From: Thermobaculum terrenum ATCC BAA-798
GTDB taxonomy: Bacteria > Chloroflexota > Chloroflexia > Thermobaculales > Thermobaculaceae
Assembly (NCBI RefSeq): GCF_000025005.1
Contig: NC_013525.1
Span: forward strand, 434,001 to 498,000
Direction of reading: 5' to 3'
DNA: 64,000 nt
The translations under genes and the position numbers were made by a program. Every line of letters begins with the position of its first letter. The first letter of the stretch is position 1. Shown here in pieces: positions 1 to 64,000 of the stretch. A model generated the notes under the pieces. The model searched no databases. It saw only the letters and a list, made by a program, of their open reading frames with translations, and was not told where the DNA came from.

Positions 1-135
1 TGCCAAATAGTGAACCTGTATGTGATGGCTTCTAAAGCCGAGTACTACGAAAAGTACAATAGCTAGTACATCGCCAGCCACTAGCAAGTATGTGGTTCCC
101 CTTCCCAGCGGTCTTTCTCTTTCGGCAACACTCAT
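1..135 (-). CDS. DUF3054-like membrane protein (partial, C-terminus beyond window)
   Basis: The first 45 codons of a minus-strand gene are present and the rest lies left of the window. The protein begins MSVAERERPLGRGTTYLLVA, then a hydrophobic stretch with an L-A-G-D start and an 'LGFRSHH' end. This matches the start of the DUF3054 family of small multi-pass membrane proteins of unknown function (family recall, not searched). The ATG at 135-133 follows an AGGAG ribosome binding site 7 bases upstream. It is divergent from the GNAT gene at 373. Confidence 0.6.
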   Translation of the reverse strand, partial: MSVAERERPLGRGTTYLLVAGDVLAIVLFVVLGFRSHHIQVHYLA

Positions 136-372
136 TTGCAAACTCCTGGCGGATTCTCAGCTGAGATAATCTCTAACAATAGTGTACCAGTAAGCAGTTC
201 CTAAGCCCTTATGAATTATTTGTGTTCCTTGATTAGAAAAGCCTTGGTATTGTGTCTTGTGGCTGGGACACGAATACGTCGTAAGCTCTTATTCGATCTG
301 CTTTATACTCTATTTATATTTGTCTCTGAACACCTAATCGATGGTTCAAAAATAGTGTTTGGGAGGAGCTAG

Positions 373-1275
373 ATGGAACTTCGCGAGCTTAGAGAGTGTG
401 ATCTGCTTGATCTCTTGGACCTATGTAGCAGGACGTTGCCTCTGGATAAGTTCTCTATAAACTTACTAAAGCACCGTATATTCCAGGAGCCAGAGCATAG
501 GCCAGAATACCAACTGTCCTTATGGGATGGAGATAAGTTAGTGAGCGTTATGCTGGGGGGGGTCCGTACATCAGAAGAAGGTCCTGCTCCTGCTATAAGG
601 CTATTTGCTACCGATCCTGCTTACCAGAGGAGAGGTTATGCTACTCAGCTGCTGAAAGAGCTGATAAACAGGATTCAAGCTGATGGTATGAAAACCCTGA
701 GGGTTGGGGGTAGTGCACCCATCTACTTCTGGCCAGGAGTAGATGTAAGGTATACCCCGGCAATCTGTTTCTTGATCAAGCATGGTTTTCAGATCGCGGA
801 TGTTAGATGTTTCAACATGGAAGTAGATCTGCTCTCTCGAGACTGGGATACATCTGCCGACGAGGACAGGCTTGCGAGGGAGGGCTTCGTGTTTCGAAGG
901 TTATCGTTGGATGACAGGGAGGAGTTTAGCAAATGGCTTCTGGATGTTTGGGGCTCTACTTGGCAATGTGAGGCTCTGGCTACCTACCAAAATGAACCAA
1001 TATCGACACATATAGCTCTGCGTGATGGTAGGATATGTGCCTTTGCCTCTTATGGAGGTACGGCTTTTGAGAATGGGTTTGGCCCTACTGGTACCGAAGA
1101 GCAACTGAGGGGTAAGGGGATTGGCCGGATTCTGTTCTATAGATGCATGCGTGATCTTAGGATGCTGGGTCACGAGAAATGTGAGGTAATATGGGTGGGG
1201 CCTATACCGTTTTATGCGAAGGTGGCGGATGCCAAGATAAATAGAGTATTCTGGGTACTAGGTAAGCAGATCTAA
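373..1275 (+). CDS. Tandem GNAT-domain N-acetyltransferase
   Basis: The 300-residue protein carries two GNAT folds. Each has an acetyl-CoA pyrophosphate-binding loop of the Q/R-x-x-G-x-G/A type: QRRGYA at residues 85-90 and RGKGIG at 246-251. Proteins of this architecture acetylate amines on small molecules or proteins; the substrate cannot be read from the sequence. The ATG follows a GGGAGGAG ribosome binding site. The next gene, an oxidoreductase, starts 20 bases after the stop and is probably co-transcribed. The upstream 237 bases hold an AT-rich stretch with TATACT at 304-309 but no good -35 element. Confidence 0.85.
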   Translation: MELRELRECDLLDLLDLCSRTLPLDKFSINLLKHRIFQEPEHRPEYQLSLWDGDKLVSVMLGGVRTSEEGPAPAIRLFATDPAYQRRGYATQLLKELINRIQADGMKTLRVGGSAPIYFWPGVDVRYTPAICFLIKHGFQIADVRCFNMEVDLLSRDWDTSADEDRLAREGFVFRRLSLDDREEFSKWLLDVWGSTWQCEALATYQNEPISTHIALRDGRICAFASYGGTAFENGFGPTGTEEQLRGKGIGRILFYRCMRDLRMLGHEKCEVIWVGPIPFYAKVADAKINRVFWVLGKQI

Positions 1276-1295
1276 CTAAGTTGTAGGGGAGTAGT

Positions 1296-2318
1296 ATGCC
1301 TGTAAGAGTAGCTATATTGGGATGCGGGCTCATAGCCCAAAGAGAGCATATACCTGCATATGTAAAGTCCGAGGATGCGCAGATAACAGTATTCGCTAGT
1401 AGAGACCTATCTAAGGCGGAGAGGCTGAAGAATGAGTATGGGGCTAATGCTGCCACTGATGATTGGAAAGAAGCGATTCTAAGGGACGATGTGGATGTGG
1501 TAGATATTTGCTTGCCTAATTACCTACACGCCCCAGCTGCGATAGCTGCCGCTGAGGCAGGCAAGCACATCATAGTTGAGAAACCCATAGCTAGGACTAT
1601 TGCTGAAGCTGATGCTATGATCGAGGCTGCCAACAAGAACGGGGTCAAGTTGATGGTTGCCCACAGCCTGAGATTCGCTCCACCAGCCGAGGAGGCTCAA
1701 AGATTAGTCAGCGAAGGGTTTATAGGAGAGGTGAAGGCAGTAAGAGCTCTTCTCAACCATGCCGGACCTATAGAGTACTGGGGAGCTACTGATACTTGGT
1801 TCTTCGAACTCACAAAATCAGGTGGTGGGGCCTTGTTGGATCTAGGTATTCATGTTGCTGACCTGGTTCAGTGGGTTGTGGGCGCTCCTGCGTCTTCAGT
1901 TTCGGCTATGGTGGTCAATAGTGGCCGTTTTGGTGATGTTGAAGATATGGGTATGGCTACGATCCGGTTCAGCAATGATGTACTTGGTTTCATACAGGCT
2001 TCATGGAATTACAGGCCGAAGAATGAGGCTAATCTAGTCGTCTACGGCGATAAGGGTACGTTGTATGCTTGGGCATATCCTGGAAAACCGCTTGTTGCGA
2101 ATCTCAGGTCTGAGGATTCTCCAGATGGTAAGCTGGTAGAGCTGGAAGTTCCTCAGAGTAGCCGTAGGAACAATCCGTTTGATTACTTCGTGCGCTGGGT
2201 GCTGGATAAGGCTGAGCCGTTCTCCACAGGCGAAGAGGCTAGGGCGGCACTACAGATAATTACGGGAGCTTATGCATCAGCCAAAAGCCGTTGTGAGGTT
2301 GAGCTCCCTAGATTTTAG
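1296..2318 (+). CDS. Gfo/Idh/MocA-family NAD(P)-dependent oxidoreductase
   Basis: This 340-residue protein has the N-terminal Rossmann fold of the family, with G-x-G-x-x-A at residues 9-14, and the conserved E-K-P motif at 95-97 whose lysine usually takes part in catalysis. The C-terminal alpha/beta domain follows. Members oxidise or reduce sugars, inositols or their derivatives; the exact substrate is unknown. A GGGGAG ribosome binding site precedes the ATG. The 3' end overlaps the convergent PAP2 gene by 11 bases. A second, distinct member of the family lies at 59826. Confidence 0.9.
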   Translation: MPVRVAILGCGLIAQREHIPAYVKSEDAQITVFASRDLSKAERLKNEYGANAATDDWKEAILRDDVDVVDICLPNYLHAPAAIAAAEAGKHIIVEKPIARTIAEADAMIEAANKNGVKLMVAHSLRFAPPAEEAQRLVSEGFIGEVKAVRALLNHAGPIEYWGATDTWFFELTKSGGGALLDLGIHVADLVQWVVGAPASSVSAMVVNSGRFGDVEDMGMATIRFSNDVLGFIQASWNYRPKNEANLVVYGDKGTLYAWAYPGKPLVANLRSEDSPDGKLVELEVPQSSRRNNPFDYFVRWVLDKAEPFSTGEEARAALQIITGAYASAKSRCEVELPRF

Positions 2319-3066
2319 ATTTGTTTGCCCTTCTTTGTCTTATTATGTGGCTACCGCCTTGAGTGGCGGTAGCCGCGATTACTACCCATAACAGGCCGGT
2401 TATGTAACCACCGATTACGTCCGTGAAGTAATGGTAGCCGAAATATATCCTGCTAGTTCCTATGAACAATGCCAGGAAGATAGCTATTATAAAGCTTATC
2501 GTGCCGTACAGCTTACCGAATAGCACCCAGATGATGCTGGCGAGCGCTATATAGAACACCACAGAGTTCATAGCATGTCCGCTTGGGAAACTATAGTCTC
2601 CTATTTGATGGATACCTGGCCAGCTGGGCCGAGGGCGTGTTACGTAGTCCTTAAAGACCTGGTTTACTAATATGCCTCCAACTGCAGACACCACAAGGAA
2701 TGTTGGAGTTCTCCTATATCCCTTTAGGAAAAGTAGAGCACAGATCGCAGCTGTTAACGGACCAATTACTATAAACGATCCAAGGTAGGTCCCTAAAACA
2801 AACAGTGGGCCGGGGAAACTTGATGCATGGTTCCTGAGATATAAGTATATTGTTCGATCTAAGCTAATCGATTGTTCCGGAAATATATCGCGGGCGATTA
2901 TAGCCATCAGAAGGATGAGCATCAAGGACCCCACGAATCCTAGGAGGAGTATTGAGATCCTAGCAGGGGCTGCTCCGATCCTTTCCTCCAGCTCGGACAG
3001 ATGCTCATCACCTACAGCTAGAGGTTGCTCCTCTCTCGTGAAGTCTCTATCGACTCTATCTTGCAA
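2308..3066 (-). CDS. PAP2-family membrane phosphatase
   Basis: The protein is 252 residues with about five or six membrane segments. All three phosphatase signature motifs are present: K139 to RPRP at 144-147, PSGH at 161-164, and SR(205-206) leading to H212 and D216. Such enzymes remove phosphate from membrane lipids, for example phosphatidic acid or undecaprenyl diphosphate. The likely start is TTG at 3066, supported by an AGGAG site 9 bases upstream. It follows the CopD-like gene with a 21-base gap, so the two probably form one transcript. Confidence 0.9.
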   Translation of the reverse strand: MQDRVDRDFTREEQPLAVGDEHLSELEERIGAAPARISILLLGFVGSLMLILLMAIIARDIFPEQSISLDRTIYLYLRNHASSFPGPLFVLGTYLGSFIVIGPLTAAICALLFLKGYRRTPTFLVVSAVGGILVNQVFKDYVTRPRPSWPGIHQIGDYSFPSGHAMNSVVFYIALASIIWVLFGKLYGTISFIIAIFLALFIGTSRIYFGYHYFTDVIGGYITGLLWVVIAATATQGGSHIIRQRRANKSKI

Positions 3067-3087
3067 ATATCCAGCTCCTTTGCAAAT

Positions 3088-3561
3088 CTAGCTTGTGCTT
3101 TGATACATCGTGGTCAATATTGCACCCAGCAAGAAGACTACCATACCGGTTACAAGGATCACCCAGGGTACAGGGATGGTGCCCCTCCATCTGGCTAGCA
3201 CACCTTCTTGGTAGGGGTTGTACTGTGCCTTGCGTCTATTACGTCTTAGCGAGCCAGCCAGGAAGAACATCCATATAGCCAGCGCTACTTTAAGTACGAG
3301 CACGGATACATAGGTGGTTCCCAAACGCGTATTGGATAGTCTATCGAACGTGAGGATACCTCCACTGGCGAGCAGCAACCACATGGCTATAGATACTATG
3401 GTTTGAAATCTCCTGGCTATATTTATCCTCAGCTTCTCGTCGATAGTTGCCTCTTTGAGGCTGGGGATCAGTACAAAAGCGTAGAATATACTACCGCCTA
3501 GCCAAGCAGCGGCAGATACTATGTGTATAGTTCTGGAGATAACGACTATGGTCTCAAGCAA
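3088..3561 (-). CDS. CopD-like four-helix integral membrane protein
   Basis: The protein is 157 residues with four predicted membrane helices, starting with a helix carrying R-x-I-H-I followed by W and G residues. This resembles the CopD/DUF4149 group of small membrane proteins, some of which handle copper or bind haem; function here is not established. The start appears to be TTG at 3561 with GAGGAT just upstream. It lies divergent from the FAD oxidase at 3654 and upstream of the PAP2 gene on the same strand. Confidence 0.6.
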   Translation of the reverse strand: MLETIVVISRTIHIVSAAAWLGGSIFYAFVLIPSLKEATIDEKLRINIARRFQTIVSIAMWLLLASGGILTFDRLSNTRLGTTYVSVLVLKVALAIWMFFLAGSLRRNRRKAQYNPYQEGVLARWRGTIPVPWVILVTGMVVFLLGAILTTMYQSTS

Positions 3562-3614
3562 ATCCGATCCTCGAAGTGGTTTCTAGAGCTCTGTCTAATT
3601 GTAATTGATTACTC

Positions 3615-3623
3615 TGTTATACT
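3615..3623 (+). promoter_or_regulatory. Candidate extended -10 promoter of the GlcD-type oxidase
   Basis: The sequence TGTTATACT matches an extended -10 element (TGn then TATACT), 31 bases upstream of the start codon. No convincing -35 box is visible, which fits an extended -10 promoter. This is pattern matching only. Confidence 0.4.
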
Positions 3624-3653
3624 CAGCCTGTAGGGAACCTTAGGAGTAATGGC

Positions 3654-5075
3654 TTGATGAAGGAGAGCGTGATCGAGGAATTAAGGTCGATACTTGGTCC
3701 TTCAGGACTGCTTGTGGATCAAGGGGATCTGTTAGCCTACTCTATAGATGGCACCTGGTTAGAAGCTATGCCAGACTGTGTGGTTTTGCCCACATCTACA
3801 CAACAGGTTGCCCAGGTGATGTCTATAGCCAATAGAGAGCTCGTTCCAGTAGTGCCTCGTGGAGGCTCTTCTAATCTCTCTGGCGGCACCATCCCCATTA
3901 ATGGGGGCATAGTTATGAGTCTCACCAGGATGAACAAGATACTCGAGATAGATCCGGACAACCTGATCGCCGTAGTGCAACCGGGAGTAATAACTCATGA
4001 TCTGCAGAGCGAAGTCCGCAAATATGGTCTTTACTATCCGCCCGATCCCTCTAGTGTGCAGCATAGTACTATAGGGGGGAACGTGGCAGAGAATGCTGGT
4101 GGATTAAGGTGTCTGAAGTATGGTGTAACCAGCAAGTACGTATTGGGTATGGAGTATGTAACTCCTACAGGCGAGGTAGGCAGGGCTGGTGGAAGAGTAA
4201 TCAAGAACGTGACAGGGTATCAGCTTGAGCAGTTGCTTATTGGCAGTGAAGGAACGCTAGCTATCATTACCGAGATAACGCTTAGGTTGATTCCTTATCC
4301 AAAATATAGGCGTACTCTGATGGCGGTATTCGACAGGCTAGAAGATGCTGGTAAGGCTGTGTCAGAGATTACACGAGCAGGGATAATACCGGCCGCTATG
4401 GAGCTGATGGACAAGTCCTGTATCCAGGTGGTAGAGGATTACCTGCGTATAGGACTGCCGGTTGCAGCGGAGGCGATGCTGCTTGTGGAGTCAGATGGAT
4501 ACTATGAGTCAGCGGTAGAAGCTGAGATAAGGCATATAGATGGGATATTATCGGAACTAGCTGCTGAGGTGAATTTGGCCGAGGATGAATCGCAAGCTGA
4601 GGAGCTGTGGCGAGCTAGAAGATCCGTTAGTCCCGCTGTAGCTAAGATAAAGCCCAACAAACTTGGCGAGGATGTGTGTGTCCCCCGTAGCGCTGTCCCG
4701 GAGATGATACGCAGGTGCCAAGAGATAGCTGAGAAGTACGATCTGAAGCTGGTTATCTATGGTCACGCTGGGGATGGGAACATTCATCCCAACATACTCT
4801 TTGATAAGCGGGACGTTGATGAGGTGAGTAGGGTACAGAAAGCAGCTGCAGAGATTTTTCAAGCAGCTGTGGAGTTGGGTGGTACGCTCACAGGGGAGCA
4901 TGGAATTGGGCTGCTCAAGAAGGGTTTTCTTGGGTTGGCTCTCGACAGTACTACTATAGGAGTGATGCGGACCATTAAGCGGGCGCTCGACCCAAACAAT
5001 ATACTCAATCCTGGCAAGATATTTCCTGATGAGGCGTCGTACCTGCAGGTACCTTTTGATGTGGGTAGGACTTAA
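3654..5075 (+). CDS. glcD: FAD-linked (glycolate/lactate-type) oxidase, GlcD family
   Basis: The 473-residue protein has the FAD-binding PCMH/type 4 fold (motifs PRGGSSNLSGG and GGNVAENAGG) and the C-terminal FAD-oxidase domain with HAGDGNIHPN and GEHGIG, which hold the metal and flavin ligands. The family oxidises 2-hydroxy acids such as glycolate or D-lactate. The partner subunits GlcE and GlcF are absent, so it may act alone like a D-lactate dehydrogenase. The start is TTG 3654 or ATG 3657, behind TAGGAG at 3641. The next gene, another 2-hydroxyacid dehydrogenase, starts 23 bases later. Confidence 0.88.
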   Translation: MMKESVIEELRSILGPSGLLVDQGDLLAYSIDGTWLEAMPDCVVLPTSTQQVAQVMSIANRELVPVVPRGGSSNLSGGTIPINGGIVMSLTRMNKILEIDPDNLIAVVQPGVITHDLQSEVRKYGLYYPPDPSSVQHSTIGGNVAENAGGLRCLKYGVTSKYVLGMEYVTPTGEVGRAGGRVIKNVTGYQLEQLLIGSEGTLAIITEITLRLIPYPKYRRTLMAVFDRLEDAGKAVSEITRAGIIPAAMELMDKSCIQVVEDYLRIGLPVAAEAMLLVESDGYYESAVEAEIRHIDGILSELAAEVNLAEDESQAEELWRARRSVSPAVAKIKPNKLGEDVCVPRSAVPEMIRRCQEIAEKYDLKLVIYGHAGDGNIHPNILFDKRDVDEVSRVQKAAAEIFQAAVELGGTLTGEHGIGLLKKGFLGLALDSTTIGVMRTIKRALDPNNILNPGKIFPDEASYLQVPFDVGRT

Positions 5076-5098
5076 TCTAGAGTTGAGAGGAGTAAGCT

Positions 5099-6250
5099 AT
5101 GGCTAACGTGGAGGAGTCTCGGGATCAGGATTATATAAGCGTAGATCATATGGCGCTCAAATCCTGGGTAACAGAAGTCTTCTGTAAGCTGGGCGTGCCT
5201 AGGGAGGACGCTGATGTTACTGCAGATGTGCTGGTTGCAGCTGATCTTAGAGGCATAGAGAGTCATGGGGTGGCTCGTCTTGGCCGCTACACTAGCAGAT
5301 TGATGAAGGGGCTTATCTCTCCGGTAGCAAACCCTGTGATAGTTAGGGAAACATCATCTACCGCTCTTGTAGACGGTAACAATGGACTAGGGCAACCCGT
5401 GGCTATGTGGGCTATGCAGCTGGCTATAGATAAAGCCAGGGAAGTTGGGAGCGGTACAGTTGCTGTAAGGAACAGTAACCACTATGGCATAGCGGGCTAT
5501 TATGCGATGATGGCGCTAGAGCATGACATGATAGGGATGAGCCTGACTAATTCAAGTCCGCTGGTGGTACCTACTGGTGGTAGAAAAGCTGTGATAGGGA
5601 CCAATCCGATTGCTGTGGCTATTCCTGCGGGTAAAGAGAGGCCATGGGTGCTCGATATGGCGACAAGTGTGGTCCCGAGGGGTAAGCTTGAGGTGTACGC
5701 AAGGAAGAACAAGCCCATGCCCCTTGGTTGGGCTGTGGATGAAACCGGTCAGCCTACGACAGACGCTCAGAGGGTTCTGGATGCTCTAACTGCCCGCTTG
5801 GGAGGGGGTATCTTACCTTTAGGAGGTACAGCTCTGTTTAGTGGTTATAAAGGCTATAACCTATCTGTAATGGTAGATCTGCTATGCGGGGTGCTGCCCG
5901 GTTCAAATTGGGGTCCCAAAGTAGATGAGCCTGTAGATGGCAAGCTAGTACCATCCAGGGTGGGACACTTCTTCTGGGCGTTGAGGGTAGATGCCTTCAG
6001 GCCCATTGACGAGTTCAAGCAAGAGATGGATGATTACATCAGAATGCTCAAGGAATCCCCCAAGGCTGAGGGGGAAGATAGGATATGGGTAGCAGGTGAG
6101 AAAGAGTGGGAGCTTCAAGAGGAATATTCTCGTGAAGGAGTTCCCCTCTATTACAAAGTCGTCGAGACCCTGCGGGGCATAGGGCAAGAGGTGGGGCTCC
6201 CATTTGATGCTATGGTGTTAGGGGCGGGGCATAGTACAGGCATGGCATAA
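5099..6250 (+). CDS. Malate/L-lactate/ureidoglycolate dehydrogenase family protein (Ldh_2)
   Basis: The 383-residue protein belongs to the type-2 malate/L-lactate dehydrogenase family, which has an NAD(P)-binding fold unrelated to classic lactate dehydrogenases. Visible landmarks are G-I-E-S-H-G near residue 60 and the active-site region S-N-H-Y-G-I-A near 130. Substrates in the family include malate, sulfolactate, 2,3-diketogulonate and ureidoglycolate, and cannot be told apart here. A GAGAGGAG site precedes the ATG. It follows the GlcD-type oxidase closely, so both probably process related hydroxy acids. Confidence 0.85.
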   Translation: MANVEESRDQDYISVDHMALKSWVTEVFCKLGVPREDADVTADVLVAADLRGIESHGVARLGRYTSRLMKGLISPVANPVIVRETSSTALVDGNNGLGQPVAMWAMQLAIDKAREVGSGTVAVRNSNHYGIAGYYAMMALEHDMIGMSLTNSSPLVVPTGGRKAVIGTNPIAVAIPAGKERPWVLDMATSVVPRGKLEVYARKNKPMPLGWAVDETGQPTTDAQRVLDALTARLGGGILPLGGTALFSGYKGYNLSVMVDLLCGVLPGSNWGPKVDEPVDGKLVPSRVGHFFWALRVDAFRPIDEFKQEMDDYIRMLKESPKAEGEDRIWVAGEKEWELQEEYSREGVPLYYKVVETLRGIGQEVGLPFDAMVLGAGHSTGMA

Positions 6251-6252
6251 TA

Positions 6253-6281
6253 ATGGGCTGGAGATTGATCCTCCAGCCCAT
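6253..6281. terminator. Bidirectional hairpin between Ldh_2 and xylB
   Basis: An 11-base perfect inverted repeat (ATGGGCTGGAG and its complement) with a 7-base loop lies between two convergent genes. Neither flank has a long T run, so it may work as a weak intrinsic terminator for both strands. Confidence 0.6.
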
Positions 6282-6289
6282 CGCATCTC

Positions 6290-7780
6290 TTACATTGAAG
6301 CTAGCTCTGATAGCTGATGCATGGCGTCTTTGGTACTTGGATAAAGGCTCTTGTAGACTTCGTAGTAGCGAGCATATAAGTCGGATCTTGATTCGTCCGG
6401 ATATGTGACCTCGTCTCTGAGTGCTATGAGTGAGCATGCCTCTTCGACGTCTTTGTATATGCCGGAAGCGACGCCTGCTAGGAGTGCAGCACCATAGGCT
6501 GGACCCTCTTCGGCTACCGTACGTTTTATGGGTAGGCGATATATATCAGCCTGGATCTGCCTCCAGAGCTGGCTACGTGCGCCGCCGCCTATTGCTCTGA
6601 CCTCATTTACTTCCACATTTAACTCTCTGATGATCTGGAGAGAATCCAGCATGCTGAATACGACGCCTTCCATTACCGCACGAGTCATGTGGGATTTATC
6701 GTGTCTAGCTGTGAGCCCAAAGAATGATCCTCGTGCGTGTGGGTCTAAGTGAGGTGTGCGTTCACCTGTCAGGTATGGTAAGAATAAAAGTCCTTCAGAT
6801 CCAGGTGGAGCTGTACTAGCAAGCTCTGAGAGTTGATCATAGTTCAACCCTCCAAGGAGATCTCTCCACCACCGAAGCGATCCTCCGGCCGAGAGTGTCA
6901 CGCCCATCAGGTGGTATTTACCAGGGACAGCGTGACAGAATGCATGTATCCTGCCTGAGGGATCGGGACGAAACTCTTCAGAATGTACGAAGAGAACACC
7001 GCTAGTACCTATCGAGGAGCTCATCAATCCTTCTTTGATGATACCTGTCCCTACTGCAGCCGCTGCGTTATCTCCACCGCCCGCAGCTACTGGTATCTTG
7101 GAGCCTAACCCTAGGCTATCAGCCAGGTCCTGGGATACATAGCCCGTTACTTCTGGACCTTCGAATACCTTTGGGAGCCATTCTAAGGGGATTTCGAGCG
7201 CCTCTAGGATCTCACGAGACCAGTCTCTAGCTTTCACGTCCAGAAGAAGAGTTCCAGCAGCGTCCGATGCGTCAGTTGCAAATTCACCTGTCAGCTTGTA
7301 ACGAACGTAGTCCTTTGGAAGAAGGACGTGCCTAACTTTGGAATAGTTCTCAGGCTCATTTTCTCTAAGCCATAGGATCTTTGGGGCCTGGAAGCCTGTT
7401 AGTGCTGGATTCCCAGCTATGGATATAAGCTTGTCGTAACCTACGACCTCGGTCATTTCTTCGCACTGCTTAGCGGTTCTTTGATCATTCCATAGCAGTG
7501 CGGGACGGATCACGTCGCCTCTCTCGTCGAGGAAAACGGATCCATGCATCTGTCCTGTAAGCCCTAATCCTAGGATCTCATCCTTAACCTGTTGGATGAC
7601 TTTATGTAGGGATTCCTGGGTTGCTACCCACCAGTCTTCTGGGTTCTGCTCTGTCCATCCTGGTCTGGGAGTGTACAGTGGATATTCCGAGGTTGACTCC
7701 GCTACGACATTCCCTGATTGATCTACAGCCAGAACCCTGACACCTGTCGTGCCTACGTCAATACCTATTACTACAGGCAT
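6290..7780 (-). CDS. xylB: Xylulokinase
   Basis: This 496-residue FGGY-family kinase starts with the phosphate-binding motif GIDVGTTG at residues 6-13, has the Y-P-L-Y..PGW-E-Q-P region typical of XylB, and ends with the adenosine motif GGGARS. Length fits XylB (about 490-500). It phosphorylates D-xylulose to xylulose 5-phosphate, which feeds the transketolase encoded upstream in the same block. The ATG has a GGGGAG site. It is the last gene of the minus-strand sugar-phosphate block, 83 bases after pgl, and could have its own promoter in that gap. Confidence 0.92.
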   Translation of the reverse strand: MPVVIGIDVGTTGVRVLAVDQSGNVVAESTSEYPLYTPRPGWTEQNPEDWWVATQESLHKVIQQVKDEILGLGLTGQMHGSVFLDERGDVIRPALLWNDQRTAKQCEEMTEVVGYDKLISIAGNPALTGFQAPKILWLRENEPENYSKVRHVLLPKDYVRYKLTGEFATDASDAAGTLLLDVKARDWSREILEALEIPLEWLPKVFEGPEVTGYVSQDLADSLGLGSKIPVAAGGGDNAAAAVGTGIIKEGLMSSSIGTSGVLFVHSEEFRPDPSGRIHAFCHAVPGKYHLMGVTLSAGGSLRWWRDLLGGLNYDQLSELASTAPPGSEGLLFLPYLTGERTPHLDPHARGSFFGLTARHDKSHMTRAVMEGVVFSMLDSLQIIRELNVEVNEVRAIGGGARSQLWRQIQADIYRLPIKRTVAEEGPAYGAALLAGVASGIYKDVEEACSLIALRDEVTYPDESRSDLYARYYEVYKSLYPSTKDAMHQLSELASM

Positions 7781-7863
7781 GATTACTCCCCATCATAAAA
7801 ATGATTTCCTAGAAGGCAGAAATAGTGTATACGAACTGGGGAAAATTGCCAATTCCGGCTTGG

Positions 7864-8601
7864 CTACTGTGTGCCTGAGAGCAGACTGGCTGCTGCCCGA
7901 TCTACGACCCACAGCAGCGCGCCACTGGTTGGATTTACCATCTGAGCAGGGTACTTAGTCGGATTTTGCTCGCCCTCCAAGACCGACTTGAGCGCTTCTG
8001 CCTTGCCCTCCCCAGATACCAGAAAGACCACACTGGCTGCCGCATTGATAAGGGTAGAAGTAAAAGTGATCCTGTAGGTATTCAGCTTGGGTACGTAGTT
8101 ATGTACCACTAATCTATCGGTGACATGCAGAGCGTCGGTTTCAGGGAATAATGAGGCTGTATGCGCATCATCTCCCAATCCTAGAAATATCAGGTCGAAT
8201 CTTGGAGGATCGCCAGGTACAGCCTTCTTTACAATCTCCTCGTATTCTCTTGCAGCTTCTTCGGGTGGGAGTTCGCCCTTCATTCTGAAGACCCTGTCTT
8301 CGGTTATACCGAGTGGCTGCAGGAGATGCTGATGTGCTGATCCGTAGTTACTATCCGGGTGATCTGGAGGCACACACCTCTCGTCGCTCCAGAAGAAGAG
8401 CACTTTGTCCCAGTCGACTTTGCCTCTGTATTCATCCGAAGCTAGCAACTTGTACATTGCCACAGGCGTTGATCCACCTGATAGCGCCACGAAGAACGAA
8501 CCATGGTCATCTATTGATTCTTTAGCTCTGGATATGAACTGCTCAGCTCCAGCTCGAGCTACCTCGGAGGAATTTTCTACAATCGATAACTTTCCTGCCA
8601 T
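7864..8601 (-). CDS. pgl: 6-phosphogluconolactonase
   Basis: The 245-residue protein belongs to the DevB-type lactonases, with the motifs ALSGGSTP near residue 40, SDERCVP near 90 and GLGDDAHTASLFP near 155. The last motif separates it from glucosamine-6-phosphate deaminase; it reads DDAH where most members read DDGH. It hydrolyses 6-phosphogluconolactone made by the G6PDH encoded immediately upstream (32-base gap), so the two act in sequence and are probably one operon. Confidence 0.92.
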   Translation of the reverse strand: MAGKLSIVENSSEVARAGAEQFISRAKESIDDHGSFFVALSGGSTPVAMYKLLASDEYRGKVDWDKVLFFWSDERCVPPDHPDSNYGSAHQHLLQPLGITEDRVFRMKGELPPEEAAREYEEIVKKAVPGDPPRFDLIFLGLGDDAHTASLFPETDALHVTDRLVVHNYVPKLNTYRITFTSTLINAAASVVFLVSGEGKAEALKSVLEGEQNPTKYPAQMVNPTSGALLWVVDRAAASLLSGTQ

Positions 8602-8633
8602 CTACCAACAACCTCTGTCAAGATAATTGATCC

Positions 8634-10178
8634 CTATAACCAGCGCCACTCCCTACCGTCTCGGTAGAGCAATCGATCCGCATCTCTCGGCCCCCAGCTA
8701 CCGCTTTCATAGTTCGGGAACTGGGGTGGAGGCAGTTGCTTCCAAGCATCAAGTATGTCGGTTATGAAGGCCCAAGAAGCTTCCACCTCATCGTGGCGAG
8801 TGAATAGGGTTGAGTCACCTATCATGGCGTCCAGCAGCAACCTCTCATAGGCCTCGGGAGGCTCAATGCCAAAGCCTGTTCCGTACAGGAATTCCATCTT
8901 TACTGGCCGTATATTGAGCCTGGTGCCCGGGGTCTTGACGGATACAGTCAATGAGATGCCTTCATCTGGCTGTATCCGCAACGCCAATACGTTAGGCTCG
9001 ATAATGCCATCTGTTTGTTGCCCAAACAGCAGTAACGGGGGCTGCTTGAACTGGATTGCGATCTCGGTGACCCTCTTCTTCAGGCGCTTGCCGGTGCGCA
9101 TATAGATGGGTACTCCTTGCCAGCGCCAGTTGTCTATAAATAGCTTGATCGCCACGTAGGTTTCAGTAACTGAGTTGGGATCTACGTTCGGCTCCTGCCT
9201 GTAGCCAGGTACCTCTTTCCCATCTATTAAGCCGGGACCATATTGGCCTCTTACTACCTGATCGGCTACGGCATTACCTCGAATCGGTCGAATAGCCCTA
9301 AGGACCTTGACCTTTTCATCGCGCACTGAGTTTGCATCGAACGCCACAGGCGGCTCCATTGCTACTAAGTTGAGGAGCTGCAATAGGTGGCTCTGCATCA
9401 TATCTCTCAGCGCGCCTGATTCCTCGTAGTATTTCCCACGCCCCTCGATGCCAATAGATTCAGCTGCCGTTATTTGTACGTGGTCTATGTAGTTCCGATT
9501 CCATATAGGCTCGAATATGGAGTTAGCAAACCTGAATACCAGTATGTTTTGTACGGTTTCCTTACCCAGGTAGTGGTCTATGCGGAATATTTGATCCTCA
9601 GAGAAGAACTGGTGCAACAGGTCATTAAGTTCTCGTGCCGACTGCAGATCATGGCCGAAAGGCTTTTCTATGATGATACGGGTGTATCCCTGTTCAGCTC
9701 TGCGAGACCTCCCGCTTAGACCTACATCGCCTAATCTTTCGACTATCGTTTCATAATAGGATGGAGAGGCTGACAGATAGTATAGCCTGTTCCCACCGAG
9801 TCCTTTTTCACTGTCGAGCTTATCCAAAAAATCCTTTAGCTTTTGATAACCTTCTACGTTGTCGAATTCTGATTGCACGTAGTACAAATTTTGTGCAAAA
9901 CTTTCCCAGATCTTTGGATCAGGCTTCCTACGCGAGAATTCCTGTACCCCTTTGAGCATCTCTTCCCTGAAGTAATCGTCGCTCCAGGGGCGTCGGGCAA
10001 AACCTATTATCGCGAAGTTAGGTGGTAAAAGCTTATCAACTGCAAGGTTATATAAGGCAGGAACTAGCTTGCGATGTGTTAGATCGCCGGTAGCACCAAA
10101 GACCACTATCGCACAGGGCTGTGGAGTACGTTCTATATGCGTACTTGCCCTAAGTGGGTTCTCGATTACAGTCGTCAT
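8634..10178 (-). CDS. zwf: Glucose-6-phosphate 1-dehydrogenase
   Basis: The 514-residue protein has the nucleotide-binding motif GATGDLTHRK near residue 30 and the substrate-binding signature RIDHYLGKE near 200. Length and motifs match the family. It oxidises glucose 6-phosphate to the lactone, entry step of the oxidative pentose phosphate pathway. The gene lies between the isomerase and pgl. A hairpin at 10224-10258 separates it from pgi and could reduce read-through into zwf. Confidence 0.95.
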   Translation of the reverse strand: MTTVIENPLRASTHIERTPQPCAIVVFGATGDLTHRKLVPALYNLAVDKLLPPNFAIIGFARRPWSDDYFREEMLKGVQEFSRRKPDPKIWESFAQNLYYVQSEFDNVEGYQKLKDFLDKLDSEKGLGGNRLYYLSASPSYYETIVERLGDVGLSGRSRRAEQGYTRIIIEKPFGHDLQSARELNDLLHQFFSEDQIFRIDHYLGKETVQNILVFRFANSIFEPIWNRNYIDHVQITAAESIGIEGRGKYYEESGALRDMMQSHLLQLLNLVAMEPPVAFDANSVRDEKVKVLRAIRPIRGNAVADQVVRGQYGPGLIDGKEVPGYRQEPNVDPNSVTETYVAIKLFIDNWRWQGVPIYMRTGKRLKKRVTEIAIQFKQPPLLLFGQQTDGIIEPNVLALRIQPDEGISLTVSVKTPGTRLNIRPVKMEFLYGTGFGIEPPEAYERLLLDAMIGDSTLFTRHDEVEASWAFITDILDAWKQLPPPQFPNYESGSWGPRDADRLLYRDGREWRWL

Positions 10179-10223
10179 ATACGCCTCACAGCTCTTTATT
10201 ACGTTTACCTTTACGAAAACTAC

Positions 10224-10258
10224 GAGGGTGGGACGTTAGATTTTATCGCCCCACCCTC
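10224..10258 (-). terminator. Intercistronic hairpin between pgi and zwf
   Basis: A 9-base perfect stem (GAGGGTGGG with CCCACCCTC) and a 17-base loop lie between two co-directional genes, followed on the minus strand by GTAGTTTTCG. It may be a partial terminator or an mRNA-stability element. Confidence 0.5.
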
Positions 10259-10270
10259 TATGATACCACC

Positions 10271-11932
10271 CTAGCTTCTAACCTTTATAGCATCCTGTAC
10301 GAGGGATTGTAGTTGCCTGAGTGCCTCTACGAGTTCTCCTCGCAAGTGCACCCTGAGCACTCTTCTCCCCCTTCCCTTCAAGGCTTCGAAGTCTCCCAGA
10401 GCCTGAGCCCTCTTGAGAACGTTGAAGCTGTAAGGAACTCCTGGTATTGGCATGTCCTGGGGCTCATCGTAAGTTACCTGCAGGAACATGCCGTTATCTG
10501 CTCCGCCCTTATGTAGCTGCCCTGTGGAATGCAGGAATCGCGGTCCATAGCCAAAGGTAGTAGCTATCGTTAGTGCATCTCTTAGCTGGATTCTGGCTTC
10601 CTGTAGGGGCTTTTCGACCTCTGGATTGTAAGGCACATAAGCCATGATAGCCAGGTAGTCCCCTGCCTTTGCGCTGGATAGGAACGCTTCTAGCGCCCCT
10701 GCAAGAGTATGCCCTTGATATCCATACAGAGAGATCGAATCCTCGGTTATATCAGGCTCTGGCTCCGGCAGCTTGCCTGTGTTTTCGTACTCTTTCAGGA
10801 GGCGATTGGTGTTATCTTTGCTCTCCTGCACGTTGGGCTCATCGAATGGATTGATACCAAGTATGGCTCCTGCTATAGCTGTAGCTATCTCCCATCTCAG
10901 GAACTCTCCGCCCATATCAGTTGGACCTGCCAGGCGAAGTGTAACGACGGGGTGCCCGGCCTGGGCCAAGCTCTCGAGCTTTTGCCCCATTTCTTTGTCC
11001 TCAGGAGAGCCCATGTCTAGATGGACGAAGAGCCTATCATCCCCGTAGGAGCTGGGCTCACCTAAGGTCTCGCCCTCAACAGGTAGTATGCCTTTGCCTT
11101 CTTTCCCTGTGCTTTCGGCTATAAGTTGCTCTACCCAATAGCCGAAGGTGCCTATCCCAGGCGAAATCACCAGAGTGAGCTTGTCTCTGCCAGCTAGGGC
11201 CATCTCACCCATGATGGTGCCGAGCCACACTCCGGGGTTGTCCTTAGGCTCTACGTTAGGACCGCATTCCTTTGACATGTCCTGAGCTCTGTCCAGAAGC
11301 TTATCAATTGGAGCGCCAATGATAGCCCCAGGCACCAGGCCGAAGTAGGACAATGCGGAGTATCTACCGCCTATATCCTCTCGGTTCTCGAATACGGCCC
11401 TAAATCCCTTGTTTCTGCCTTCTTCTGCAAGCTTTGTCCCTGGATCTGTGATTGCTATGAAGTGCTTACCAGGGTCGCTTATCCCTAGCGAGCTAACCTT
11501 CTCCCAGAAGTACTTGAACTGCGAGACCGTCTCAATAGTTGTGCCGGATTTGCTGGCAACTATGAACAAGGTCTTTGCCAGATCTATCTTGTCCTCTACA
11601 GACTTGATAGTTGTACTGTCTGTAGTATCAAGTACGTGGAGTTCTGGGTACCCCTGTGCTGAGCCAAAGGTATGACGCAGCACGTCAGGAGCAAGGCTGC
11701 TGCCTCCCATGCCAAGAAGCACTGCATGGGTAAAACCTTCAGCTTTGAGCTCTTCTGCGAACTTTTGCAGGTTGGGGACCTCTTTGATCATCTCTGGAAT
11801 GACATCCAGCCAACCCAGCCTATTGCAGATCTTCTGCTGTACGGCTGGATCATCCTTCCAGATGCTGGCGTCATGTTGCCATAACCGCCTGCCGACCGAC
11901 TCCTGCTGGAATCGGTGGAGGCGGTCGGTTAT
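10271..11932 (-). CDS. pgi: Phosphoglucose isomerase domain, in -1 frame to tal (C-terminal half of a Tal-Pgi fusion)
   Basis: This frame encodes sugar-isomerase (SIS) motifs GMGGSSLAP and SKSGTTIET and ends with VRS. Homology does not begin at the first ATG (11791). In-frame sequence upstream of it (RLWQHDASIW, then KICNRLGWLDV) matches the linker and start of the isomerase part of known bifunctional transaldolase/isomerases. No ATG, GTG or TTG occurs in this frame between the tal stop and 11791, so an intact product needs a -1 shift from tal. The fused product would be 944 residues, in the range of single-ORF fusions in related bacteria. Alternatives are an authentic mutation or a sequencing error. 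Confidence 0.85.
   Translation of the reverse strand: MTDRLHRFQQESVGRRLWQHDASIWKDDPAVQQKICNRLGWLDVIPEMIKEVPNLQKFAEELKAEGFTHAVLLGMGGSSLAPDVLRHTFGSAQGYPELHVLDTTDSTTIKSVEDKIDLAKTLFIVASKSGTTIETVSQFKYFWEKVSSLGISDPGKHFIAITDPGTKLAEEGRNKGFRAVFENREDIGGRYSALSYFGLVPGAIIGAPIDKLLDRAQDMSKECGPNVEPKDNPGVWLGTIMGEMALAGRDKLTLVISPGIGTFGYWVEQLIAESTGKEGKGILPVEGETLGEPSSYGDDRLFVHLDMGSPEDKEMGQKLESLAQAGHPVVTLRLAGPTDMGGEFLRWEIATAIAGAILGINPFDEPNVQESKDNTNRLLKEYENTGKLPEPEPDITEDSISLYGYQGHTLAGALEAFLSSAKAGDYLAIMAYVPYNPEVEKPLQEARIQLRDALTIATTFGYGPRFLHSTGQLHKGGADNGMFLQVTYDEPQDMPIPGVPYSFNVLKRAQALGDFEALKGRGRRVLRVHLRGELVEALRQLQSLVQDAIKVRS
11884..11928 (-). promoter_or_regulatory. mRNA hairpin just downstream of the tal stop, candidate frameshift stimulator
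   Basis: On the minus strand CCGACCG pairs with CGGTCGG (11892-11928). After a single mismatch CTCC pairs with GGAG, giving 11 mostly G-C pairs and a 13-base loop. A competing 7-pair stem (ACCGCCT with AGGCGGT, 11884-11925) uses part of the same strand. The first stem begins 3 bases and the second 6 bases after the slippery heptamer. Confidence 0.55.
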
Positions 11933-13104
11933 TTTCCCTCGTAGGAGCCCAAATTAGCGAACTGCCTGTCTTTGAGTTCCGCCATCAGAGTCTCCCTCTT
12001 CTCGTTGATCACCTTGTCCAGGCTATCGAAGGAATCTGCAAAGAGCTTGACTCCATCTGCCTGGAGCTTGTCAGTTACTTCTTTCATGCTTATTCCAAGG
12101 CTCTCGAGCTTCTCGATCACAGCATACGCCTGGTCCAGATCCTTGTCGATGGTCCTGGCAACTTTGCCGTGATCCAGGAAAGCCTCTATAGTCTGTGGAG
12201 GCATAGTGTTGACCGTGTCGGGTCCGATGAGCTCTTCTACATACATGACGTCTCTGTATGCGGGGTTCTTAGTGCTCGTGCTGGCCCACAGAGGTCTTTG
12301 TACCCGTGCTCCTTTGGCTTTCAGGCTCTCCCACCTCTCACCTTGGAATTTCTTGAGGAAGTGCTGATAGGCTATACGCGCGTTAGCTATTGCCGCCTTT
12401 CCAAGTAGGCTCTCCAGTTCACTCTTCTCCTGGCTGTCCTGCTCAGATTCGATGAGCTTCTGGAGCCTCTTATCCACCTCTGTGTCGACTCGACTTACGA
12501 AGAAGCTGGCTACAGAAGCGATCTTATCTATGGGCTTGCCCTCAGATACTCTTTGCTCAAGACCTTCAAGATAGGCATCCATGACGCGCTCGTAGTAATC
12601 GATCGAGAATATGAGGGTGATATTGACGTTTATGCCCTCACTGATCAACTGCCTGATAGCAGGGATGCCCTGGTCGGTAGCGGGCACCTTTATGAAGATG
12701 TTCGGACGATCGATTGTTTGGAAGAACTTTCGGGCCTCAGCGATTGTACCCTCAGTATCGTAGGCCAGTTTGGGGTTGACCTCTATGCTGACGTAGCCAT
12801 CAAGCCCTCCTGTTTCATCATACACAGGCCGGAGGACATCAGCGGCCATGCGTATATCCTCCACAATCAGCCCTTCGTAGATCTCGGACTGGGAAGCTCC
12901 ATTCTGTACCAACTCCCTGAAGGCTTCATCGTACTCTTTCGAGCTAGAGATAGCCTTTTCGAATATGGTTGGGTTAGATGTCAAACCCCTTATGCCTTTA
13001 TCTATCAGGGATTGGAGCTCTCCGGACTTGATTATGTCTCTGGTGATGTAGTCTATCCATGGGCTCTGCCCTTGTTCGATAAGCTCATGTAGTCTAGTGC
13101 GCAT
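11929..13104 (-). CDS. tal: Transaldolase (N-terminal half of a Tal-Pgi fusion locus)
   Basis: The 391-residue protein has the transaldolase signature G-L-T-S-N-P-T-I-F-E-K-A near residue 40 and the Schiff-base lysine in FIKVPAT near 140. It transfers dihydroxyacetone units between sugar phosphates in the non-oxidative pentose phosphate pathway. It lies 22 bases after transketolase on the same strand. The stop codon follows a slippery heptamer and precedes a stable hairpin, so the gene probably yields both free transaldolase and a fusion with the isomerase. Confidence 0.93.
   Translation of the reverse strand: MRTRLHELIEQGQSPWIDYITRDIIKSGELQSLIDKGIRGLTSNPTIFEKAISSSKEYDEAFRELVQNGASQSEIYEGLIVEDIRMAADVLRPVYDETGGLDGYVSIEVNPKLAYDTEGTIAEARKFFQTIDRPNIFIKVPATDQGIPAIRQLISEGINVNITLIFSIDYYERVMDAYLEGLEQRVSEGKPIDKIASVASFFVSRVDTEVDKRLQKLIESEQDSQEKSELESLLGKAAIANARIAYQHFLKKFQGERWESLKAKGARVQRPLWASTSTKNPAYRDVMYVEELIGPDTVNTMPPQTIEAFLDHGKVARTIDKDLDQAYAVIEKLESLGISMKEVTDKLQADGVKLFADSFDSLDKVINEKRETLMAELKDRQFANLGSYEGK
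11932..11938 (-). promoter_or_regulatory. G GGA AAA slippery heptamer, candidate -1 frameshift site
   Basis: Reading the tal frame, the last codons are GAG GGA AAA followed at once by TAA. GGGAAAA fits the canonical X XXY YYZ pattern: both tRNAs can re-pair after slipping one base back. The -1 frame continues as ATA ACC GAC into the isomerase domain. Confidence 0.6.
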
Positions 13105-13126
13105 TTTTGTTTACCTCCCGATAGCG

Positions 13127-15001
13127 CTATTTGGATAGCTCACGTACTGCGTTGGCTATGTGCTTGGCGCTGATACCTGCTGCGTCCAACAGCTCCTGCG
13201 GCTTACCAGAGCCAGGCATATCGCGGACCGCCAGGTGCTTGACCTTGATATCAGAAAGCGATACTTGCCCTGAATCGGCCAGAGCAGAGAGTACTGCCTC
13301 GCCCAAGCCTCCTTCTGGCCAGTGATCCTCTGCGATCACCAGCTTGCCACCTGTGGCCTGCAGGGATTCGATCAGAGTCGCCACATCGATCGGCTTGACA
13401 GAGTAAGCATCTACTATCCTGATAGACACCCCCTCTTTTTGTAGCTCCTCGTAGGCCTTAATCGCCTCGTGTACCGTTATGCCGGCGGCAACGACTGTGG
13501 CGACGTCGTTACTTGACTGCTTGACGACCTTACTGCCGCCTATCTTGAATTCCTCGTCAGAGGAATAAATGACGGGTGTCTTCTCTCTGGTTGTTCGCAG
13601 GAAGCTGATGCCGTTCTGGTCTGCCATCGCAGCTACCAGCTGGGCGGTCTGATTGGCATCACAAGGATACAGCACCGTGCTGCCATGCACCGCACGCATC
13701 ATCGCTATGTCTTCCAGACCCATCTGCGAAGGACCATCCTCTCCGATGGATACGCCCGCATGGGACCCACAGAGCCGGATGTTAGCCCTGGATATAGCAC
13801 CCATTCGTATAAAATCATAAGCTCTTGTCAGGAACGCGGCGAACGTGGATGCGAAGGGCACCCACTTGCGCACTCCAAGGCCTATGGCTGCGGCAACCAT
13901 CTGTTGCTCCGCTATGTACATCTCAAAGAATCTGTCTGGATAGGCCTTGGCGAATCTTTCAGAATAAGTGGAGTTGCTTACCTCTCCATCGAGAGCCACC
14001 ACATCTCCTCTGGCTGCGCCCAGCGCCTTGAGGGCATCACCATAGGCACCTCTGGTGGCTACGGAATCTCCCACCTCGTACTTCGGAAGCTCCAAGGGCT
14101 TGTTCTCCCCTCTGCTTGGAGCTTCTACCGGATCTGGCTTAGGAACCTCTATGGTGATGTTTCTTTCACCGCCCAGTTCCTCAATCGCCTTGGGGAGGCT
14201 ATCCTTATCTATGGGCTTGCCATGCCAGCCTTCCTTATCCTCAAGGAAGCTTACGCCTCTGCCCTTATGGGTGCGTGCGAGTATAACGGTAGGTTGGCCT
14301 GTGACCTGTATGGCCTCCTCGTATGCTCGATCTATCTCCTCAAGGTTATGACCATCTATCTCTATGACGTGCCATCCAAAGGCCTTAGCGCGCTCCGCGT
14401 AGCCGTCCAGGTTCCATCCGAGCATCGTCTCGCCGCGCTGGCCAAGCCTGTTGACGTCTACTATTGCTATCAAGTTGTCGAGCTTGTAGTACCCTGCGTG
14501 TTGGAAGGCCTCCCACATTGAGCCTTCAGCCATTTCGCTATCGCCACAGAGTACCCAGACTCTGTAGGGAAGTTTCTCAAGGTACTTGCCAGAGAGTGCT
14601 ATGCCTATGGCTATGGGAAGTCCCTGCCCAAGGGACCCGGTGGCAACATCCACCCATGGTATAGCGGGTGTGGGGTGTCCCTGGAGCCGGCTACCAAATT
14701 TTCTGAAGGTCATCAACTCCTCATCGGTGATGGCTCCCGCTGCCTTGAACATGGAATACAGCAGGGGAGAGGCATGCCCCTTTGAGAAGATAAGGTGATC
14801 GTTTCCAGGATTCTCTGGATTATTGAAGTCATATCGCAGATATTTGCTCATCAGGACTGCCATAAGGTCCGCAGCAGACATGGAAGAGGTGGGATGACCG
14901 GACCCTGCCTCAGTGCTGCACCTAAGGCTATCAACCCTCAACTGTTGGGCTAGTTCGTGCCACTGCTCGATCTGGGTCTTCTGGTCGGTTGTTACAGCCA
15001 T
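13127..15001 (-). CDS. tkt: Transketolase
   Basis: The 624-residue single-chain transketolase contains the thiamine-diphosphate region (GDSEMAEG ... N-R) near residue 155, the His-rich substrate motifs SKGHASP and GRLQGHP-like GSRLQGHPTP, and the pyrimidine-binding domain with MYIAEQQMV. It is the shorter type found in thermophiles and animals. A perfect AAGGAGG ribosome binding site precedes the ATG. It heads the transketolase-transaldolase-isomerase-zwf-pgl run; a TATAAT at 15085-15090 (minus strand) lies upstream without a clear -35. Confidence 0.94.
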   Translation of the reverse strand: MAVTTDQKTQIEQWHELAQQLRVDSLRCSTEAGSGHPTSSMSAADLMAVLMSKYLRYDFNNPENPGNDHLIFSKGHASPLLYSMFKAAGAITDEELMTFRKFGSRLQGHPTPAIPWVDVATGSLGQGLPIAIGIALSGKYLEKLPYRVWVLCGDSEMAEGSMWEAFQHAGYYKLDNLIAIVDVNRLGQRGETMLGWNLDGYAERAKAFGWHVIEIDGHNLEEIDRAYEEAIQVTGQPTVILARTHKGRGVSFLEDKEGWHGKPIDKDSLPKAIEELGGERNITIEVPKPDPVEAPSRGENKPLELPKYEVGDSVATRGAYGDALKALGAARGDVVALDGEVSNSTYSERFAKAYPDRFFEMYIAEQQMVAAAIGLGVRKWVPFASTFAAFLTRAYDFIRMGAISRANIRLCGSHAGVSIGEDGPSQMGLEDIAMMRAVHGSTVLYPCDANQTAQLVAAMADQNGISFLRTTREKTPVIYSSDEEFKIGGSKVVKQSSNDVATVVAAGITVHEAIKAYEELQKEGVSIRIVDAYSVKPIDVATLIESLQATGGKLVIAEDHWPEGGLGEAVLSALADSGQVSLSDIKVKHLAVRDMPGSGKPQELLDAAGISAKHIANAVRELSK

Positions 15002-15117
15002 TTACTCAGCCTCCTTACTAAGTTAAGCGACAGATCAAGATTCGTGCCGCCATGGTTCCAAATTCACATTCCCCCTGAATATAGATTATATACCCAGGGC
15101 ATTATCCTAGGCGAAAA

Positions 15118-16512
15118 CTATGGAGCTACTAGCCTTGTAGGAGCGTCTTTTAACTCCTTGACCGCTCCTATAGCTTCCAGAACTAGTAGAGCAGCTCCTC
15201 TCGCTGAAGGTTCTTCTTCCAGACAAATCATCGTTGGGCGTCTCAAGACTTCGCTGAGAGCCTTTCTCAAAGCCTGAGATTTTATGATTGCACCACCGCT
15301 TAAGAGTGTGACTCTATCGTCACTGCCTAATGAGTTATCCAGCATATCGTGTACCTTGGCGAACTCATAAAGCACGCCCAGCATGCCGGCTTTGAATATA
15401 TCCTCGGGTTTTGTGTCCAGCCTCAATCCTCTGATGGTGCCAGTAGCATCAGGTCGCCACCTGGGACTTCTTTCCCCAGCTAGATAAGGTTCGAATACCA
15501 GGCCTGGTTTGACCTTCTGAATGGTCAGCAGGCATTGCTCGGCTTGCTCGTGCGAGATGCGCAGTGTCTCAGTTAACCATTCATATATATTGCCCGCGTT
15601 ACTCAGGGCACCTCCAAATAGCAACCTGTCCTTATCTATCCTGTACAACCATAGACCATAGGGTGGTTCTAAGTACTGATCAACCACGATTCGAATGGCT
15701 CCGCTAGTGCCAAAATTTATAGCGACTTTGCTGCTATCGAAGGCACCGCTACCTATATTGGAGCAGGCTCCATCTCCTACTGCAGGGTACCATGGGATAC
15801 CAGCAAGATCCTTCCATGGAAAATCTGAGACGCGCAGGTACCCCAAGGGTTCTCTCAGAGAAGTGAGTCTCGGGAGAGAATTTTCTCTCAGATCGAGGAG
15901 GTCGATCCAGAAGGGATCCCATGACATCTCACGCTGTAGGTAGATGCCCGTACCTGATGCCATGCCATGGGCACATCTTAACTCCCCTGTGAACCTCAGC
16001 TGTACGTATTCGGCAAATGACAGCCACTTGTCTACTTGAGAGTACAGCTCAGGCCGCGAGTCTCTTAGCCAGAGCAGCTTTGACGGCCAGTAGGAGGAAT
16101 GAAGCGGACAGCCATTCCTTTTGTATGTCTCGTCTACGCTCGCTTCAGATCTTAGCTGATCTACATATGGTGCTGAGCGTGTATCTGCCCACAGGTAAAC
16201 TGGGGTGATAGCCTTTCCTCTGTGGTCTATGCCCATGAGGCTATGCCAGAAAGATGTCATCGCTACTGCAGCTGGCAGTACGCTGTACTCCCGAGCAGCT
16301 GATAGCGATTTATCTATGACAGCACAGACTTTAGTGAAAGCCTCTTCGGGATCTAGCTCAGATCCCCCATCCGGGGTGGTTGTTGGTGAGTGCTCGATGG
16401 CAAACAGTGTATTATCGGCTATATCGCCAGTAGCATCTATCAGGCATGAGCGTATAGATGAAGTTCCTATATCTATGCTTAGGACACAAGGCTCTGACGG
16501 TTTATGGGACAT
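15118..16512 (-). CDS. gntK: FGGY-family carbohydrate kinase, probable gluconokinase
   Basis: The 464-residue protein starts with the phosphate-1 motif SIDIGTSSIR near residue 13 and ends with an ATP-binding GGAIIKS-type motif. The pattern V-A-M-T-S-F-W-H-S-L and YLWADTR matches FGGY gluconate kinases, making 6-phosphogluconate. It lies upstream of transketolase with a 116-base gap, so it may be transcribed with the block or separately. It is divergent from the CYTH gene across only 81 bases. A related sugar such as fucose or rhamnulose remains possible. Confidence 0.75.
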   Translation of the reverse strand: MSHKPSEPCVLSIDIGTSSIRSCLIDATGDIADNTLFAIEHSPTTTPDGGSELDPEEAFTKVCAVIDKSLSAAREYSVLPAAVAMTSFWHSLMGIDHRGKAITPVYLWADTRSAPYVDQLRSEASVDETYKRNGCPLHSSYWPSKLLWLRDSRPELYSQVDKWLSFAEYVQLRFTGELRCAHGMASGTGIYLQREMSWDPFWIDLLDLRENSLPRLTSLREPLGYLRVSDFPWKDLAGIPWYPAVGDGACSNIGSGAFDSSKVAINFGTSGAIRIVVDQYLEPPYGLWLYRIDKDRLLFGGALSNAGNIYEWLTETLRISHEQAEQCLLTIQKVKPGLVFEPYLAGERSPRWRPDATGTIRGLRLDTKPEDIFKAGMLGVLYEFAKVHDMLDNSLGSDDRVTLLSGGAIIKSQALRKALSEVLRRPTMICLEEEPSARGAALLVLEAIGAVKELKDAPTRLVAP

Positions 16513-16593
16513 GGGAAACTCTGGTAGTGTATTTTCTAGAATCTTCGCATAACTTGAAACTCTAGGGCAAGGCGCGGAAGGGATATCAGAATA

Positions 16594-17103
16594 ATGAGGG
16601 AAACTGAGATAAAGCTTAGGGTTGAGAACCTGGAAGAAGTTGAAGAGAGACTCAGAAGGGTAGGAGCTATGCCCAGGGAAGAGCGCGTAGAAGAGGTTGA
16701 CAGGATCTTCCGGGATGTTACCGGCGATCGTCTTGAGAGTCAGCTTTTGCGCCTGCGTACCTCTGCAGGCAAAAACACACTCACATGGAAGGGTGAGCCC
16801 AAGTTTAGAGGAGGGGTGAAGGAGAGGGAAGAAGAACAGACAGGAGTAGAATCAGCGGAGGCTATGATCGAGATATTAAGACGCCTGGGCTTCGAAGTCG
16901 ATCTTGAGTTTTCCAAAGTGCGCAACTACTGGGAGCTAGAAGGGTGTATGGTGAGCCTGGACACGCTACCGTTTGGCAGATTTATTGAGATAGAAGGCGA
17001 TGAGGCTGCGATAGTGCGAGTGAGGCGAATACTGGAATTAGAAGCTGCTGAGGAGGTAAAGCTGAGCTATCCTGAGATGGCCAGAATACATCTCGGGAAA
17101 TGA
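16594..17103 (+). CDS. CYTH-domain protein (class IV adenylate cyclase/ thiamine-triphosphatase superfamily)
   Basis: The 169-residue protein starts with the E-x-E-x-K signature as ETEIK at residues 3-7 and has alternating charged beta-strand patterns that form the triphosphate tunnel (RLRTSAGK, LTWKG, FIEIEG). Members bind triphosphate substrates with metal; activities include class IV adenylate cyclase and inorganic triphosphatase, and the sequence does not decide between them. An AGGGAT site lies upstream of the ATG. Confidence 0.85.
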   Translation: MRETEIKLRVENLEEVEERLRRVGAMPREERVEEVDRIFRDVTGDRLESQLLRLRTSAGKNTLTWKGEPKFRGGVKEREEEQTGVESAEAMIEILRRLGFEVDLEFSKVRNYWELEGCMVSLDTLPFGRFIEIEGDEAAIVRVRRILELEAAEEVKLSYPEMARIHLGK

Positions 17104-17107
17104 CGAC

Positions 17108-17137
17108 TTGACAAAATATATGACAGTAATGCATTAT
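17108..17137 (+). promoter_or_regulatory. Candidate sigma-70 promoter of the peptide ABC operon, with ~280-nt leader
   Basis: TTGACA at 17108-17113 and CATTAT at 17132-17137 are 18 bases apart. A second -10 (TATAAT, 17232-17237) lies downstream without a well-placed -35. The stretch 17104-17421 holds no gene. It contains a purine-rich segment (about 17260-17330) with a small GAAA-loop hairpin, AGTGCGAAAGTGCA. I recognise no riboswitch in it. Confidence 0.4.
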
Positions 17138-17421
17138 CCTAGTCATGGAAAATTAGTTGTGTAGACTAATCATAGTTAGGTAAGAGCAGTATTTAGTCAA
17201 ATTACTTGTTATATTTTTCCGAGCCTGGGGTTATAATAACCTCTATGTGGAGCCTCTGTTAGTGCGAAAGTGCAAAACGAGGGGTAAGAAGGGATCTGTA
17301 AACAAGGTAAGGGGGTGATGGTACCGAATTTAGTCTTCGTAGCGTTTGCTTATTTTTGAGAGTAAAAAGCTAGTTTTCCTTAGGGTAATCTCAGAATAGA
17401 AAACAGCACAAAGGAGGTACA

Positions 17422-19290
17422 ATGGACAGCCACAAGCGCTCTTTCAAGATGCTGCTTGCTACAGGTGTTATGAGCCTGTTCCTGGCTGCCTGCGGTGGCG
17501 GTGGAGGCGGGCAGACTCCTACCCCAAGTACTGCCAGCCCGTCGCCCTCACCGGCAGCTAGTCCAACGCCTGTAGCTTCGCCTGTAGCCAGTCCGACACC
17601 GGCAGCGTCCGCTACGCCGGCCGTGTCTCAGACTCCGACTGTTTCGGAGACACCTACTACCGGTGGACAGACCTCTGGCGGGCAGGCTTATAAGCTCGGG
17701 CCCGCCCTTATGGGTGGTGGAGCTGAGAATCCAGACGCAGATCCCAACGCCACTCTGACTATAGACTATGCCAAAGGGGCTCAGACCTTCGACCCACAGG
17801 TTGAGTCCTTCGTCAATGAGATCCAGGTAAGCTCTCAGGTGTTTGCACCTCTCCTGGCTCTCGACAAGGATAACAACCTGGTGGCAAATGCTGCGGAGAG
17901 CATGACCGTTTCTCCTGATGGCAAGACCTACACGTTCAAGATTCGTTCGGGCATGACCTATTCCGATGGCAAGCCTGTAACTGCTGAGAACTATGCTTAT
18001 GCCATCAAGAGGGCATGCGACCCCAATGTAAACGGTAAGTACTCTTCGATCCTGTACGCCATACAGGGCTGCCAGGCCTGGCGCGAGGCAGATCTGGAGA
18101 AGGACAAGGCTAAGCTGCCACAACTCAAGGCCGTAGTAGACAAGGCTGTGACCGCGACTGATGACCAGACCCTGGTTATCAAGCTGACACAGCCCGCTGG
18201 TTACTTCCCGTACGTGATGGCTACATGGGTTACCTATCCATCCCGCCAGGATCTGGTAGAGGCCGGTGGTACTAACTGGTGGAAGGATCCCAAGTACTTC
18301 ATCGGTAATGGCCCATTCAAGATGGTCAGCTACAACCCACAGCAGGGTGTAGTGTTCGAGCGCAACGACAACTACTTCCGTGGTAAGCCGGGCGTTGCCA
18401 AGCTCGTCTTCAAGGTCATCAACGATCCTCAGGTTGGTTTCCTGGCTTACCAGAGGGGTGAGCTGGATGCAGTAGGTATCTCTTCTGACCAGCTACCTCA
18501 GATCAAGGGTGATCTCCAGAAGCAGTTGGTAAGGCAGGTTGATGCAGCGACCTTCTACATCGGCTTCAACTTGGAGAAGAAGCCATTTGATAACCAGAAG
18601 GTTCGCCAGGCTATAGCCTATGCTCTCAACCGCGAGCAGTACATACGACAGATCAACGGTGGTGTAGGTAAGCCCGCTGGCACCTTCATCCCGCCTGGAA
18701 TTCCAGGTCACCAGGATGAGGTTCAGCAGACCTATGATCCTGAGAAGGCCAGGCAGCTGCTTGCCGAGGCTGGTTATCCCAATGGTAGAGGATTCCCACC
18801 GCAGAAGCTGTACTACGATGCTGAGGACAGTGCTGCCAAGAAGAGAGCTATCTTCATACAGCAGAACCTGAAGCAGGTCCTCAACATAGACATCGTAGCT
18901 ACTCCGTTGGAGTCCACGACCCTGCAATCTATGCTGAACGACAGGTCCAAGAACCCACCAATCTATAGATTGGGATGGATTCAGGACTATCCACACCCAC
19001 AGGACTGGGATTCCCTGGTGTTTGGCAACAACAGCCCGCTGGCTCCTAACGGTTGGAACGATCCAGAGTTCAACGCTCTGGTGAACAAGGCTGACAAACT
19101 GCCAATCGATCAGGCTATACCTCTGTATCAGCAAGCGGAGAAGATCCTGGTTGAAAAGGCTCCAGTCGCTTTCCAGTTCCACTCCGAGTCGCTGGTGCTG
19201 ATCAAGCCAAATGTCAAGGGTGTGTCCCATCACCTGAGCGATCCTCTTGGCCTGATCTACGAGTCTGACAAGATCTACAAGACCAAGTAG
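17422..19290 (+). CDS. Peptide/nickel-type ABC transporter substrate-binding lipoprotein (family 5)
   Basis: The 622-residue protein has a lipoprotein signal with lipobox L-A-A-C (lipidated Cys24), a Gly run, and a linker of about 50 residues made of Ser/Thr/Pro/Ala repeats that likely spans the cell wall. From about residue 90 it is a family-5 solute-binding protein of the OppA/DppA type, including the signature around K-T-Y-T-F-K-I-R. It binds oligopeptides or similar ligands outside the cell. A perfect AAAGGAGG site precedes the ATG. The two permeases follow after a strong terminator, which would give excess binding protein over permease. Confidence 0.9.
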   Translation: MDSHKRSFKMLLATGVMSLFLAACGGGGGGQTPTPSTASPSPSPAASPTPVASPVASPTPAASATPAVSQTPTVSETPTTGGQTSGGQAYKLGPALMGGGAENPDADPNATLTIDYAKGAQTFDPQVESFVNEIQVSSQVFAPLLALDKDNNLVANAAESMTVSPDGKTYTFKIRSGMTYSDGKPVTAENYAYAIKRACDPNVNGKYSSILYAIQGCQAWREADLEKDKAKLPQLKAVVDKAVTATDDQTLVIKLTQPAGYFPYVMATWVTYPSRQDLVEAGGTNWWKDPKYFIGNGPFKMVSYNPQQGVVFERNDNYFRGKPGVAKLVFKVINDPQVGFLAYQRGELDAVGISSDQLPQIKGDLQKQLVRQVDAATFYIGFNLEKKPFDNQKVRQAIAYALNREQYIRQINGGVGKPAGTFIPPGIPGHQDEVQQTYDPEKARQLLAEAGYPNGRGFPPQKLYYDAEDSAAKKRAIFIQQNLKQVLNIDIVATPLESTTLQSMLNDRSKNPPIYRLGWIQDYPHPQDWDSLVFGNNSPLAPNGWNDPEFNALVNKADKLPIDQAIPLYQQAEKILVEKAPVAFQFHSESLVLIKPNVKGVSHHLSDPLGLIYESDKIYKTK

Positions 19291-19311
19291 GGTTGCCTAG
19301 GTAGCACAACT

Positions 19312-19345
19312 AGAGGGGGGTTGCCACAAGGTGGCGGCCCCCTCT
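19312..19345 (+). terminator. Intrinsic terminator/attenuator between binding protein and permeases
   Basis: AGAGGGGG pairs with CCCCCTCT around an inner GCCAC/GTGGC stem, followed by GTTTATTT. It sits between the binding-protein gene and the permease genes on the same strand, where it would limit read-through. Confidence 0.8.
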
Positions 19346-19430
19346 GTTTATTTGGTCAAATTCTGGACATAACCGGTAAAATGATGTAAAACCTTCAAGC
19401 AGATAAAGTTCTTATAGTAGAGGGGATAAG

Positions 19431-20354
19431 GTGCTTAGGTTTATAGTCAACAGGCTTTTATGGATGATTCCAGTACTGTGGCTTGTGGGGACTGTAACTT
19501 TCTTCCTGATGCATGCTGCTCCTGGCAGCCCTTGGGATGTTCGAGTGGGAGGAAAAAATATCAGCCCTGAGCTGGAGAAATCCTTCAACAGGAAGTATGG
19601 TCTTGACAAGCCTCTAGTAGTGCAATACCTGATCTACTGGCGCAACGTGCTCAAGCTGGATTTCGGGCAATCCTACTCTAATGAGTCGCAGACTGTCGTA
19701 CAGCGTATAATGGCAGGCTTCCCGTATTCCGCTCGAATAGGTCTGTACGCTTGGGTTATGGCGCTTGTGTTAGGGATATCTCTAGGAATAATAGCTGCGC
19801 TCAAACAGAACACCTGGATCGACTATGTGAGTCTGTTCTTCGCTACTGTGGGCTATACTATCCCCAGCTTTGTGTTAGGTATATTTCTACTAATCATCTT
19901 TGCTGTGAAGCTGGGATGGGTGCCTGTGCTGTTTGCGGGCTGGAAGAGCTACATACTACCTAGCGTAGCTCTAGGACTAAGCACCGCAGCTTTCATAGCT
20001 AGGCTCACAAGAGCGAGCGTCCTGGAGATAATACGGCAGGACTATATACGTACGGCTAGAGCTAAGGGGCTACCGCCGCGCATAATAAACCTCAGGCACA
20101 TAGTTCGCAACGCCCTAATTCCGGTGGTAACGATCTCTGGACCTGCCCTGGCATCTCTTATAACTGGAACGATTATCATAGAGAACGTCTTCAATGTGCC
20201 CGGGATGGGTTATCTATTTATCCAAAGCATCTCTGCACGGGATTATCCAGTGATAATGGGCACCACTTTGTTCTATACCTTCTTCATAGTAATAGGCAAC
20301 CTGCTAGTGGACCTTACATATGGCTTGGTAGATCCGCGCATCAAGACTAGCTAA
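19431..20354 (+). CDS. Peptide-type ABC transporter permease (DppB/OppB family)
   Basis: The 307-residue membrane protein has six predicted helices and the DppB/OppB layout with a large periplasmic loop after helix 1. The cytoplasmic EAA-type loop reads YIRTARAKGLPPR near residue 205, the contact site for the ATPase. The start is GTG behind AGAGGGGA. It is paired with the DppC-type permease 22 bases downstream. No ATPase gene (DppD/F) is nearby. Confidence 0.92.
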   Translation: MLRFIVNRLLWMIPVLWLVGTVTFFLMHAAPGSPWDVRVGGKNISPELEKSFNRKYGLDKPLVVQYLIYWRNVLKLDFGQSYSNESQTVVQRIMAGFPYSARIGLYAWVMALVLGISLGIIAALKQNTWIDYVSLFFATVGYTIPSFVLGIFLLIIFAVKLGWVPVLFAGWKSYILPSVALGLSTAAFIARLTRASVLEIIRQDYIRTARAKGLPPRIINLRHIVRNALIPVVTISGPALASLITGTIIIENVFNVPGMGYLFIQSISARDYPVIMGTTLFYTFFIVIGNLLVDLTYGLVDPRIKTS

Positions 20355-20376
20355 GAAGGAGGCAAGAGTAAATCCA

Positions 20377-21318
20377 ATGGCAGAGGCAGCAGATCAGATC
20401 ACGGCATTAAGAGAGGCCAGCGCTGTACGCCCTAGGGGACTTTGGGTGGATGCCTGGAGAAGACTCAAACGTAACAAGATGGCTATAGCAGGCGCAATAT
20501 ACATCTTGATAATGGCGCTTATTGCCATATTTGCTGATGTTCTGGCGCCCCACAACCCCAACGCTATAGACCCGACCGCGGCTCCAAACACCCCACCATT
20601 CTGGGTAGCGGGTCATAATCCTCAGTATTTACTAGGCACTGACTCCCTCGCTCGGGATGAGCTTAGCAGGCTGATCTACGGAGCTCGAGTCAGCCTGATA
20701 GTTGGTTTTGTCCCGGTCTTTATAGTTACTGCTATAGGCGTAACAGTAGGAATGACCTCAGGTTGGCTAGGAGGCCGCGCGGATAACATCATAATGAGAA
20801 TAGTGGATGTAGTGTATGCATTCCCTGCACTCCTGTTCTACATAGTTGTCCAATCTGCTTTCAGGGATTCTAAGATCGGAGATATATTTGGTGGGTTGCT
20901 ACTACTGTTCATAGCCTTTGCTATCACGGACTGGGTGAGCATGGCGAGATTGGTTAGAGGAGAAGTCCTGAGGCTGAAGAACAGAGAGTTCGTGGAGGCA
21001 GCCAAAGCTCTGGGAGTACCCACGCGAAGAATACTCATAAGACATATACTGCCCAACAGCTTGGCACCGATCATTGTTTCGATAGCCTTTGGAGTACCAT
21101 CATACATACTTGCCGAGTCTTCCCTTAGCTACCTGGGATTGGGCGTCAAACCGCAAACACCTACCTGGGGCAGCATGGTGTACGATAGCTTCCCGCAGGT
21201 GACTTATGCTCCCGAGTTCGTGCTGATGCCCTCGATCCTGATAGCCCTCATAATGCTTGCCTTTACCTTCTTGGGTGATGGTCTGAGGGATGCCCTTGAC
21301 CCCTACATGGGCAAGTAA
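20377..21318 (+). CDS. Peptide-type ABC transporter permease (DppC/OppC family)
   Basis: The 313-residue partner permease has the OppC-type N-terminal helix, the 'LGTDSLARDELSRLIYGAR' signature of this family near residue 85, and the EAA loop EFVEAAKALGVPTRR near 205. It forms the translocation pore with the upstream permease. A strong hairpin at 21362-21390 ends the operon, so the ATP-binding subunits must be encoded elsewhere. Confidence 0.92.
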   Translation: MAEAADQITALREASAVRPRGLWVDAWRRLKRNKMAIAGAIYILIMALIAIFADVLAPHNPNAIDPTAAPNTPPFWVAGHNPQYLLGTDSLARDELSRLIYGARVSLIVGFVPVFIVTAIGVTVGMTSGWLGGRADNIIMRIVDVVYAFPALLFYIVVQSAFRDSKIGDIFGGLLLLFIAFAITDWVSMARLVRGEVLRLKNREFVEAAKALGVPTRRILIRHILPNSLAPIIVSIAFGVPSYILAESSLSYLGLGVKPQTPTWGSMVYDSFPQVTYAPEFVLMPSILIALIMLAFTFLGDGLRDALDPYMGK

Positions 21319-21361
21319 TTAGCCATACGGCCTAGCAAAGCTCTATTATAGAGGTAAGCCG

Positions 21362-21390
21362 CAGCCGAGGGTTCACAAAGCCCTCGGCTG
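21362..21390 (+). terminator. Hairpin terminator after the peptide permease operon
   Basis: A 10-base perfect stem, CAGCCGAGGG with CCCTCGGCTG, has a 9-base loop and is followed by TGTATTGTG. The T run is short, so termination may be incomplete. Confidence 0.65.
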
Positions 21391-21453
21391 TGTATTGTGA
21401 GTCGGATTTGCCGACTGTATGCTCTCATAATCTCACTTTCGGAGGGGATTGGT

Positions 21454-22755
21454 GTGTCCGAGGGGGTAGTGTCCGGTGCTGCTTACAAGGCGGGCGAGCT
21501 GGAGCGCGAGAGGTTCACAAGGCTCAACTTCAGGCACAACTTTCTGATAATGCTTGCAGACTCGATCTCCTTTCAGCTTGCTACCAGCCTAATGTCTCAA
21601 GTCACGATACTGCCTCTGTTCGTGAGAGAGATAACTGATTCTACCTTGGCAGTGGGACTGATAACTGCCATAGCGAGTCTCGGGACGCTGTTGCCAGCAA
21701 TATTTGTCGCTGGCTATATAGAGCAGAAGGCCATCCAGAAGTGGTATCTGTTCATTGTTGCCTTAATAGAGAGGTTCCCCATACTGGCACTGTCCATACT
21801 CACGCCGCTTTTAGGCCGGAGCAACCCTGATCTTCTTCTATGGGTATTCTTTGGTGCATGGACAATGCATAACCTTGCAATGGGTTTGAACATGCCCTCG
21901 TACTTTAACCTCTTCTCGAAGGTCATACCACCCAACAGGAGGGGCATCACCTGGGGGCTTGGGGGTACCATAGGTGGGCTACTGGCGATATTGGGAAGCT
22001 CTCTCTCTGGAGTTCTCCTGGAGAGGTATGGTTTTCCGGATGCTTTTGCTCTGATCTTCTTCATAGCGTTCGTGATACTCTTCGTAGGCATATTAGGCTT
22101 TCCATTCACTCGAGAGCTCCCGTCGGAAGATGTGACGAGGCATCGATCTATCCTGGAGTATCTAAGGAGGGCTCCCAAGCTGCTGCTCGAGGACAGGGAG
22201 TTTGGCTTATTTGTTGGGGCACAGGCGATCTACACCTTGGCATTCATGGCCTCAGCGTTCTACACCGCATATGCTATAGATAGGTTTGGGGCTTCTCCCC
22301 AGCAGGTAGCTCTATTTACAACTATCCTGATGGGTTCGAACACTGTAGCCAACTTACTCTATGGCACCTTGGCCGACAGGCGAGGTAACAAAATAGTCCT
22401 CCAGGTGGCTATGTCTTCCGGGGTGATCGCACCGCTTATCGCGGCTATGGCACCATCTATAGAGTGGTTCTATATAGTGTTCGCCCTCAATGGACTAATG
22501 ATAGTAGGATCCAATATGGGCAGCTCCAACATGCCGCTAGAATTTGCACCCCCAGGACAGGTGCCTACTTACAGCTCCATCAACATGGCTATCACTGCAC
22601 CTCTGCGGAGCTTAGTGCCGATCCTGGGAGGTGTGATAGCAGGATACGGCTATGTAATCATCTTCGTGATCGCGATGATGGCAGCGTTATTGGCGCTCCT
22701 GGTCACATCTATGCTGGTTAGAGACCCAAGGTTTACCAGGAGTACGAAACTATAA
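21454..22755 (+). CDS. MFS transporter
   Basis: The protein has about 12 membrane helices and the major-facilitator motif between helices 8 and 9 (GTLADRRGNK). The open frame extends upstream to 21397, but GTG 21454 is preferred: GGAGGGG lies at 21441-21447, 6 bases upstream, and the upstream part overlaps the terminator's flank. That gives 433 residues. The cargo is not predictable; drug, sugar or metabolite efflux are all possible. Fumarase follows after 16 bases. Confidence 0.85.
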   Translation: MSEGVVSGAAYKAGELERERFTRLNFRHNFLIMLADSISFQLATSLMSQVTILPLFVREITDSTLAVGLITAIASLGTLLPAIFVAGYIEQKAIQKWYLFIVALIERFPILALSILTPLLGRSNPDLLLWVFFGAWTMHNLAMGLNMPSYFNLFSKVIPPNRRGITWGLGGTIGGLLAILGSSLSGVLLERYGFPDAFALIFFIAFVILFVGILGFPFTRELPSEDVTRHRSILEYLRRAPKLLLEDREFGLFVGAQAIYTLAFMASAFYTAYAIDRFGASPQQVALFTTILMGSNTVANLLYGTLADRRGNKIVLQVAMSSGVIAPLIAAMAPSIEWFYIVFALNGLMIVGSNMGSSNMPLEFAPPGQVPTYSSINMAITAPLRSLVPILGGVIAGYGYVIIFVIAMMAALLALLVTSMLVRDPRFTRSTKL

Positions 22756-22771
22756 GAACAGGAGGGCGGAT

Positions 22772-24190
22772 ATGACGGATGGTCGGTTCAGGATAGAAAG
22801 AGACTCCATGGGTGAGGTCAGGGTTCCAGCTGATGCTTACTATGGTGCGCAGACTCAGAGAGCGGTTGAGAACTTCCCGATAAGCGACCTGCGATTTCCG
22901 AGGAGATTTATCAAAGCTCTTGGACAGATCAAGATGGCTGCTGCCGAGGTGAACGCAGATCTTGGGCTGCTTGATCCTGAGATAGCAAGGGCAATAGTGC
23001 AGGCGGCTCAAGAGGTTATCGAGGGTAAGATGGACTCCCAGTTCGTGGTCGATATCTTTCAGACTGGTTCTGGGACTTCGACCAACATGAACGCTAATGA
23101 GGTGATTGCCAACCGGGCTATAGAGTTACTGGGAGGTGAGATTGGGACAAAGTCCCCAGTGCATCCCAATGATCACGTAAACTTGGGGCAAAGCTCCAAT
23201 GATGTTATCCCCACAGCCATTCATGTTTCTACGCTGTCAGCCATACAGGAGGATCTGGAGCCGGCACTGAGTGAGCTGTTAGCAGCTCTACGGGAGAAAT
23301 CTGTGGAGTTCATGCCTATCATCAAGACCGGCAGGACGCATCTGCAGGATGCTACTCCCATCCGTCTGGGCCAGGAGTTTGAAGGATACGCTGGCCAGGT
23401 GGAGAGGGCATTGCAGCGCCTATCCTATGCCAAGGCCGAGCTCTCTGAGGTGGCGCTTGGTGGTACAGCAGTGGGCACAGGAATAAACACTCATCCAGAG
23501 TTCGCACGCAGGGTGTGCGAAAAGCTCTCGCAGCTGAACGGCTTTGAGATCAGGGAAACGACGAACCACTTTCAGGCGCAGAGTTCGCTGGATGCCTGTG
23601 TGCTCACCAGCGGCGTACTCAAGACGATAGCCGTGAGCCTTATGAAGATCGCCAACGACATCAGGTGGTTGGGATCGGGCCCTAGGGCCGGGATCGGTGA
23701 ACTGGAGCTACCCGAGGTTCAGCCTGGCAGTTCTATAATGCCGGGGAAAGTGAATCCGGTGATAGCTGAGAGCCTGCTCATGGTGTGTGCACAGGTGATA
23801 GGTAGTGATGCTGTTGTGGCCACTGGCGGTCAGTGGGGCAACTTCGAGCTGAACACCATGATGCCTGTGGTAGCCTACAACCTACTACAATCGGTAGAGA
23901 TAATGGCTTCTGCCTCCAGCAACTTTGCGAGGAAGTGTGTCAGGGGGCTGAGAGCGACGGAGAGAGGCCCTCAGCTGGTGGAGCAAGGGCTGGCTATATG
24001 CACAGCCCTTGCTCCTGAGATAGGTTACGATGCTGCTGCCAAGATAGCGCAGGAAGCACATCGGACAGGCAGGACTATACGTGAGGTGGCTAGGGAGAGG
24101 ACACAGCTTTCAGACGAAGAGCTGGACCGGATACTCAACCCAGAGGTCATGACCGAGCCTGGCAGGAACATAGGTCCAGCTGGTGGTTAG
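22772..24190 (+). CDS. fumC: Fumarate hydratase, class II
   Basis: The 472-residue protein matches class II fumarase in length and motifs: GSGTSTNMNANEV near residue 98, the catalytic T-G-R-T-H near 190, and the signature GSSIMPGKVNP near 318 with the catalytic serine. It interconverts fumarate and malate in the TCA cycle. An AGGAGGGC site precedes the ATG. It is convergent with sppA across 26 bases without an obvious hairpin. Confidence 0.96.
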   Translation: MTDGRFRIERDSMGEVRVPADAYYGAQTQRAVENFPISDLRFPRRFIKALGQIKMAAAEVNADLGLLDPEIARAIVQAAQEVIEGKMDSQFVVDIFQTGSGTSTNMNANEVIANRAIELLGGEIGTKSPVHPNDHVNLGQSSNDVIPTAIHVSTLSAIQEDLEPALSELLAALREKSVEFMPIIKTGRTHLQDATPIRLGQEFEGYAGQVERALQRLSYAKAELSEVALGGTAVGTGINTHPEFARRVCEKLSQLNGFEIRETTNHFQAQSSLDACVLTSGVLKTIAVSLMKIANDIRWLGSGPRAGIGELELPEVQPGSSIMPGKVNPVIAESLLMVCAQVIGSDAVVATGGQWGNFELNTMMPVVAYNLLQSVEIMASASSNFARKCVRGLRATERGPQLVEQGLAICTALAPEIGYDAAAKIAQEAHRTGRTIREVARERTQLSDEELDRILNPEVMTEPGRNIGPAGG

Positions 24191-24216
24191 GCGGGGCTGA
24201 GACTCCTACCTAACTA

Positions 24217-25236
24217 CTACGGCCGGTAGATGTACATTAGCCTTGGGGTGATGTCGTAACCGGCGGATCTGAGGATCTTCATAGCGTCGGGCTCGGTCGA
24301 CATCTGTAGCCTGCTACTAAGTAGTGAGAGCAGGGACACCGAGTGGCGGTACCTTACTACCTGGGCATTCTTTATACCTGCAAGCTGTTCCGCTACCTGT
24401 ACAGCCTTATCCAGATTTCCAAGCTCATCTACCAGCCCCAGCTGTTTGGCCTGTTGCCCGGAATAGACACGACCATCAGCAAGTTGTCTGACCCTGGATG
24501 TCGGCATCTTGCGGCCTTGGGCGATGACGTTAACGAATTGGTTGTAGGCCTCGTCGACCAGCTGCTGCAGGATCTGTCTCTCTTCTTTGGTCGGGTCCCG
24601 AAACGGGTTGCCTATATCTTTGAACTCTCCGCTACGGATCACTACCTGGCTTATGCCTACCTTATCAGCAGCCTTGGAGAAGTTCATGTATTCCATGATC
24701 ACCCCCAAAGACCCTGTGAGGGTCATGGGGTTGGCAACTATCTTATCCGCGGCCATCGAGATGTAGTATGCCCCCGAGGCGGCTGTGCTGACCATACGCA
24801 CCACCACGGGCTTACGTGTTCTCTGCTTGAAGTCCAGGATCTCCCTATACATCTCATCGCTAGCTACGACCTCTCCGCCGGGAGAGTCCACCTCAAGGAT
24901 AATGGCCTTGACCTTGGAGTCGTTTTCGGCCTGATCGAGCATAGCTTTCAGAGATTCAGGTGTAGCAGCAGAGGTGGTGAAACCTCCGGCACTCTCTTGT
25001 ATAGTCCCTGTTACAGGGATTATGGCTATCTTCCATTCACCGCTACCTTGGACTGCCTCCTCATGTATGGATTCTGCCGTGCTCTCCACGGATCTACCCA
25101 TTAGTACTGCCAGAGCCACACACGCCACGCATGCTACCACCAGTGCAGATAGGAACACAACTATAGGTATCCATGATCTCTTCCTGGGTTGAGGTTGAGG
25201 TTGAGTCTGATGTTGTGGTTGTGCAGGTGTCTCCAA
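24217..25236 (-). CDS. sppA: Signal peptide peptidase SppA, 36K type
   Basis: The 339-residue protein has a glutamine/proline-rich cytoplasmic start, a membrane helix at about 22-48, and the ClpP-like serine protease core. The likely nucleophile is Ser in TAASGAYY and the general base is Lys in SGEFKDIG. It degrades signal peptides left in the membrane. The start is TTG at 25236 with AGAGGAGA upstream. It is 12 bases after the Yip1-like gene, probably co-transcribed. Confidence 0.93.
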   Translation of the reverse strand: METPAQPQHQTQPQPQPRKRSWIPIVVFLSALVVACVACVALAVLMGRSVESTAESIHEEAVQGSGEWKIAIIPVTGTIQESAGGFTTSAATPESLKAMLDQAENDSKVKAIILEVDSPGGEVVASDEMYREILDFKQRTRKPVVVRMVSTAASGAYYISMAADKIVANPMTLTGSLGVIMEYMNFSKAADKVGISQVVIRSGEFKDIGNPFRDPTKEERQILQQLVDEAYNQFVNVIAQGRKMPTSRVRQLADGRVYSGQQAKQLGLVDELGNLDKAVQVAEQLAGIKNAQVVRYRHSVSLLSLLSSRLQMSTEPDAMKILRSAGYDITPRLMYIYRP

Positions 25237-25248
25237 TAGGGTCTCCTC

Positions 25249-25908
25249 TTATGAGCTTACTCTTGTAGTTATGACCAGACTTAGTATTATAGCTGCCACG
25301 AACATAAGTATAAAAAATACGCCCAGACAACCCAGGCAAGATAACCCGCAGGAGGCCGTGCTCTTCCTTGGATCCAGCTGATGTACGTGCCTGATGCCCG
25401 TAACTGCCAGCCACGCCATCCACATGAATTGCCCTATCAACAGACTGAAGGACAGTGAGCCCAGGAATGCCGCCGCTGGACTATCTGGGGATGTAGTGGA
25501 TGCGGCTGCTGCCAGGACTGAGCCTGCTACCAGACCCACGATCAGCGGAAGTTGGGATACGCCCGAGACCACTAGCATGGATGACAGCCTGCCCGTGCCA
25601 CCGAACACTCTGCCAGTAAGGTACATGAGTACACCAAGCACCAGCCAAGTTATAAAAGGGTAAGTAGCAGCTGCTACGGGCGTTAGCACTTTCATTGCTT
25701 GCTGGGTGGCCTGGAGGACGTCACGCGGCACGTCAGGGAAATACTGTTGCTCCAGCTGTAGAACGCCACTGTTGAGATTGATCAGGGTAGTAATAAGGTT
25801 AAGGAACGCCAGCAGTGATACAGTACCTACCGCCCATCGGGTGCCGCCAGCTTTTAGCAGTCGCGGGAATTCTTCATTTGGGGCCCAAAGGATTCGCAGG
25901 GTTTCCAT
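25249..25908 (-). CDS. Yip1-family membrane protein
   Basis: The 219-residue protein has five predicted membrane segments and the layout of bacterial Yip1/DUF1282-type proteins, whose role is unknown. Its ATG overlaps the stop of the upstream esterase as TAATG, so translation is likely coupled. The C-terminal part has a short Cys-rich stretch (CGLSCLGCLG) before the last helix. Confidence 0.7.
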   Translation of the reverse strand: METLRILWAPNEEFPRLLKAGGTRWAVGTVSLLAFLNLITTLINLNSGVLQLEQQYFPDVPRDVLQATQQAMKVLTPVAAATYPFITWLVLGVLMYLTGRVFGGTGRLSSMLVVSGVSQLPLIVGLVAGSVLAAAASTTSPDSPAAAFLGSLSFSLLIGQFMWMAWLAVTGIRHVHQLDPRKSTASCGLSCLGCLGVFFILMFVAAIILSLVITTRVSS

Positions 25909-26921
25909 TAGCTGCCTCCGGGATCCTGCTCCGCCAGTGCCTGTATGACCTTGGGCAGGGATACGTCGTATCTGTAGCTGGTGTTGGAGTGGTTGTCGTC
26001 GAACTCTTCGTACTCATAGGGCACTCCAAGCTCTTCCAGTCTGGATGTAAGGATTCTGGCCCCGAAATGAAGGTTGTACTGATCTCTGAAGCCGCAGTCC
26101 AAGAAGAGTAGCTTGAGTGATCTAAGCGAGTCAGCATAGCGGTCTACCATGTATATAGGGTCATTCTCCAGCCATCTCTGCCAGACGTCATCTCTTATCT
26201 GGCAGGTTCTCAGGTCAAAGGGGAAGTCTATCCCCAGAGGTTTATTGGGATCAGGCGAGTAGGCGGCAGCCATAGCCAGTATGTTCACGGCCTCGAAGTC
26301 GCTGCCAGACTTCTTGGGCTTGTCGTTGAATTGTTGCCACCAGACCTCGAGTCCTCCTGCCCGCTCGATGGCGCTCACGAACTTCGGGAAATCCGGCTTG
26401 TAACACAGTTCGAAGTACATGTCCCCGCTGTGACAGGCGACCGCTGAGAAGATATCAGGATGTCTCATTCCCAGCACCAGGGCGCCATATCCCCCACTGC
26501 TCTTCCCCATGATCCCTCTATGGTCACGACCTGGCAGAGTATTGAAGCTACTATCTACCAAGGGCACAACCTCAGTTATGAGGTGGTCTTCGTACATACC
26601 GGTTGCAGTGGAGTTTATGTACTGACTACCCCCGAAGGATGTGAAGCAGTCGGGCATAACAAGTATAGCAGGGGGTACCCCCTGAGATATGAGTCTGTCC
26701 ATACGCTCGGCAATGTTGGGCTGCCAGGGCTGAAAGTTCAGGAAGGATCTGCCGGTGCCTGAGAACCCCGCGAGCATGTATACCACAGGATAGCCCCGAG
26801 AGGACTCGCTGTAGTCAGGTGGTAAATACACTAGCAGCTCACGCTCCCAAGGGTCACCCAGGGGATTGGTCTTCAGCACCTCGCTCTGTATTGTGATCGA
26901 CTCAACTCTTCCTCTCTTCAT
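25908..26921 (-). CDS. Putative esterase (alpha/beta hydrolase, esterase D / enterobactin-esterase-like)
   Basis: The 337-residue protein has the nucleophile elbow GKSSGG near residue 138, an aspartate candidate in LDCGFRD near 275, and a histidine in DDNHSN near 313, forming a plausible catalytic triad. No signal peptide is seen. Members cleave acyl esters including feruloyl, formyl-glutathione or siderophore esters; the substrate is unknown. AGGAGCTGAGG precedes the ATG. It lies 158 bases downstream of the LacI repressor gene and is first in the esterase-Yip1-sppA run. Confidence 0.8.
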   Translation of the reverse strand: MKRGRVESITIQSEVLKTNPLGDPWERELLVYLPPDYSESSRGYPVVYMLAGFSGTGRSFLNFQPWQPNIAERMDRLISQGVPPAILVMPDCFTSFGGSQYINSTATGMYEDHLITEVVPLVDSSFNTLPGRDHRGIMGKSSGGYGALVLGMRHPDIFSAVACHSGDMYFELCYKPDFPKFVSAIERAGGLEVWWQQFNDKPKKSGSDFEAVNILAMAAAYSPDPNKPLGIDFPFDLRTCQIRDDVWQRWLENDPIYMVDRYADSLRSLKLLFLDCGFRDQYNLHFGARILTSRLEELGVPYEYEEFDDNHSNTSYRYDVSLPKVIQALAEQDPGGS

Positions 26922-27079
26922 CCTCAGCTCCTATGAGTCCAATATCTACAGGCATTTTCTCAGAAGCAGGATACCACACTAAGAGCGTAAATCTTTGAGA
27001 GCCATGTAGTAAGTAAGTATGAAGAAATCGGCGCTTGAGCAGACATCCATGATGCATATCTGCCGCTATCAGTCTTGCG

Positions 27080-28225
27080 CTAGCCCTCCATCAGGGCACT
27101 ATTGTTCCTTGCCTTGTCCTCCTGTAGAGAGTCATAGACTACCTGCTCCTGGCATCTTACGCCAAGAGTGCTTTCGCGAGCGATCAGTCTAAAGTCTACC
27201 TGTTCTTCTCTGGGAGGAGTTGTAGTGCCTTCTTCCATGCGAGATATCAGCATGGACATCGCGATGCGTGCGATCTGTTCCTTATTGGGAGATATACTGG
27301 TGAGTGTAGGGTTGCTGTAGCTAGCCTCCTCTATGTCATCGAAGCCTACTACCGCGACGTCCTCGGGTACCCTCAGCCCAAAGTTTATAAGGGTCCTTAT
27401 GGCACCCAGTGCGAGTAGATCATTGAAGCAGAACACCGCATCCGGCGGGTCCTTGAGTTCCAGCAGCTTTCTCATGGCCTCGGCGCCCTCATGCCTATGA
27501 TAAACTGGCGCCCTGGCTATAAGGTCCTGGTCGATCCCTATACCTGCCTCTTGCAGGGCTTCATAGTATCCTCTGAGTCGCAGGTGTCCGGTCTGTACGA
27601 CGACCCCAGGCTGTGCACCGATCGCTGCGATACGCCTTCGACCGAGATCCAACAGGTGTCGTACAGCCACGCGCGCGGCCTTGACGTTGTCTATGCCTAC
27701 GTGGTCCAGTATGCCGTCGGTGGCCCCCTCGCCGAGCAGAACTAGGGGAGTATCGTCCCTTCGCTCCAGCAGATCCTCCTTCCCCGTCTCTATAGGGCTA
27801 AAGATAATGCCATCTACCATCTGAGGGCGTATGCCTGCCAGTACGAGCTTTTCTCTGTCCCTTGCGCCACCTGTTTGATCGATAAGCACCGTGTATCCTC
27901 GCTCTCCGGCAACCTTGATGACCAAGCGTGCTAGCTCTGAGAAGTAGGGGAAGTCGATCTCCGGTACGGCAAGAGCGATAAGCCCCGACTTACCATTACG
28001 CAGGTTCCTGGCAGACAGGTTGGGCCGATAATTGAGCTCCTCGAGGGCGCGCTGCACACGCATCCTGGTCTCCTCGGTCACATGGGGATAGTTATTGACT
28101 ACGTTGGACACGGTCTTGACCGACACTCCAGCAAGCTTGGCCACGTCCCTTAGGCTTGCACCCTGGAACCTTCTGGCCTTCCCGAGCTTATTCTGCTTAT
28201 CGTCTATCTGATCTGATCGAGGCAT
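27080..28225 (-). CDS. LacI-family transcriptional repressor
   Basis: The protein has the LacI helix-turn-helix ASLRDVAKLAGVSVKTVSNV followed by the hinge helix N-Y-R-P-N-L-S-A-R and a periplasmic-binding-type sugar sensor domain. The open frame extends to 28285, but ATG 28225 is preferred: GGGAG lies 9 bases upstream, and a TATAAT at 28247-28252 (minus strand) would sit inside the longer version. The product is 381 residues. It is divergent from the sugar ABC operon, whose promoter carries a perfect LacI-type palindrome at 28495-28510, so that operon is its likely target. Confidence 0.93.
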   Translation of the reverse strand: MPRSDQIDDKQNKLGKARRFQGASLRDVAKLAGVSVKTVSNVVNNYPHVTEETRMRVQRALEELNYRPNLSARNLRNGKSGLIALAVPEIDFPYFSELARLVIKVAGERGYTVLIDQTGGARDREKLVLAGIRPQMVDGIIFSPIETGKEDLLERRDDTPLVLLGEGATDGILDHVGIDNVKAARVAVRHLLDLGRRRIAAIGAQPGVVVQTGHLRLRGYYEALQEAGIGIDQDLIARAPVYHRHEGAEAMRKLLELKDPPDAVFCFNDLLALGAIRTLINFGLRVPEDVAVVGFDDIEEASYSNPTLTSISPNKEQIARIAMSMLISRMEEGTTTPPREEQVDFRLIARESTLGVRCQEQVVYDSLQEDKARNNSALMEG

Positions 28226-28453
28226 AGAGCAAATCTCCCAGGCAACATTATACATATTGCGGATTCCGGGATGGATTGCCCCCACCCCCAGCCCATTCCC
28301 ACAGGGAGAGGGAGTCTTTGTACCCTATGCTCTCGGGGATTTACCCACCGCCGGGTGAAGTACCCTCTTGAAAAATAGGTGCTTCAGACACCACATCCCT
28401 GCCATAGGGGCAAGTGGGTGAGTGGGCAGCTCCCAAAGGTCGCACTCTTTCTC

Positions 28454-28482
28454 TTGACAATGATTTAGGTCTTTTGTAGTAT
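28454..28482 (+). promoter_or_regulatory. Sigma-70 promoter of the sugar ABC/GH2 operon
   Basis: TTGACA (28454-28459) and TAGTAT (28477-28482) are separated by the ideal 17 bases. Transcription would start near 28489, directly before the LacI-type operator. Confidence 0.8.
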
Positions 28483-28494
28483 TTCGACAAATAG

Positions 28495-28510
28495 TTTACA
28501 ACGTTGTAAA
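28495..28510 (+). promoter_or_regulatory. LacI-family operator
   Basis: TTTACAACGTTGTAAA is a perfect 16-base palindrome with the central CG typical of LacI-family sites. It overlaps the start of transcription, where a bound repressor would block initiation. The divergent LacI gene ends its reading 270 bases away. Confidence 0.85.
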
Positions 28511-28545
28511 AACAAGATATCTACGTGTTAGCAGGAGGAGGTGGT

Positions 28546-28623
28546 AGCTCGAAGGGTTTTGTCCTGGCTTTCATGTCTGGGTTCTTCCCAAAGGCTTCTT
28601 CATGGCACAAACCCTTTATTCTT
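28546..28623 (+). other. Leader hairpin in the 160-nt 5' untranslated region of the sugar operon
   Basis: AAGGGTTTTGTCC (from about 28552) can pair with GGCACAAACCCTT (to about 28618) with a small bulge, closing a loop of about 40 bases. The leader 28511-28650 contains no convincing gene. The hairpin may affect mRNA stability; no riboswitch family is recognised. Confidence 0.4.
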
Positions 28624-28650
28624 GAATTTCACTCAGGAGGCTATCAAGAG

Positions 28651-30144
28651 ATGAGCGAGGAGAGGCAGGAAAGATCTAGCAGTTTGCTTACAAGAAGGCA
28701 GGCGCTCAAGGCAATAGGTATGGGAGCCGTGGGGATTGCCCTGGCGGCATGTGGTGGCGGGGCTGGCTCCACGCCGACAGCTCCCGTTGGTGGTCAGGTA
28801 AGTACCCCTACCAGTAGTCCTCAACCATCGCCGACCACCGCACCTTCGCCGAGCGCTTCGCCCGGTGGGAAGCCGACCGTGGCCCCAACTCCCCTTCCTC
28901 CTACGCCTGTCGTGCAGGAAATAGGAAGGGGGACTGAGAAAGTTATCTTCTGGCATGGTCTTGGCGGTGCAGATGGGGAGACTATGCAGGTCCTGCTGCA
29001 GAAGTACACCAAAGAGAAAGGAATCGCTGTTAGGTCTGAGACCTACGACTGGGGCCTGTTCTACCAGAAGCTTCCGACCTCTATAATTGCGGGCACACCA
29101 CCTGACATGGCGATCATGCACGAATGGGCCATGGCCCAGTTTGGTACGCAGGGGGTGCTGCAATCGGCCGATGACCTATTCTTCAACGCTGGTATTCTAG
29201 ATAAGAGCGACTACAACGAGGAGATTCTGAAGAAGATCACTATAGATGGTGTTGCCTATGGTGTTCCCTGGGACAACCACGGCTGGGGACTCTGGTACAA
29301 CACGAAGCTTATAAAGGATGCCGGCTTGGATCCGAACAAGCTTCCTAAGAACGGGCAGGAGTACCTGGAGTGGTGCTATAAGCTCACTACTGATGAAAAC
29401 GGCAAGCATCCGGATGAGAACGGGTTCAACCCCAAGAAAGTTGCCGTGTACGCAACGCACCCTTCCTGGCTGAGGCCCACACTGCTGTCCACGATCTGGC
29501 AGTTCGGTGGAGAGGTGTTTGACCCTGTGAAGAAGAAGGCTTCGTTGGATAGCGAGAACTGCATCAAGGCTGTCCAGTACTGGGTTGACCTGGTCCACGA
29601 GCATAGGGTAGCTGCTCCCACAGGCGCTGGCACTACATCGCCAGCCGACCTGTATGCCAATAACAGGCTTGTTCTGATGTGGGAGGGCAGCTGGATGCTA
29701 AACTTCTTCAAGGATAGGCCTAAGCTTCTGCCACCTGTTACCAAGGCTGCATCCTTGCCCTCTCTGTCCGATGGCACTCAGGCTGCCTGGATGAGCGCTC
29801 ACATATTCGTAATCCCCAATGGTATAGAGGGTGATCGTCTTGAGAGAGCTAAAAACCTGATCAAGTGGTTGGAGGATCACAACGCTGAGTGGGCAGACTC
29901 CGGTCAGGTGCCTGCCAAATTGTCTGTACAGAACAGCGGTATTATCCAGAAGCTCTGGTCTGTGAGTGCTTTCGCCAAGGAGTTCCAGACTATCGGACGC
30001 ACTGAACCACAGCATGTGGCCATAACCGAGATACAGGCCCAGTATGAACCAGCGTTTGATGCTGCATTGAATAAGGTGATGTCGGTCAAGGATGCCTTGA
30101 CTCAGGCCAATCGCAGGATTCAGGATATTTTGGATCGCTACTAG
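28651..30144 (+). CDS. Sugar ABC transporter substrate-binding lipoprotein (family 1)
   Basis: The open frame reaches 28525 but ATG 28651 is preferred: AGGAGG lies 10 bases upstream and it gives a proper signal. The 497-residue product starts with a Tat-like twin arginine (T-R-R-Q-A-L-K, Arg15-16) and a lipobox with Cys34, then a Ser/Thr/Pro linker of about 60 residues and a family-1 sugar-binding fold. It captures an oligosaccharide outside the cell. Two matching permeases and a GH2 enzyme follow. Confidence 0.9.
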   Translation: MSEERQERSSSLLTRRQALKAIGMGAVGIALAACGGGAGSTPTAPVGGQVSTPTSSPQPSPTTAPSPSASPGGKPTVAPTPLPPTPVVQEIGRGTEKVIFWHGLGGADGETMQVLLQKYTKEKGIAVRSETYDWGLFYQKLPTSIIAGTPPDMAIMHEWAMAQFGTQGVLQSADDLFFNAGILDKSDYNEEILKKITIDGVAYGVPWDNHGWGLWYNTKLIKDAGLDPNKLPKNGQEYLEWCYKLTTDENGKHPDENGFNPKKVAVYATHPSWLRPTLLSTIWQFGGEVFDPVKKKASLDSENCIKAVQYWVDLVHEHRVAAPTGAGTTSPADLYANNRLVLMWEGSWMLNFFKDRPKLLPPVTKAASLPSLSDGTQAAWMSAHIFVIPNGIEGDRLERAKNLIKWLEDHNAEWADSGQVPAKLSVQNSGIIQKLWSVSAFAKEFQTIGRTEPQHVAITEIQAQYEPAFDAALNKVMSVKDALTQANRRIQDILDRY

Positions 30145-30162
30145 TTTGGTCTTGACTTTGGG

Positions 30163-30192
30163 CAGGAGAGGGGCCTTCGGGCCCTTCTCCTG
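30163..30192 (+). other. Intercistronic UUCG hairpin between binding protein and permease
   Basis: CAGGAGAGGGGCC pairs with GGCCCTTCTCCTG (13 pairs, one G-U) around a TTCG tetraloop. There is no T run after it. Such structures usually protect the 3' end of the upstream message and set a high binding-protein to permease ratio. Confidence 0.7.
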
Positions 30193-30210
30193 GCGTCAGG
30201 AGGTCTGCAT

Positions 30211-31143
30211 ATGAACACCACTCGCTTAGGAGATATTACAGCAGCCAGGGTAAGCTCCAGATCCCGAATGAGGACCCTGCGCAAGCAGCTTCCCAATTAT
30301 CTTTTTATATTGCCCTTTCTGTTTTTCTTTACGGTCTTTACGGCCTGGCCCATACTGCAGGGAATAAGGATGAGCTTGTATGACTGGCGCGTGCTTGCAA
30401 AGACTCAAAGATTTGTTGGTCTGAAGAACTATCAATCCCTGATGCGAGATGATCAGTGGTGGGAAACTCTTGGCCATACGCTCTATTTCACGGTGCTGAC
30501 CGTGGCCCTGATGGTAGTGGTCTCCCTGCTTACCGCAGCCGCCCTCAAGCGTAACATTCCGGGCAGGGAGTTCTTCAGGGTGCTCTTCTACACTCCAGTG
30601 CTACTCTCGGTCTCCGTGATGGGCGTGGTTGGAAACAGGGTATTTGATCCAACCAGCGGCTTGCTTAACTACTACATAACTTATGTCCTTAATGGCCCTC
30701 AGATAGGGTGGGTAAATAATCCCAGGATAGTTATACCTACCCTGGCTATATTCACCGTATGGTGGGGCTTTGGATTCCCCATGCTGGTCTTCCTTGCGGG
30801 GCTCCAGAACATACCGGAACACCTCTATGAGGCCGCTAAGATCGATGGTGCTAGCAGTATTCAATCTTTCTTCAACATAACGTTGCCTTTGCTCAAGCCG
30901 GTGACTCTGTTTGTGGTTGTAACCCAGTTCCTTGCGCATATGCTCGTCTTCGGACAGCCTCTGCTCATTACGGGTGGAGGGCCTGGTACGGCTTCAAAGA
31001 CTGTAATGATGTATCTGTGGGAAACGGGTTGGAAGTTCTTCCGCATGGGCTACGCCTCGACCATGGCTGTGGCGCTGGCAGTCATAATGATCATCGTTTC
31101 TCTTGTATTCTTTAGGCTGTTCGGAGCCAGGGTCGAGTATTAG
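30211..31143 (+). CDS. Sugar ABC transporter permease (MalF/UgpA family)
   Basis: The 310-residue protein has six predicted helices and the EAA loop [14 protein letters not shown] near residue 210, with the following LPLLKP. Together with the next gene it forms the import pore. The ATG at 30211 follows AGGAGG. There is no ATPase gene in the operon, so a shared MsiK-type ATPase from elsewhere is likely. Confidence 0.92.
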
Positions 31144-31164
31144 TTAATCATCGGAGGGAAAATC

Positions 31165-32028
31165 ATGGCCTCTGCTATCGCTAAGGTTAGCTTTCGCAGG
31201 ATATCTCTGGAATTGGTGATAACTTACGTATATCTGATCGCGCTCGGCATAATTACGCTGGCTCCTATCGCGTACATGGTGTCCCAGGCATTTACACCCG
31301 AGGCAGACCAGAACCAATGGCCGGTCAGGTGGTTACCAGAGCATCCAACGGTGAATAATTTTCAACGCCTGCTTGCGGATCCTACTCTTCCGGTACTCAG
31401 ATGGCTGTTCAACAGCTTCTTCGTGTCGACCAGTGTGATGCTCCTGACTCTGCTGCTGTGTTCGCTGGCTGCTTATGCTTTTGCTCGCCTGGAGTTCCCA
31501 GGAAGGGACGTGATATTTTTTATCATCCTTATAAGCCTGATGATACCTGGAGCTGTAACTTTCATACCCGTGTTCCTCTTGATGCGCGACCTAAAGTTCC
31601 TTGACACCTATAACGCACTTATATGGCCTGCAGGTGCCAATGCCTTCGGGGTATTCATGCTCAGGCAGTATTTCATAACTATTCCTAAGGAGCTGGAAGA
31701 AGCCGCTCTCGTCGATGGAGCCAATAGATTCAGGATTTACTGGCAGATAGCTCTTCCGTTAGTATCGCCTGCATTGGTGGCTCTGGGTATCTTTACGTTC
31801 CTTGGCTCTTGGAATGACCTGTTCTGGCCGTTGGTCGTGCTCAGCGAGAGGACTATGTACACTTTGCCAGTGGGGCTGGCCTTCCTGGGGCAGGGCAACT
31901 ATGTACAGCAAGGCTTGACTATGGCGGCTGCTACGCTGGCTTCTGCTCCGGTACTTATAGTCTACGCTATCTTCCAAAGGCGCATAGTGCAGGGTATAGC
32001 CCTGACTGGTGGACTGGGAGGCAGGTAG
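31165..32028 (+). CDS. Sugar ABC transporter permease (MalG/UgpE family)
   Basis: The 287-residue second permease has six predicted helices, the typical early periplasmic loop N-F-Q-R-L-L, and the EAA loop EEAALVDGANRFRIYWQ near residue 175. It follows its partner by 21 bases with a TCGGAGGG site. It is 38 bases upstream of the GH2 enzyme. Confidence 0.92.
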   Translation: MASAIAKVSFRRISLELVITYVYLIALGIITLAPIAYMVSQAFTPEADQNQWPVRWLPEHPTVNNFQRLLADPTLPVLRWLFNSFFVSTSVMLLTLLLCSLAAYAFARLEFPGRDVIFFIILISLMIPGAVTFIPVFLLMRDLKFLDTYNALIWPAGANAFGVFMLRQYFITIPKELEEAALVDGANRFRIYWQIALPLVSPALVALGIFTFLGSWNDLFWPLVVLSERTMYTLPVGLAFLGQGNYVQQGLTMAAATLASAPVLIVYAIFQRRIVQGIALTGGLGGR

Positions 32029-32066
32029 CTTCTCGATAGCTCAAAACTTAACAAGTTGGGGGTATT

Positions 32067-34838
32067 ATGAGAGACAGGATCTGTTTGGACGGTACATGGG
32101 ATTTTTGCGTTGACAAGGATCGCAGCTTCAGCTCTGCTGATGTGGCCTTTGAGGACACGATAGATGTTCCCTCCGCCTGGCAGGCGGCTAAGCCGGAGCT
32201 GAGAAGATATACCGGCAGGGCTTGGTACAGGAAGACCATAGACTACCCTGATCTGCCCAACGACAGGGTGTTTCGCTTATGCTTTGGGGCCGTGGATCAC
32301 GAATGTACGGTCTGGGTAAATGGCGTCGAAGTGGGTAGGCATAGTGGAGGGTATACGCCTTTCCGTCTGGATGTTACTCATGCTCTACGCTCAGGCAGGA
32401 ACGAGATCCTCGTCATGGTCGATGACTGGGGCTATAGGTACCAATGGGCTCCTAGATGGCTTGACCAGGAGGTGGATCCGGAGTTCGAAAAGGCAGCCAG
32501 CATCCTCCACGGCAAGCAGACCTGGTATGCAGATGTATCCGGTATATGGCAGAGCGTGTGGCTAGAGTCGTTGCCAGTCGCACATATCAACGGTGTCAAG
32601 ATCTACACGGACCCACAGAGTGGTAGCGTGACGTTCAGAGTAGCAACCAGCGAGGCTGCTAACGGCAAGGAACTGTGGGTTGAGGTGCTTGACCAAGGCC
32701 AGGTGTGTGCCGCCGCCTCCGGTCTAGTTGCAGGGTCTACTTGCGAACTGACCTTGCAACTGACAAATCCCAAGTTATGGTCGTTAGATTCACCCAATCT
32801 GTATGAGGCTTGCGTTAGGTGTGGGGAAGATACCGTAACCGAGAGGTTTGGCGTTAGAAGCTTCGAGGCCAGGGATGGAAAGTTTTTCCTGAATGGTTCC
32901 CCCTTGTACATGCGGGGGGCTCTGGATCAAGATTTCTACCCTGGTACTATATATGCCCCTCCAAGCAAGGAGTACGTCTACGAGCAGTTCAGGCTTGCGA
33001 AGGAGCTTGGGTTGAACACCATGAGATGTCACATAAAGGTTCCTCACCCCTGGTACCTCGAGGTGGCAGATGAGCTGGGGATTCTTATCTGGGAGGAGAT
33101 TCCCTCCTGGGGGACGGTGGGCAGAGAGCCCAATTCCTATAACGTCAAGCCTGTGCCTGAGAGCACGAGGAGAGAAGTCCTGCAGACTCTTGAAGAGATG
33201 GTAGATCGCGATTTCAACCATCCTTCACTGGTGATCAGAACCATAGTTAATGAGGACTGGGGCACCCATCTTGTGATGTCTCAGGAAGATCGCAGCTGGC
33301 TGAAGCAGATGTACCACAAGGCTAAGGAGCTTGACCCCACCAGGCTGGTCGTAGACAACTCCGCCTGTTACGGTAGCCGAGGCCCCAACTTGCACGTGAA
33401 ATCCGACATAAACGACTTCCATGTTTATGCCCTTATGCCTGATGAGTACCAGTTCTTTGCAAGTTGGGTAGAGCACTTTGCGCAGGCTCCTCTATGGACT
33501 TGGAGCCCGTACGAAGACTCCGAACCCAGGGGGGATGAACCCCTAGTGGTGAGTGAGTTCGGGAACTGGGGATTGCCATCTTTGGAGCCAACTAAAGAGG
33601 ATGCGGAGCAGGAAGGTGAGCCCTGGTGGTTTATGACTGGTGGCTGGGGTGGCGGTATCGCCTCCGAGGCCACACATCCCACTGGGGTGGCAAGAAGGTT
33701 CCATGCGCTCGGCCTGGACAGAGTATGGGATTCTTATGAGGATCTTGCACGGGGAACTCAGAGGCACCAGTACGAAGCTCTGAGGGCGGAGATAGAGGTG
33801 ATGAGGCTGTATCCGTCCATCGTTGGGTATGTCATTACTGAGTTCACTGATGCATACTGGGAAGCTAATGGTCTGCTGGATTTCTACCGCAATCCAAAGT
33901 ACCTTCACGAGAAGTTTAGCCTAATCAATACGGATGATGTCTTGATCCCTGACAGAAGACGTGGCTCCTACTGGGCTGGCGAGGAGCTGAAAGTGCCCAT
34001 TAGATACTCTAAATGGTCTGAGGGTAGCATTTCGGGAGCCGGTGTCTACTACGCCAGCAAGCAGCTAGGAGGGGGAAGGCAGCAGCTCTCCGCAGATATC
34101 ACCGCTCAGCAGGGCCAGGTGGTGAATGCTGGCGAGATCAAGCTCAGATTGCCTGATGTCGATTCCCCTACCCTGATCGAGATCGAGGTATGGCTGGAGC
34201 ATGGAGGCCGTAAATTGGCGGCTAATACTCTTGAGCTAATGTGCCTGCCCGCGATTAGCAGGAGGACTAGTGCAGATGTCCCTCTTGCCGTAGTAGCTCC
34301 TGAGTCCAATTTGTCCACTAGACTCAGGAGCATGGGCTGTGACCTGGTTTCGGATCTGAAGGATGCTGAGATCGCGGTGGCAACTAGAGTCACACCCGAA
34401 CTAGATAGGTGGGTGAAGGGTGGGGGCAAGTTGCTGCTCGTGGCAGATGAAACCTGTCCCTACTTGTTCACTAGGCCCAGAGCTGGTAGTCCCTGGCAGG
34501 GCAATTGGTGCCAAAGCTGGACCTGGATCTTGCCGGGCAGCTTCTCACGAGTATATGTCCAGAACCCATTAGGCTTTCTTTTCAGGGAGGTCATGCCTAG
34601 GCACGTAATTATGGGATACATGCCTGAGCATAACGCCGACGTGCTTGCTGGTATGTTCGTGGGTTGGCTGGCACTGCCGGCTGCTGTAACCACTAAGTAT
34701 AGAGTAGGCAAGGGTATGGTCTTGCACACAACCTTTGACCTCGCTCGGAGCGAGGCTCCGGTTTCAGATGCCATGCTGGCGGACCTTGTGGACCATATCG
34801 CCTCTCCAGAGTTCTATCCTGAGCGTCGTCTAGTGTGA
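32067..34838 (+). CDS. Glycoside hydrolase family 2 protein (beta-galactosidase/glucuronidase type)
   Basis: The 923-residue cytoplasmic enzyme has the GH2 sugar-binding, immunoglobulin-like and TIM-barrel domains in order. The acid/base glutamate is in VNEDWG near residue 394 and the nucleophile is in SEFG near 496. A C-terminal extension of about 250 residues includes a beta sandwich and a region resembling a glutamine-amidotransferase-like fold. There is no signal peptide, so it likely cleaves a beta-linked sugar imported by the ABC system just upstream. The precise specificity cannot be assigned. Confidence 0.88.
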   Translation: MRDRICLDGTWDFCVDKDRSFSSADVAFEDTIDVPSAWQAAKPELRRYTGRAWYRKTIDYPDLPNDRVFRLCFGAVDHECTVWVNGVEVGRHSGGYTPFRLDVTHALRSGRNEILVMVDDWGYRYQWAPRWLDQEVDPEFEKAASILHGKQTWYADVSGIWQSVWLESLPVAHINGVKIYTDPQSGSVTFRVATSEAANGKELWVEVLDQGQVCAAASGLVAGSTCELTLQLTNPKLWSLDSPNLYEACVRCGEDTVTERFGVRSFEARDGKFFLNGSPLYMRGALDQDFYPGTIYAPPSKEYVYEQFRLAKELGLNTMRCHIKVPHPWYLEVADELGILIWEEIPSWGTVGREPNSYNVKPVPESTRREVLQTLEEMVDRDFNHPSLVIRTIVNEDWGTHLVMSQEDRSWLKQMYHKAKELDPTRLVVDNSACYGSRGPNLHVKSDINDFHVYALMPDEYQFFASWVEHFAQAPLWTWSPYEDSEPRGDEPLVVSEFGNWGLPSLEPTKEDAEQEGEPWWFMTGGWGGGIASEATHPTGVARRFHALGLDRVWDSYEDLARGTQRHQYEALRAEIEVMRLYPSIVGYVITEFTDAYWEANGLLDFYRNPKYLHEKFSLINTDDVLIPDRRRGSYWAGEELKVPIRYSKWSEGSISGAGVYYASKQLGGGRQQLSADITAQQGQVVNAGEIKLRLPDVDSPTLIEIEVWLEHGGRKLAANTLELMCLPAISRRTSADVPLAVVAPESNLSTRLRSMGCDLVSDLKDAEIAVATRVTPELDRWVKGGGKLLLVADETCPYLFTRPRAGSPWQGNWCQSWTWILPGSFSRVYVQNPLGFLFREVMPRHVIMGYMPEHNADVLAGMFVGWLALPAAVTTKYRVGKGMVLHTTFDLARSEAPVSDAMLADLVDHIASPEFYPERRLV

Positions 34839-34843
34839 TCTTG

Positions 34844-34866
34844 GGGAGGGGACAGTGGCCCCTCCC
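34844..34866 (+). terminator. Weak hairpin after the GH2 gene
   Basis: GGGAGGGG pairs with CCCCTCCC around a 7-base loop, without a T run. It may attenuate read-through. Downstream, TATACT at about 34907 and the half-site ACGTTGTAA (34921-34929) resemble a promoter and half of the LacI operator at 28495. Confidence 0.45.
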
Positions 34867-34967
34867 TCTGCGTATTTCCCCAGGGGTACAAGTCTCGCTC
34901 TCGTGATATACTGGGCAAGTACGTTGTAACCTTGTGGGAATACAATCAGGAGGGGTTATACCTGACG

Positions 34968-36593
34968 ATGAGAGCGAAAACCTGTACAATCAGTGCCTTG
35001 CTGCATGCGCTGGTTGTCCTTGCATTACTTGTGTCCTCTTGCGGAGGTGGTAATACTAGTGCTGGGGGAGCTGAGAAGAACATGTCCCAAGCTCCCAAGG
35101 TAAGCACACCAACGCGATTGCCCTCCGATTCTGGGACCGTTGGCACTCCAACAACTTCCCCTACAAAAGTGGTTTCCCAGGAGCCTCCTAGTAATGGCGG
35201 AGCGAATACTGGGGGATCTGACCTTGAAGGGGGTAGCAGCGATGATGCAGGCAACAGTAACGGTGAGATAGGCAACGGCTCCGGGCAGCCTATCAAGGAT
35301 CCTGTCCAGACGGGATCTAACTCCGTAGTTGGCAAAGGTAGTTCCGACTCGGGCTCCGGCGAGGAGACCTCACTTGAGAAGCCTTACAGACCCACTAAGC
35401 CTAAGCTCCAGATACCTAAGCCTGGCCCCGAATATAAAATTCAGCTCAAGATAGAGGGTTACACGACCTACGTGTTCGCTGTTAGAAATGGCGTCCGACG
35501 CGTGGTTTTAACGGAGCCCGCTCGTTACTTCCCTGGTATGTTCGAGAAGTATATACGACTCTCGCCGGACAACAGGACGCTTACCTACGCGGTATCTGTC
35601 AAGTCACACTCTCCTAGAATGAAGATGTACACTATTGGCATAGATGGTAGGAACAGACGTCTTATTGGCGATTTCCCGTGGCAGCTCTGGGTAGCCAGTC
35701 CCGTGTGGTCGCCCGACAGCAAGCAGATAGCTTATGTAGTTGCCTCAGGCCCTGGGCAGGAGCCTGGCATTGAACTATGGGTGATGAACGCTGATGGCAG
35801 CAATAAGCATAGGGTTGTCAAGGATCCTTCATTTAACACCAGTCTATTTTACGGCAACGTTCAAAACCCCATAAGGTGGACACCCTATGGGGACCTTCAG
35901 TATCTGGATTACAACTCCGGCAAGATATGGACCGTGGACACTACTACGGGGGAGCTATCATATCGGACAGCTGATCTGAAGGCACCACAATCGGATATAC
36001 CACTCATCAAAAGCAAGTATCCTATTCCCATACAATCTCAGAACGATCCTAGATGGCGCTTCGATATAATTCGCACCTGTAGCGATACGATGGGCAACTC
36101 GGGATGTGCTATCACTGTCGTGAGCATGTCCTTTAATGCTTACGGTATCAAGACTGATCCCAGGAAGCTGAACAAAGACCTTGGTAGAAATGCTTGCCCA
36201 ATTTACTGGACCTGGGCATCTAAGTACTTCAGTGAAGGCAAGCTGGAGCTCTGGGGTGTTTGGGCTTTTGATTGGTATTCGCTGGATCTAGCGCTTTCCA
36301 TGGGAAGGCCGGCCATGGTCTGGCTCTCAGACGGCCTCACGCTAGATACCTCTCTCCTCTCCCACTGGGTGCTGGTAGTTGGTGGGAGCGGACATACACC
36401 CGACGGCTACAGAATATACGATCCTTGGGATGGCACTACTTATAAGACTCTGGCATACTACACCTCTAAGGGATACGGTCTTACTAGAGTATATGTGTAC
36501 GCTCCCAAACAACCGAAAAAGCCGAAAACTGAGCGTTCAAAGAATAGCTCCAGCGGTGAGCAGAGGCAGAGCAAAGATAGTAAGAGAGATTAA
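34968..36593 (+). CDS. Lipoprotein with beta-propeller-like (TolB/WD40-like) region and C39-like cysteine peptidase domain
   Basis: The ATG at 34968 is chosen because an AGGAGGGG site lies upstream and it starts a clean lipoprotein signal (Cys25). A Ser/Gly/Asn-rich linker of about 110 residues follows, then a region with 'SPDNRTLTYA' and 'SPDSKQIAYV', typical of TolB/PD40 propeller blades. The last 175 residues form a papain-like C39_2 domain with Cys380, His466 and Asp485 as plausible catalytic residues. It is anchored outside the cell; the substrate is unknown. Neighbouring genes concern glycans, so wall or glycopeptide processing is possible. Confidence 0.75.
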   Translation: MRAKTCTISALLHALVVLALLVSSCGGGNTSAGGAEKNMSQAPKVSTPTRLPSDSGTVGTPTTSPTKVVSQEPPSNGGANTGGSDLEGGSSDDAGNSNGEIGNGSGQPIKDPVQTGSNSVVGKGSSDSGSGEETSLEKPYRPTKPKLQIPKPGPEYKIQLKIEGYTTYVFAVRNGVRRVVLTEPARYFPGMFEKYIRLSPDNRTLTYAVSVKSHSPRMKMYTIGIDGRNRRLIGDFPWQLWVASPVWSPDSKQIAYVVASGPGQEPGIELWVMNADGSNKHRVVKDPSFNTSLFYGNVQNPIRWTPYGDLQYLDYNSGKIWTVDTTTGELSYRTADLKAPQSDIPLIKSKYPIPIQSQNDPRWRFDIIRTCSDTMGNSGCAITVVSMSFNAYGIKTDPRKLNKDLGRNACPIYWTWASKYFSEGKLELWGVWAFDWYSLDLALSMGRPAMVWLSDGLTLDTSLLSHWVLVVGGSGHTPDGYRIYDPWDGTTYKTLAYYTSKGYGLTRVYVYAPKQPKKPKTERSKNSSSGEQRQSKDSKRD

Positions 36594-36642
36594 CCTGAGG
36601 ATACTAAGGGCTAACGTCCATGAATCATTGTGGACTAATATT

Positions 36643-36655
36643 TCCTGTAACAGGA
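36643..36655 (+). promoter_or_regulatory. Short dyad upstream of the glucosidase gene
   Basis: TCCTGTAACAGGA is a perfect 6+1+6 dyad 21 bases upstream of the start codon. A GTCCA/TGGAC hairpin lies just before it (36616-36635). It could be an operator; no partner is known. Confidence 0.25.
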
Positions 36656-36675
36656 TCGCTATCTAGGAGGACTAG

Positions 36676-38802
36676 ATGGATTATCTTGTGATATCGGACA
36701 ATCATACCTTCATGGTGTGTGAGTTCTCCGGTGATATCCTTCAAAACGATAAACCTAATGGGCTCTACTACAGAGACACCCGCTACCTAAGCCTATTGCA
36801 TATGTACCTTGCAGGGCAGAGCCTGGACGTGCTAAGCCACGATGACGACACCACTTATCAGGCCAATATCATTCTCACGAACCGCCGCTTTGAAGATGAG
36901 GATGGTACAAGGATACCTGCTGGTACTTTGACAGTTAGCAGGTCTTATGCAGTGCATGGTTCGTTGTCGCAGAGGCTTGTCCTGCAGAATTTCAACAACT
37001 TCCAGGTGCGGACAGTGCTGGCTATGGACCTGGCTGCAGATTTTATGGATATGTTTGAGGTCCGTGGCATTGCCTCAGGACAGCGCGGCGAGCTCTTAGA
37101 TCCTCATATAGAAGGTAATACGGTAGTTTTGACTTATCTGGGGCAGGATGGTGTTACTAGGAAGCTGTACATCTTCTTTGCCATCTCGCCCTCTCGTGTG
37201 CACACACAGGACTCTGGTGGTACCCATGTGGTGAGAGCTGAGTGGGATGTGGACCTCACCCCTCAGGGCACTATGGATATAGAGATGATCTTTGAGCCGG
37301 TTGAGTCGGAGCCAGTGGAGGTCCGTAGGCACGCCCACGAAGGGGCCAAAGTTTACAATCTCATCCTCAGGAGGCAGAGGCACGAGACGGAGTCTTGGCT
37401 CGATGGTAGCACCAAGTTCTTCACAGATAATGTCGATCTAAACAACCTCATTGAGAGAAGCACTTTAGATATCAAAGCGCTTACGGGCGAGTATCCCACA
37501 GGTAGGGCAATTCATGCGGGCATACCATGGTTCGCGGTGCCCTTCGGGCGTGACTCTATCATCACTAGCATGCAGACTTTACCCCTGAACCCAGACCTAG
37601 CTATAGCTACGCTCAGGTTCCTGGCAAAGTACCAGGGGAAGGAGGATGATCCCTGGAGAGATGAGGAGCCCGGCAAGATCATGCATGAGATGCGGTTTGG
37701 GGAACTTGCAAACAGGAAGCTGATCCCGCATACCCCTTATTATGGCAGTGTGGATGCTACTCCACTGTTCGTGATGCTGTTTGCTCAGGTTGTGAGGTGG
37801 ACCGGCGATAGGGCTCTCTATTCAGAACTTCTGCCCTCTGTCATGAGAGCTTTGGAATGGATTGATAGATGGGGAGATCTTGATGGCGATGGCTTCCTGG
37901 AGTACAAAACTAGATCCGAGCTAGGCATCAGGAACCAGGGATGGAAAGATTCCCAGGATTCTATTCTATACCCGGATGGGAGCTTGGTCTCTCCACCTAT
38001 AGCGCTCGTAGAGGTGCAAGCTTACGCGTACGCTGCCAAGCTATGGCTATCTCAGCTTGTAGCCGAGATGGGAGATCAGGAGCTAGCCAATAGGTTGGCA
38101 TCTGAGGCAGCTAATCTGAAGGAAGCCTTCAACAAGCACTTCTGGGTATCGGAGGCTAGCTTCTTTGCGCAAGGGCTGGATGACAGAAAAGTGCCTATCA
38201 AAGACATAACAAGCAATCCTGGTCATGCCCTGATGTGTGATATAGTCGATGCTGAGCTGCTGCCTGCCTTCGTGCATAGGCTCATGCAGCCAGATATGCT
38301 TTCCGGGTGGGGGATCAGGACACGTAGCTTGCATGATCCTAATTTTAACCCCGTGAGCTATCACAACGGCAGTGTTTGGCCTCACGATAACTCTCTGATA
38401 ATATATGGTCTTTATAAGAATGGTTTCAGGGATGAGGCCAACGAAGTCTCCTATCAGATATTGGAGGCCTCTCGGTACTTCAGACTCAATAGGCTCCCTG
38501 AGCTAATGTGTGGCTTTCAGAGAGATGAAGATAACCTGAGGAGACCTGCGGAATATCCAGTCAGCTGTAGTCCCCAGGCATGGGCTGCAGGCACAGTCTT
38601 CATGATGTTGCGCAGCATGCTGGGCATCGAGGCTGATGGCCTGAACCATACTCTGAGGCTTAGTCCTAGCTTGCCAGCCTGGATAGAGAGCATAGAGGTA
38701 TCAAACCTTCGAGTGGCACATGAAAGAGTGCACTTTGCTGTTAGCAGAGATGGAGAAGTTGAAGTAATATCTAGGGGAGACATAACTATCCTAGTAGAGT
38801 AA
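36676..38802 (+). CDS. Amylo-alpha-1,6-glucosidase-like (glycogen debranching-type) enzyme
   Basis: The 708-residue protein starts with the GDE_N_bis-type domain (MDYLVISDNHTFMV, then GLYYRDTRYLS) and continues with an (alpha/alpha)6 barrel containing the active-site region IPWFAVPFGRDS near residue 290 and W-P-H-D-N-S near 570. Proteins of this type trim alpha-1,6 or other alpha-glucosidic bonds; many are uncharacterised. AGGAGG precedes the ATG. The APH-like kinase follows within 30 bases. Confidence 0.85.
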   Translation: MDYLVISDNHTFMVCEFSGDILQNDKPNGLYYRDTRYLSLLHMYLAGQSLDVLSHDDDTTYQANIILTNRRFEDEDGTRIPAGTLTVSRSYAVHGSLSQRLVLQNFNNFQVRTVLAMDLAADFMDMFEVRGIASGQRGELLDPHIEGNTVVLTYLGQDGVTRKLYIFFAISPSRVHTQDSGGTHVVRAEWDVDLTPQGTMDIEMIFEPVESEPVEVRRHAHEGAKVYNLILRRQRHETESWLDGSTKFFTDNVDLNNLIERSTLDIKALTGEYPTGRAIHAGIPWFAVPFGRDSIITSMQTLPLNPDLAIATLRFLAKYQGKEDDPWRDEEPGKIMHEMRFGELANRKLIPHTPYYGSVDATPLFVMLFAQVVRWTGDRALYSELLPSVMRALEWIDRWGDLDGDGFLEYKTRSELGIRNQGWKDSQDSILYPDGSLVSPPIALVEVQAYAYAAKLWLSQLVAEMGDQELANRLASEAANLKEAFNKHFWVSEASFFAQGLDDRKVPIKDITSNPGHALMCDIVDAELLPAFVHRLMQPDMLSGWGIRTRSLHDPNFNPVSYHNGSVWPHDNSLIIYGLYKNGFRDEANEVSYQILEASRYFRLNRLPELMCGFQRDEDNLRRPAEYPVSCSPQAWAAGTVFMMLRSMLGIEADGLNHTLRLSPSLPAWIESIEVSNLRVAHERVHFAVSRDGEVEVISRGDITILVE

Positions 38803-38828
38803 ACATACTTCTTGATGGGGTGATACCA

Positions 38829-39836
38829 GTGTACACCGAAGTTCCTACCGGCCCTAAGATTACCCTCAGTGACCAGGATCTGGCGGTTATCGCCCAAAAC
38901 TATGGATTGGGGGCAATTCTAGATAAGAAGCTGCTGAACGGGGCCGTGAACACTATTGTGCTCTTGAAGACCTCTCAGGGAGCATTCGTAGCTAGAGCCC
39001 ATAGACCATGGACCACAGCTGAGCGTCTAGAAAGCGTACACACCGTGATGCAGTCGCTTAAGGATAGGGGATTTCCCGTCCCCAAGGTCGGTAGGACTTT
39101 GGACGATAGAACCTGGATACAGATCAGAGATAGGCTGGTCGAGCTGCAAGAGTATATCCCCCACGATGCATGTATAGACAGCTGGGACCTTTATATGCAC
39201 TCCTTCGAGATCTTGGCGAAGATGCATGAGTATCTACTTACGCTTCATGTAGACCATCTATTCCCCCCACTGGTTAGCACTTACGTTACCCCTGAGCAAG
39301 CTCTCAAGATGCTGGAAGACACTGATGCTATATGCGTTGAGAAGGCAAGGGAGTTGGGCGCGGAGGACGCCCTGCATATCAGGCAACAGGCTAGAGATAT
39401 CCTGGAGGCCCTCGATCGTGAGTGGAAGGGCTATGCAGATAGGCTACCACGACAGGTAGTACATGGCGATTATGGCTGGAGCAATGTCCTGGTAAAGGGT
39501 GGTAGGATAGTAGGTATCATAGATTTCGATTTCATGGCTGAGCGTGAGCGCGTTTTTGAGGTAGCTTACAGTCTATATTGGGCTTTTGACCGCCTAGAAG
39601 GAGACAACTGGCAAAATGGCTTTTTCCCGAGGGTAGGCAGGCTTGTGGACCGCTACAACTACTTATCAAGATGGCCACTTCTGGACGTGGAAATCAGTGT
39701 GCTGCCATATGAGATGGCAAGGGTCCCACTTTATTGGATAGCCGAAGCTGGATATACTCCAGACCCGATAGGTCAGATAATGTTATATTCAAGGCATCTA
39801 CCCAAGGCCAGAAAGCTTCTGGAGCTTGCAGGCTGA
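38829..39836 (+). CDS. APH-family phosphotransferase (homoserine kinase type II / maltokinase-like fold)
   Basis: The protein (about 335 residues) has the kinase catalytic loop VVHGDYGWSNVLV near residue 210 and the metal-binding DFD in IIDFDF near 230. The GTG at 38829 is preferred over 38820 because GGGG lies about 9 bases upstream. Family members phosphorylate small alcohols including homoserine, choline, sugars and aminoglycosides. Position after the glucosidase suggests a sugar or aminotransferase-linked substrate, but this is an inference. Confidence 0.75.
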   Translation: MYTEVPTGPKITLSDQDLAVIAQNYGLGAILDKKLLNGAVNTIVLLKTSQGAFVARAHRPWTTAERLESVHTVMQSLKDRGFPVPKVGRTLDDRTWIQIRDRLVELQEYIPHDACIDSWDLYMHSFEILAKMHEYLLTLHVDHLFPPLVSTYVTPEQALKMLEDTDAICVEKARELGAEDALHIRQQARDILEALDREWKGYADRLPRQVVHGDYGWSNVLVKGGRIVGIIDFDFMAERERVFEVAYSLYWAFDRLEGDNWQNGFFPRVGRLVDRYNYLSRWPLLDVEISVLPYEMARVPLYWIAEAGYTPDPIGQIMLYSRHLPKARKLLELAG

Positions 39837-39857
39837 TTTTAATCCGGAGGTTTGATC

Positions 39858-41039
39858 GTGCGTCTGAAGCGTAGGACCAGTTATAAGGCTGAGACGTTCA
39901 CTGAGAGCGTCATTCGGGAGATGACCCGCAGGGTAATAGATAAGCACGGAGCTAATGGCATCAACCTAGCGCAAGGCTACCCAGACTTCCCAGCCCCCCA
40001 GGAGATTAAGGACGCCGCTTGCAGAGCAATTCAAGAGGATATTAACCAGTACGCTATAACCTGGGGCGCGCGCAATTTCAGGGAGGCCATTGCACAGAAG
40101 ACCAAGAAGTTCCTCGGGGTGGATGTTGATCCCGAGACGGAGATAACGGTATGTTGTGGTGCTACCGAGGGCATGATATCTGCCCTAATGGCCACGCTTA
40201 ATCCCGACGATGAGGTTATAATCTTCTCACCTTTCTATGAGAATTATGGTCCTGACTGCATCTTGTCTGGTGCTCAGCCTAAGTATATCTCTCTGAATCC
40301 TCCGGATTGGTCCTTCGATCGCGACGAGTTAGTGTCTTTGTTTGGACCTCGGACAAGGGGAATAATTATCAATACTCCTCATAATCCTCTTGGGAAGGTG
40401 TACAGCAAGGATGAGCTCGAGTTCATAGCTGCGCTATGTCAGGAACACGATGTGCTGGTTTTTACAGACGAGATATATGAGCATATAGTCTACGATGATA
40501 GCGAACACATCTCGATGATGACCATTGAGGGGATGAGAGACAGAACCATAGTCGTAAATGGCCTTAGTAAGACCTATAGTGTAACCGGATGGAGAGTGGG
40601 ATACGTTATAGCACCACCCGACATAACTATAGCCATCAGGAAGGTACATGATTTTCTCACTGTAGGTGCAGCAGCACCTCTTCAGGAAGCAGGTGTTGTA
40701 GCCATGCAGATGCCTGATGAGTACTATATCAAGATGCGCCAAGAGTATCAGGAGAGGCGGGATCTACTCTACCAAGGACTAGTAGACATAGGTTTCGTGG
40801 CCTATAAGCCTAAAGGCGCTTACTATATTATGGCAGAGATCGAGAAGTTCGGCCTGGGTGATGATGTAGAATTTGCCAATCACCTTATTGATGACTACGG
40901 AGTAGCAGTTGTCCCGGGTTCCAGCTTCTATCATAACCCGGAGCTTGGGAGAGGGCTAGTCAGGTTTGCTTTCCCCAAGCGGATAGAGACAATAGCTAAG
41001 GCTGTCGAGAGATTATCACCTCTAGGTAAACTACTATAA
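39858..41039 (+). CDS. Class I/II pyridoxal-phosphate aminotransferase
   Basis: The 393-residue protein has the fold-type I features NTPHNPLGKV near residue 170, the aspartate in VFTDEIYEH near 200, and the Schiff-base lysine in NGLSKTYSVTGWR near 235. It resembles aspartate/kynurenine-type aminotransferases. The start is GTG 39858 with CGGAGG 7 bases upstream. A strong hairpin terminator follows the stop codon. Confidence 0.9.
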   Translation: MRLKRRTSYKAETFTESVIREMTRRVIDKHGANGINLAQGYPDFPAPQEIKDAACRAIQEDINQYAITWGARNFREAIAQKTKKFLGVDVDPETEITVCCGATEGMISALMATLNPDDEVIIFSPFYENYGPDCILSGAQPKYISLNPPDWSFDRDELVSLFGPRTRGIIINTPHNPLGKVYSKDELEFIAALCQEHDVLVFTDEIYEHIVYDDSEHISMMTIEGMRDRTIVVNGLSKTYSVTGWRVGYVIAPPDITIAIRKVHDFLTVGAAAPLQEAGVVAMQMPDEYYIKMRQEYQERRDLLYQGLVDIGFVAYKPKGAYYIMAEIEKFGLGDDVEFANHLIDDYGVAVVPGSSFYHNPELGRGLVRFAFPKRIETIAKAVERLSPLGKLL

Positions 41040-41063
41040 AGAACCAGAAATTCTAACTAAAAC

Positions 41064-41094
41064 AAATTAGGGAGGACTTGGTCCTCCCTAATTT
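41064..41094. terminator. Strong bidirectional terminator between aminotransferase and NlpC genes
   Basis: A 13-14 base perfect stem (AAATTAGGGAGGAC with its complement) with a 3-base loop ends in ATTTT on the plus strand and AATTTGTTTT on the minus strand. It serves both convergent genes. Confidence 0.9.
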
Positions 41095-41119
41095 TGTAGC
41101 CCTCTGGATCCGCCGAGCT

Positions 41120-41818
41120 CTAGTTGACGAGCCTGCGAGCTCCGAACCAGCGATACCGCCAGTAGCTATCGTAGATGTAGCTCCAGTGGACTCCAGTTTG
41201 AGGCGTCCCCGAGTCTATCATCCAGCCATTGCCTACGTATATGCCAGCATGAGATAGACCTCTCCAGAAAGTGTTCTGGAAGAACACCAGATCGCCAGGG
41301 CGTAGGTTGCTGCGGGATACACCCCACCCCATGCTGTACTGGCCCCACAGGCTTTCAGGTATCCATATACCGTTGAGCCTGTATACCCACTGGGTAAAGC
41401 CAACGCAACTGAAGCCCTCAGCAGGAGTGTTGCCATAGTAGGCATACCTGTAACCTACATAGCGCTTGGCTGTGTTGGCTATGGCCTGTCCCTTGCTGCT
41501 GTAATAGTAGCTGGTGGTTCTAACAGTGCTACCGGAGCGCAGGTAATATCCATGAACATACCCTACTGTGCCGCTCCATCGGACCTTGTACCAATACCTA
41601 TTATAGGGACCGGAAAGCACATACACCCTTCCGCCGTAGGGGATCACACGCTTTACGTAGTAATAGGTGCTCGGGCCGGATCGCAGATTAAGGTTTGCAG
41701 TAGTGGTGGCATAAGAGCCAGGTCTCACATAGGCAGCTTCGCTAGTTGGCGATACGAAGCTTAAGCTCACAAAGGCTACTACCAGGGCAAGAAACAGCCC
41801 CAAAATTTTCCTGATCAC
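41120..41818 (-). CDS. Secreted NlpC/P60 peptidoglycan hydrolase with SH3b domain
   Basis: A Sec signal peptide (about residues 1-29) precedes an SH3b domain (about 35-100, with NLRSGPSTYY) and an NlpC/P60 domain with Cys138 in SCVGF and His190 in SHAGIYVG. It cuts stem-peptide bonds in the cell wall. The frame also starts at ATG 41824, but GTG 41818 is favoured because GGAGGG lies 6 bases upstream, while it would touch the ATG directly. It has a promoter at 42047-42075 and a 220-nt leader. Confidence 0.88.
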   Translation of the reverse strand: MIRKILGLFLALVVAFVSLSFVSPTSEAAYVRPGSYATTTANLNLRSGPSTYYYVKRVIPYGGRVYVLSGPYNRYWYKVRWSGTVGYVHGYYLRSGSTVRTTSYYYSSKGQAIANTAKRYVGYRYAYYGNTPAEGFSCVGFTQWVYRLNGIWIPESLWGQYSMGWGVSRSNLRPGDLVFFQNTFWRGLSHAGIYVGNGWMIDSGTPQTGVHWSYIYDSYWRYRWFGARRLVN

Positions 41819-42046
41819 AGACATCCCTCCGATTTCTCGCTGTTTTGTTCCATCCCCTAGCCTGGTGGTGAGTGTGGTGAGTGCAGGTCAGGGGGACCTG
41901 TTTAGAAATAAACTTCTTACGATCTCTAGCTCATCTCTCCGTTTTCCGTATATCCATACCTCCTACTACATAAACCAACGGCCGGGATGAACTATATGGA
42001 TAAAGACGCTTCGGATTACTTGTGACAATCTTCACAAGCTGGGTAA

Positions 42047-42075
42047 AGAGTATCATCTCATAAGTCGGCTGTCAA
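42047..42075 (-). promoter_or_regulatory. Sigma-70 promoter for the NlpC/P60 gene
   Basis: On the minus strand TTGACA (42070-42075) and TACTCT (42047-42052) are 17 bases apart. Transcription near 42040 would give a leader of about 220 nt. That leader contains a hairpin at its start (CTTGTGA with TCACAAG), another near 41890 (CAGGTC with GACCTG), and no gene I can support. Confidence 0.65.
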
Positions 42076-42156
42076 TAATTTCTGGCCTCTTATTTGGTCA
42101 CAAAAATGTTAATAATAGGTTAACCGCGTTCAGTGTAGCTGACCAGCTTCTATTAC

Positions 42157-42175
42157 GGGAATAGGAAAATGGTAC
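42157..42175 (+). repeat. 19-bp exact repeat, copy 1
   Basis: GGGAATAGGAAAATGGTAC occurs here and again at 50560-50578. This copy lies about 82 bases upstream of the -35 of the NlpC promoter, between it and the non-coding RNA terminator. Apart from this repeat I see nothing in 42076-42369. Confidence 0.75.
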
Positions 42176-42369
42176 TAATTTGGACCTCTAACTAAGGATG
42201 AATGACCACACCCACAGACAGAATCGATCTATCAATTGGGAATGTAGGTGAGTGGCGCTGCATACATGCCTGTTGTTTACGAATATCGGTGAATTCAGTT
42301 GACGGGTAAGGCTATGTCTTGAAATATAAGGTTGAGTGGAAGTCTCATTTAGGAGACTCTTTAAATAAA

Positions 42370-42621
42370 ACAAAAAACAAGGCTTGGATCTGAGGATCCA
42401 AGCCTCGAGTGTTCCCACACTCATTACACCTCCGTCTGGAGGCCCTGGAGCCGATTACGCCCCAGTACTACCTAAGGGTTCCGTTTAGCCCTTCACGGGC
42501 GTTAACTGTCAACTTGGAACCTCACCTCCAAGACGTGGAGATTAATCTTGAGAGGATAGAGCCTCATGCTTTTGTCCTCCTCTCTAGTTGCTGGAGAACC
42601 TTTCGGCTCCCCGCCTCTCGT
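42370..42621 (-). ncRNA. Unassigned structured non-coding RNA (~250 nt) with own promoter and terminator
   Basis: A promoter (42628-42656) predicts a start near 42621 and an intrinsic terminator ends it near 42370. Between them there is no coding pattern but dense secondary structure: a long-range closing stem (42604-42617 with 42439-42453, 12 pairs), a 7-pair hairpin GAGAGGA/TCCTCTC (42550-42584), GGTTCC/GGAACC (42477-42521) with an inner GCCC/GGGC, CCTCC/GGAGG (42429-42442), and GAGTGT/ACACTC (42407-42422). I do not find the hallmarks of SRP RNA, RNase P, tmRNA or the riboswitches I know. 6S-like or a new family is possible. Confidence 0.7.
42381..42404 (-). terminator. Intrinsic terminator of the non-coding RNA
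   Basis: On the minus strand GGCTTGGATC pairs perfectly with GATCCAAGCC around a 4-base loop, followed by TTGTTTTTTGTTTTATTT. There is no T run on the plus-strand side, so direction is clear. Confidence 0.9.
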
Positions 42622-42627
42622 ACCCTG

Positions 42628-42656
42628 AGCTTAACAAAATAAGTGATTAATGTCAA
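42628..42656 (-). promoter_or_regulatory. Sigma-70 promoter of the non-coding RNA
   Basis: On the minus strand TTGACA (42651-42656) and TAAGCT (42628-42633) are separated by exactly 17 bases. The predicted start, an A at 42621, falls just before the first paired bases of the RNA's closing stem. Confidence 0.7.
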
Positions 42657-42683
42657 GTACCTGTGAGATCAATTTCTCGAAAA

Positions 42684-43154
42684 TCAGTCAATCGTTGTCT
42701 GTCTTCTAAGTATCTCTCGAGAGTCCAGCATTATGGTTACAGGGCCATCATTCACTAGCTCTACTTCCATATGTGCCCCGAATCGTCCGGTCTGGACCTC
42801 AAACCCCATATCTCTAAAGCAGCTTACCATGCAGTCTATGAACGCGCTTGCCCTGTCGGGAGGGGCAGCTTCGATGAAGCTTGGCCTCCTGCCTTTGCGT
42901 GCGTCAGCAAGTAGCGTAAATTGTGAGACGACAAGAATGGCTGCGCCTACCTGCAGGGCAGACAAGTTCATCTTCCCCTGCTCATCCTCAAATATCCGCA
43001 GGTTAGCGACCTTCTCCGCCATTGGAGCTATGACTTCGGGGTCATCATCCTGAGCGATACCTACGAACAGCAGGAGACCTCTATCTATCTTTGCTACACG
43101 AGATCCATCAACACGGACCTCGGCTCTGCTCACTCTTTGCAGAAGAATCTTCAT
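42684..43154 (-). CDS. dtd: D-aminoacyl-tRNA deacylase
   Basis: The 156-residue protein matches Dtd along its length, with the catalytic motifs SQFTLLAD near residue 78 and NDGPVT near 137. It removes D-amino acids (and glycine from tRNA-Ala) mischarged onto tRNA. It is preceded on the same strand by the DUF2171 gene (45-base gap) and followed by the non-coding RNA promoter. Confidence 0.95.
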   Translation of the reverse strand: MKILLQRVSRAEVRVDGSRVAKIDRGLLLFVGIAQDDDPEVIAPMAEKVANLRIFEDEQGKMNLSALQVGAAILVVSQFTLLADARKGRRPSFIEAAPPDRASAFIDCMVSCFRDMGFEVQTGRFGAHMEVELVNDGPVTIMLDSREILRRQTTID

Positions 43155-43199
43155 AAGTAAAAACTAACAACCACCAACGAGAATATTAGAGAAGCTCTA

Positions 43200-43505
43200 T
43201 TATTGGCCTATCCATGAAGGCTTTGTATGCCAAGCTGGATTCTTGTGTACAGTCTGGGCATCAGCCTTAATCTTGACGTTGTTACCAGATACATCTACGA
43301 TCTCGCGGAATGGTATGTAAAGGGTCTCCTTGCTGAACAACCCTCCGCTTCTGACCTCTATGCAACTCTCCTCGTCGCTGTATGCGGACGACATACCAGA
43401 AGCTGCTCCGTACCAGATGTTCTTGATCTTGCCCAACTTTTGGCCATCCGAGGATAGAACTTCCATGCCTTCTCTTATCTGGTCAATTACTCCTCCCTGC
43501 GACAT
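43200..43505 (-). CDS. DUF2171 / PRC-barrel-like small protein
   Basis: The open frame runs to 43595, but ATG 43505 with CGGAGG 8 bases upstream gives a better start and a 101-residue product. It begins with I-R-E-G-M-E-V-L-S-S-D-G-Q-K-L-G-K-I, typical of the beta-barrel DUF2171 family, and has a later strand LYIPFREIVDV. The family's role is unknown; PRC barrels often mediate protein contacts. It is divergent from argS. Confidence 0.65.
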   Translation of the reverse strand: MSQGGVIDQIREGMEVLSSDGQKLGKIKNIWYGAASGMSSAYSDEESCIEVRSGGLFSKETLYIPFREIVDVSGNNVKIKADAQTVHKNPAWHTKPSWIGQ

Positions 43506-43659
43506 GTACGTACCCTCCGGGTAAAATTTATGTACACCTACCCATAATAATACGCAGCACGCTCTATGCCAAGAGTCTTTAGTATTCTGGATCACTTAGG
43601 ATGGCTTACCTTATAATCTGAGAGTCGTAATGAAAGTACAGGTTTGGAGATAGTTGTAG

Positions 43660-45465
43660 GTGTTACAGCAGGAGATAAGTCAGGCCAAAGAGGCAATCAG
43701 GGAAGCAATAGCACAGCTGGGCCTACCCCAGCCTGAAAATATAGATCTTAGGCAGATACCTTTCTCTGGGCAATGGGGATTAGCCACCTCGGTGTGTCAT
43801 CAGCTGGCCAGGAATGAGGTTCAAGTAGATATCCCTGAGGGATTATCCAAGAAGGAAGCTCGTAAGTTGCTGGAGGCAGCTTCCCGTGAGAGGGCGCAAT
43901 CGCTGGCCGAATCGATAGCCAACTACCTGTCCCGAAAGGGTATATTTGCGGATGTTCAGGCCCAGAATGGGTATGTAAACATGTTCTTTGAGCCCTCAGA
44001 CGTAGCCTTGAGGTTACTTGCTACAGTGCACGAGCAGGGGGATAGTTACGGGCGAGGCAATCCGAAATCTGAGACCGTGATGGTAGAGTACGGCCAGCCT
44101 AACACTCACAAGCAGTTCCATATAGGTCATCTGAGGAACACTGCTCTAGGAGACTCCATAGCACGTATACTGGATTTTGCAGGCTATCGAAAGGTGCTTA
44201 AGGCGTCTTATATAGGTGATATAGGCGCTCACGTTATCAAGTGGCTATGGGGCTACAATAAGTGGCACAGTGGCGAACAGCCTCCTGCAGACCCTTATAA
44301 GATCGGCCCATGGTTGGAAAGTATATACGTAGAGGCCAACAGTGCCATAGAGTCCAATCCCGATTATCAGCGTGAGTACAGAGATCTCTTTGCACGCTGG
44401 GACAGAAGGGACCCAGAGGTAGTAGAGCTCTGGAGGCGAACGCGTGAGTGGAGCCTGAATTATTTCCGCAGGATATTTAAAGAATTGGACGTAAACTTCG
44501 ATGTTTGGTTCTACGAGAGTGACTTCGAGGAGCCTGGCAAGAAGATTGTGCAGGACCTTCTGAACAAGGGGGTTGCCGAGATAGATGAGGGCGCTCCTAT
44601 TGTAAGAATTGATCAGAAACTTGGGTTAGAAAAGGAGACCTACAGGACCATTGTCCTCCAGCGCAGCGACGGCACATCTCTATATCAAACGAAAGAGCTT
44701 GCTTTGACCCGTACGAAGTTCGATGAATACAAGGTCGATCGTATACTGAATGTGGTAGATGTCAGACAGACGCTTTACTTCCAGCAGGTGTTCAAGGTGC
44801 TAGAGCTGTTAGGTTATGAGCAGGCACGTAACAGCCAGCACATACCGTACGAGCTGGTTTCTCTACCGACGGGTCCCATGTCCTCGCGTGAGGGCACGAC
44901 TGTGGGGTATGACGAGTTCGCCACAGAGATGTACGAGAGGGCGCTCGAGGTGGTTCGCGAGAAGAATCCTGAGATGCCTCAAGAGCAGCAGGAAAGGATA
45001 GCCCGCATAGTAAGTATGGGCTCCATGAAGTTTGGGATGCTCAACCGCGACAATACTCGAGTGCTGGTCTTTGATAAGGAAGAAGCCTTGGATTTTGATG
45101 GCTTTAGTGCACCATATGTTCAGTATGCTCATGCGAGAGCCTGTCGAATACTCGAGAAAGCTCCTGACATAGATTGGGAAAACCTCAGAATAGGGGAGCT
45201 GTCGACCGTGGAAACCAACTTGCTTGAGATGATCTCGCGTTTGAACGAGAGCGTGGAGCGGGCTGCCAGGGAGTACAAGCCTCTGCATGTTGTTAACTAT
45301 GTGTACGAGCTTGCTAAGACTTTCAATGAGTTCTATAGAGTTTCCCCTGTTTTGAGAGCAGAGGAGGAAGTACGCAATTTCAGGCTAGCCGTGGTATATG
45401 CTACCAAAGTGTGTCTAGCAAACTCCTTGTACTTGCTTGGTATAGAAGCTCCTGAGGTCATGTAG
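43660..45465 (+). CDS. argS: Arginyl-tRNA synthetase
   Basis: The 601-residue class I synthetase has the N-terminal Add-1 domain, the HIGH motif as HIGHLRN near residue 158, the ArgS-type KMSKS counterpart SSREGTTV near 408, and the DALR anticodon-binding domain at the end. It charges tRNA-Arg. The start is GTG with GGAG 12 bases upstream; a TATAAT lies at 43612-43617. The ArcA-like gene follows after 4 bases. Confidence 0.95.
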   Translation: MLQQEISQAKEAIREAIAQLGLPQPENIDLRQIPFSGQWGLATSVCHQLARNEVQVDIPEGLSKKEARKLLEAASRERAQSLAESIANYLSRKGIFADVQAQNGYVNMFFEPSDVALRLLATVHEQGDSYGRGNPKSETVMVEYGQPNTHKQFHIGHLRNTALGDSIARILDFAGYRKVLKASYIGDIGAHVIKWLWGYNKWHSGEQPPADPYKIGPWLESIYVEANSAIESNPDYQREYRDLFARWDRRDPEVVELWRRTREWSLNYFRRIFKELDVNFDVWFYESDFEEPGKKIVQDLLNKGVAEIDEGAPIVRIDQKLGLEKETYRTIVLQRSDGTSLYQTKELALTRTKFDEYKVDRILNVVDVRQTLYFQQVFKVLELLGYEQARNSQHIPYELVSLPTGPMSSREGTTVGYDEFATEMYERALEVVREKNPEMPQEQQERIARIVSMGSMKFGMLNRDNTRVLVFDKEEALDFDGFSAPYVQYAHARACRILEKAPDIDWENLRIGELSTVETNLLEMISRLNESVERAAREYKPLHVVNYVYELAKTFNEFYRVSPVLRAEEEVRNFRLAVVYATKVCLANSLYLLGIEAPEVM

Positions 45466-45469
45466 CTAG

Positions 45470-46756
45470 ATGAGTAGTTTGCAAGTGAGCTCCGAGAGCG
45501 GTGTGCTCCGGAAGGCCCTGGTACATACCCCAGGGGGGGAGCTCTCCATGGTTGCTCCCTCCAGGCTGCGTGACTTTCTATTTAGCGATATCCTCTATGA
45601 GAAGGGTGCCAGAGAGGAACACCTTACCCTGGTAAAAGTCTTACGGGAAATATTTAATGTTGAGGTTCTCCAGTTTACCGCCCTCCTTGAGGAGGCTTTG
45701 TCCTCCTCAGATCCTTTGGATAAGCTCAGGTTAGTAGAGGGTGTGTCAGATTTGGAAGGGCTGCACGCTGAGGATACCATCAAGCTAAAAGCCGCTTTCG
45801 AGGATGAATCCCAAAATGATGCCAGTTACTTGGCTCGTCTACTGATAACTGGTAAGCTCGTAGGCTCGGACCTCTCGATTTCCGACTTCATAAGGCATAA
45901 TCTATATCAACTTCAGCCCGTACCAAACCTGATGTTTGTGCGCGACCTGGCGGCTGTCATCGGTCAAGAGATGTTTGTGGGATGGAACTCTCAGAAGGTG
46001 CGCAGACGAGAAAACCTGTTATGGAGGTTTATCCTGCAGCATGCCTCTATAGGGCAGGATATCACGTGGCATAACTGGATGATGGAGGATGAGAACAGCT
46101 CTCCTTGCTACCTAGAAGGAGGGAACATCTTGCAGCCTAGACCCAATATTTTGCTGATAGGGCATGGCGTTCGGACCAACTCTTCGGCAGTTGAGAGGCT
46201 TATAAGGCACCTTCAGAATGTTATGGAGGATACCTGCTACCTGTTTGTGATTATGCTTCCGGACTACATACCTCATCTGGATGCGGTGCTATCGGCAATT
46301 TCTCCCTTCGAGTATGTAGCCTTTCCTCCGGCGGTCAAGGGGCACAGTCAATACTCTGTGGATGTGCTCCAGGTAGTACTACAACAAGGCAAGCAGCCTA
46401 AGACGCAGGTGGTTGATCTACTTGATTCTCTGCAGAGTACGATAGGTGAACCCCTAGATATCATCCCCTGTGGAGGAAGCGATACAGTTACTCAGAAGCG
46501 TGAATACTGGTGGGGGGGAGCCAGCTTACTTACCGTCTCGCCTGGGAAGATTATTTCTTACAACTCTCCAGAGAACACTCTAAATGAGCTTAGCAAGAGG
46601 GGTTATAAGATCATTCAAGCTACCGATGCGCTAAGTAATCCCGATAGCATCCGCTCTTGTGAGAGATGTGTCATAACCCTGAGAGGTTTAGAGTTGACCA
46701 GAGCAAGGGGCGGCCCCAGAAGCCTTGTGATGCCTCTGGTCAGGGAAGGAGTTTAA
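45470..46756 (+). CDS. Arginine deiminase (ArcA)-like protein lacking the catalytic cysteine
   Basis: The 428-residue protein aligns along its length with arginine deiminase: HTPGGELSMVAPSRLRDFLF at the start, LEGGN (usually EGGD), PHLDAV (usually MHLDTV) with the catalytic histidine, and RGGPRSLVMPLVRE at the end. In deiminases the last motif reads RCM-x-x-P with the cysteine nucleophile; here residue 418 is Ser (AGC, 46721-46723). TRDP is also altered to VRDL. It is probably a pseudo-enzyme or has a changed activity. It lies 4 bases after argS and abuts the sulfatase. Confidence 0.75.
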   Translation: MSSLQVSSESGVLRKALVHTPGGELSMVAPSRLRDFLFSDILYEKGAREEHLTLVKVLREIFNVEVLQFTALLEEALSSSDPLDKLRLVEGVSDLEGLHAEDTIKLKAAFEDESQNDASYLARLLITGKLVGSDLSISDFIRHNLYQLQPVPNLMFVRDLAAVIGQEMFVGWNSQKVRRRENLLWRFILQHASIGQDITWHNWMMEDENSSPCYLEGGNILQPRPNILLIGHGVRTNSSAVERLIRHLQNVMEDTCYLFVIMLPDYIPHLDAVLSAISPFEYVAFPPAVKGHSQYSVDVLQVVLQQGKQPKTQVVDLLDSLQSTIGEPLDIIPCGGSDTVTQKREYWWGGASLLTVSPGKIISYNSPENTLNELSKRGYKIIQATDALSNPDSIRSCERCVITLRGLELTRARGGPRSLVMPLVREGV

Positions 46757-48052
46757 GTGGTGAATCGTCCCTCTATAGTGCTCGTGACATGTCATGATCT
46801 TGGTACTTATCTACATTGTTATGGCGTACCCACCCCTGCCACACCTAACCTGGACAGATTGGCAGGTGAGGGGCTACAGTTCACTAATGCTTTCTGTGTG
46901 GCCCCTCAATGCAGCCCAAGCAGATCGGCGATAGCCACCGGGCGTTATCCACATAGCAACGGAGTAATGGGACTGACCCATCATCCCTTCGATTGGGACC
47001 TATATCCTGATGAGAAACATATAGCTCAGATACTCAAAGACTTAGGCTATGCTACTTTCCTGCTAGGGCATCAGCACGTTACTACTAACCCATCAAGGTT
47101 AGGTTTTGACCTGATGTTTCATGACAGAAGAGGGGAAGCTGTAGTAAATGAGTTCAGGAGAATAGTGCAGGCTCACGATTTCCAGGCTTCTCCTGCCTAC
47201 TTCGAAATAAACCTGAACCAGACTCATCGTCCATATGAAGGTGAAGGCTTGGACGTACAGTCCCAGCGTGAGGTTTTTGTTCCCGGCTTTCTACCAGAAG
47301 CCCCAGAGAGCAGGGATGAGATGCTGCAGTTCTATCGGTCTGTGGAGGTAGCCGACAAGCTGGTAGGGGATGTTCTAGAAATTGTAGATCAGTACGGCCT
47401 CAGGAATGAGATTATATTCGTGTTTACTACGGATCACGGCATTGCCATGCCCAGAGCCAAATGTACGCTCTATGATCCGGGATTACGTGTATCTCTGTTG
47501 TTGAGGTGGCCTGCTGGCTCATTTCCAACCGGGCAAAAGATCGATTCCCTGGTGAGCAATGTCGATATACTCCCCACTCTACTTGCTATGATCGGTATCG
47601 ATCCTCTGCCGGAATTCCTGCAGGGGAAATCTTTCCTTCCGTCGATGGTAGATGATCGCGCGGTACGTGATGAGGTGTTTGCTGAGAAGACCTTCCACAG
47701 CTATTACGATCCTATGCGCGCGATAAGAACGGATAGGTATAAGTACATAGTTAACTTTGAATCAAGCTTCCTGGTAGAGGTGCCTGGCGATATCCAGATG
47801 GGAGTTATATTCCGCAGGTTCACTCAGCTTTACAGTGCAACACAGCATCCAGTGATCGAGCTGTATGATCTGGAGTCTGATCCCCTGGAGGAGCATAACT
47901 TAGCAGGTAATCCTGATTATGCTGACATTGAGAGAGATCTCAGAGGAAGGCTTCTACAATGGATGGAGGCCACAGACGATCCTCTGCTCCAGGGACCTGT
48001 AGCCTCCCCAAGTTATCGGAAAGCTCTCAATGTATTAAAGGAATCGCCTTAG
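46757..48052 (+). CDS. Sulfatase family hydrolase
   Basis: The 431-residue protein has the formylglycine motif C-S-P-S-R in PQCSPSRSAIATGR near residue 52, in which the cysteine is converted to the catalytic aldehyde, and the metal-binding TTDHG near 225. It resembles heparan N-sulfatase-type enzymes, but no signal peptide is seen. The GTG start directly abuts the stop of the ArcA-like gene, indicating coupled translation. The 3' end overlaps the convergent SpoIID gene by 4 bases. Phosphonate or phosphodiester substrates are possible for the superfamily. Confidence 0.88.
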   Translation: MVNRPSIVLVTCHDLGTYLHCYGVPTPATPNLDRLAGEGLQFTNAFCVAPQCSPSRSAIATGRYPHSNGVMGLTHHPFDWDLYPDEKHIAQILKDLGYATFLLGHQHVTTNPSRLGFDLMFHDRRGEAVVNEFRRIVQAHDFQASPAYFEINLNQTHRPYEGEGLDVQSQREVFVPGFLPEAPESRDEMLQFYRSVEVADKLVGDVLEIVDQYGLRNEIIFVFTTDHGIAMPRAKCTLYDPGLRVSLLLRWPAGSFPTGQKIDSLVSNVDILPTLLAMIGIDPLPEFLQGKSFLPSMVDDRAVRDEVFAEKTFHSYYDPMRAIRTDRYKYIVNFESSFLVEVPGDIQMGVIFRRFTQLYSATQHPVIELYDLESDPLEEHNLAGNPDYADIERDLRGRLLQWMEATDDPLLQGPVASPSYRKALNVLKESP

Positions 48053-50493
48053 CGAAGAACTGCTATACCGTCGATATCGACCCTGTTGCTTGTTGATAAT
48101 TGATTGCGTTTGCCCAGCACCTTGATAGTTATTGTGTGTCGAGCGTTGCGGGTGCCCAAAGACTTTTCAAATACCACCGTCCTGGTGCTATACCTTGGAG
48201 CATAGAGGTCCACGGTCGCGATCCTGGACCCATCGATCCATACCTCGGCCATGCCTCTTGTGGGTCCTTTGACGCCGATCCATGCCACTCTGCGTCCATA
48301 GAAGGAGAAAGTGGCCTGTCGGCCATAGGAATAAGCGTAGTGATAGGTGTGCAGATAATGCCGGGCATAAGGATTGTAATAGCTGCGCCAGCCGGAGTTG
48401 TAGCTAAATCTCGTATCATCAAAGGGTACAATAACTCTGAAGTTTCTCCACGAGCTCACGTTGCCCGCAATATCTTCAGCCCGAAGCCTGAACAGATAGT
48501 TACCTCCTTGTGCCAAGTTTATAGGATCTCCATTGCCAAATGTGGCCGAAGTGGAGCTTGTTGCGCTCTTCCAGGGTACGTAGTCAGTTCCATTCTTCCA
48601 GTAGATGTCATAGTCCTTCACACCAGTTTGCTCGTCATTACCCTGCCAGCTTATAGGGAATGACAGTTCTGAAGACCTCTCTGTAGAGTATCTAGGGGCA
48701 TTAATAGTAATGCTCGGGGGAGTGGAGTCATCAAGGACGCTAATGTTCACGGCAACTTGATCCCCAAAGAAGCCCCTGTATGTGGATCCAAAAGATCCTT
48801 CCACTCTAAGCCTGAAATACTCTGTATAGTTTCCTGGTGGTAGGTCACCATTTAGTTTGAACCTAAAAGTCCCGATGCCCCCGGGCATGACCAGGGAATC
48901 CTGCATGAGGATTCTGGAGGATGATAACCAACTCCCCTCCACATAAAATCTGCTCGGGTGAAAGGCATCATTATATGTAACTAGTCTAACTGCGTTCTGG
49001 ATGCTAGAGCTGTTCTTGTACCAGGTGGCGTTGCCTGTGTTTCTGAGCTTCACAGTCAGGCTTCCTGTTGTCTGCTCGTAGTAGCTGGGGGAATCAGGAG
49101 TTATCGAATAGATCTGGGCCTTGTAAGACGGAGCTACCACTGTAAGTGGTATAGATGTAGATGTGGAGCTCTCGCCTGGTGGCAGTCCAGGAGCTAAGAA
49201 TCCACCTGGATCTATGTAGGTCACAGTTAGTACATAGTTGCCGTATAGCCCAGGGTAATCTATTGCAAGCCTTGGTACATACTTACTAATAGTGCGCACT
49301 TCTCCCGGGTCGATGGGGTTGGAGTTGTCATCTCCTCCCAGGTCGAGTATCTCACCATTGGGCCCTCGAAGTTTGATGTAGAGCTCTTGGAGCTGCATAG
49401 GTTCGCTGCCATAGTTCTTGACGGTCACTTTGACGTTGAAAGGCTCTCCCCAAGTGGGGGTGGTGCTGGTCACGTTAGGTCCTGAGTAGATTCTTAGGTC
49501 GGCTTCTGTAGCTGGCAAGATATCAACAGGATCGTAGTAGTAATGCAGGATCCAGTCCCAAGTCTTACCTTTGGTAGCCCAGTACTGACTTCCCCACTGG
49601 CTCATGACATCGGAGCCTTGCTCTCCTGGATCACCTTTGGTGCCGGCTCTGTAGAAAGCGGGGACTATATAGCCATTCTCGGTTAGTCTTTGGTACCAGG
49701 TATTCTCCACTGCTTGGTCTGTGCTCGCGTAACTGACCGCTGGGTTGTATACCTGATCGCAGGTAGTGTCCATGACATCAGCTCCCAGCCAGTACCACTT
49801 GCCCCCTCTGGACACGTAGTACCAAGCATAACTTTTTACTGCCATGGCTCCAGCTCGTAGGGACTCCATGTCCCAACTAGCAAACCATTCATTTGGGAGG
49901 ACATGCTTAACGTAGTCCTTGAAAGGTACCTCCACAACCTCACCTTTAGGTACTGGATCATATCTACAGCTCCACATATCTTCGGGCGAGAGTCCTGTCT
50001 TGTCAGTAACGTAGACCCTAATCACTCCTGGGGGGACCTTTTGGGAGCCCAAAGTGGTGGCTGCTGGTTTGAGATTCTGATCCTGCTCAGGTGAGACCTT
50101 CGACGGTGCTAAGTTGTTTTTGGTGGTCCCCGGAAGGGGCTGAGAAAGTGTGACATCGTGCTTTGATAACTTCACATCCAACCTTAGGGTATCGTTAGGG
50201 ATGATGACTGCATTGTATAGCCTCCAAACGCCAAGACCTGATGCTCTGACTGTAACGTTTATAGCTCGCCAGCTGTCTTGTACTAGTAGGGGATCAAATC
50301 TAAATCTACCCTGAGAGTCCGATATAACAGACTGTCCACCGGCTGATATAGAGGCTCCCTTTACTGGCAGTCCGTTGTAGGTAACTCTACCTTCTACATT
50401 ACCGTAGTCACCAACAGCTTTGACCGAAGGAGTCGTCAGTACTGTCAAGCATAGTAAAGCAGTAGCAAATATAGCTACTAAGCTGTTTTTCAT
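48049..50493 (-). CDS. Secreted SpoIID/LytB-domain protein with carboxypeptidase-regulatory-like and CARDB-like modules
   Basis: The protein is 814 residues from ATG 50493 (GGGGAG 7 bases upstream); the frame is open further but the promoter lies there. In order: a Sec signal (cleavage near residue 25), a carboxypeptidase regulatory-like beta fold (30-115), a SpoIID/LytB domain (about 150-325, with the conserved glutamate in VLPNEWFASW), CARDB/Ig-like modules (340-600), and a C-terminal beta sandwich of about 110 residues. SpoIID is a lytic transglycosylase; this version is probably vegetative and acts in the wall. Confidence 0.82.
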   Translation of the reverse strand: MKNSLVAIFATALLCLTVLTTPSVKAVGDYGNVEGRVTYNGLPVKGASISAGGQSVISDSQGRFRFDPLLVQDSWRAINVTVRASGLGVWRLYNAVIIPNDTLRLDVKLSKHDVTLSQPLPGTTKNNLAPSKVSPEQDQNLKPAATTLGSQKVPPGVIRVYVTDKTGLSPEDMWSCRYDPVPKGEVVEVPFKDYVKHVLPNEWFASWDMESLRAGAMAVKSYAWYYVSRGGKWYWLGADVMDTTCDQVYNPAVSYASTDQAVENTWYQRLTENGYIVPAFYRAGTKGDPGEQGSDVMSQWGSQYWATKGKTWDWILHYYYDPVDILPATEADLRIYSGPNVTSTTPTWGEPFNVKVTVKNYGSEPMQLQELYIKLRGPNGEILDLGGDDNSNPIDPGEVRTISKYVPRLAIDYPGLYGNYVLTVTYIDPGGFLAPGLPPGESSTSTSIPLTVVAPSYKAQIYSITPDSPSYYEQTTGSLTVKLRNTGNATWYKNSSSIQNAVRLVTYNDAFHPSRFYVEGSWLSSSRILMQDSLVMPGGIGTFRFKLNGDLPPGNYTEYFRLRVEGSFGSTYRGFFGDQVAVNISVLDDSTPPSITINAPRYSTERSSELSFPISWQGNDEQTGVKDYDIYWKNGTDYVPWKSATSSTSATFGNGDPINLAQGGNYLFRLRAEDIAGNVSSWRNFRVIVPFDDTRFSYNSGWRSYYNPYARHYLHTYHYAYSYGRQATFSFYGRRVAWIGVKGPTRGMAEVWIDGSRIATVDLYAPRYSTRTVVFEKSLGTRNARHTITIKVLGKRNQLSTSNRVDIDGIAVLR

Positions 50494-50523
50494 TACGAAT
50501 CTCCCCGATTTACAAAAATGCAA

Positions 50524-50553
50524 ATTCTAAAGTAGATGATTACATAAATGCAA
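50524..50553 (-). promoter_or_regulatory. Sigma-70 promoter of the SpoIID-like gene
   Basis: On the minus strand TTGCAT (50548-50553) and TAGAAT (50524-50529) are 18 bases apart. Transcription would begin near 50517, giving a leader of about 24 nt. The 19-bp repeat ends 6 bases upstream of the -35. Confidence 0.6.
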
Positions 50554-50559
50554 GTAGGG

Positions 50560-50578
50560 GGGAATAGGAAAATGGTAC
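50560..50578 (+). repeat. 19-bp exact repeat, copy 2
   Basis: GGGAATAGGAAAATGGTAC is identical to 42157-42175. Here it sits 6 bases from the -35 box of the minus-strand SpoIID gene and about 70 bases from the plus-strand promoter of the GGDEF/EAL gene. Confidence 0.75.
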
Positions 50579-50650
50579 GGTATATTAGTTCCCTTTGGTA
50601 GGTAAATTATGGTATTTAAGTGCTTCAAAGAAATTAGTACTATATAACCA

Positions 50651-50679
50651 TTGCAGATAAGCAAAAGTAAACTCATAAT
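50651..50679 (+). promoter_or_regulatory. Sigma-70 promoter of the GGDEF/EAL gene
   Basis: TTGCAG (50651-50656) and CATAAT (50674-50679) are 17 bases apart, giving a start near 50686 and a 40-nt leader. Confidence 0.5.
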
Positions 50680-50725
50680 AGGGTAATAACAACTCTGGAC
50701 GTGATGTAAAAGACAGGAAACTAGA

Positions 50726-53700
50726 GTGATTAAAGAGGAAGTTATAGAGACCTCTCAAAGCGACAAGTTGAACTCATACGAGGAACTTAAGGCTAGTCTG
50801 CTTAAGTTGGCTGCTACTGCTATAAGAGCTACTGGGTTTCAAGTAATCCTGGTAAACGTAAGGGAAGGAGAAGGTTTCCGGGTTATTACCGGGACAGACG
50901 ACATACTTCTGGGAACTTACACCACATTTGACTTCTGGAATAAGCTTCTAAAGGAAGAGTTCAGAATCAGTCAGTCCTACCTGGTGCCACCATGGCACTC
51001 TCGTCAGGTATTACAGGATGTACCCGATGATATGTATGTAATACCTGACATACCGGAAGCCAAGAGTCCAGAGGACTGGGATCCCTATCATTTCTTGATA
51101 GTGCCTCTTTTGGACAGTAAGCGAGAGGTCATTGGTTTCTTCTCAGTAGATGAACCAGTAAGCGGGAAGGTCCCTAGCGAGGACCTAATACAAGATCTGG
51201 AAACTTTCGCGGAACATGCAGCTCTGGCGATAGAGAAGTTTAACCTCATAAATGAGCTCTCAGACCGTGTAAGACAGGTAGATGCCTTATATAAAGTATC
51301 TAAGTCTATCAATAACTTTCAGGATTCAGAGGCTGCCCTCAGGTTCCTAGTAGACACTGCCAATGAACTGCTCCATGCCGATTTTGCGGTCCTGCTTGTT
51401 CATGAACCCGCTGGTGATCGTGCTATATCCACTGCCGAGATCGATGTAGAGACTTACGACAGGCTAAGACGTCTATCCAGGGAGCTGCTCTCTCCGGAGC
51501 CAACCCTGTATGAATTGCATTTGGCAGATGGAACTCCATCCAGCAGGCTAATTGGCGTGTGTGTGAGGGTTGGGCCTGAGGATGGTCCAATGGGAGTCCT
51601 AGGAGTTTTCTACCAAGATGAAAACCATCCAAAGGATATAAGCTATTCTATACTCTCATCCCTAGCAGAGCAGGCCTTTACGGCTTTGCGAAACAGGCAC
51701 CTATATAATGCTGCCGTTTCGAGAGCAGATAGGCTAAGGGTTATACAGTCTATAGCTTCTCGCTTGAATAGATTGAACGATGTTAGGAAGATAGCTAAGG
51801 CTATATCTGAGGAGCTGCGCCAACTGGTTGATTTCCATGCCTGCCGCATATTCCTGGCATCCGATGAGTATCTGGTACCCGCAGCGGTCATAACGGACCA
51901 TTCTGAATACTCTCCTGAGGAGGTAGACAACCTAAGAGTCGGATTCGGAGAGGGGATAACCGGTTGGGTAGCACAGCATGGTGAACCTGCATTGCTCCAC
52001 GACGCCGCTAAGGATACCCGCACGCGGCTGATACCAGGAACAAACGATATCGACGAGTCGATGCTTGCAGTGCCCATAAAGTACGACGACAGAGTAGTGG
52101 GCGTAATCACCCTCTCAAAAGTGGGACTGAATCAATTTGATAACGAAGACCTGCAGCTCTTGGTCATATTGGCAGACCAGGCTGCGATCGCTATTGAGAA
52201 CGCCAAGCTTGTTGAGAAGCTTAGCTTGGAAGCTGAGGCCCTACGTAAAAGTGAGGAGCGTAATCAGCTCATAAGCAGGGCCACCAATGATGCTATCTGG
52301 GATTGGGATCTCTCCACAAACAGAATTATCTGGAATGATGCCATCCAGAGGCTTTTTGGCTACGAGGCTGATCACGAGTTTGAAACCAGCATTGAGTGGT
52401 GGGAGGAACGGTGCCACCCAGATGACATCGAAAGGTTGAGGGAGAGCCTCTACGGAGCTATCAATTCGGATGCTGATGTGTGGGCAGAGGAGTACAGATT
52501 CAGGAAGGCAGATGGCAGCTACGCTTACGTGCTTGACCGCGGGTATATAGTTCGCGATGCGAGTGGCAAGGCTATAAGGGCCGTAGGCTCGATGCTGGAC
52601 ATTACTCATAGGATAGAGGCTGCTAAGGCACTGCGGGAGAGTGAGGAGAGATTCAAGGCTATATTTGAAGATTCAGCTATAGGTATGGCCCTGATTGACC
52701 AGGAAGGACGGATATTAAAGACTAATAAAGCATTGACCAAAATACTGGGCTACACCCAGAATGACTTGATAGAGAAGAACTTCCTAGAGCTTGTGCACCC
52801 AGATCACGAGTCTACTCTAAGAGGTAGGTTCACTCGAATCTTCTCTGGCAAGAACACTCACTACCACGTAGAGCAAAGATATATCCACAAAGATGGACAC
52901 GAGATTTGGGGCAACCTGACTGTGTCTGCTATTAGATCGCACTCGGGTGATGTGGATCTGGCTGTGTGCATGCTTGAGGATATAACTAGCAGGAAGCAAG
53001 CTGACTCTAGGATCCTCTTCCAGGCGAGGCTGTTGGATCAGGTGCCTGTGGCGGTGATAGCCTGCGATATGCAGATGAGGGTAGTACATTGGAACTCGGC
53101 GGCAAGTGACCTGTTCGGATATACCCCTCAGGAAGCTATTGGGAAGGAAGTCTTCGAGCTTGCCTCCACTATAGATAAGAGTGAGAACATTCGAGAAGTG
53201 ATTCAGGTAGTGCTTAGGGAGGGCAGCTGGAGAGGTGAGGTGGATTTCCCACTGGAAGACAGGGTTGTTCCTGCTCAGGTGGAGATATCAGCAGTACGTG
53301 ACAAGCGCAGGATGCTTGTAGGTCTAGTGGCCGTAATTGTCGATCTCTCCGATCAGAAGAAAGTTGAGGAGAGACTACGGAGGCAGAACGTGTACCTCAG
53401 CGCTCTCCACGAGATCGCACTGGCTACCATGCGCAGGCTGGACCCTAGTGATGTTTTCCGCACCCTGCTTACTCGTGCTGCTCCTCTCTTCAATGAAGAA
53501 AACGGCTTTGTGTACTTAGAGGATGATGACACCAGTAAGTTGAGGCTCTGGGTTGGCACGGGTGTGTTTACAGACTATGAGAATACCTGGCTGGAGCCTG
53601 GAGAAGGGGTGTCTGGACGCGTATGGCGTACAGGTAAGCCCGTTATTCTCAAAGACTACATCTCGTGGCCTCATCGTGCCAGGATGTTTGATGAACTAGT

Positions 53701-56083
53701 CTTCCATGCTGTGATGGCAGTGCCAATCTTCCTCAATGGTAGATCTGTTGGCTCATTGGGATTCGTTAGCTTTACACAGGGCAAAGTCTTTTCTGAAGAC
53801 GATCTCCATCTATTACACAGGTTAGCCGATTTGGCTTCCATAGCCCTGGAGAATTCCCGGTTATATCAACAGCTTGAAAAAGAGCTAAGTGAACGCCTGA
53901 AGGCTGAAGAGGAACTGCAGGCAAGGGCAAAGCAGCAAGCAGCTGTGGCTTATTTGGGCCAGTTAGCGCTCGCTGAAGATGACCAGGATTCTCTATTGCG
54001 TAAAGCTGCTGACACAGTCGCTGATGTTCTGGATGTGGAGTATTCAGCAATACTGAGGGATGTAGACAATGGTAAGACTCTTGTCCTGGAGGCTGGACAT
54101 GGTTGGCCAGAGGGTGTGATAGGGTCTCGTTTAACAGCTGCGAGGGAAGGACATCCCCCGACTCCCGATAAGGCCTCGTTCAACATATATCCGCCTGAGA
54201 TCCGTTATCTACAAAGTGGAGTTATCAGGAGTGCCATATCGGTCGGCATAGGAGGGCAGAGCTCCCCTTATGGCCTGCTCTGCGCATATAGCCTTGAGCC
54301 CAGGATATTTTCCCCGGACGATATCAACTTTCTCCAATCCGTATCCAACATATTGGCTGCTGCTATAGAGTACCGAAGGGCTGCTCAGGATCTAATGAGG
54401 GCTGAGGCAAGATATAGAAAACTCGTGGAGCAGATACCAGCAGTCACTTATATAGAAGAAATGGGGATGAGGGGAGTGGTCTCCTATATAAGTCCCCAAG
54501 TAGAAGATATGCTTGGCTATACCCCTGAGGAATGGACAAGTAACCCTGATCCCTGGTCGCGAATAATACATCCTGATGATTACGAGGATGTGGCTACTTC
54601 TATGGAAAAAGCCGAAGAGCTGGGGATACCTTTTAGAAAAGAATATAGGATGATCTCTAAGAGCGGTGAGATCGTATGGGTGCGAGACGAAGCGGTTATA
54701 GTTAGGGATGCCGAGGGGCAGCCTTTGTTCTGGCAGGGAGTTCTCGTCAATATTACCGATAAGAAGAAGCTTGAGGATAAACTTGCGTATCAGGCATTTC
54801 ATGATGCCCTGACGGGACTCCCTAACAGAGCGCTCTTTATGGATCGGCTGAAAGGCGCGCTTGCCAGAGCCAAGAGGTATAACTCCTGTTGTGCAGTGCT
54901 TTTCCTGGATCTAGATAGGTTCAAGCATGTCAATGACAGTCTTGGCCACCAGTACGGAGATCAGCTCTTGATAGAGGTAGGCAATCGGTTGTTGAGTGTA
55001 GTCCGCTCTGCGGACACTGTAGCACGCCGAGGTGGCGATGAATTTACCATCCTCCTGGAGCCTATCTGCGAGCTGGAGTACGCCAAGCAGGTGGCCGAAA
55101 GGGTTATAAAGGAGCTGGAGAAGCCGTTTTTGATCAATGGTCAAGAGCTCTATATAAGCACCAGCATAGGTATAGCACTTAGTAATGAGTACTCTGATGC
55201 AGAGGAGCTTATACATAATGCAGATGTTGCTATGTATTGGGCTAAGAGTAGGGGGCGGGCAAGGTACGAAGTTTATGATCTTAGCATGAGCACTTTTACA
55301 TTAGAGAAGCTGAAGCTCGAGTCTGAGTTGCGCAGAGCTGTACAGCGGGAAGAGTTCAGCTTAGTGTACCAGCCTGTGGTAAGGCTGCGAGATAAGGAAG
55401 TCGTAGCGCTTGAGGCGCTGCTGCGCTGGCATCATCCAGAGAGGGGACTTCTTCTGCCAGATCAGTTCCTTAAGGAGCTGGAAGATACGGGGCTCATAAT
55501 GCCTTTGACCGACTGGATGCTGCGCGAGGTGTGTAGGCAGCATAAGGAGTGGCAGAAGCGAGTTGCTGGGGAATTGCCGTTGGTAAGCGTGAACTTTACT
55601 GCCAGGCAGTTCCAGAAAGCCACTATGCTGGAGGACTTGGCAAGCATACTCCAAGATATGGATGTTTCACCCTCGTGCCTGCAACTGGAGATAACGGAGA
55701 CCGTAGCGATGGATGATGCTGCTTCTACAGCCAGAACCATGAAGGGGCTCAAAGACCTGGGAGTTAAGCTGGCTCTTGACGATGTAGGGACTGGCTACTC
55801 CAGCCTGAGCTACCTCAGGAAGTTCCCCCTGGATGTATTAAAGGTCGACAGGACTTTTGTTATGGGGCTGGGTGTAGATCCTGATAGTACGGCAATAGTG
55901 CATGCACTTGTAATGCTTGCGAAGTCGCTTGGCATGCTTGTGACAGCTGAGGGGGTTGAGAAGCAGGTCCAAGTTGATGCTTTAAGTACTCTGGGCTGTG
56001 ATCTGGCTCAAGGGTACTTCTTTTCCAGACCCATGGAGCCTGATCGGATCACCGATATTTTGGTCAGGCATGCTCTCCGATAG
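50726..56083 (+). CDS. Giant soluble GAF/PAS sensor with GGDEF and EAL domains (cyclic di-GMP turnover)
   Basis: The 1785-residue protein has no membrane segment. Modules in order: GAF (about 15-165), GAF (186-330), GAF (333-490), PAS (510-630), PAS (633-757), PAS (759-885), GAF (888-1050), GAF (1075-1220), PAS (1226-1350), GGDEF (1355-1510) and EAL (1525-1775). GGDEF is intact at 1436-1440 with an inhibitory I-site RSAD at 1427-1430. EAL is intact at 1563-1565, and the LDDVGTGYSS and TAEGVE motifs are present. Both synthesis and breakdown of c-di-GMP are therefore possible. Start is GTG with a weak AGGAAA site. Confidence 0.92.
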   Translation: MIKEEVIETSQSDKLNSYEELKASLLKLAATAIRATGFQVILVNVREGEGFRVITGTDDILLGTYTTFDFWNKLLKEEFRISQSYLVPPWHSRQVLQDVPDDMYVIPDIPEAKSPEDWDPYHFLIVPLLDSKREVIGFFSVDEPVSGKVPSEDLIQDLETFAEHAALAIEKFNLINELSDRVRQVDALYKVSKSINNFQDSEAALRFLVDTANELLHADFAVLLVHEPAGDRAISTAEIDVETYDRLRRLSRELLSPEPTLYELHLADGTPSSRLIGVCVRVGPEDGPMGVLGVFYQDENHPKDISYSILSSLAEQAFTALRNRHLYNAAVSRADRLRVIQSIASRLNRLNDVRKIAKAISEELRQLVDFHACRIFLASDEYLVPAAVITDHSEYSPEEVDNLRVGFGEGITGWVAQHGEPALLHDAAKDTRTRLIPGTNDIDESMLAVPIKYDDRVVGVITLSKVGLNQFDNEDLQLLVILADQAAIAIENAKLVEKLSLEAEALRKSEERNQLISRATNDAIWDWDLSTNRIIWNDAIQRLFGYEADHEFETSIEWWEERCHPDDIERLRESLYGAINSDADVWAEEYRFRKADGSYAYVLDRGYIVRDASGKAIRAVGSMLDITHRIEAAKALRESEERFKAIFEDSAIGMALIDQEGRILKTNKALTKILGYTQNDLIEKNFLELVHPDHESTLRGRFTRIFSGKNTHYHVEQRYIHKDGHEIWGNLTVSAIRSHSGDVDLAVCMLEDITSRKQADSRILFQARLLDQVPVAVIACDMQMRVVHWNSAASDLFGYTPQEAIGKEVFELASTIDKSENIREVIQVVLREGSWRGEVDFPLEDRVVPAQVEISAVRDKRRMLVGLVAVIVDLSDQKKVEERLRRQNVYLSALHEIALATMRRLDPSDVFRTLLTRAAPLFNEENGFVYLEDDDTSKLRLWVGTGVFTDYENTWLEPGEGVSGRVWRTGKPVILKDYISWPHRARMFDELVFHAVMAVPIFLNGRSVGSLGFVSFTQGKVFSEDDLHLLHRLADLASIALENSRLYQQLEKELSERLKAEEELQARAKQQAAVAYLGQLALAEDDQDSLLRKAADTVADVLDVEYSAILRDVDNGKTLVLEAGHGWPEGVIGSRLTAAREGHPPTPDKASFNIYPPEIRYLQSGVIRSAISVGIGGQSSPYGLLCAYSLEPRIFSPDDINFLQSVSNILAAAIEYRRAAQDLMRAEARYRKLVEQIPAVTYIEEMGMRGVVSYISPQVEDMLGYTPEEWTSNPDPWSRIIHPDDYEDVATSMEKAEELGIPFRKEYRMISKSGEIVWVRDEAVIVRDAEGQPLFWQGVLVNITDKKKLEDKLAYQAFHDALTGLPNRALFMDRLKGALARAKRYNSCCAVLFLDLDRFKHVNDSLGHQYGDQLLIEVGNRLLSVVRSADTVARRGGDEFTILLEPICELEYAKQVAERVIKELEKPFLINGQELYISTSIGIALSNEYSDAEELIHNADVAMYWAKSRGRARYEVYDLSMSTFTLEKLKLESELRRAVQREEFSLVYQPVVRLRDKEVVALEALLRWHHPERGLLLPDQFLKELEDTGLIMPLTDWMLREVCRQHKEWQKRVAGELPLVSVNFTARQFQKATMLEDLASILQDMDVSPSCLQLEITETVAMDDAASTARTMKGLKDLGVKLALDDVGTGYSSLSYLRKFPLDVLKVDRTFVMGLGVDPDSTAIVHALVMLAKSLGMLVTAEGVEKQVQVDALSTLGCDLAQGYFFSRPMEPDRITDILVRHALR

Positions 56084-56104
56084 TTAGAAATAGTAGAATA
56101 TGAA

Positions 56105-56989
56105 GTGATGTCATCAGTTGTTGCCCATGATACCTTGTGGCTTTCTGTAGACGAAGCTAGAAAGCTGCTTGAGGCACGCCAGTCGGGTGTCAATGAGCTT
56201 GAGTCCTCTTTTGATCTCGGCCTCACTAAGGTAAAGGTGCTCTTGGATTCGGAAGGAGTTAAGCTACCCGATGGCCTTAGAGTCTCTTGGTCCGTGATTG
56301 AGGAGATAGCTGGTCATTTTCGCACCGGCAGGCTTTCAAACAAGTGCTTCATCCTCCGTGGAGAGGAAGTAGTCCCAATTCAAAGCTATTCAGGATACAC
56401 CAACCGATTCTATAGCCTGCTAGCCACAGATGGTGCGCCAACTCTGGTAGCAGGGGGCTTCCCCATGCACAGAATCAAGGGTACGGACCCTCTCAAGGAT
56501 ACTGCCGAAAAGATCAAGGCTATAGCTCCAGTAATTGGCAAAGTCCTGGACACAGCTATGGGGCTGGGTTACACGGCCATCATGGCCTCGAAGACTGCGG
56601 ACGAGGTCATAACTGTGGAGATAGATCCAGAGGTTGTGGAGATAGCCAAGCTTAACCCTTGGTCCAGGGAACTGTTCGAGAACCCCAAAATCAAGGTCAT
56701 AGTAGGTGACAGTTTCGAGGTGATTCGCGAATTTCCGGATCAATATTTTGATAGAGTGATCCATGATCCTCCTATAGTAAGCCTTGCCGGAGACCTCTAT
56801 TCCCTGGACTTCTACAAGCAGTTATATAGAGTGATCAGACCTAGGGGGCGTTTGTTCCATTACATAGGTAATCCCGAACACAAGATGGGACACAGAGTGA
56901 CCAGAGGAGTAGTAATCAGGTTACAGGAAGCAGGCTTCAAGAAAGTAGTGCCCCGACCTCAAGCTTTCGGTGTCGTGGCTTATAAGTAA
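56105..56989 (+). CDS. Archaeal-type SAM-dependent methyltransferase (COG2521-like)
   Basis: The 294-residue protein has an N-terminal domain of about 95 residues without recognised homology and a Rossmann-fold methyltransferase with TAMGLGYTAI (motif I), VEIDPEV, and HDPPIVSLAG (motif IV, as in amine methyltransferases). The pattern LNPWSRELF and FHYIGNP matches the COG2521 group, which is mainly archaeal and uncharacterised, related to spermidine-synthase-like folds. The start is GTG 56105 or ATG 56108. It follows the sensor gene by 21 bases. Confidence 0.7.
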   Translation: MMSSVVAHDTLWLSVDEARKLLEARQSGVNELESSFDLGLTKVKVLLDSEGVKLPDGLRVSWSVIEEIAGHFRTGRLSNKCFILRGEEVVPIQSYSGYTNRFYSLLATDGAPTLVAGGFPMHRIKGTDPLKDTAEKIKAIAPVIGKVLDTAMGLGYTAIMASKTADEVITVEIDPEVVEIAKLNPWSRELFENPKIKVIVGDSFEVIREFPDQYFDRVIHDPPIVSLAGDLYSLDFYKQLYRVIRPRGRLFHYIGNPEHKMGHRVTRGVVIRLQEAGFKKVVPRPQAFGVVAYK

Positions 56990-56998
56990 GTTGGGGCG

Positions 56999-57036
56999 AG
57001 CCTGCTAACTTTCTTTAGCCTGCTAATTTTGCTAAC
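56999..57036 (+). repeat. Short direct repeats upstream of the small unknown gene
   Basis: AGCCTGCTAA occurs at 56999-57008 and 57017-57026, 18 bases apart, and a shorter TGCTAA at 57030. Spacing near two helical turns could mark a binding site upstream of the gene at 57086. Confidence 0.3.
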
Positions 57037-57085
57037 CTGTAATAACTGTAGGTAAAGTATTGAAGCGCATACTAGGGAAAGGCAT

Positions 57086-57370
57086 ATGAGCTACGGATAC
57101 GAGTCCACGAATCTGAGCGATACAGCTCGGGAGATCAAGCAATACATATATGATTCGACTATTTACGAGAAGAGCCCAGAGCCACTAAAGGGTGATGCAT
57201 CCTGGTGGGCCGACCAGACTGGCATCCCTGAAGAGGAGATAATCCCGGCTCTTGAGGAGTTGGTTGCCAGCAATACCCTGATCAAGCAGGAGGATGATAG
57301 CAACCCTGTTTACATCTATGTACCTATGACCGTTGTAAGTCCCGAGCTGCATGGCCCTACGCAAGAGTAG
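57086..57370 (+). CDS. Small protein of unknown function, winged-helix-like
   Basis: The 94-residue acidic protein is probably real: AGGGAAAGG precedes the ATG and codon use matches neighbours. Residues 10-75 show a helix-rich pattern (REIKQYIY, EEEIIPALEELVASNTLI) followed by a beta hairpin (NPVYIYVPM) that resembles a winged-helix fold. No family is recognised. It lies upstream of the tRNA-Trp promoter. Confidence 0.6.
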   Translation: MSYGYESTNLSDTAREIKQYIYDSTIYEKSPEPLKGDASWWADQTGIPEEEIIPALEELVASNTLIKQEDDSNPVYIYVPMTVVSPELHGPTQE

Positions 57371-57378
57371 TATTTGGT

Positions 57379-57408
57379 TTGACATGCTAGCTACTGGCTC
57401 CATATAAT
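57379..57408 (+). promoter_or_regulatory. Sigma-70 promoter of tRNA-Trp
   Basis: TTGACA (57379-57384) and perfect TATAAT (57403-57408) are 18 bases apart, placing the start of transcription about 10 bases before the mature tRNA. Confidence 0.8.
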
Positions 57409-57424
57409 TTCATCTGAGATTTAT

Positions 57425-57500
57425 AGGGGTATAGCTCAACTGGTAGAGCACCGGTCTCCAAAACCGGCGGTTGGGGGTTCGAGTCCCTCTGCCCCTGCCA
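57425..57500 (+). tRNA. tRNA-Trp (anticodon CCA)
   Basis: A full 76-nt cloverleaf is present: acceptor AGGGGTA pairs with TGCCCCT, the D arm has AGCTCAACTGGTAGAGCA, the anticodon stem CCGGT/ACCGG encloses CTCCAAA with anticodon CCA at 57458-57460, and the T arm has GGTTCGAGTCC. The 3' CCA is encoded. It reads UGG codons. Confidence 0.97.
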
Positions 57501-57530
57501 TCTTGGCCGAGATAACATATCAGAATATAA

Positions 57531-57572
57531 AACGAAGCCCCTTTGCAAGAAAGAGCACAAAGGGGCTTCGTT
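57531..57572 (+). terminator. Strong intrinsic terminator after tRNA-Trp
   Basis: AACGAAGCCCCTTTG pairs over 15 bases with its complement at 57558-57572, followed by TTTTGTG. The remaining 57573-57847 has one imperfect hairpin near 57655-57690 (CCCGA/TCGGG) and no gene that I can support. Confidence 0.9.
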
Positions 57573-57847
57573 TTGTGATTTTCTTACGGCGATCTTCTAA
57601 TCATCTTGTTTCTTTCCTCTAGTTTCAAATGGAGGCAAGACAGACTATTATGTCCCGAGCATCATGGTGATCACCCTGGTTCGGGCCTAACTTGTACCAA
57701 CCTAAGCTGCCTTCAACATTAATCCAGCGTGAGTGCGCTACGTAACCTGGGAATACAAGTGTGATAACTACCCTTTGGAACAGCGGGAACAGGGCACTAT
57801 ATACCCTCTACGTATTGCAGTGCCTTAGCATCTGACCCTAAGCTATA

Positions 57848-59659
57848 CTAGTACCCCAGGCCATACCCAAATGGATAAAGAGTCTCCTGGGGGGCGTTCG
57901 CTTTTGGAATGCGTACAGGCAACTTGCCTACAGGTGAAGCTTTTCCAAACATTACTCTCACCGCTGCCCGCAAAGAGACAGGGTTATAGCTATAGGTCGC
58001 CACGTAGGTCTTGGCACTTGTAACATAAGCTAAATCATACGGAAGCTCAACAGAGAGTACTATTACTGGTTTCCCTGTCTGTATCAGGCTTTTCACAAGC
58101 TCTCGCTGCCTAGTATCCCATTGAATATCTCTAGTTAGCACGACTACCAAGCTCTTCTGCCTTGCCAGGTAGACTGCATGGTCACGCACGCTCGAAGATG
58201 GGTGGTCCCCTGTGGAGTACCTCGTGACTCTTACGCCATAGCTGGACATCTTTGCGGCTACTTCTATTGTGGGTTCATCTCCCCAACCAGTTACCAAGAC
58301 TGTTCGACCCGAATTGGGTTTCAGTGGAAGCACGCCCGAATTGCGGATGATAGTGATGGTGTGGTTAGAGATATCAGCGGCGCTAAGGATATGCCAGTGA
58401 GTCTTGACATGGCTGCTTACCGAGTCGGCATCGACGTAGGGATTTGCTGGCAACCCCAGTCGCGCCTTAAGTTCGAGGATACGTAGCACCGAAGCGTTTA
58501 TGCGAGAAACGCTTATCTCTCCTCTTTCCACGGCATTTACTACCGAGTTTATCGCTAGGTTTAGATCCGGAGGCATAAGTAGCAGATCTGCTCCAGCTTT
58601 GATAGCTTCCACTGGCACTCTGCTATCCGGAAACATCTGCCGGACCCCTGCCATCTCTAGAGAATCTGTCATTATTACGCCCTTGAACCCAAGTTTTTGG
58701 CGTAGTAGCCCTGTTAGGATCGGTTTGGAGAGGGTTGCTGGCCTACCCGAAGGGTCTAGCGAAGGCACGACTATGTGGGCACTCATGATAACGTCGACTC
58801 CTGAATCGATAGCAGCTCTGAAAGGAGGCAGATCTATATCTTCCAGCTGCTTCTGGGTGTGCCTTATAACGGGCAGTCCTGTATGGCTGTCGATGTTCGT
58901 ATCGCCGTGTCCAGGAAAATGTTTGGCTGTTGCTGCTACGTCGACGCTTTGATACCCTCTCACTTGCGCAGCTGTTAGTCTGGCCACAAGCCATGATCTG
59001 TCCCCAAAGGACCTTACACCTATCACTGGGTTGAATGGGTTGATATTTACGTCAGCATCCGGGGCCAAGTTTTGATTGATCCCTAGAGCTCTGAGCTCTT
59101 TGCCGACTATGTAAGCGGCTCTAAATGCGTACGTTTTGTCTCTTGCGGCTCCTAGCGCCATATTCCCAGGGGAACGGACGATTTGAGAAGGTAACCTTGA
59201 TATTATGCCTCCCTCCTGATCCGTAGATATGAGCGTGGGAACTGGTACTCTTTGGGTCATGGAGCTTCTTTGGATACCATTTGATAACCTTGCTACCTGC
59301 TGGGCATTTTTAATGTTCCCAGTCCATGTGAAATATATGATACTACCAACATGATACTTCTGTATTATTTGAGATGCGTTGTCCACACCGTATAGTTTCC
59401 TGTTCGCATTTACTGCCCAGGGATCTGTGTCGTAAGCGCTATCTCCGTAGACGTACACTGCAAACATCTGCCCTATCTTTTCTCTAAGGGTCATTTTGGA
59501 TAAGGTGGCCTCTGCCCAGCTTGAGGATGATGCGTGGGTTATCGCACTTCCTCGATAGACCACATCTTGGCAAGCTGATATTCCTATCAATACGAGAATG
59601 CAAATAGCCATCAGTAGTCTTTTGATGGTAGGTACCATTTCTTTAGCTCTGCTTTTCAT
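57848..59659 (-). CDS. GH3 beta-N-acetylhexosaminidase-like lipoprotein (NagZ type)
   Basis: The 603-residue protein has a lipoprotein signal (lipobox I-S-A-C, Cys30), a GH3 TIM barrel with the NagZ signature KHFPGHGDTNIDSH near residue 245, which supplies the catalytic His-Asp dyad, and the nucleophile in MTDSLEMAGV near 330. A GH3 C-terminal alpha/beta domain follows. It probably removes N-acetylglucosamine from wall fragments outside the cell, as in Gram-positive NagZ, rather than in the cytoplasm as in enterobacteria. Confidence 0.9.
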   Translation of the reverse strand: MKSRAKEMVPTIKRLLMAICILVLIGISACQDVVYRGSAITHASSSSWAEATLSKMTLREKIGQMFAVYVYGDSAYDTDPWAVNANRKLYGVDNASQIIQKYHVGSIIYFTWTGNIKNAQQVARLSNGIQRSSMTQRVPVPTLISTDQEGGIISRLPSQIVRSPGNMALGAARDKTYAFRAAYIVGKELRALGINQNLAPDADVNINPFNPVIGVRSFGDRSWLVARLTAAQVRGYQSVDVAATAKHFPGHGDTNIDSHTGLPVIRHTQKQLEDIDLPPFRAAIDSGVDVIMSAHIVVPSLDPSGRPATLSKPILTGLLRQKLGFKGVIMTDSLEMAGVRQMFPDSRVPVEAIKAGADLLLMPPDLNLAINSVVNAVERGEISVSRINASVLRILELKARLGLPANPYVDADSVSSHVKTHWHILSAADISNHTITIIRNSGVLPLKPNSGRTVLVTGWGDEPTIEVAAKMSSYGVRVTRYSTGDHPSSSVRDHAVYLARQKSLVVVLTRDIQWDTRQRELVKSLIQTGKPVIVLSVELPYDLAYVTSAKTYVATYSYNPVSLRAAVRVMFGKASPVGKLPVRIPKANAPQETLYPFGYGLGY

Positions 59660-59825
59660 TCTGGGTTCTACACTATTCCTGCCAATTAGGTTTTACATAA
59701 ATTTTGTTCGTCTCACCAAAGAAATAGCTCAAAGGACTAAAGAGTTACGATTGCTTTCGCCTATTCCGGGGGTTTTGTACTAGACTAGTAGAGCAGAAGA
59801 AAAAGAAGGAGGAGAGATCTACTAG

Positions 59826-60920
59826 ATGGATCAGACTATTAGAGTTGGGGTGGTTGGTTTAGGCTTTGCTGGTAACGTACATACAATGGCCTACAAAAAG
59901 ATTCCCGGTGTAGAGGTGGTTGCCCTTGCAGGACTTGAGGAGGACCGCCTGCAGCTCATGGGGAAAGAGTACTCTATACCCAACTTGTACTCCAGGTGGG
60001 AGGATCTAGTCGCAAGAAGTGATCTAGATGCTGTAAGTGTGTGTACCCCTAACTACCTGCATGCGCACGTAGCCATAGCCGCACTTGAGAGCGGTAAGCA
60101 TGTTCTGTGTGAGAAGCCTTTGGCACGCAATACGGAGGAGGCTCAGTCGATGGTGGATGCAGCGCTGCGCAATAGAAGAGTGCTGCAGACAGCTTTTAAC
60201 CATCGCCAGCGTGGTGACATCATGATCCTCAAGCAGTATATCGACAGTGGAACGCTAGGCAAGATTTACTATGCCAAAGGTTATTGGATGCGTCGACAGG
60301 GTATTCCCGGTCTTGGGTCATGGTTCACAAGCAAAGAGTTATCTGGTGGTGGGCCTCTCATCGATCTTGGAGTGCATGTGTTGGACCAGCTGATGTTCCT
60401 TCTAGGTGAACCGGAAATCACTACCGTCAGTGCCTCGACATATGCGGAATTTGGCCACAGAGGCAGAGGCGTACGTAGGAGCGGCCTTCAAAAGATGTTT
60501 GTTGGAGCTGATTTTGATGTGGAGGATCTGGCCACGGCGTTTATGCGGACGGAGGATGGAACTACGGTTTGCCTTGAGGCCAGCTGGGCAGTGCAAGCAG
60601 ATTATGATGATGATTTTGGCCTTGATCTATACGGTACTGAAGGCGGTGCTCAGATGCGAGTGAAGCGTTATGGGTGGCAGGACACTTTGCGCATATTCAC
60701 TGATCATGGGGATGTTCCAGTTACTATAGCACCCCAGACTTGGCAGGGTACAGGGCACCAAGCTGTTGTAGAGAACTTTATAGATGCCATACGCAGTGGT
60801 AATTGGTCTGCTCATGCTGGTCATGAGGGATTGAGGCGTGTTCAGATCGTAGAGGCATGCTATAAATCGGCGCTTGAGGGCAGAGAGATAAGCTTACAAA
60901 GCATCAGGCAAAATGTTTAA
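59826..60920 (+). CDS. Gfo/Idh/MocA-family oxidoreductase
   Basis: The 364-residue protein has the Rossmann motif VGLGFAGNVH near residue 10, the catalytic-lysine motif C-E-K-P-L-A near 97, and the family's C-terminal domain with GGGPLIDLGVHVLD near 177. It probably oxidises a sugar or cyclitol. An AGGAGGAG site lies upstream of the ATG. Its end overlaps the next gene by 8 bases, so the three genes to 62415 form one operon. Confidence 0.9.
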   Translation: MDQTIRVGVVGLGFAGNVHTMAYKKIPGVEVVALAGLEEDRLQLMGKEYSIPNLYSRWEDLVARSDLDAVSVCTPNYLHAHVAIAALESGKHVLCEKPLARNTEEAQSMVDAALRNRRVLQTAFNHRQRGDIMILKQYIDSGTLGKIYYAKGYWMRRQGIPGLGSWFTSKELSGGGPLIDLGVHVLDQLMFLLGEPEITTVSASTYAEFGHRGRGVRRSGLQKMFVGADFDVEDLATAFMRTEDGTTVCLEASWAVQADYDDDFGLDLYGTEGGAQMRVKRYGWQDTLRIFTDHGDVPVTIAPQTWQGTGHQAVVENFIDAIRSGNWSAHAGHEGLRRVQIVEACYKSALEGREISLQSIRQNV

Positions 60921-61533
60921 CGTTTGTCCATATTGCGGGCTCTACTCAGTCGAGAAGGCCATAGATCTGGATTCATCTACGGCCTTCTGTCCCTATTGTG
61001 GTGAGGGTTACCAGTTCGTCATGAAGCCGCTGTATGTGATAACCGGAGCTAGTGGCACCGGTAAGAGCACCATATGTTTGCAGCTGGCCAAGGCGCTTTC
61101 TGGTCGTTACATAGTGCTTGAGACTGATATTCTTTGGGGCGAGGTAAAAGCAAAGCCGGAAGATAATTATGCTTCATATACCAATCTCTGGCTGAGACTA
61201 GCTAAGAATATACACCAGAGCGGTATTAGTGTAGTGCTTTGTGGATCCTTGTTCCCTCCTACAGTGGAGTCTTGCCCGGAGCAAAGGTATTTCTCCAGGG
61301 TCATCTACTTGGCCTTGACGTGTCAGGATGAGATATTGCGTGACAGACTCCTGACTAGACCTGGATGGAGAGATTCCTCGAGTAGAGCTTTCATAAACAG
61401 AATGCTGGAGTTCAACAGGTGGTTCCTGAACGAAGGAAGCCGGGGTGATCTGAGGATTACTCTTGTAGATACATCAAGTATGGACGTGCAACAGACGATC
61501 AACAATATAGTCAACCTGATCTTAGCATCCTGA
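60913..61533 (+). CDS. P-loop kinase-like protein with N-terminal zinc ribbon
   Basis: The 206-residue protein begins with two C-P-Y-C-G motifs (Cys5/Cys8 and Cys26/Cys29), which form a zinc ribbon, followed by a Walker A loop GASGTGKST near residue 45. The rest resembles small-molecule kinases of the AAA/nucleoside-kinase type. I do not recognise a family with this exact fusion. It overlaps the oxidoreductase gene by 8 bases and is 9 bases before the glycosyltransferase, so a role in sugar or cofactor phosphorylation is possible. Confidence 0.7.
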   Translation: MFNVCPYCGLYSVEKAIDLDSSTAFCPYCGEGYQFVMKPLYVITGASGTGKSTICLQLAKALSGRYIVLETDILWGEVKAKPEDNYASYTNLWLRLAKNIHQSGISVVLCGSLFPPTVESCPEQRYFSRVIYLALTCQDEILRDRLLTRPGWRDSSSRAFINRMLEFNRWFLNEGSRGDLRITLVDTSSMDVQQTINNIVNLILAS

Positions 61534-61542
61534 GGTCTAGCC

Positions 61543-62415
61543 ATGATAAGTGTGGATGTACTCATTCCCACTATGAATAGGCTTCAGTCGCTGATCATGA
61601 CCCTTAGCGGGGTGGCTTTGCAAAGCAGGACTGATTTAGGTGTGATAGTAGCTGATCAGAGCGATGAGCCTGCTACTCGCTCTGAAGTTGTCAGGTCTCT
61701 CTGCAAACTAATAGAAGCTAGAGGTAATAGAGTGTGTTGGTATCATCGTAAAGAGCGTTGCGGAATTGCAGAGCAGAGAGACTTTCTCCTAAGAGTTTCG
61801 AGCGCTGATGCGGTTCTGTACCTCGATGATGATGTAATTATGGAGTCCTGGGTCGTAGAGAAGATGGCGAATGTGCTTGAAGAACAGGGCTGTGCTTTTG
61901 TGGGAGCCTTCCCAACCCAGCCTACGTATATAGATGATGTAAGGCCACATCAACAGCATATAGAGTACTGGGTTAGTAGAGTGCGACCAGAGATAGTGAA
62001 TCCTGGTGATCCCGAGTGGCATCGTGCCACTCTTCATACTGCAGCTAACCTCTTTCATGTGGCTCAGGGTTTAGGTCTACCTCCCGGCGATGTTCGCCTG
62101 TACAAAGTAAGTTGGATAGGCGCCTGTGTCATGTATGACAGGAGAAAGCTCCTGGAAATAGGGGGATTTTCCTTCTGGCGCAGGCTGCCTCGTAAGCTAG
62201 TAGGCGAGGATGCGCTGGTACAGAACATTCTCATGAGGCTTTGGGGTGGGTGCGGGATTGTGCCATCGGGTACTTATTTTGCTGAGGTGCCTAGTAATTT
62301 TCCTGATCAATATCGCTCTCGTGACCATCATGCTCTAATGCTTCTGCCAGAGATGATCAAGACACATGCGCCCCATACCCCGATGCCAAAACCGGATGCA
62401 TGGAAGTACTGGTAG
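61543..62415 (+). CDS. Family 2-like glycosyltransferase
   Basis: The 290-residue GT-A protein starts with VDVLIPTMNR and has the metal-binding D-x-D-type motif YLDDDVI near residue 93, with later W-I-G-A and GEDALVQ acceptor-side motifs near 190 and 220. It adds a sugar to an unknown acceptor and has no membrane segment. It ends the Gfo/Idh/MocA-kinase operon. Confidence 0.85.
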   Translation: MISVDVLIPTMNRLQSLIMTLSGVALQSRTDLGVIVADQSDEPATRSEVVRSLCKLIEARGNRVCWYHRKERCGIAEQRDFLLRVSSADAVLYLDDDVIMESWVVEKMANVLEEQGCAFVGAFPTQPTYIDDVRPHQQHIEYWVSRVRPEIVNPGDPEWHRATLHTAANLFHVAQGLGLPPGDVRLYKVSWIGACVMYDRRKLLEIGGFSFWRRLPRKLVGEDALVQNILMRLWGGCGIVPSGTYFAEVPSNFPDQYRSRDHHALMLLPEMIKTHAPHTPMPKPDAWKYW

Positions 62416-62449
62416 AGTATATGAGGTTCATGACTAAAAGCTGACAGAG

Positions 62450-62489
62450 CAGGTGTGAGACCAAAGATCTACATTTGGTCTCACACCTG
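62450..62489. terminator. Strong bidirectional terminator
   Basis: A 16-base perfect stem (CAGGTGTGAGACCAAA and complement) with an 8-base loop lies between convergent genes, followed on the plus strand by GGTTTACTTT. Confidence 0.85.
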
Positions 62490-62492
62490 GGT

Positions 62493-64000
62493 TTACTTTA
62501 TGTCGGCTAGAGAGGTGTATAGAAGCATATCGTGACTACTCTCAGCGAGCACCAGGTAATGCCATAGGCTTATTTCCTGACCCCCTGATAGTTTCAGCTT
62601 ATGATCTGCTATTAGCCTCGATTCCTCATTGCCTCCTGAATATCCGGTTATTACGCCTTCATTTCCGGTTACTAACCCTAGCACTTTATCGTTGCTGTAC
62701 TGTACTCCCATGGCCCTAGTGTCGTTCATGTCTGGCATGTCTTGTAGCCCAGGTATAATCACAGGGTCCTTATATAGTCTGAGAAGAGCAGGGAAATCCG
62801 GTTCGATAGCAGGATTGACCTGTAAGGAGTAACTTATGTTCCTCTCTGGCCCCGTGTTCCTTAGTACTGTATTAACGATCAGTATATTACTATCGTGTGC
62901 AGTCAAGTAGCTGACCTCGAATCTCAAACCTAGAAGGCTATCGTGTTCAACAGTAGTCGTAAGCCTTATCCCATGGAGTGGGATCTGGGAGTCCAGGTGA
63001 GTATGATATTCGTCTACTACGAACTTGAGTCCTGCTAGCCTTCCCAGTTGGCTAGGATGATAGCCTCCTTGTTCCCAGAGTACAGGGTAAATACCTCCGT
63101 ATACCGGATAGGACCATCTTCTTGGTTTGGGCTCTGGGAAGTTGTGATAAAGCCATTGCTTACCATCGGCTTCTAGACTATAGATAGTGCCAAGGACTCT
63201 GGGCCATACGGAAAATGTCATCCAGTCGTTATCTATAACCCAGACTTCTTCGCCCTTATCTATGGTTTGAGTGATTCTGACTTCGTCTGTATTGCCAAGT
63301 ACTATAGCGGGCGCTTTTACCTTGCCGGTGTATACAGGAGACTCTACAAGGGCTTCTATCTCCCCCACGCCCCTGGGCTTAGTAGATGTTACGGTTATAT
63401 CAGCTGATGCGGCTTTGATGCTGCTAACGCCTTGCAGGGTGTACTCAGCTGGCAGGGTTTCAAAGCCATCACTGCCCTTGAGGCTTATCTTCGCCTGTAC
63501 CTCACGTGGGTTGAACGACCTGAAGGTTAGCTTCGCTCTACCTTTCTGGTTGTAGACCCTTATAGGCTTGGGACTAATTCTTGGCCCTACGTAAGGCTCT
63601 TCGTCCGCGGACTCTACATTCTTGTTGTTGCGGTACAGCCACTCCCTCCTTACGTCTTGCCATCTACCAGTGCTGAGGATCAAATCTATCTCTCCTGTGC
63701 TCATGGCCTGTCCTGCCTCGAGCTGGTGTTCTGGCCACTTCAGGGAGAAGTCTGACCATTCCGGACATCTAGCCTCATAATTCTCATCCCATAGCAGACC
63801 AATAGTCCACTCGACAGTCTCTATGGCTGCCCACCTGCAGTCAGGATTCATCTGGTAATGCGGTTGCCATTCGGGTAGGTATACCTCTTTCAACCTTACA
63901 CTGCGAACTCCCTCAGTGGTCTCAAAGTAGAGGTGCCTAAGAGTATTACCTGGTTGTGGCGATATAGAGGTCGTTAGCCCGACGTCCTGGTTCTCATGCT
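62493..64000 (-). CDS. Large protein of unknown function, beta-sandwich-rich (partial, start beyond window)
   Basis: The frame is open from 62493 to the right edge (at least 502 residues), so the start is outside the window; the TTG at 63893 is only an internal codon. The sequence reads through Q-D-V-G-L-T-T-S, P-G-N-T-L-R-H-L-Y-F and continues with beta-strand-rich regions that include a NEW3/CARDB-like segment near GVGEIEALVESPV. The ending resembles carbohydrate-active or glycoside-hydrolase-associated proteins, but I do not recognise a family. Confidence 0.7.
   Translation of the reverse strand, partial: HENQDVGLTTSISPQPGNTLRHLYFETTEGVRSVRLKEVYLPEWQPHYQMNPDCRWAAIETVEWTIGLLWDENYEARCPEWSDFSLKWPEHQLEAGQAMSTGEIDLILSTGRWQDVRREWLYRNNKNVESADEEPYVGPRISPKPIRVYNQKGRAKLTFRSFNPREVQAKISLKGSDGFETLPAEYTLQGVSSIKAASADITVTSTKPRGVGEIEALVESPVYTGKVKAPAIVLGNTDEVRITQTIDKGEEVWVIDNDWMTFSVWPRVLGTIYSLEADGKQWLYHNFPEPKPRRWSYPVYGGIYPVLWEQGGYHPSQLGRLAGLKFVVDEYHTHLDSQIPLHGIRLTTTVEHDSLLGLRFEVSYLTAHDSNILIVNTVLRNTGPERNISYSLQVNPAIEPDFPALLRLYKDPVIIPGLQDMPDMNDTRAMGVQYSNDKVLGLVTGNEGVITGYSGGNEESRLIADHKLKLSGGQEISLWHYLVLAESSHDMLLYTSLADIK

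Follow-up and report, generated by a model that had tools for sequence, protein, structure and literature searches.

A putative programmed -1 frameshift at the junction of the transaldolase and glucose-6-phosphate isomerase genes of Thermobaculum terrenum

Known frameshift systems and the tal/pgi gene pair

To our knowledge, few bacterial genes are established cases of -1 ribosomal frameshifting once mobile elements, phages, dnaX and a small number of others are set aside. The dnaX gene resembles the tal/pgi junction described here in having a slippery heptamer, a hairpin at about 5 nt and two products that share their N-terminus. The likeness is closer still for the dnaX genes of the reversed form, in which the zero-frame stop directly follows the shift site and the shift leads to the long product (PMC5009743). 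The differences are that tal is another gene, that the heptamer is G_GGA_AAA instead of the A_AAA_AAG of dnaX, and that no upstream Shine-Dalgarno (SD)-like stimulator was seen when the 30 nt before the heptamer, the positions at 10-14 nt included, were read by eye. Such a stimulator is an optional feature of frameshifting, as in dnaX, and is not required. The dnaX gene of T. terrenum itself was located, and the stretch of it that was examined has no run of six A, T or G.

In the transposases of the IS1 and IS3 families (IS911, IS3), a -1 shift fuses two ORFs, and G_GGA_AAA is among the heptamers used (PMC4066793). The tal and pgi ORFs, in contrast, encode enzymes of central metabolism, and their fusion exists in relatives as a single frame. 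The carboxysome gene csoS2 is a metabolic gene in which a -1 frameshift yields two product lengths, as is proposed here, but the shift gives its short product, whereas in tal/pgi it would give the long one (PMC5009743).

The tal/pgi pair is fused in some lineages of the phylum and split in others. The fused form is described by the family model PRK09533 (bifunctional transaldolase/phosphoglucose isomerase, NF007080), whose members normally occupy one frame; in T. terrenum the Tal and Pgi halves align to it across two frames, separated by a frame change and a stop. The split pairs examined in the Chloroflexota are adjacent, separate ORFs, as they are here, and begin their isomerase with ATG, GTG or TTG. 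The T. terrenum junction has no such start codon and carries a heptamer and a hairpin instead.

The tal/pgi junction of T. terrenum

The genome of T. terrenum, a bacterium of hot soil, was published for strain YNP1 (PMC3035366) and comprises 3,101,581 bases in two contigs. The window analysed here is a stretch of 64,000 nucleotides, on the minus strand of which transketolase, tal, pgi and zwf follow one another as a compact set of pentose-phosphate genes. The ATG of tal is preceded by a strong SD sequence, GGGAGGT, and the 3' end of the gene reads TAC GAG GGA AAA TAA. The features of the junction are collected in Table 1.

Table 1. Features at the tal/pgi junction (positions in the 64-kb window)
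Feature	Position	Strand	Remarks
tal	13104-11929	-	Zero-frame transaldolase, 391 aa, 44.1 kDa; PRK03343/TIGR00876 match
Upstream TAA of the -1 frame	11958-11956	-	-1 frame open from the next codon to 10271
Isomerase ORF, -1 frame	11955-10271	-	PRK09533 profile match; isomerase half of Tal-Pgi
Slippery heptamer G_GGA_AAA	11938-11932	-	X_XXY_YYZ in the tal reading frame
Proposed post-shift coding part of the isomerase	11932 to stop 10273-10271	-	-1 frame
AUA codon overlapping TAA (AUAA)	11932-11930	-	Rival non-canonical start; GAGG 4 nt upstream
Zero-frame stop TAA	11931-11929	-	Immediately 3' of GGGAAAA
Spacer UAACC	11931-11927	-	5 nt, between heptamer and stem
19-pair hairpin	11926-11883	-	Proposed frameshift stimulator, within isomerase coding sequence
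Left arm of hairpin	11926-11908	-	
Loop of hairpin	11907-11904	-	
Right arm of hairpin	11903-11883	-	
First ATG of the -1 frame	11791-11789	-	CCAGAG abuts; no SD at proper spacing
Assembly sequence at the junction			GGGAAAATAA

As had been predicted, the stop codon of tal directly follows a perfect slippery heptamer, and the -1 frame is open into a full isomerase. The zero and -1 frames overlap by about 24 bases (eight codons), and GGGAAAA sits at the end of this overlap, between the stops of the two frames. In a sample of 464 kb of chromosome 1, with 378 ORFs and 135,123 codons, GGGAAAA occurs in frame only twice. In-frame heptamers of the X_XXY_YYZ form number 333 in all (0.25% of codons), which puts the chance of finding one within an eight-codon overlap at about 2%. 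Heptamers of the type V_VVA_AAR, which includes G_GGA_AAA, were among the most efficient ones in E. coli (PMC4066793); the same paper also cites earlier work in which G_GGA_AAA was weak in that organism. The overlap holds another in-frame heptamer, T_TTG_GGC (11953-11947, minus strand), which lies about 20 nt from the hairpin and is unlikely to be relevant.

The PRK09533 model covers both sides of the break. Tal matches profile positions 3-389 (578 bits), and the -1 frame matches positions 394-948 with 728 bits, against a cut-off of 712. This division of the profile places the break at the heptamer. Both halves thus fit the model, and what is absent is the single continuous frame, interrupted as it is by the frame change and the TAA at 11931. 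Readthrough of the zero-frame stop was considered and rejected, as the continuation of that frame shows no homology and ends after a short distance. Transcriptional slippage was likewise ruled out, the runs being only 3 and 4 bases long.

The same short homopolymers are the weak point of 454 reads, which raises the question of whether GGGAAAA was misread or misassembled and the gene truly is one frame. We regard such an error as very unlikely: the assembly combined Sanger reads at 9.5x with 454 reads at 31.8x, was polished with Illumina data and has a stated error below 1 in 100,000 (PMC3035366), homopolymers of 3 and 4 bases are short, and an error would leave the hairpin unexplained.

Fused and split relatives, and the missing start codon

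The original prediction described single-chain Tal-Pgi fusions as known in related bacteria. All five same-family genomes that span the junction carry one open frame there (63-67% identical); a sixth member is a fragment that lacks the junction. Alignment with single-ORF homologues, proposed as a check, located the break at the heptamer, and the -1 frame lines up collinearly and without gaps with the relatives, starting at its first codons and continuing through the hairpin (KITDRLHRFQQESVGRRLWQHD versus, for example, KVGSRLKQFDDESFPRRLWQRD). It follows that the hairpin stretch codes for protein in the -1 frame and is not intergenic. The fused members of the family are without the heptamer/hairpin motif, and their orthologous stretches fold at -7 to -23 kcal/mol. 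A scan of the genome collection added one distant relative only.

Where the pair is naturally split, in neighbours from the class and the phylum, an ATG, GTG or TTG precedes the conserved isomerase region in every case examined (28/28), and the junction is often an ATGA or GTGA overlap (for example, in L028-L030, L096-L098 and L100). Two sets of candidates for further startless junctions were set aside. One split junction that seemed to have no start proved to contain an ATGA overlap, and nine genomes of one genus of the same phylum (L122-L130), tried as a second frameshift case, are ordinary in-frame splits: a TAG divides tal and pgi in frame, an SD-like stretch and an ATG follow within seven codons, and the arrangement is genus-wide in the sample. 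Among the split tal/pgi pairs examined, the T. terrenum junction is the exception in having no canonical start.

The original prediction that no in-frame start precedes the ATG at 11791 was borne out, for ATG, GTG and TTG are all absent from the -1 frame upstream of it. It was also right that starting at 11791 would lose conserved sequence. Such a start would cost 50 residues, six of which (D24, W28, R41, L42, G43 and W44) do not vary in an alignment of 18 sequences. The best alignments to isomerases of solved structure start at about query residue 40, which corresponds to residues 39-48 of those chains, so the upstream part of the query represents their N-terminal region. A gene call from the first ATG would thus begin the isomerase about 50 residues too late. 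A structure prediction for the isomerase, made from an alignment of two rows, was of low quality, with a mean pLDDT of 48.6, and played no part in the conclusions.

The isomerase could, in principle, be started without a canonical codon. By translational coupling, a ribosome ending tal would restart at the AUA of the AUAA overlap, using GAGG as its SD, and produce a separate isomerase of 553 residues. AUA is a very poor start codon in bacteria, and the spacing of 4 nt between GAGG and AUA is short; a restart would also explain neither the in-frame heptamer nor the hairpin that begins 5 nt behind the heptamer, and this hairpin should impede initiation. We therefore think such a restart unlikely, even though it would retain the whole conserved isomerase, would mimic the ATGA and GTGA stop/start overlaps of many split relatives, and finds some precedent in E. 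coli, where low-level AUA initiation was suspected downstream of G runs that resemble an SD (PMC4066793).

The hairpin downstream of the heptamer

The original prediction described an 11-pair hairpin and a competing 7-pair stem, beginning 3 and 6 bases downstream. The minimum-energy fold gives a different and stronger structure, a single stem of 19 pairs (8+2+9, with two 1-nt bulges and a 4-nt loop) at 5 nt. This distance is within the range of about 5-9 nt expected for -1 frameshifting; stimulators usually lie 5-8 nt downstream (PMC4066793). The hairpin has an energy of -32.4 kcal/mol (z = -6.8), which none of 200 shuffles equalled, and ranks second in stability among 42,634 windows taken from both strands of the 64-kb window. 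It is also the strongest structure behind any of the 333 in-frame heptamers of the 464-kb sample. The runner-up in that comparison (L111, 12351; -31.8) is the end of an ordinary gene, with a -1 extension that soon stops. The Rfam matches all lay below the gathering score. A mobile repeat was rejected, as the genome contains only one copy of the 66-nt segment.

Two other strong hairpins in the window are worth recording. One, of -32 kcal/mol (23971-24020, both strands), lies inside an ORF of 472 aa (22772-24190, plus strand), which is unusual for coding sequence; it is about 200 nt from the ORF end, and no slippery heptamer was noted with it. The other (30144-30200, plus strand; -31.7 to -33.9 kcal/mol) lies between co-directional genes 66 nt apart, with no T run after it.

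How often such a hairpin would arise by chance depends on what the junction is taken to be. For a protein-coding stretch, synonymous recodings matched its stability in 1/20,000 and 2/60,000 trials, or about 4 in 100,000. Terminators are common at gene ends, and taking the junction as the end of an ordinary gene gives 13/377, the share of gene ends here (3.4%) that are followed by hairpins of -30 kcal/mol or better; a strong hairpin behind a stop is thus not rare in itself. The conservation of the coding sequence favours the first figure over the second. Under either figure, the combination of heptamer and hairpin is unlikely to be a chance event.

The second figure is what gives some weight to the idea that tal simply ends here, with a terminator-like hairpin behind it, and that a 506-residue isomerase begins at 11791, the first canonical start. 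Here too the probability is very low. No intrinsic terminator was called and no T run follows the stem, which continues into ATGGCAAC; the hairpin lies within conserved isomerase coding sequence; and the start at 11791 drops the six invariant residues and has no properly spaced SD.

A different history would be the recent loss of one base, either in the type strain or in the lineage to which it belongs, that broke a fused gene and left the isomerase as a decaying or weakly expressed remnant. Single bases are commonly lost from short homopolymers such as those at the break, and the relatives do have the gene fused in a single frame. Chromosome 2 of T. terrenum (contig C2, 610165-610677; L042) also carries a second, unrelated isomerase gene that could help, for a glucose-6-phosphate isomerase of the cupin type (PF06560, 77.9 bits), so the Tal-Pgi isomerase need not be essential and its loss could be tolerated. 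We nevertheless consider a recent loss improbable. It needs a heptamer by chance together with an independent hairpin (about 3 to 5 in 100,000 recodings) at the exact spacing, and the isomerase frame is otherwise intact. A recent indel and a sequencing error alike leave the hairpin as a coincidence, which makes both unlikely.

Proposed mechanism

The reading we favour, with a probability of about 75%, is a programmed -1 ribosomal frameshift that would yield both Tal (44 kDa) and Tal-Pgi (105 kDa). Ribosomes finishing tal would reach the 19-pair hairpin with G_GGA_AAA in their P and A sites. Most of them would read TAA and release the transaldolase of 391 aa. In a fraction, the tRNA pair would slip one base back (GGG AAA), stimulated by the hairpin, and these ribosomes would continue with ATA ACC GAC CGC to make one Tal-Pgi chain, resembling the protein that the other family members encode in one frame. 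The computed fusion has 944 residues and 104.8 kDa, in agreement with the ~104 kDa predicted for it, whereas the transaldolase, predicted at 42 kDa, is computed at 44.1 kDa.

The computable parts of the frameshift prediction, namely the break at the heptamer, the fused family, the hairpin and the lack of a start codon, are sound, and the two products are what we infer from them. The occurrence of the shift, its rate and any benefit that two products might bring are likewise inferred. To call the arrangement a "stoichiometry switch" in central metabolism, as was done originally, exceeds the evidence.

At 67 °C the hairpin still has an energy of -16.6 kcal/mol. With the structure about half as stable at the hot growth temperature, the ratio of Tal to Tal-Pgi could shift with temperature. 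A tuned, possibly temperature-sensitive control over the tethering of the isomerase to transaldolase is nonetheless doubtful; if it existed, carbon could be steered between glycolysis and the pentose phosphate pathway.

Implications for the tal/pgi family

A survey of frameshifts that included Thermobaculum lists 158 predicted frame transitions, and its text makes no mention of transaldolase (PMC3711429). Our literature search, which covered titles and the openings of abstracts, returned no report of a transaldolase frameshift. As far as this search extends, the mechanism is a known one and tal/pgi, an unusual gene pair for it, is probably a new case. If the frameshift is real, the stoichiometry of the two enzyme activities would be set from a single message, and the T. 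terrenum junction would show that a fused gene can evolve in a third way, besides staying fused or splitting with a new start codon.
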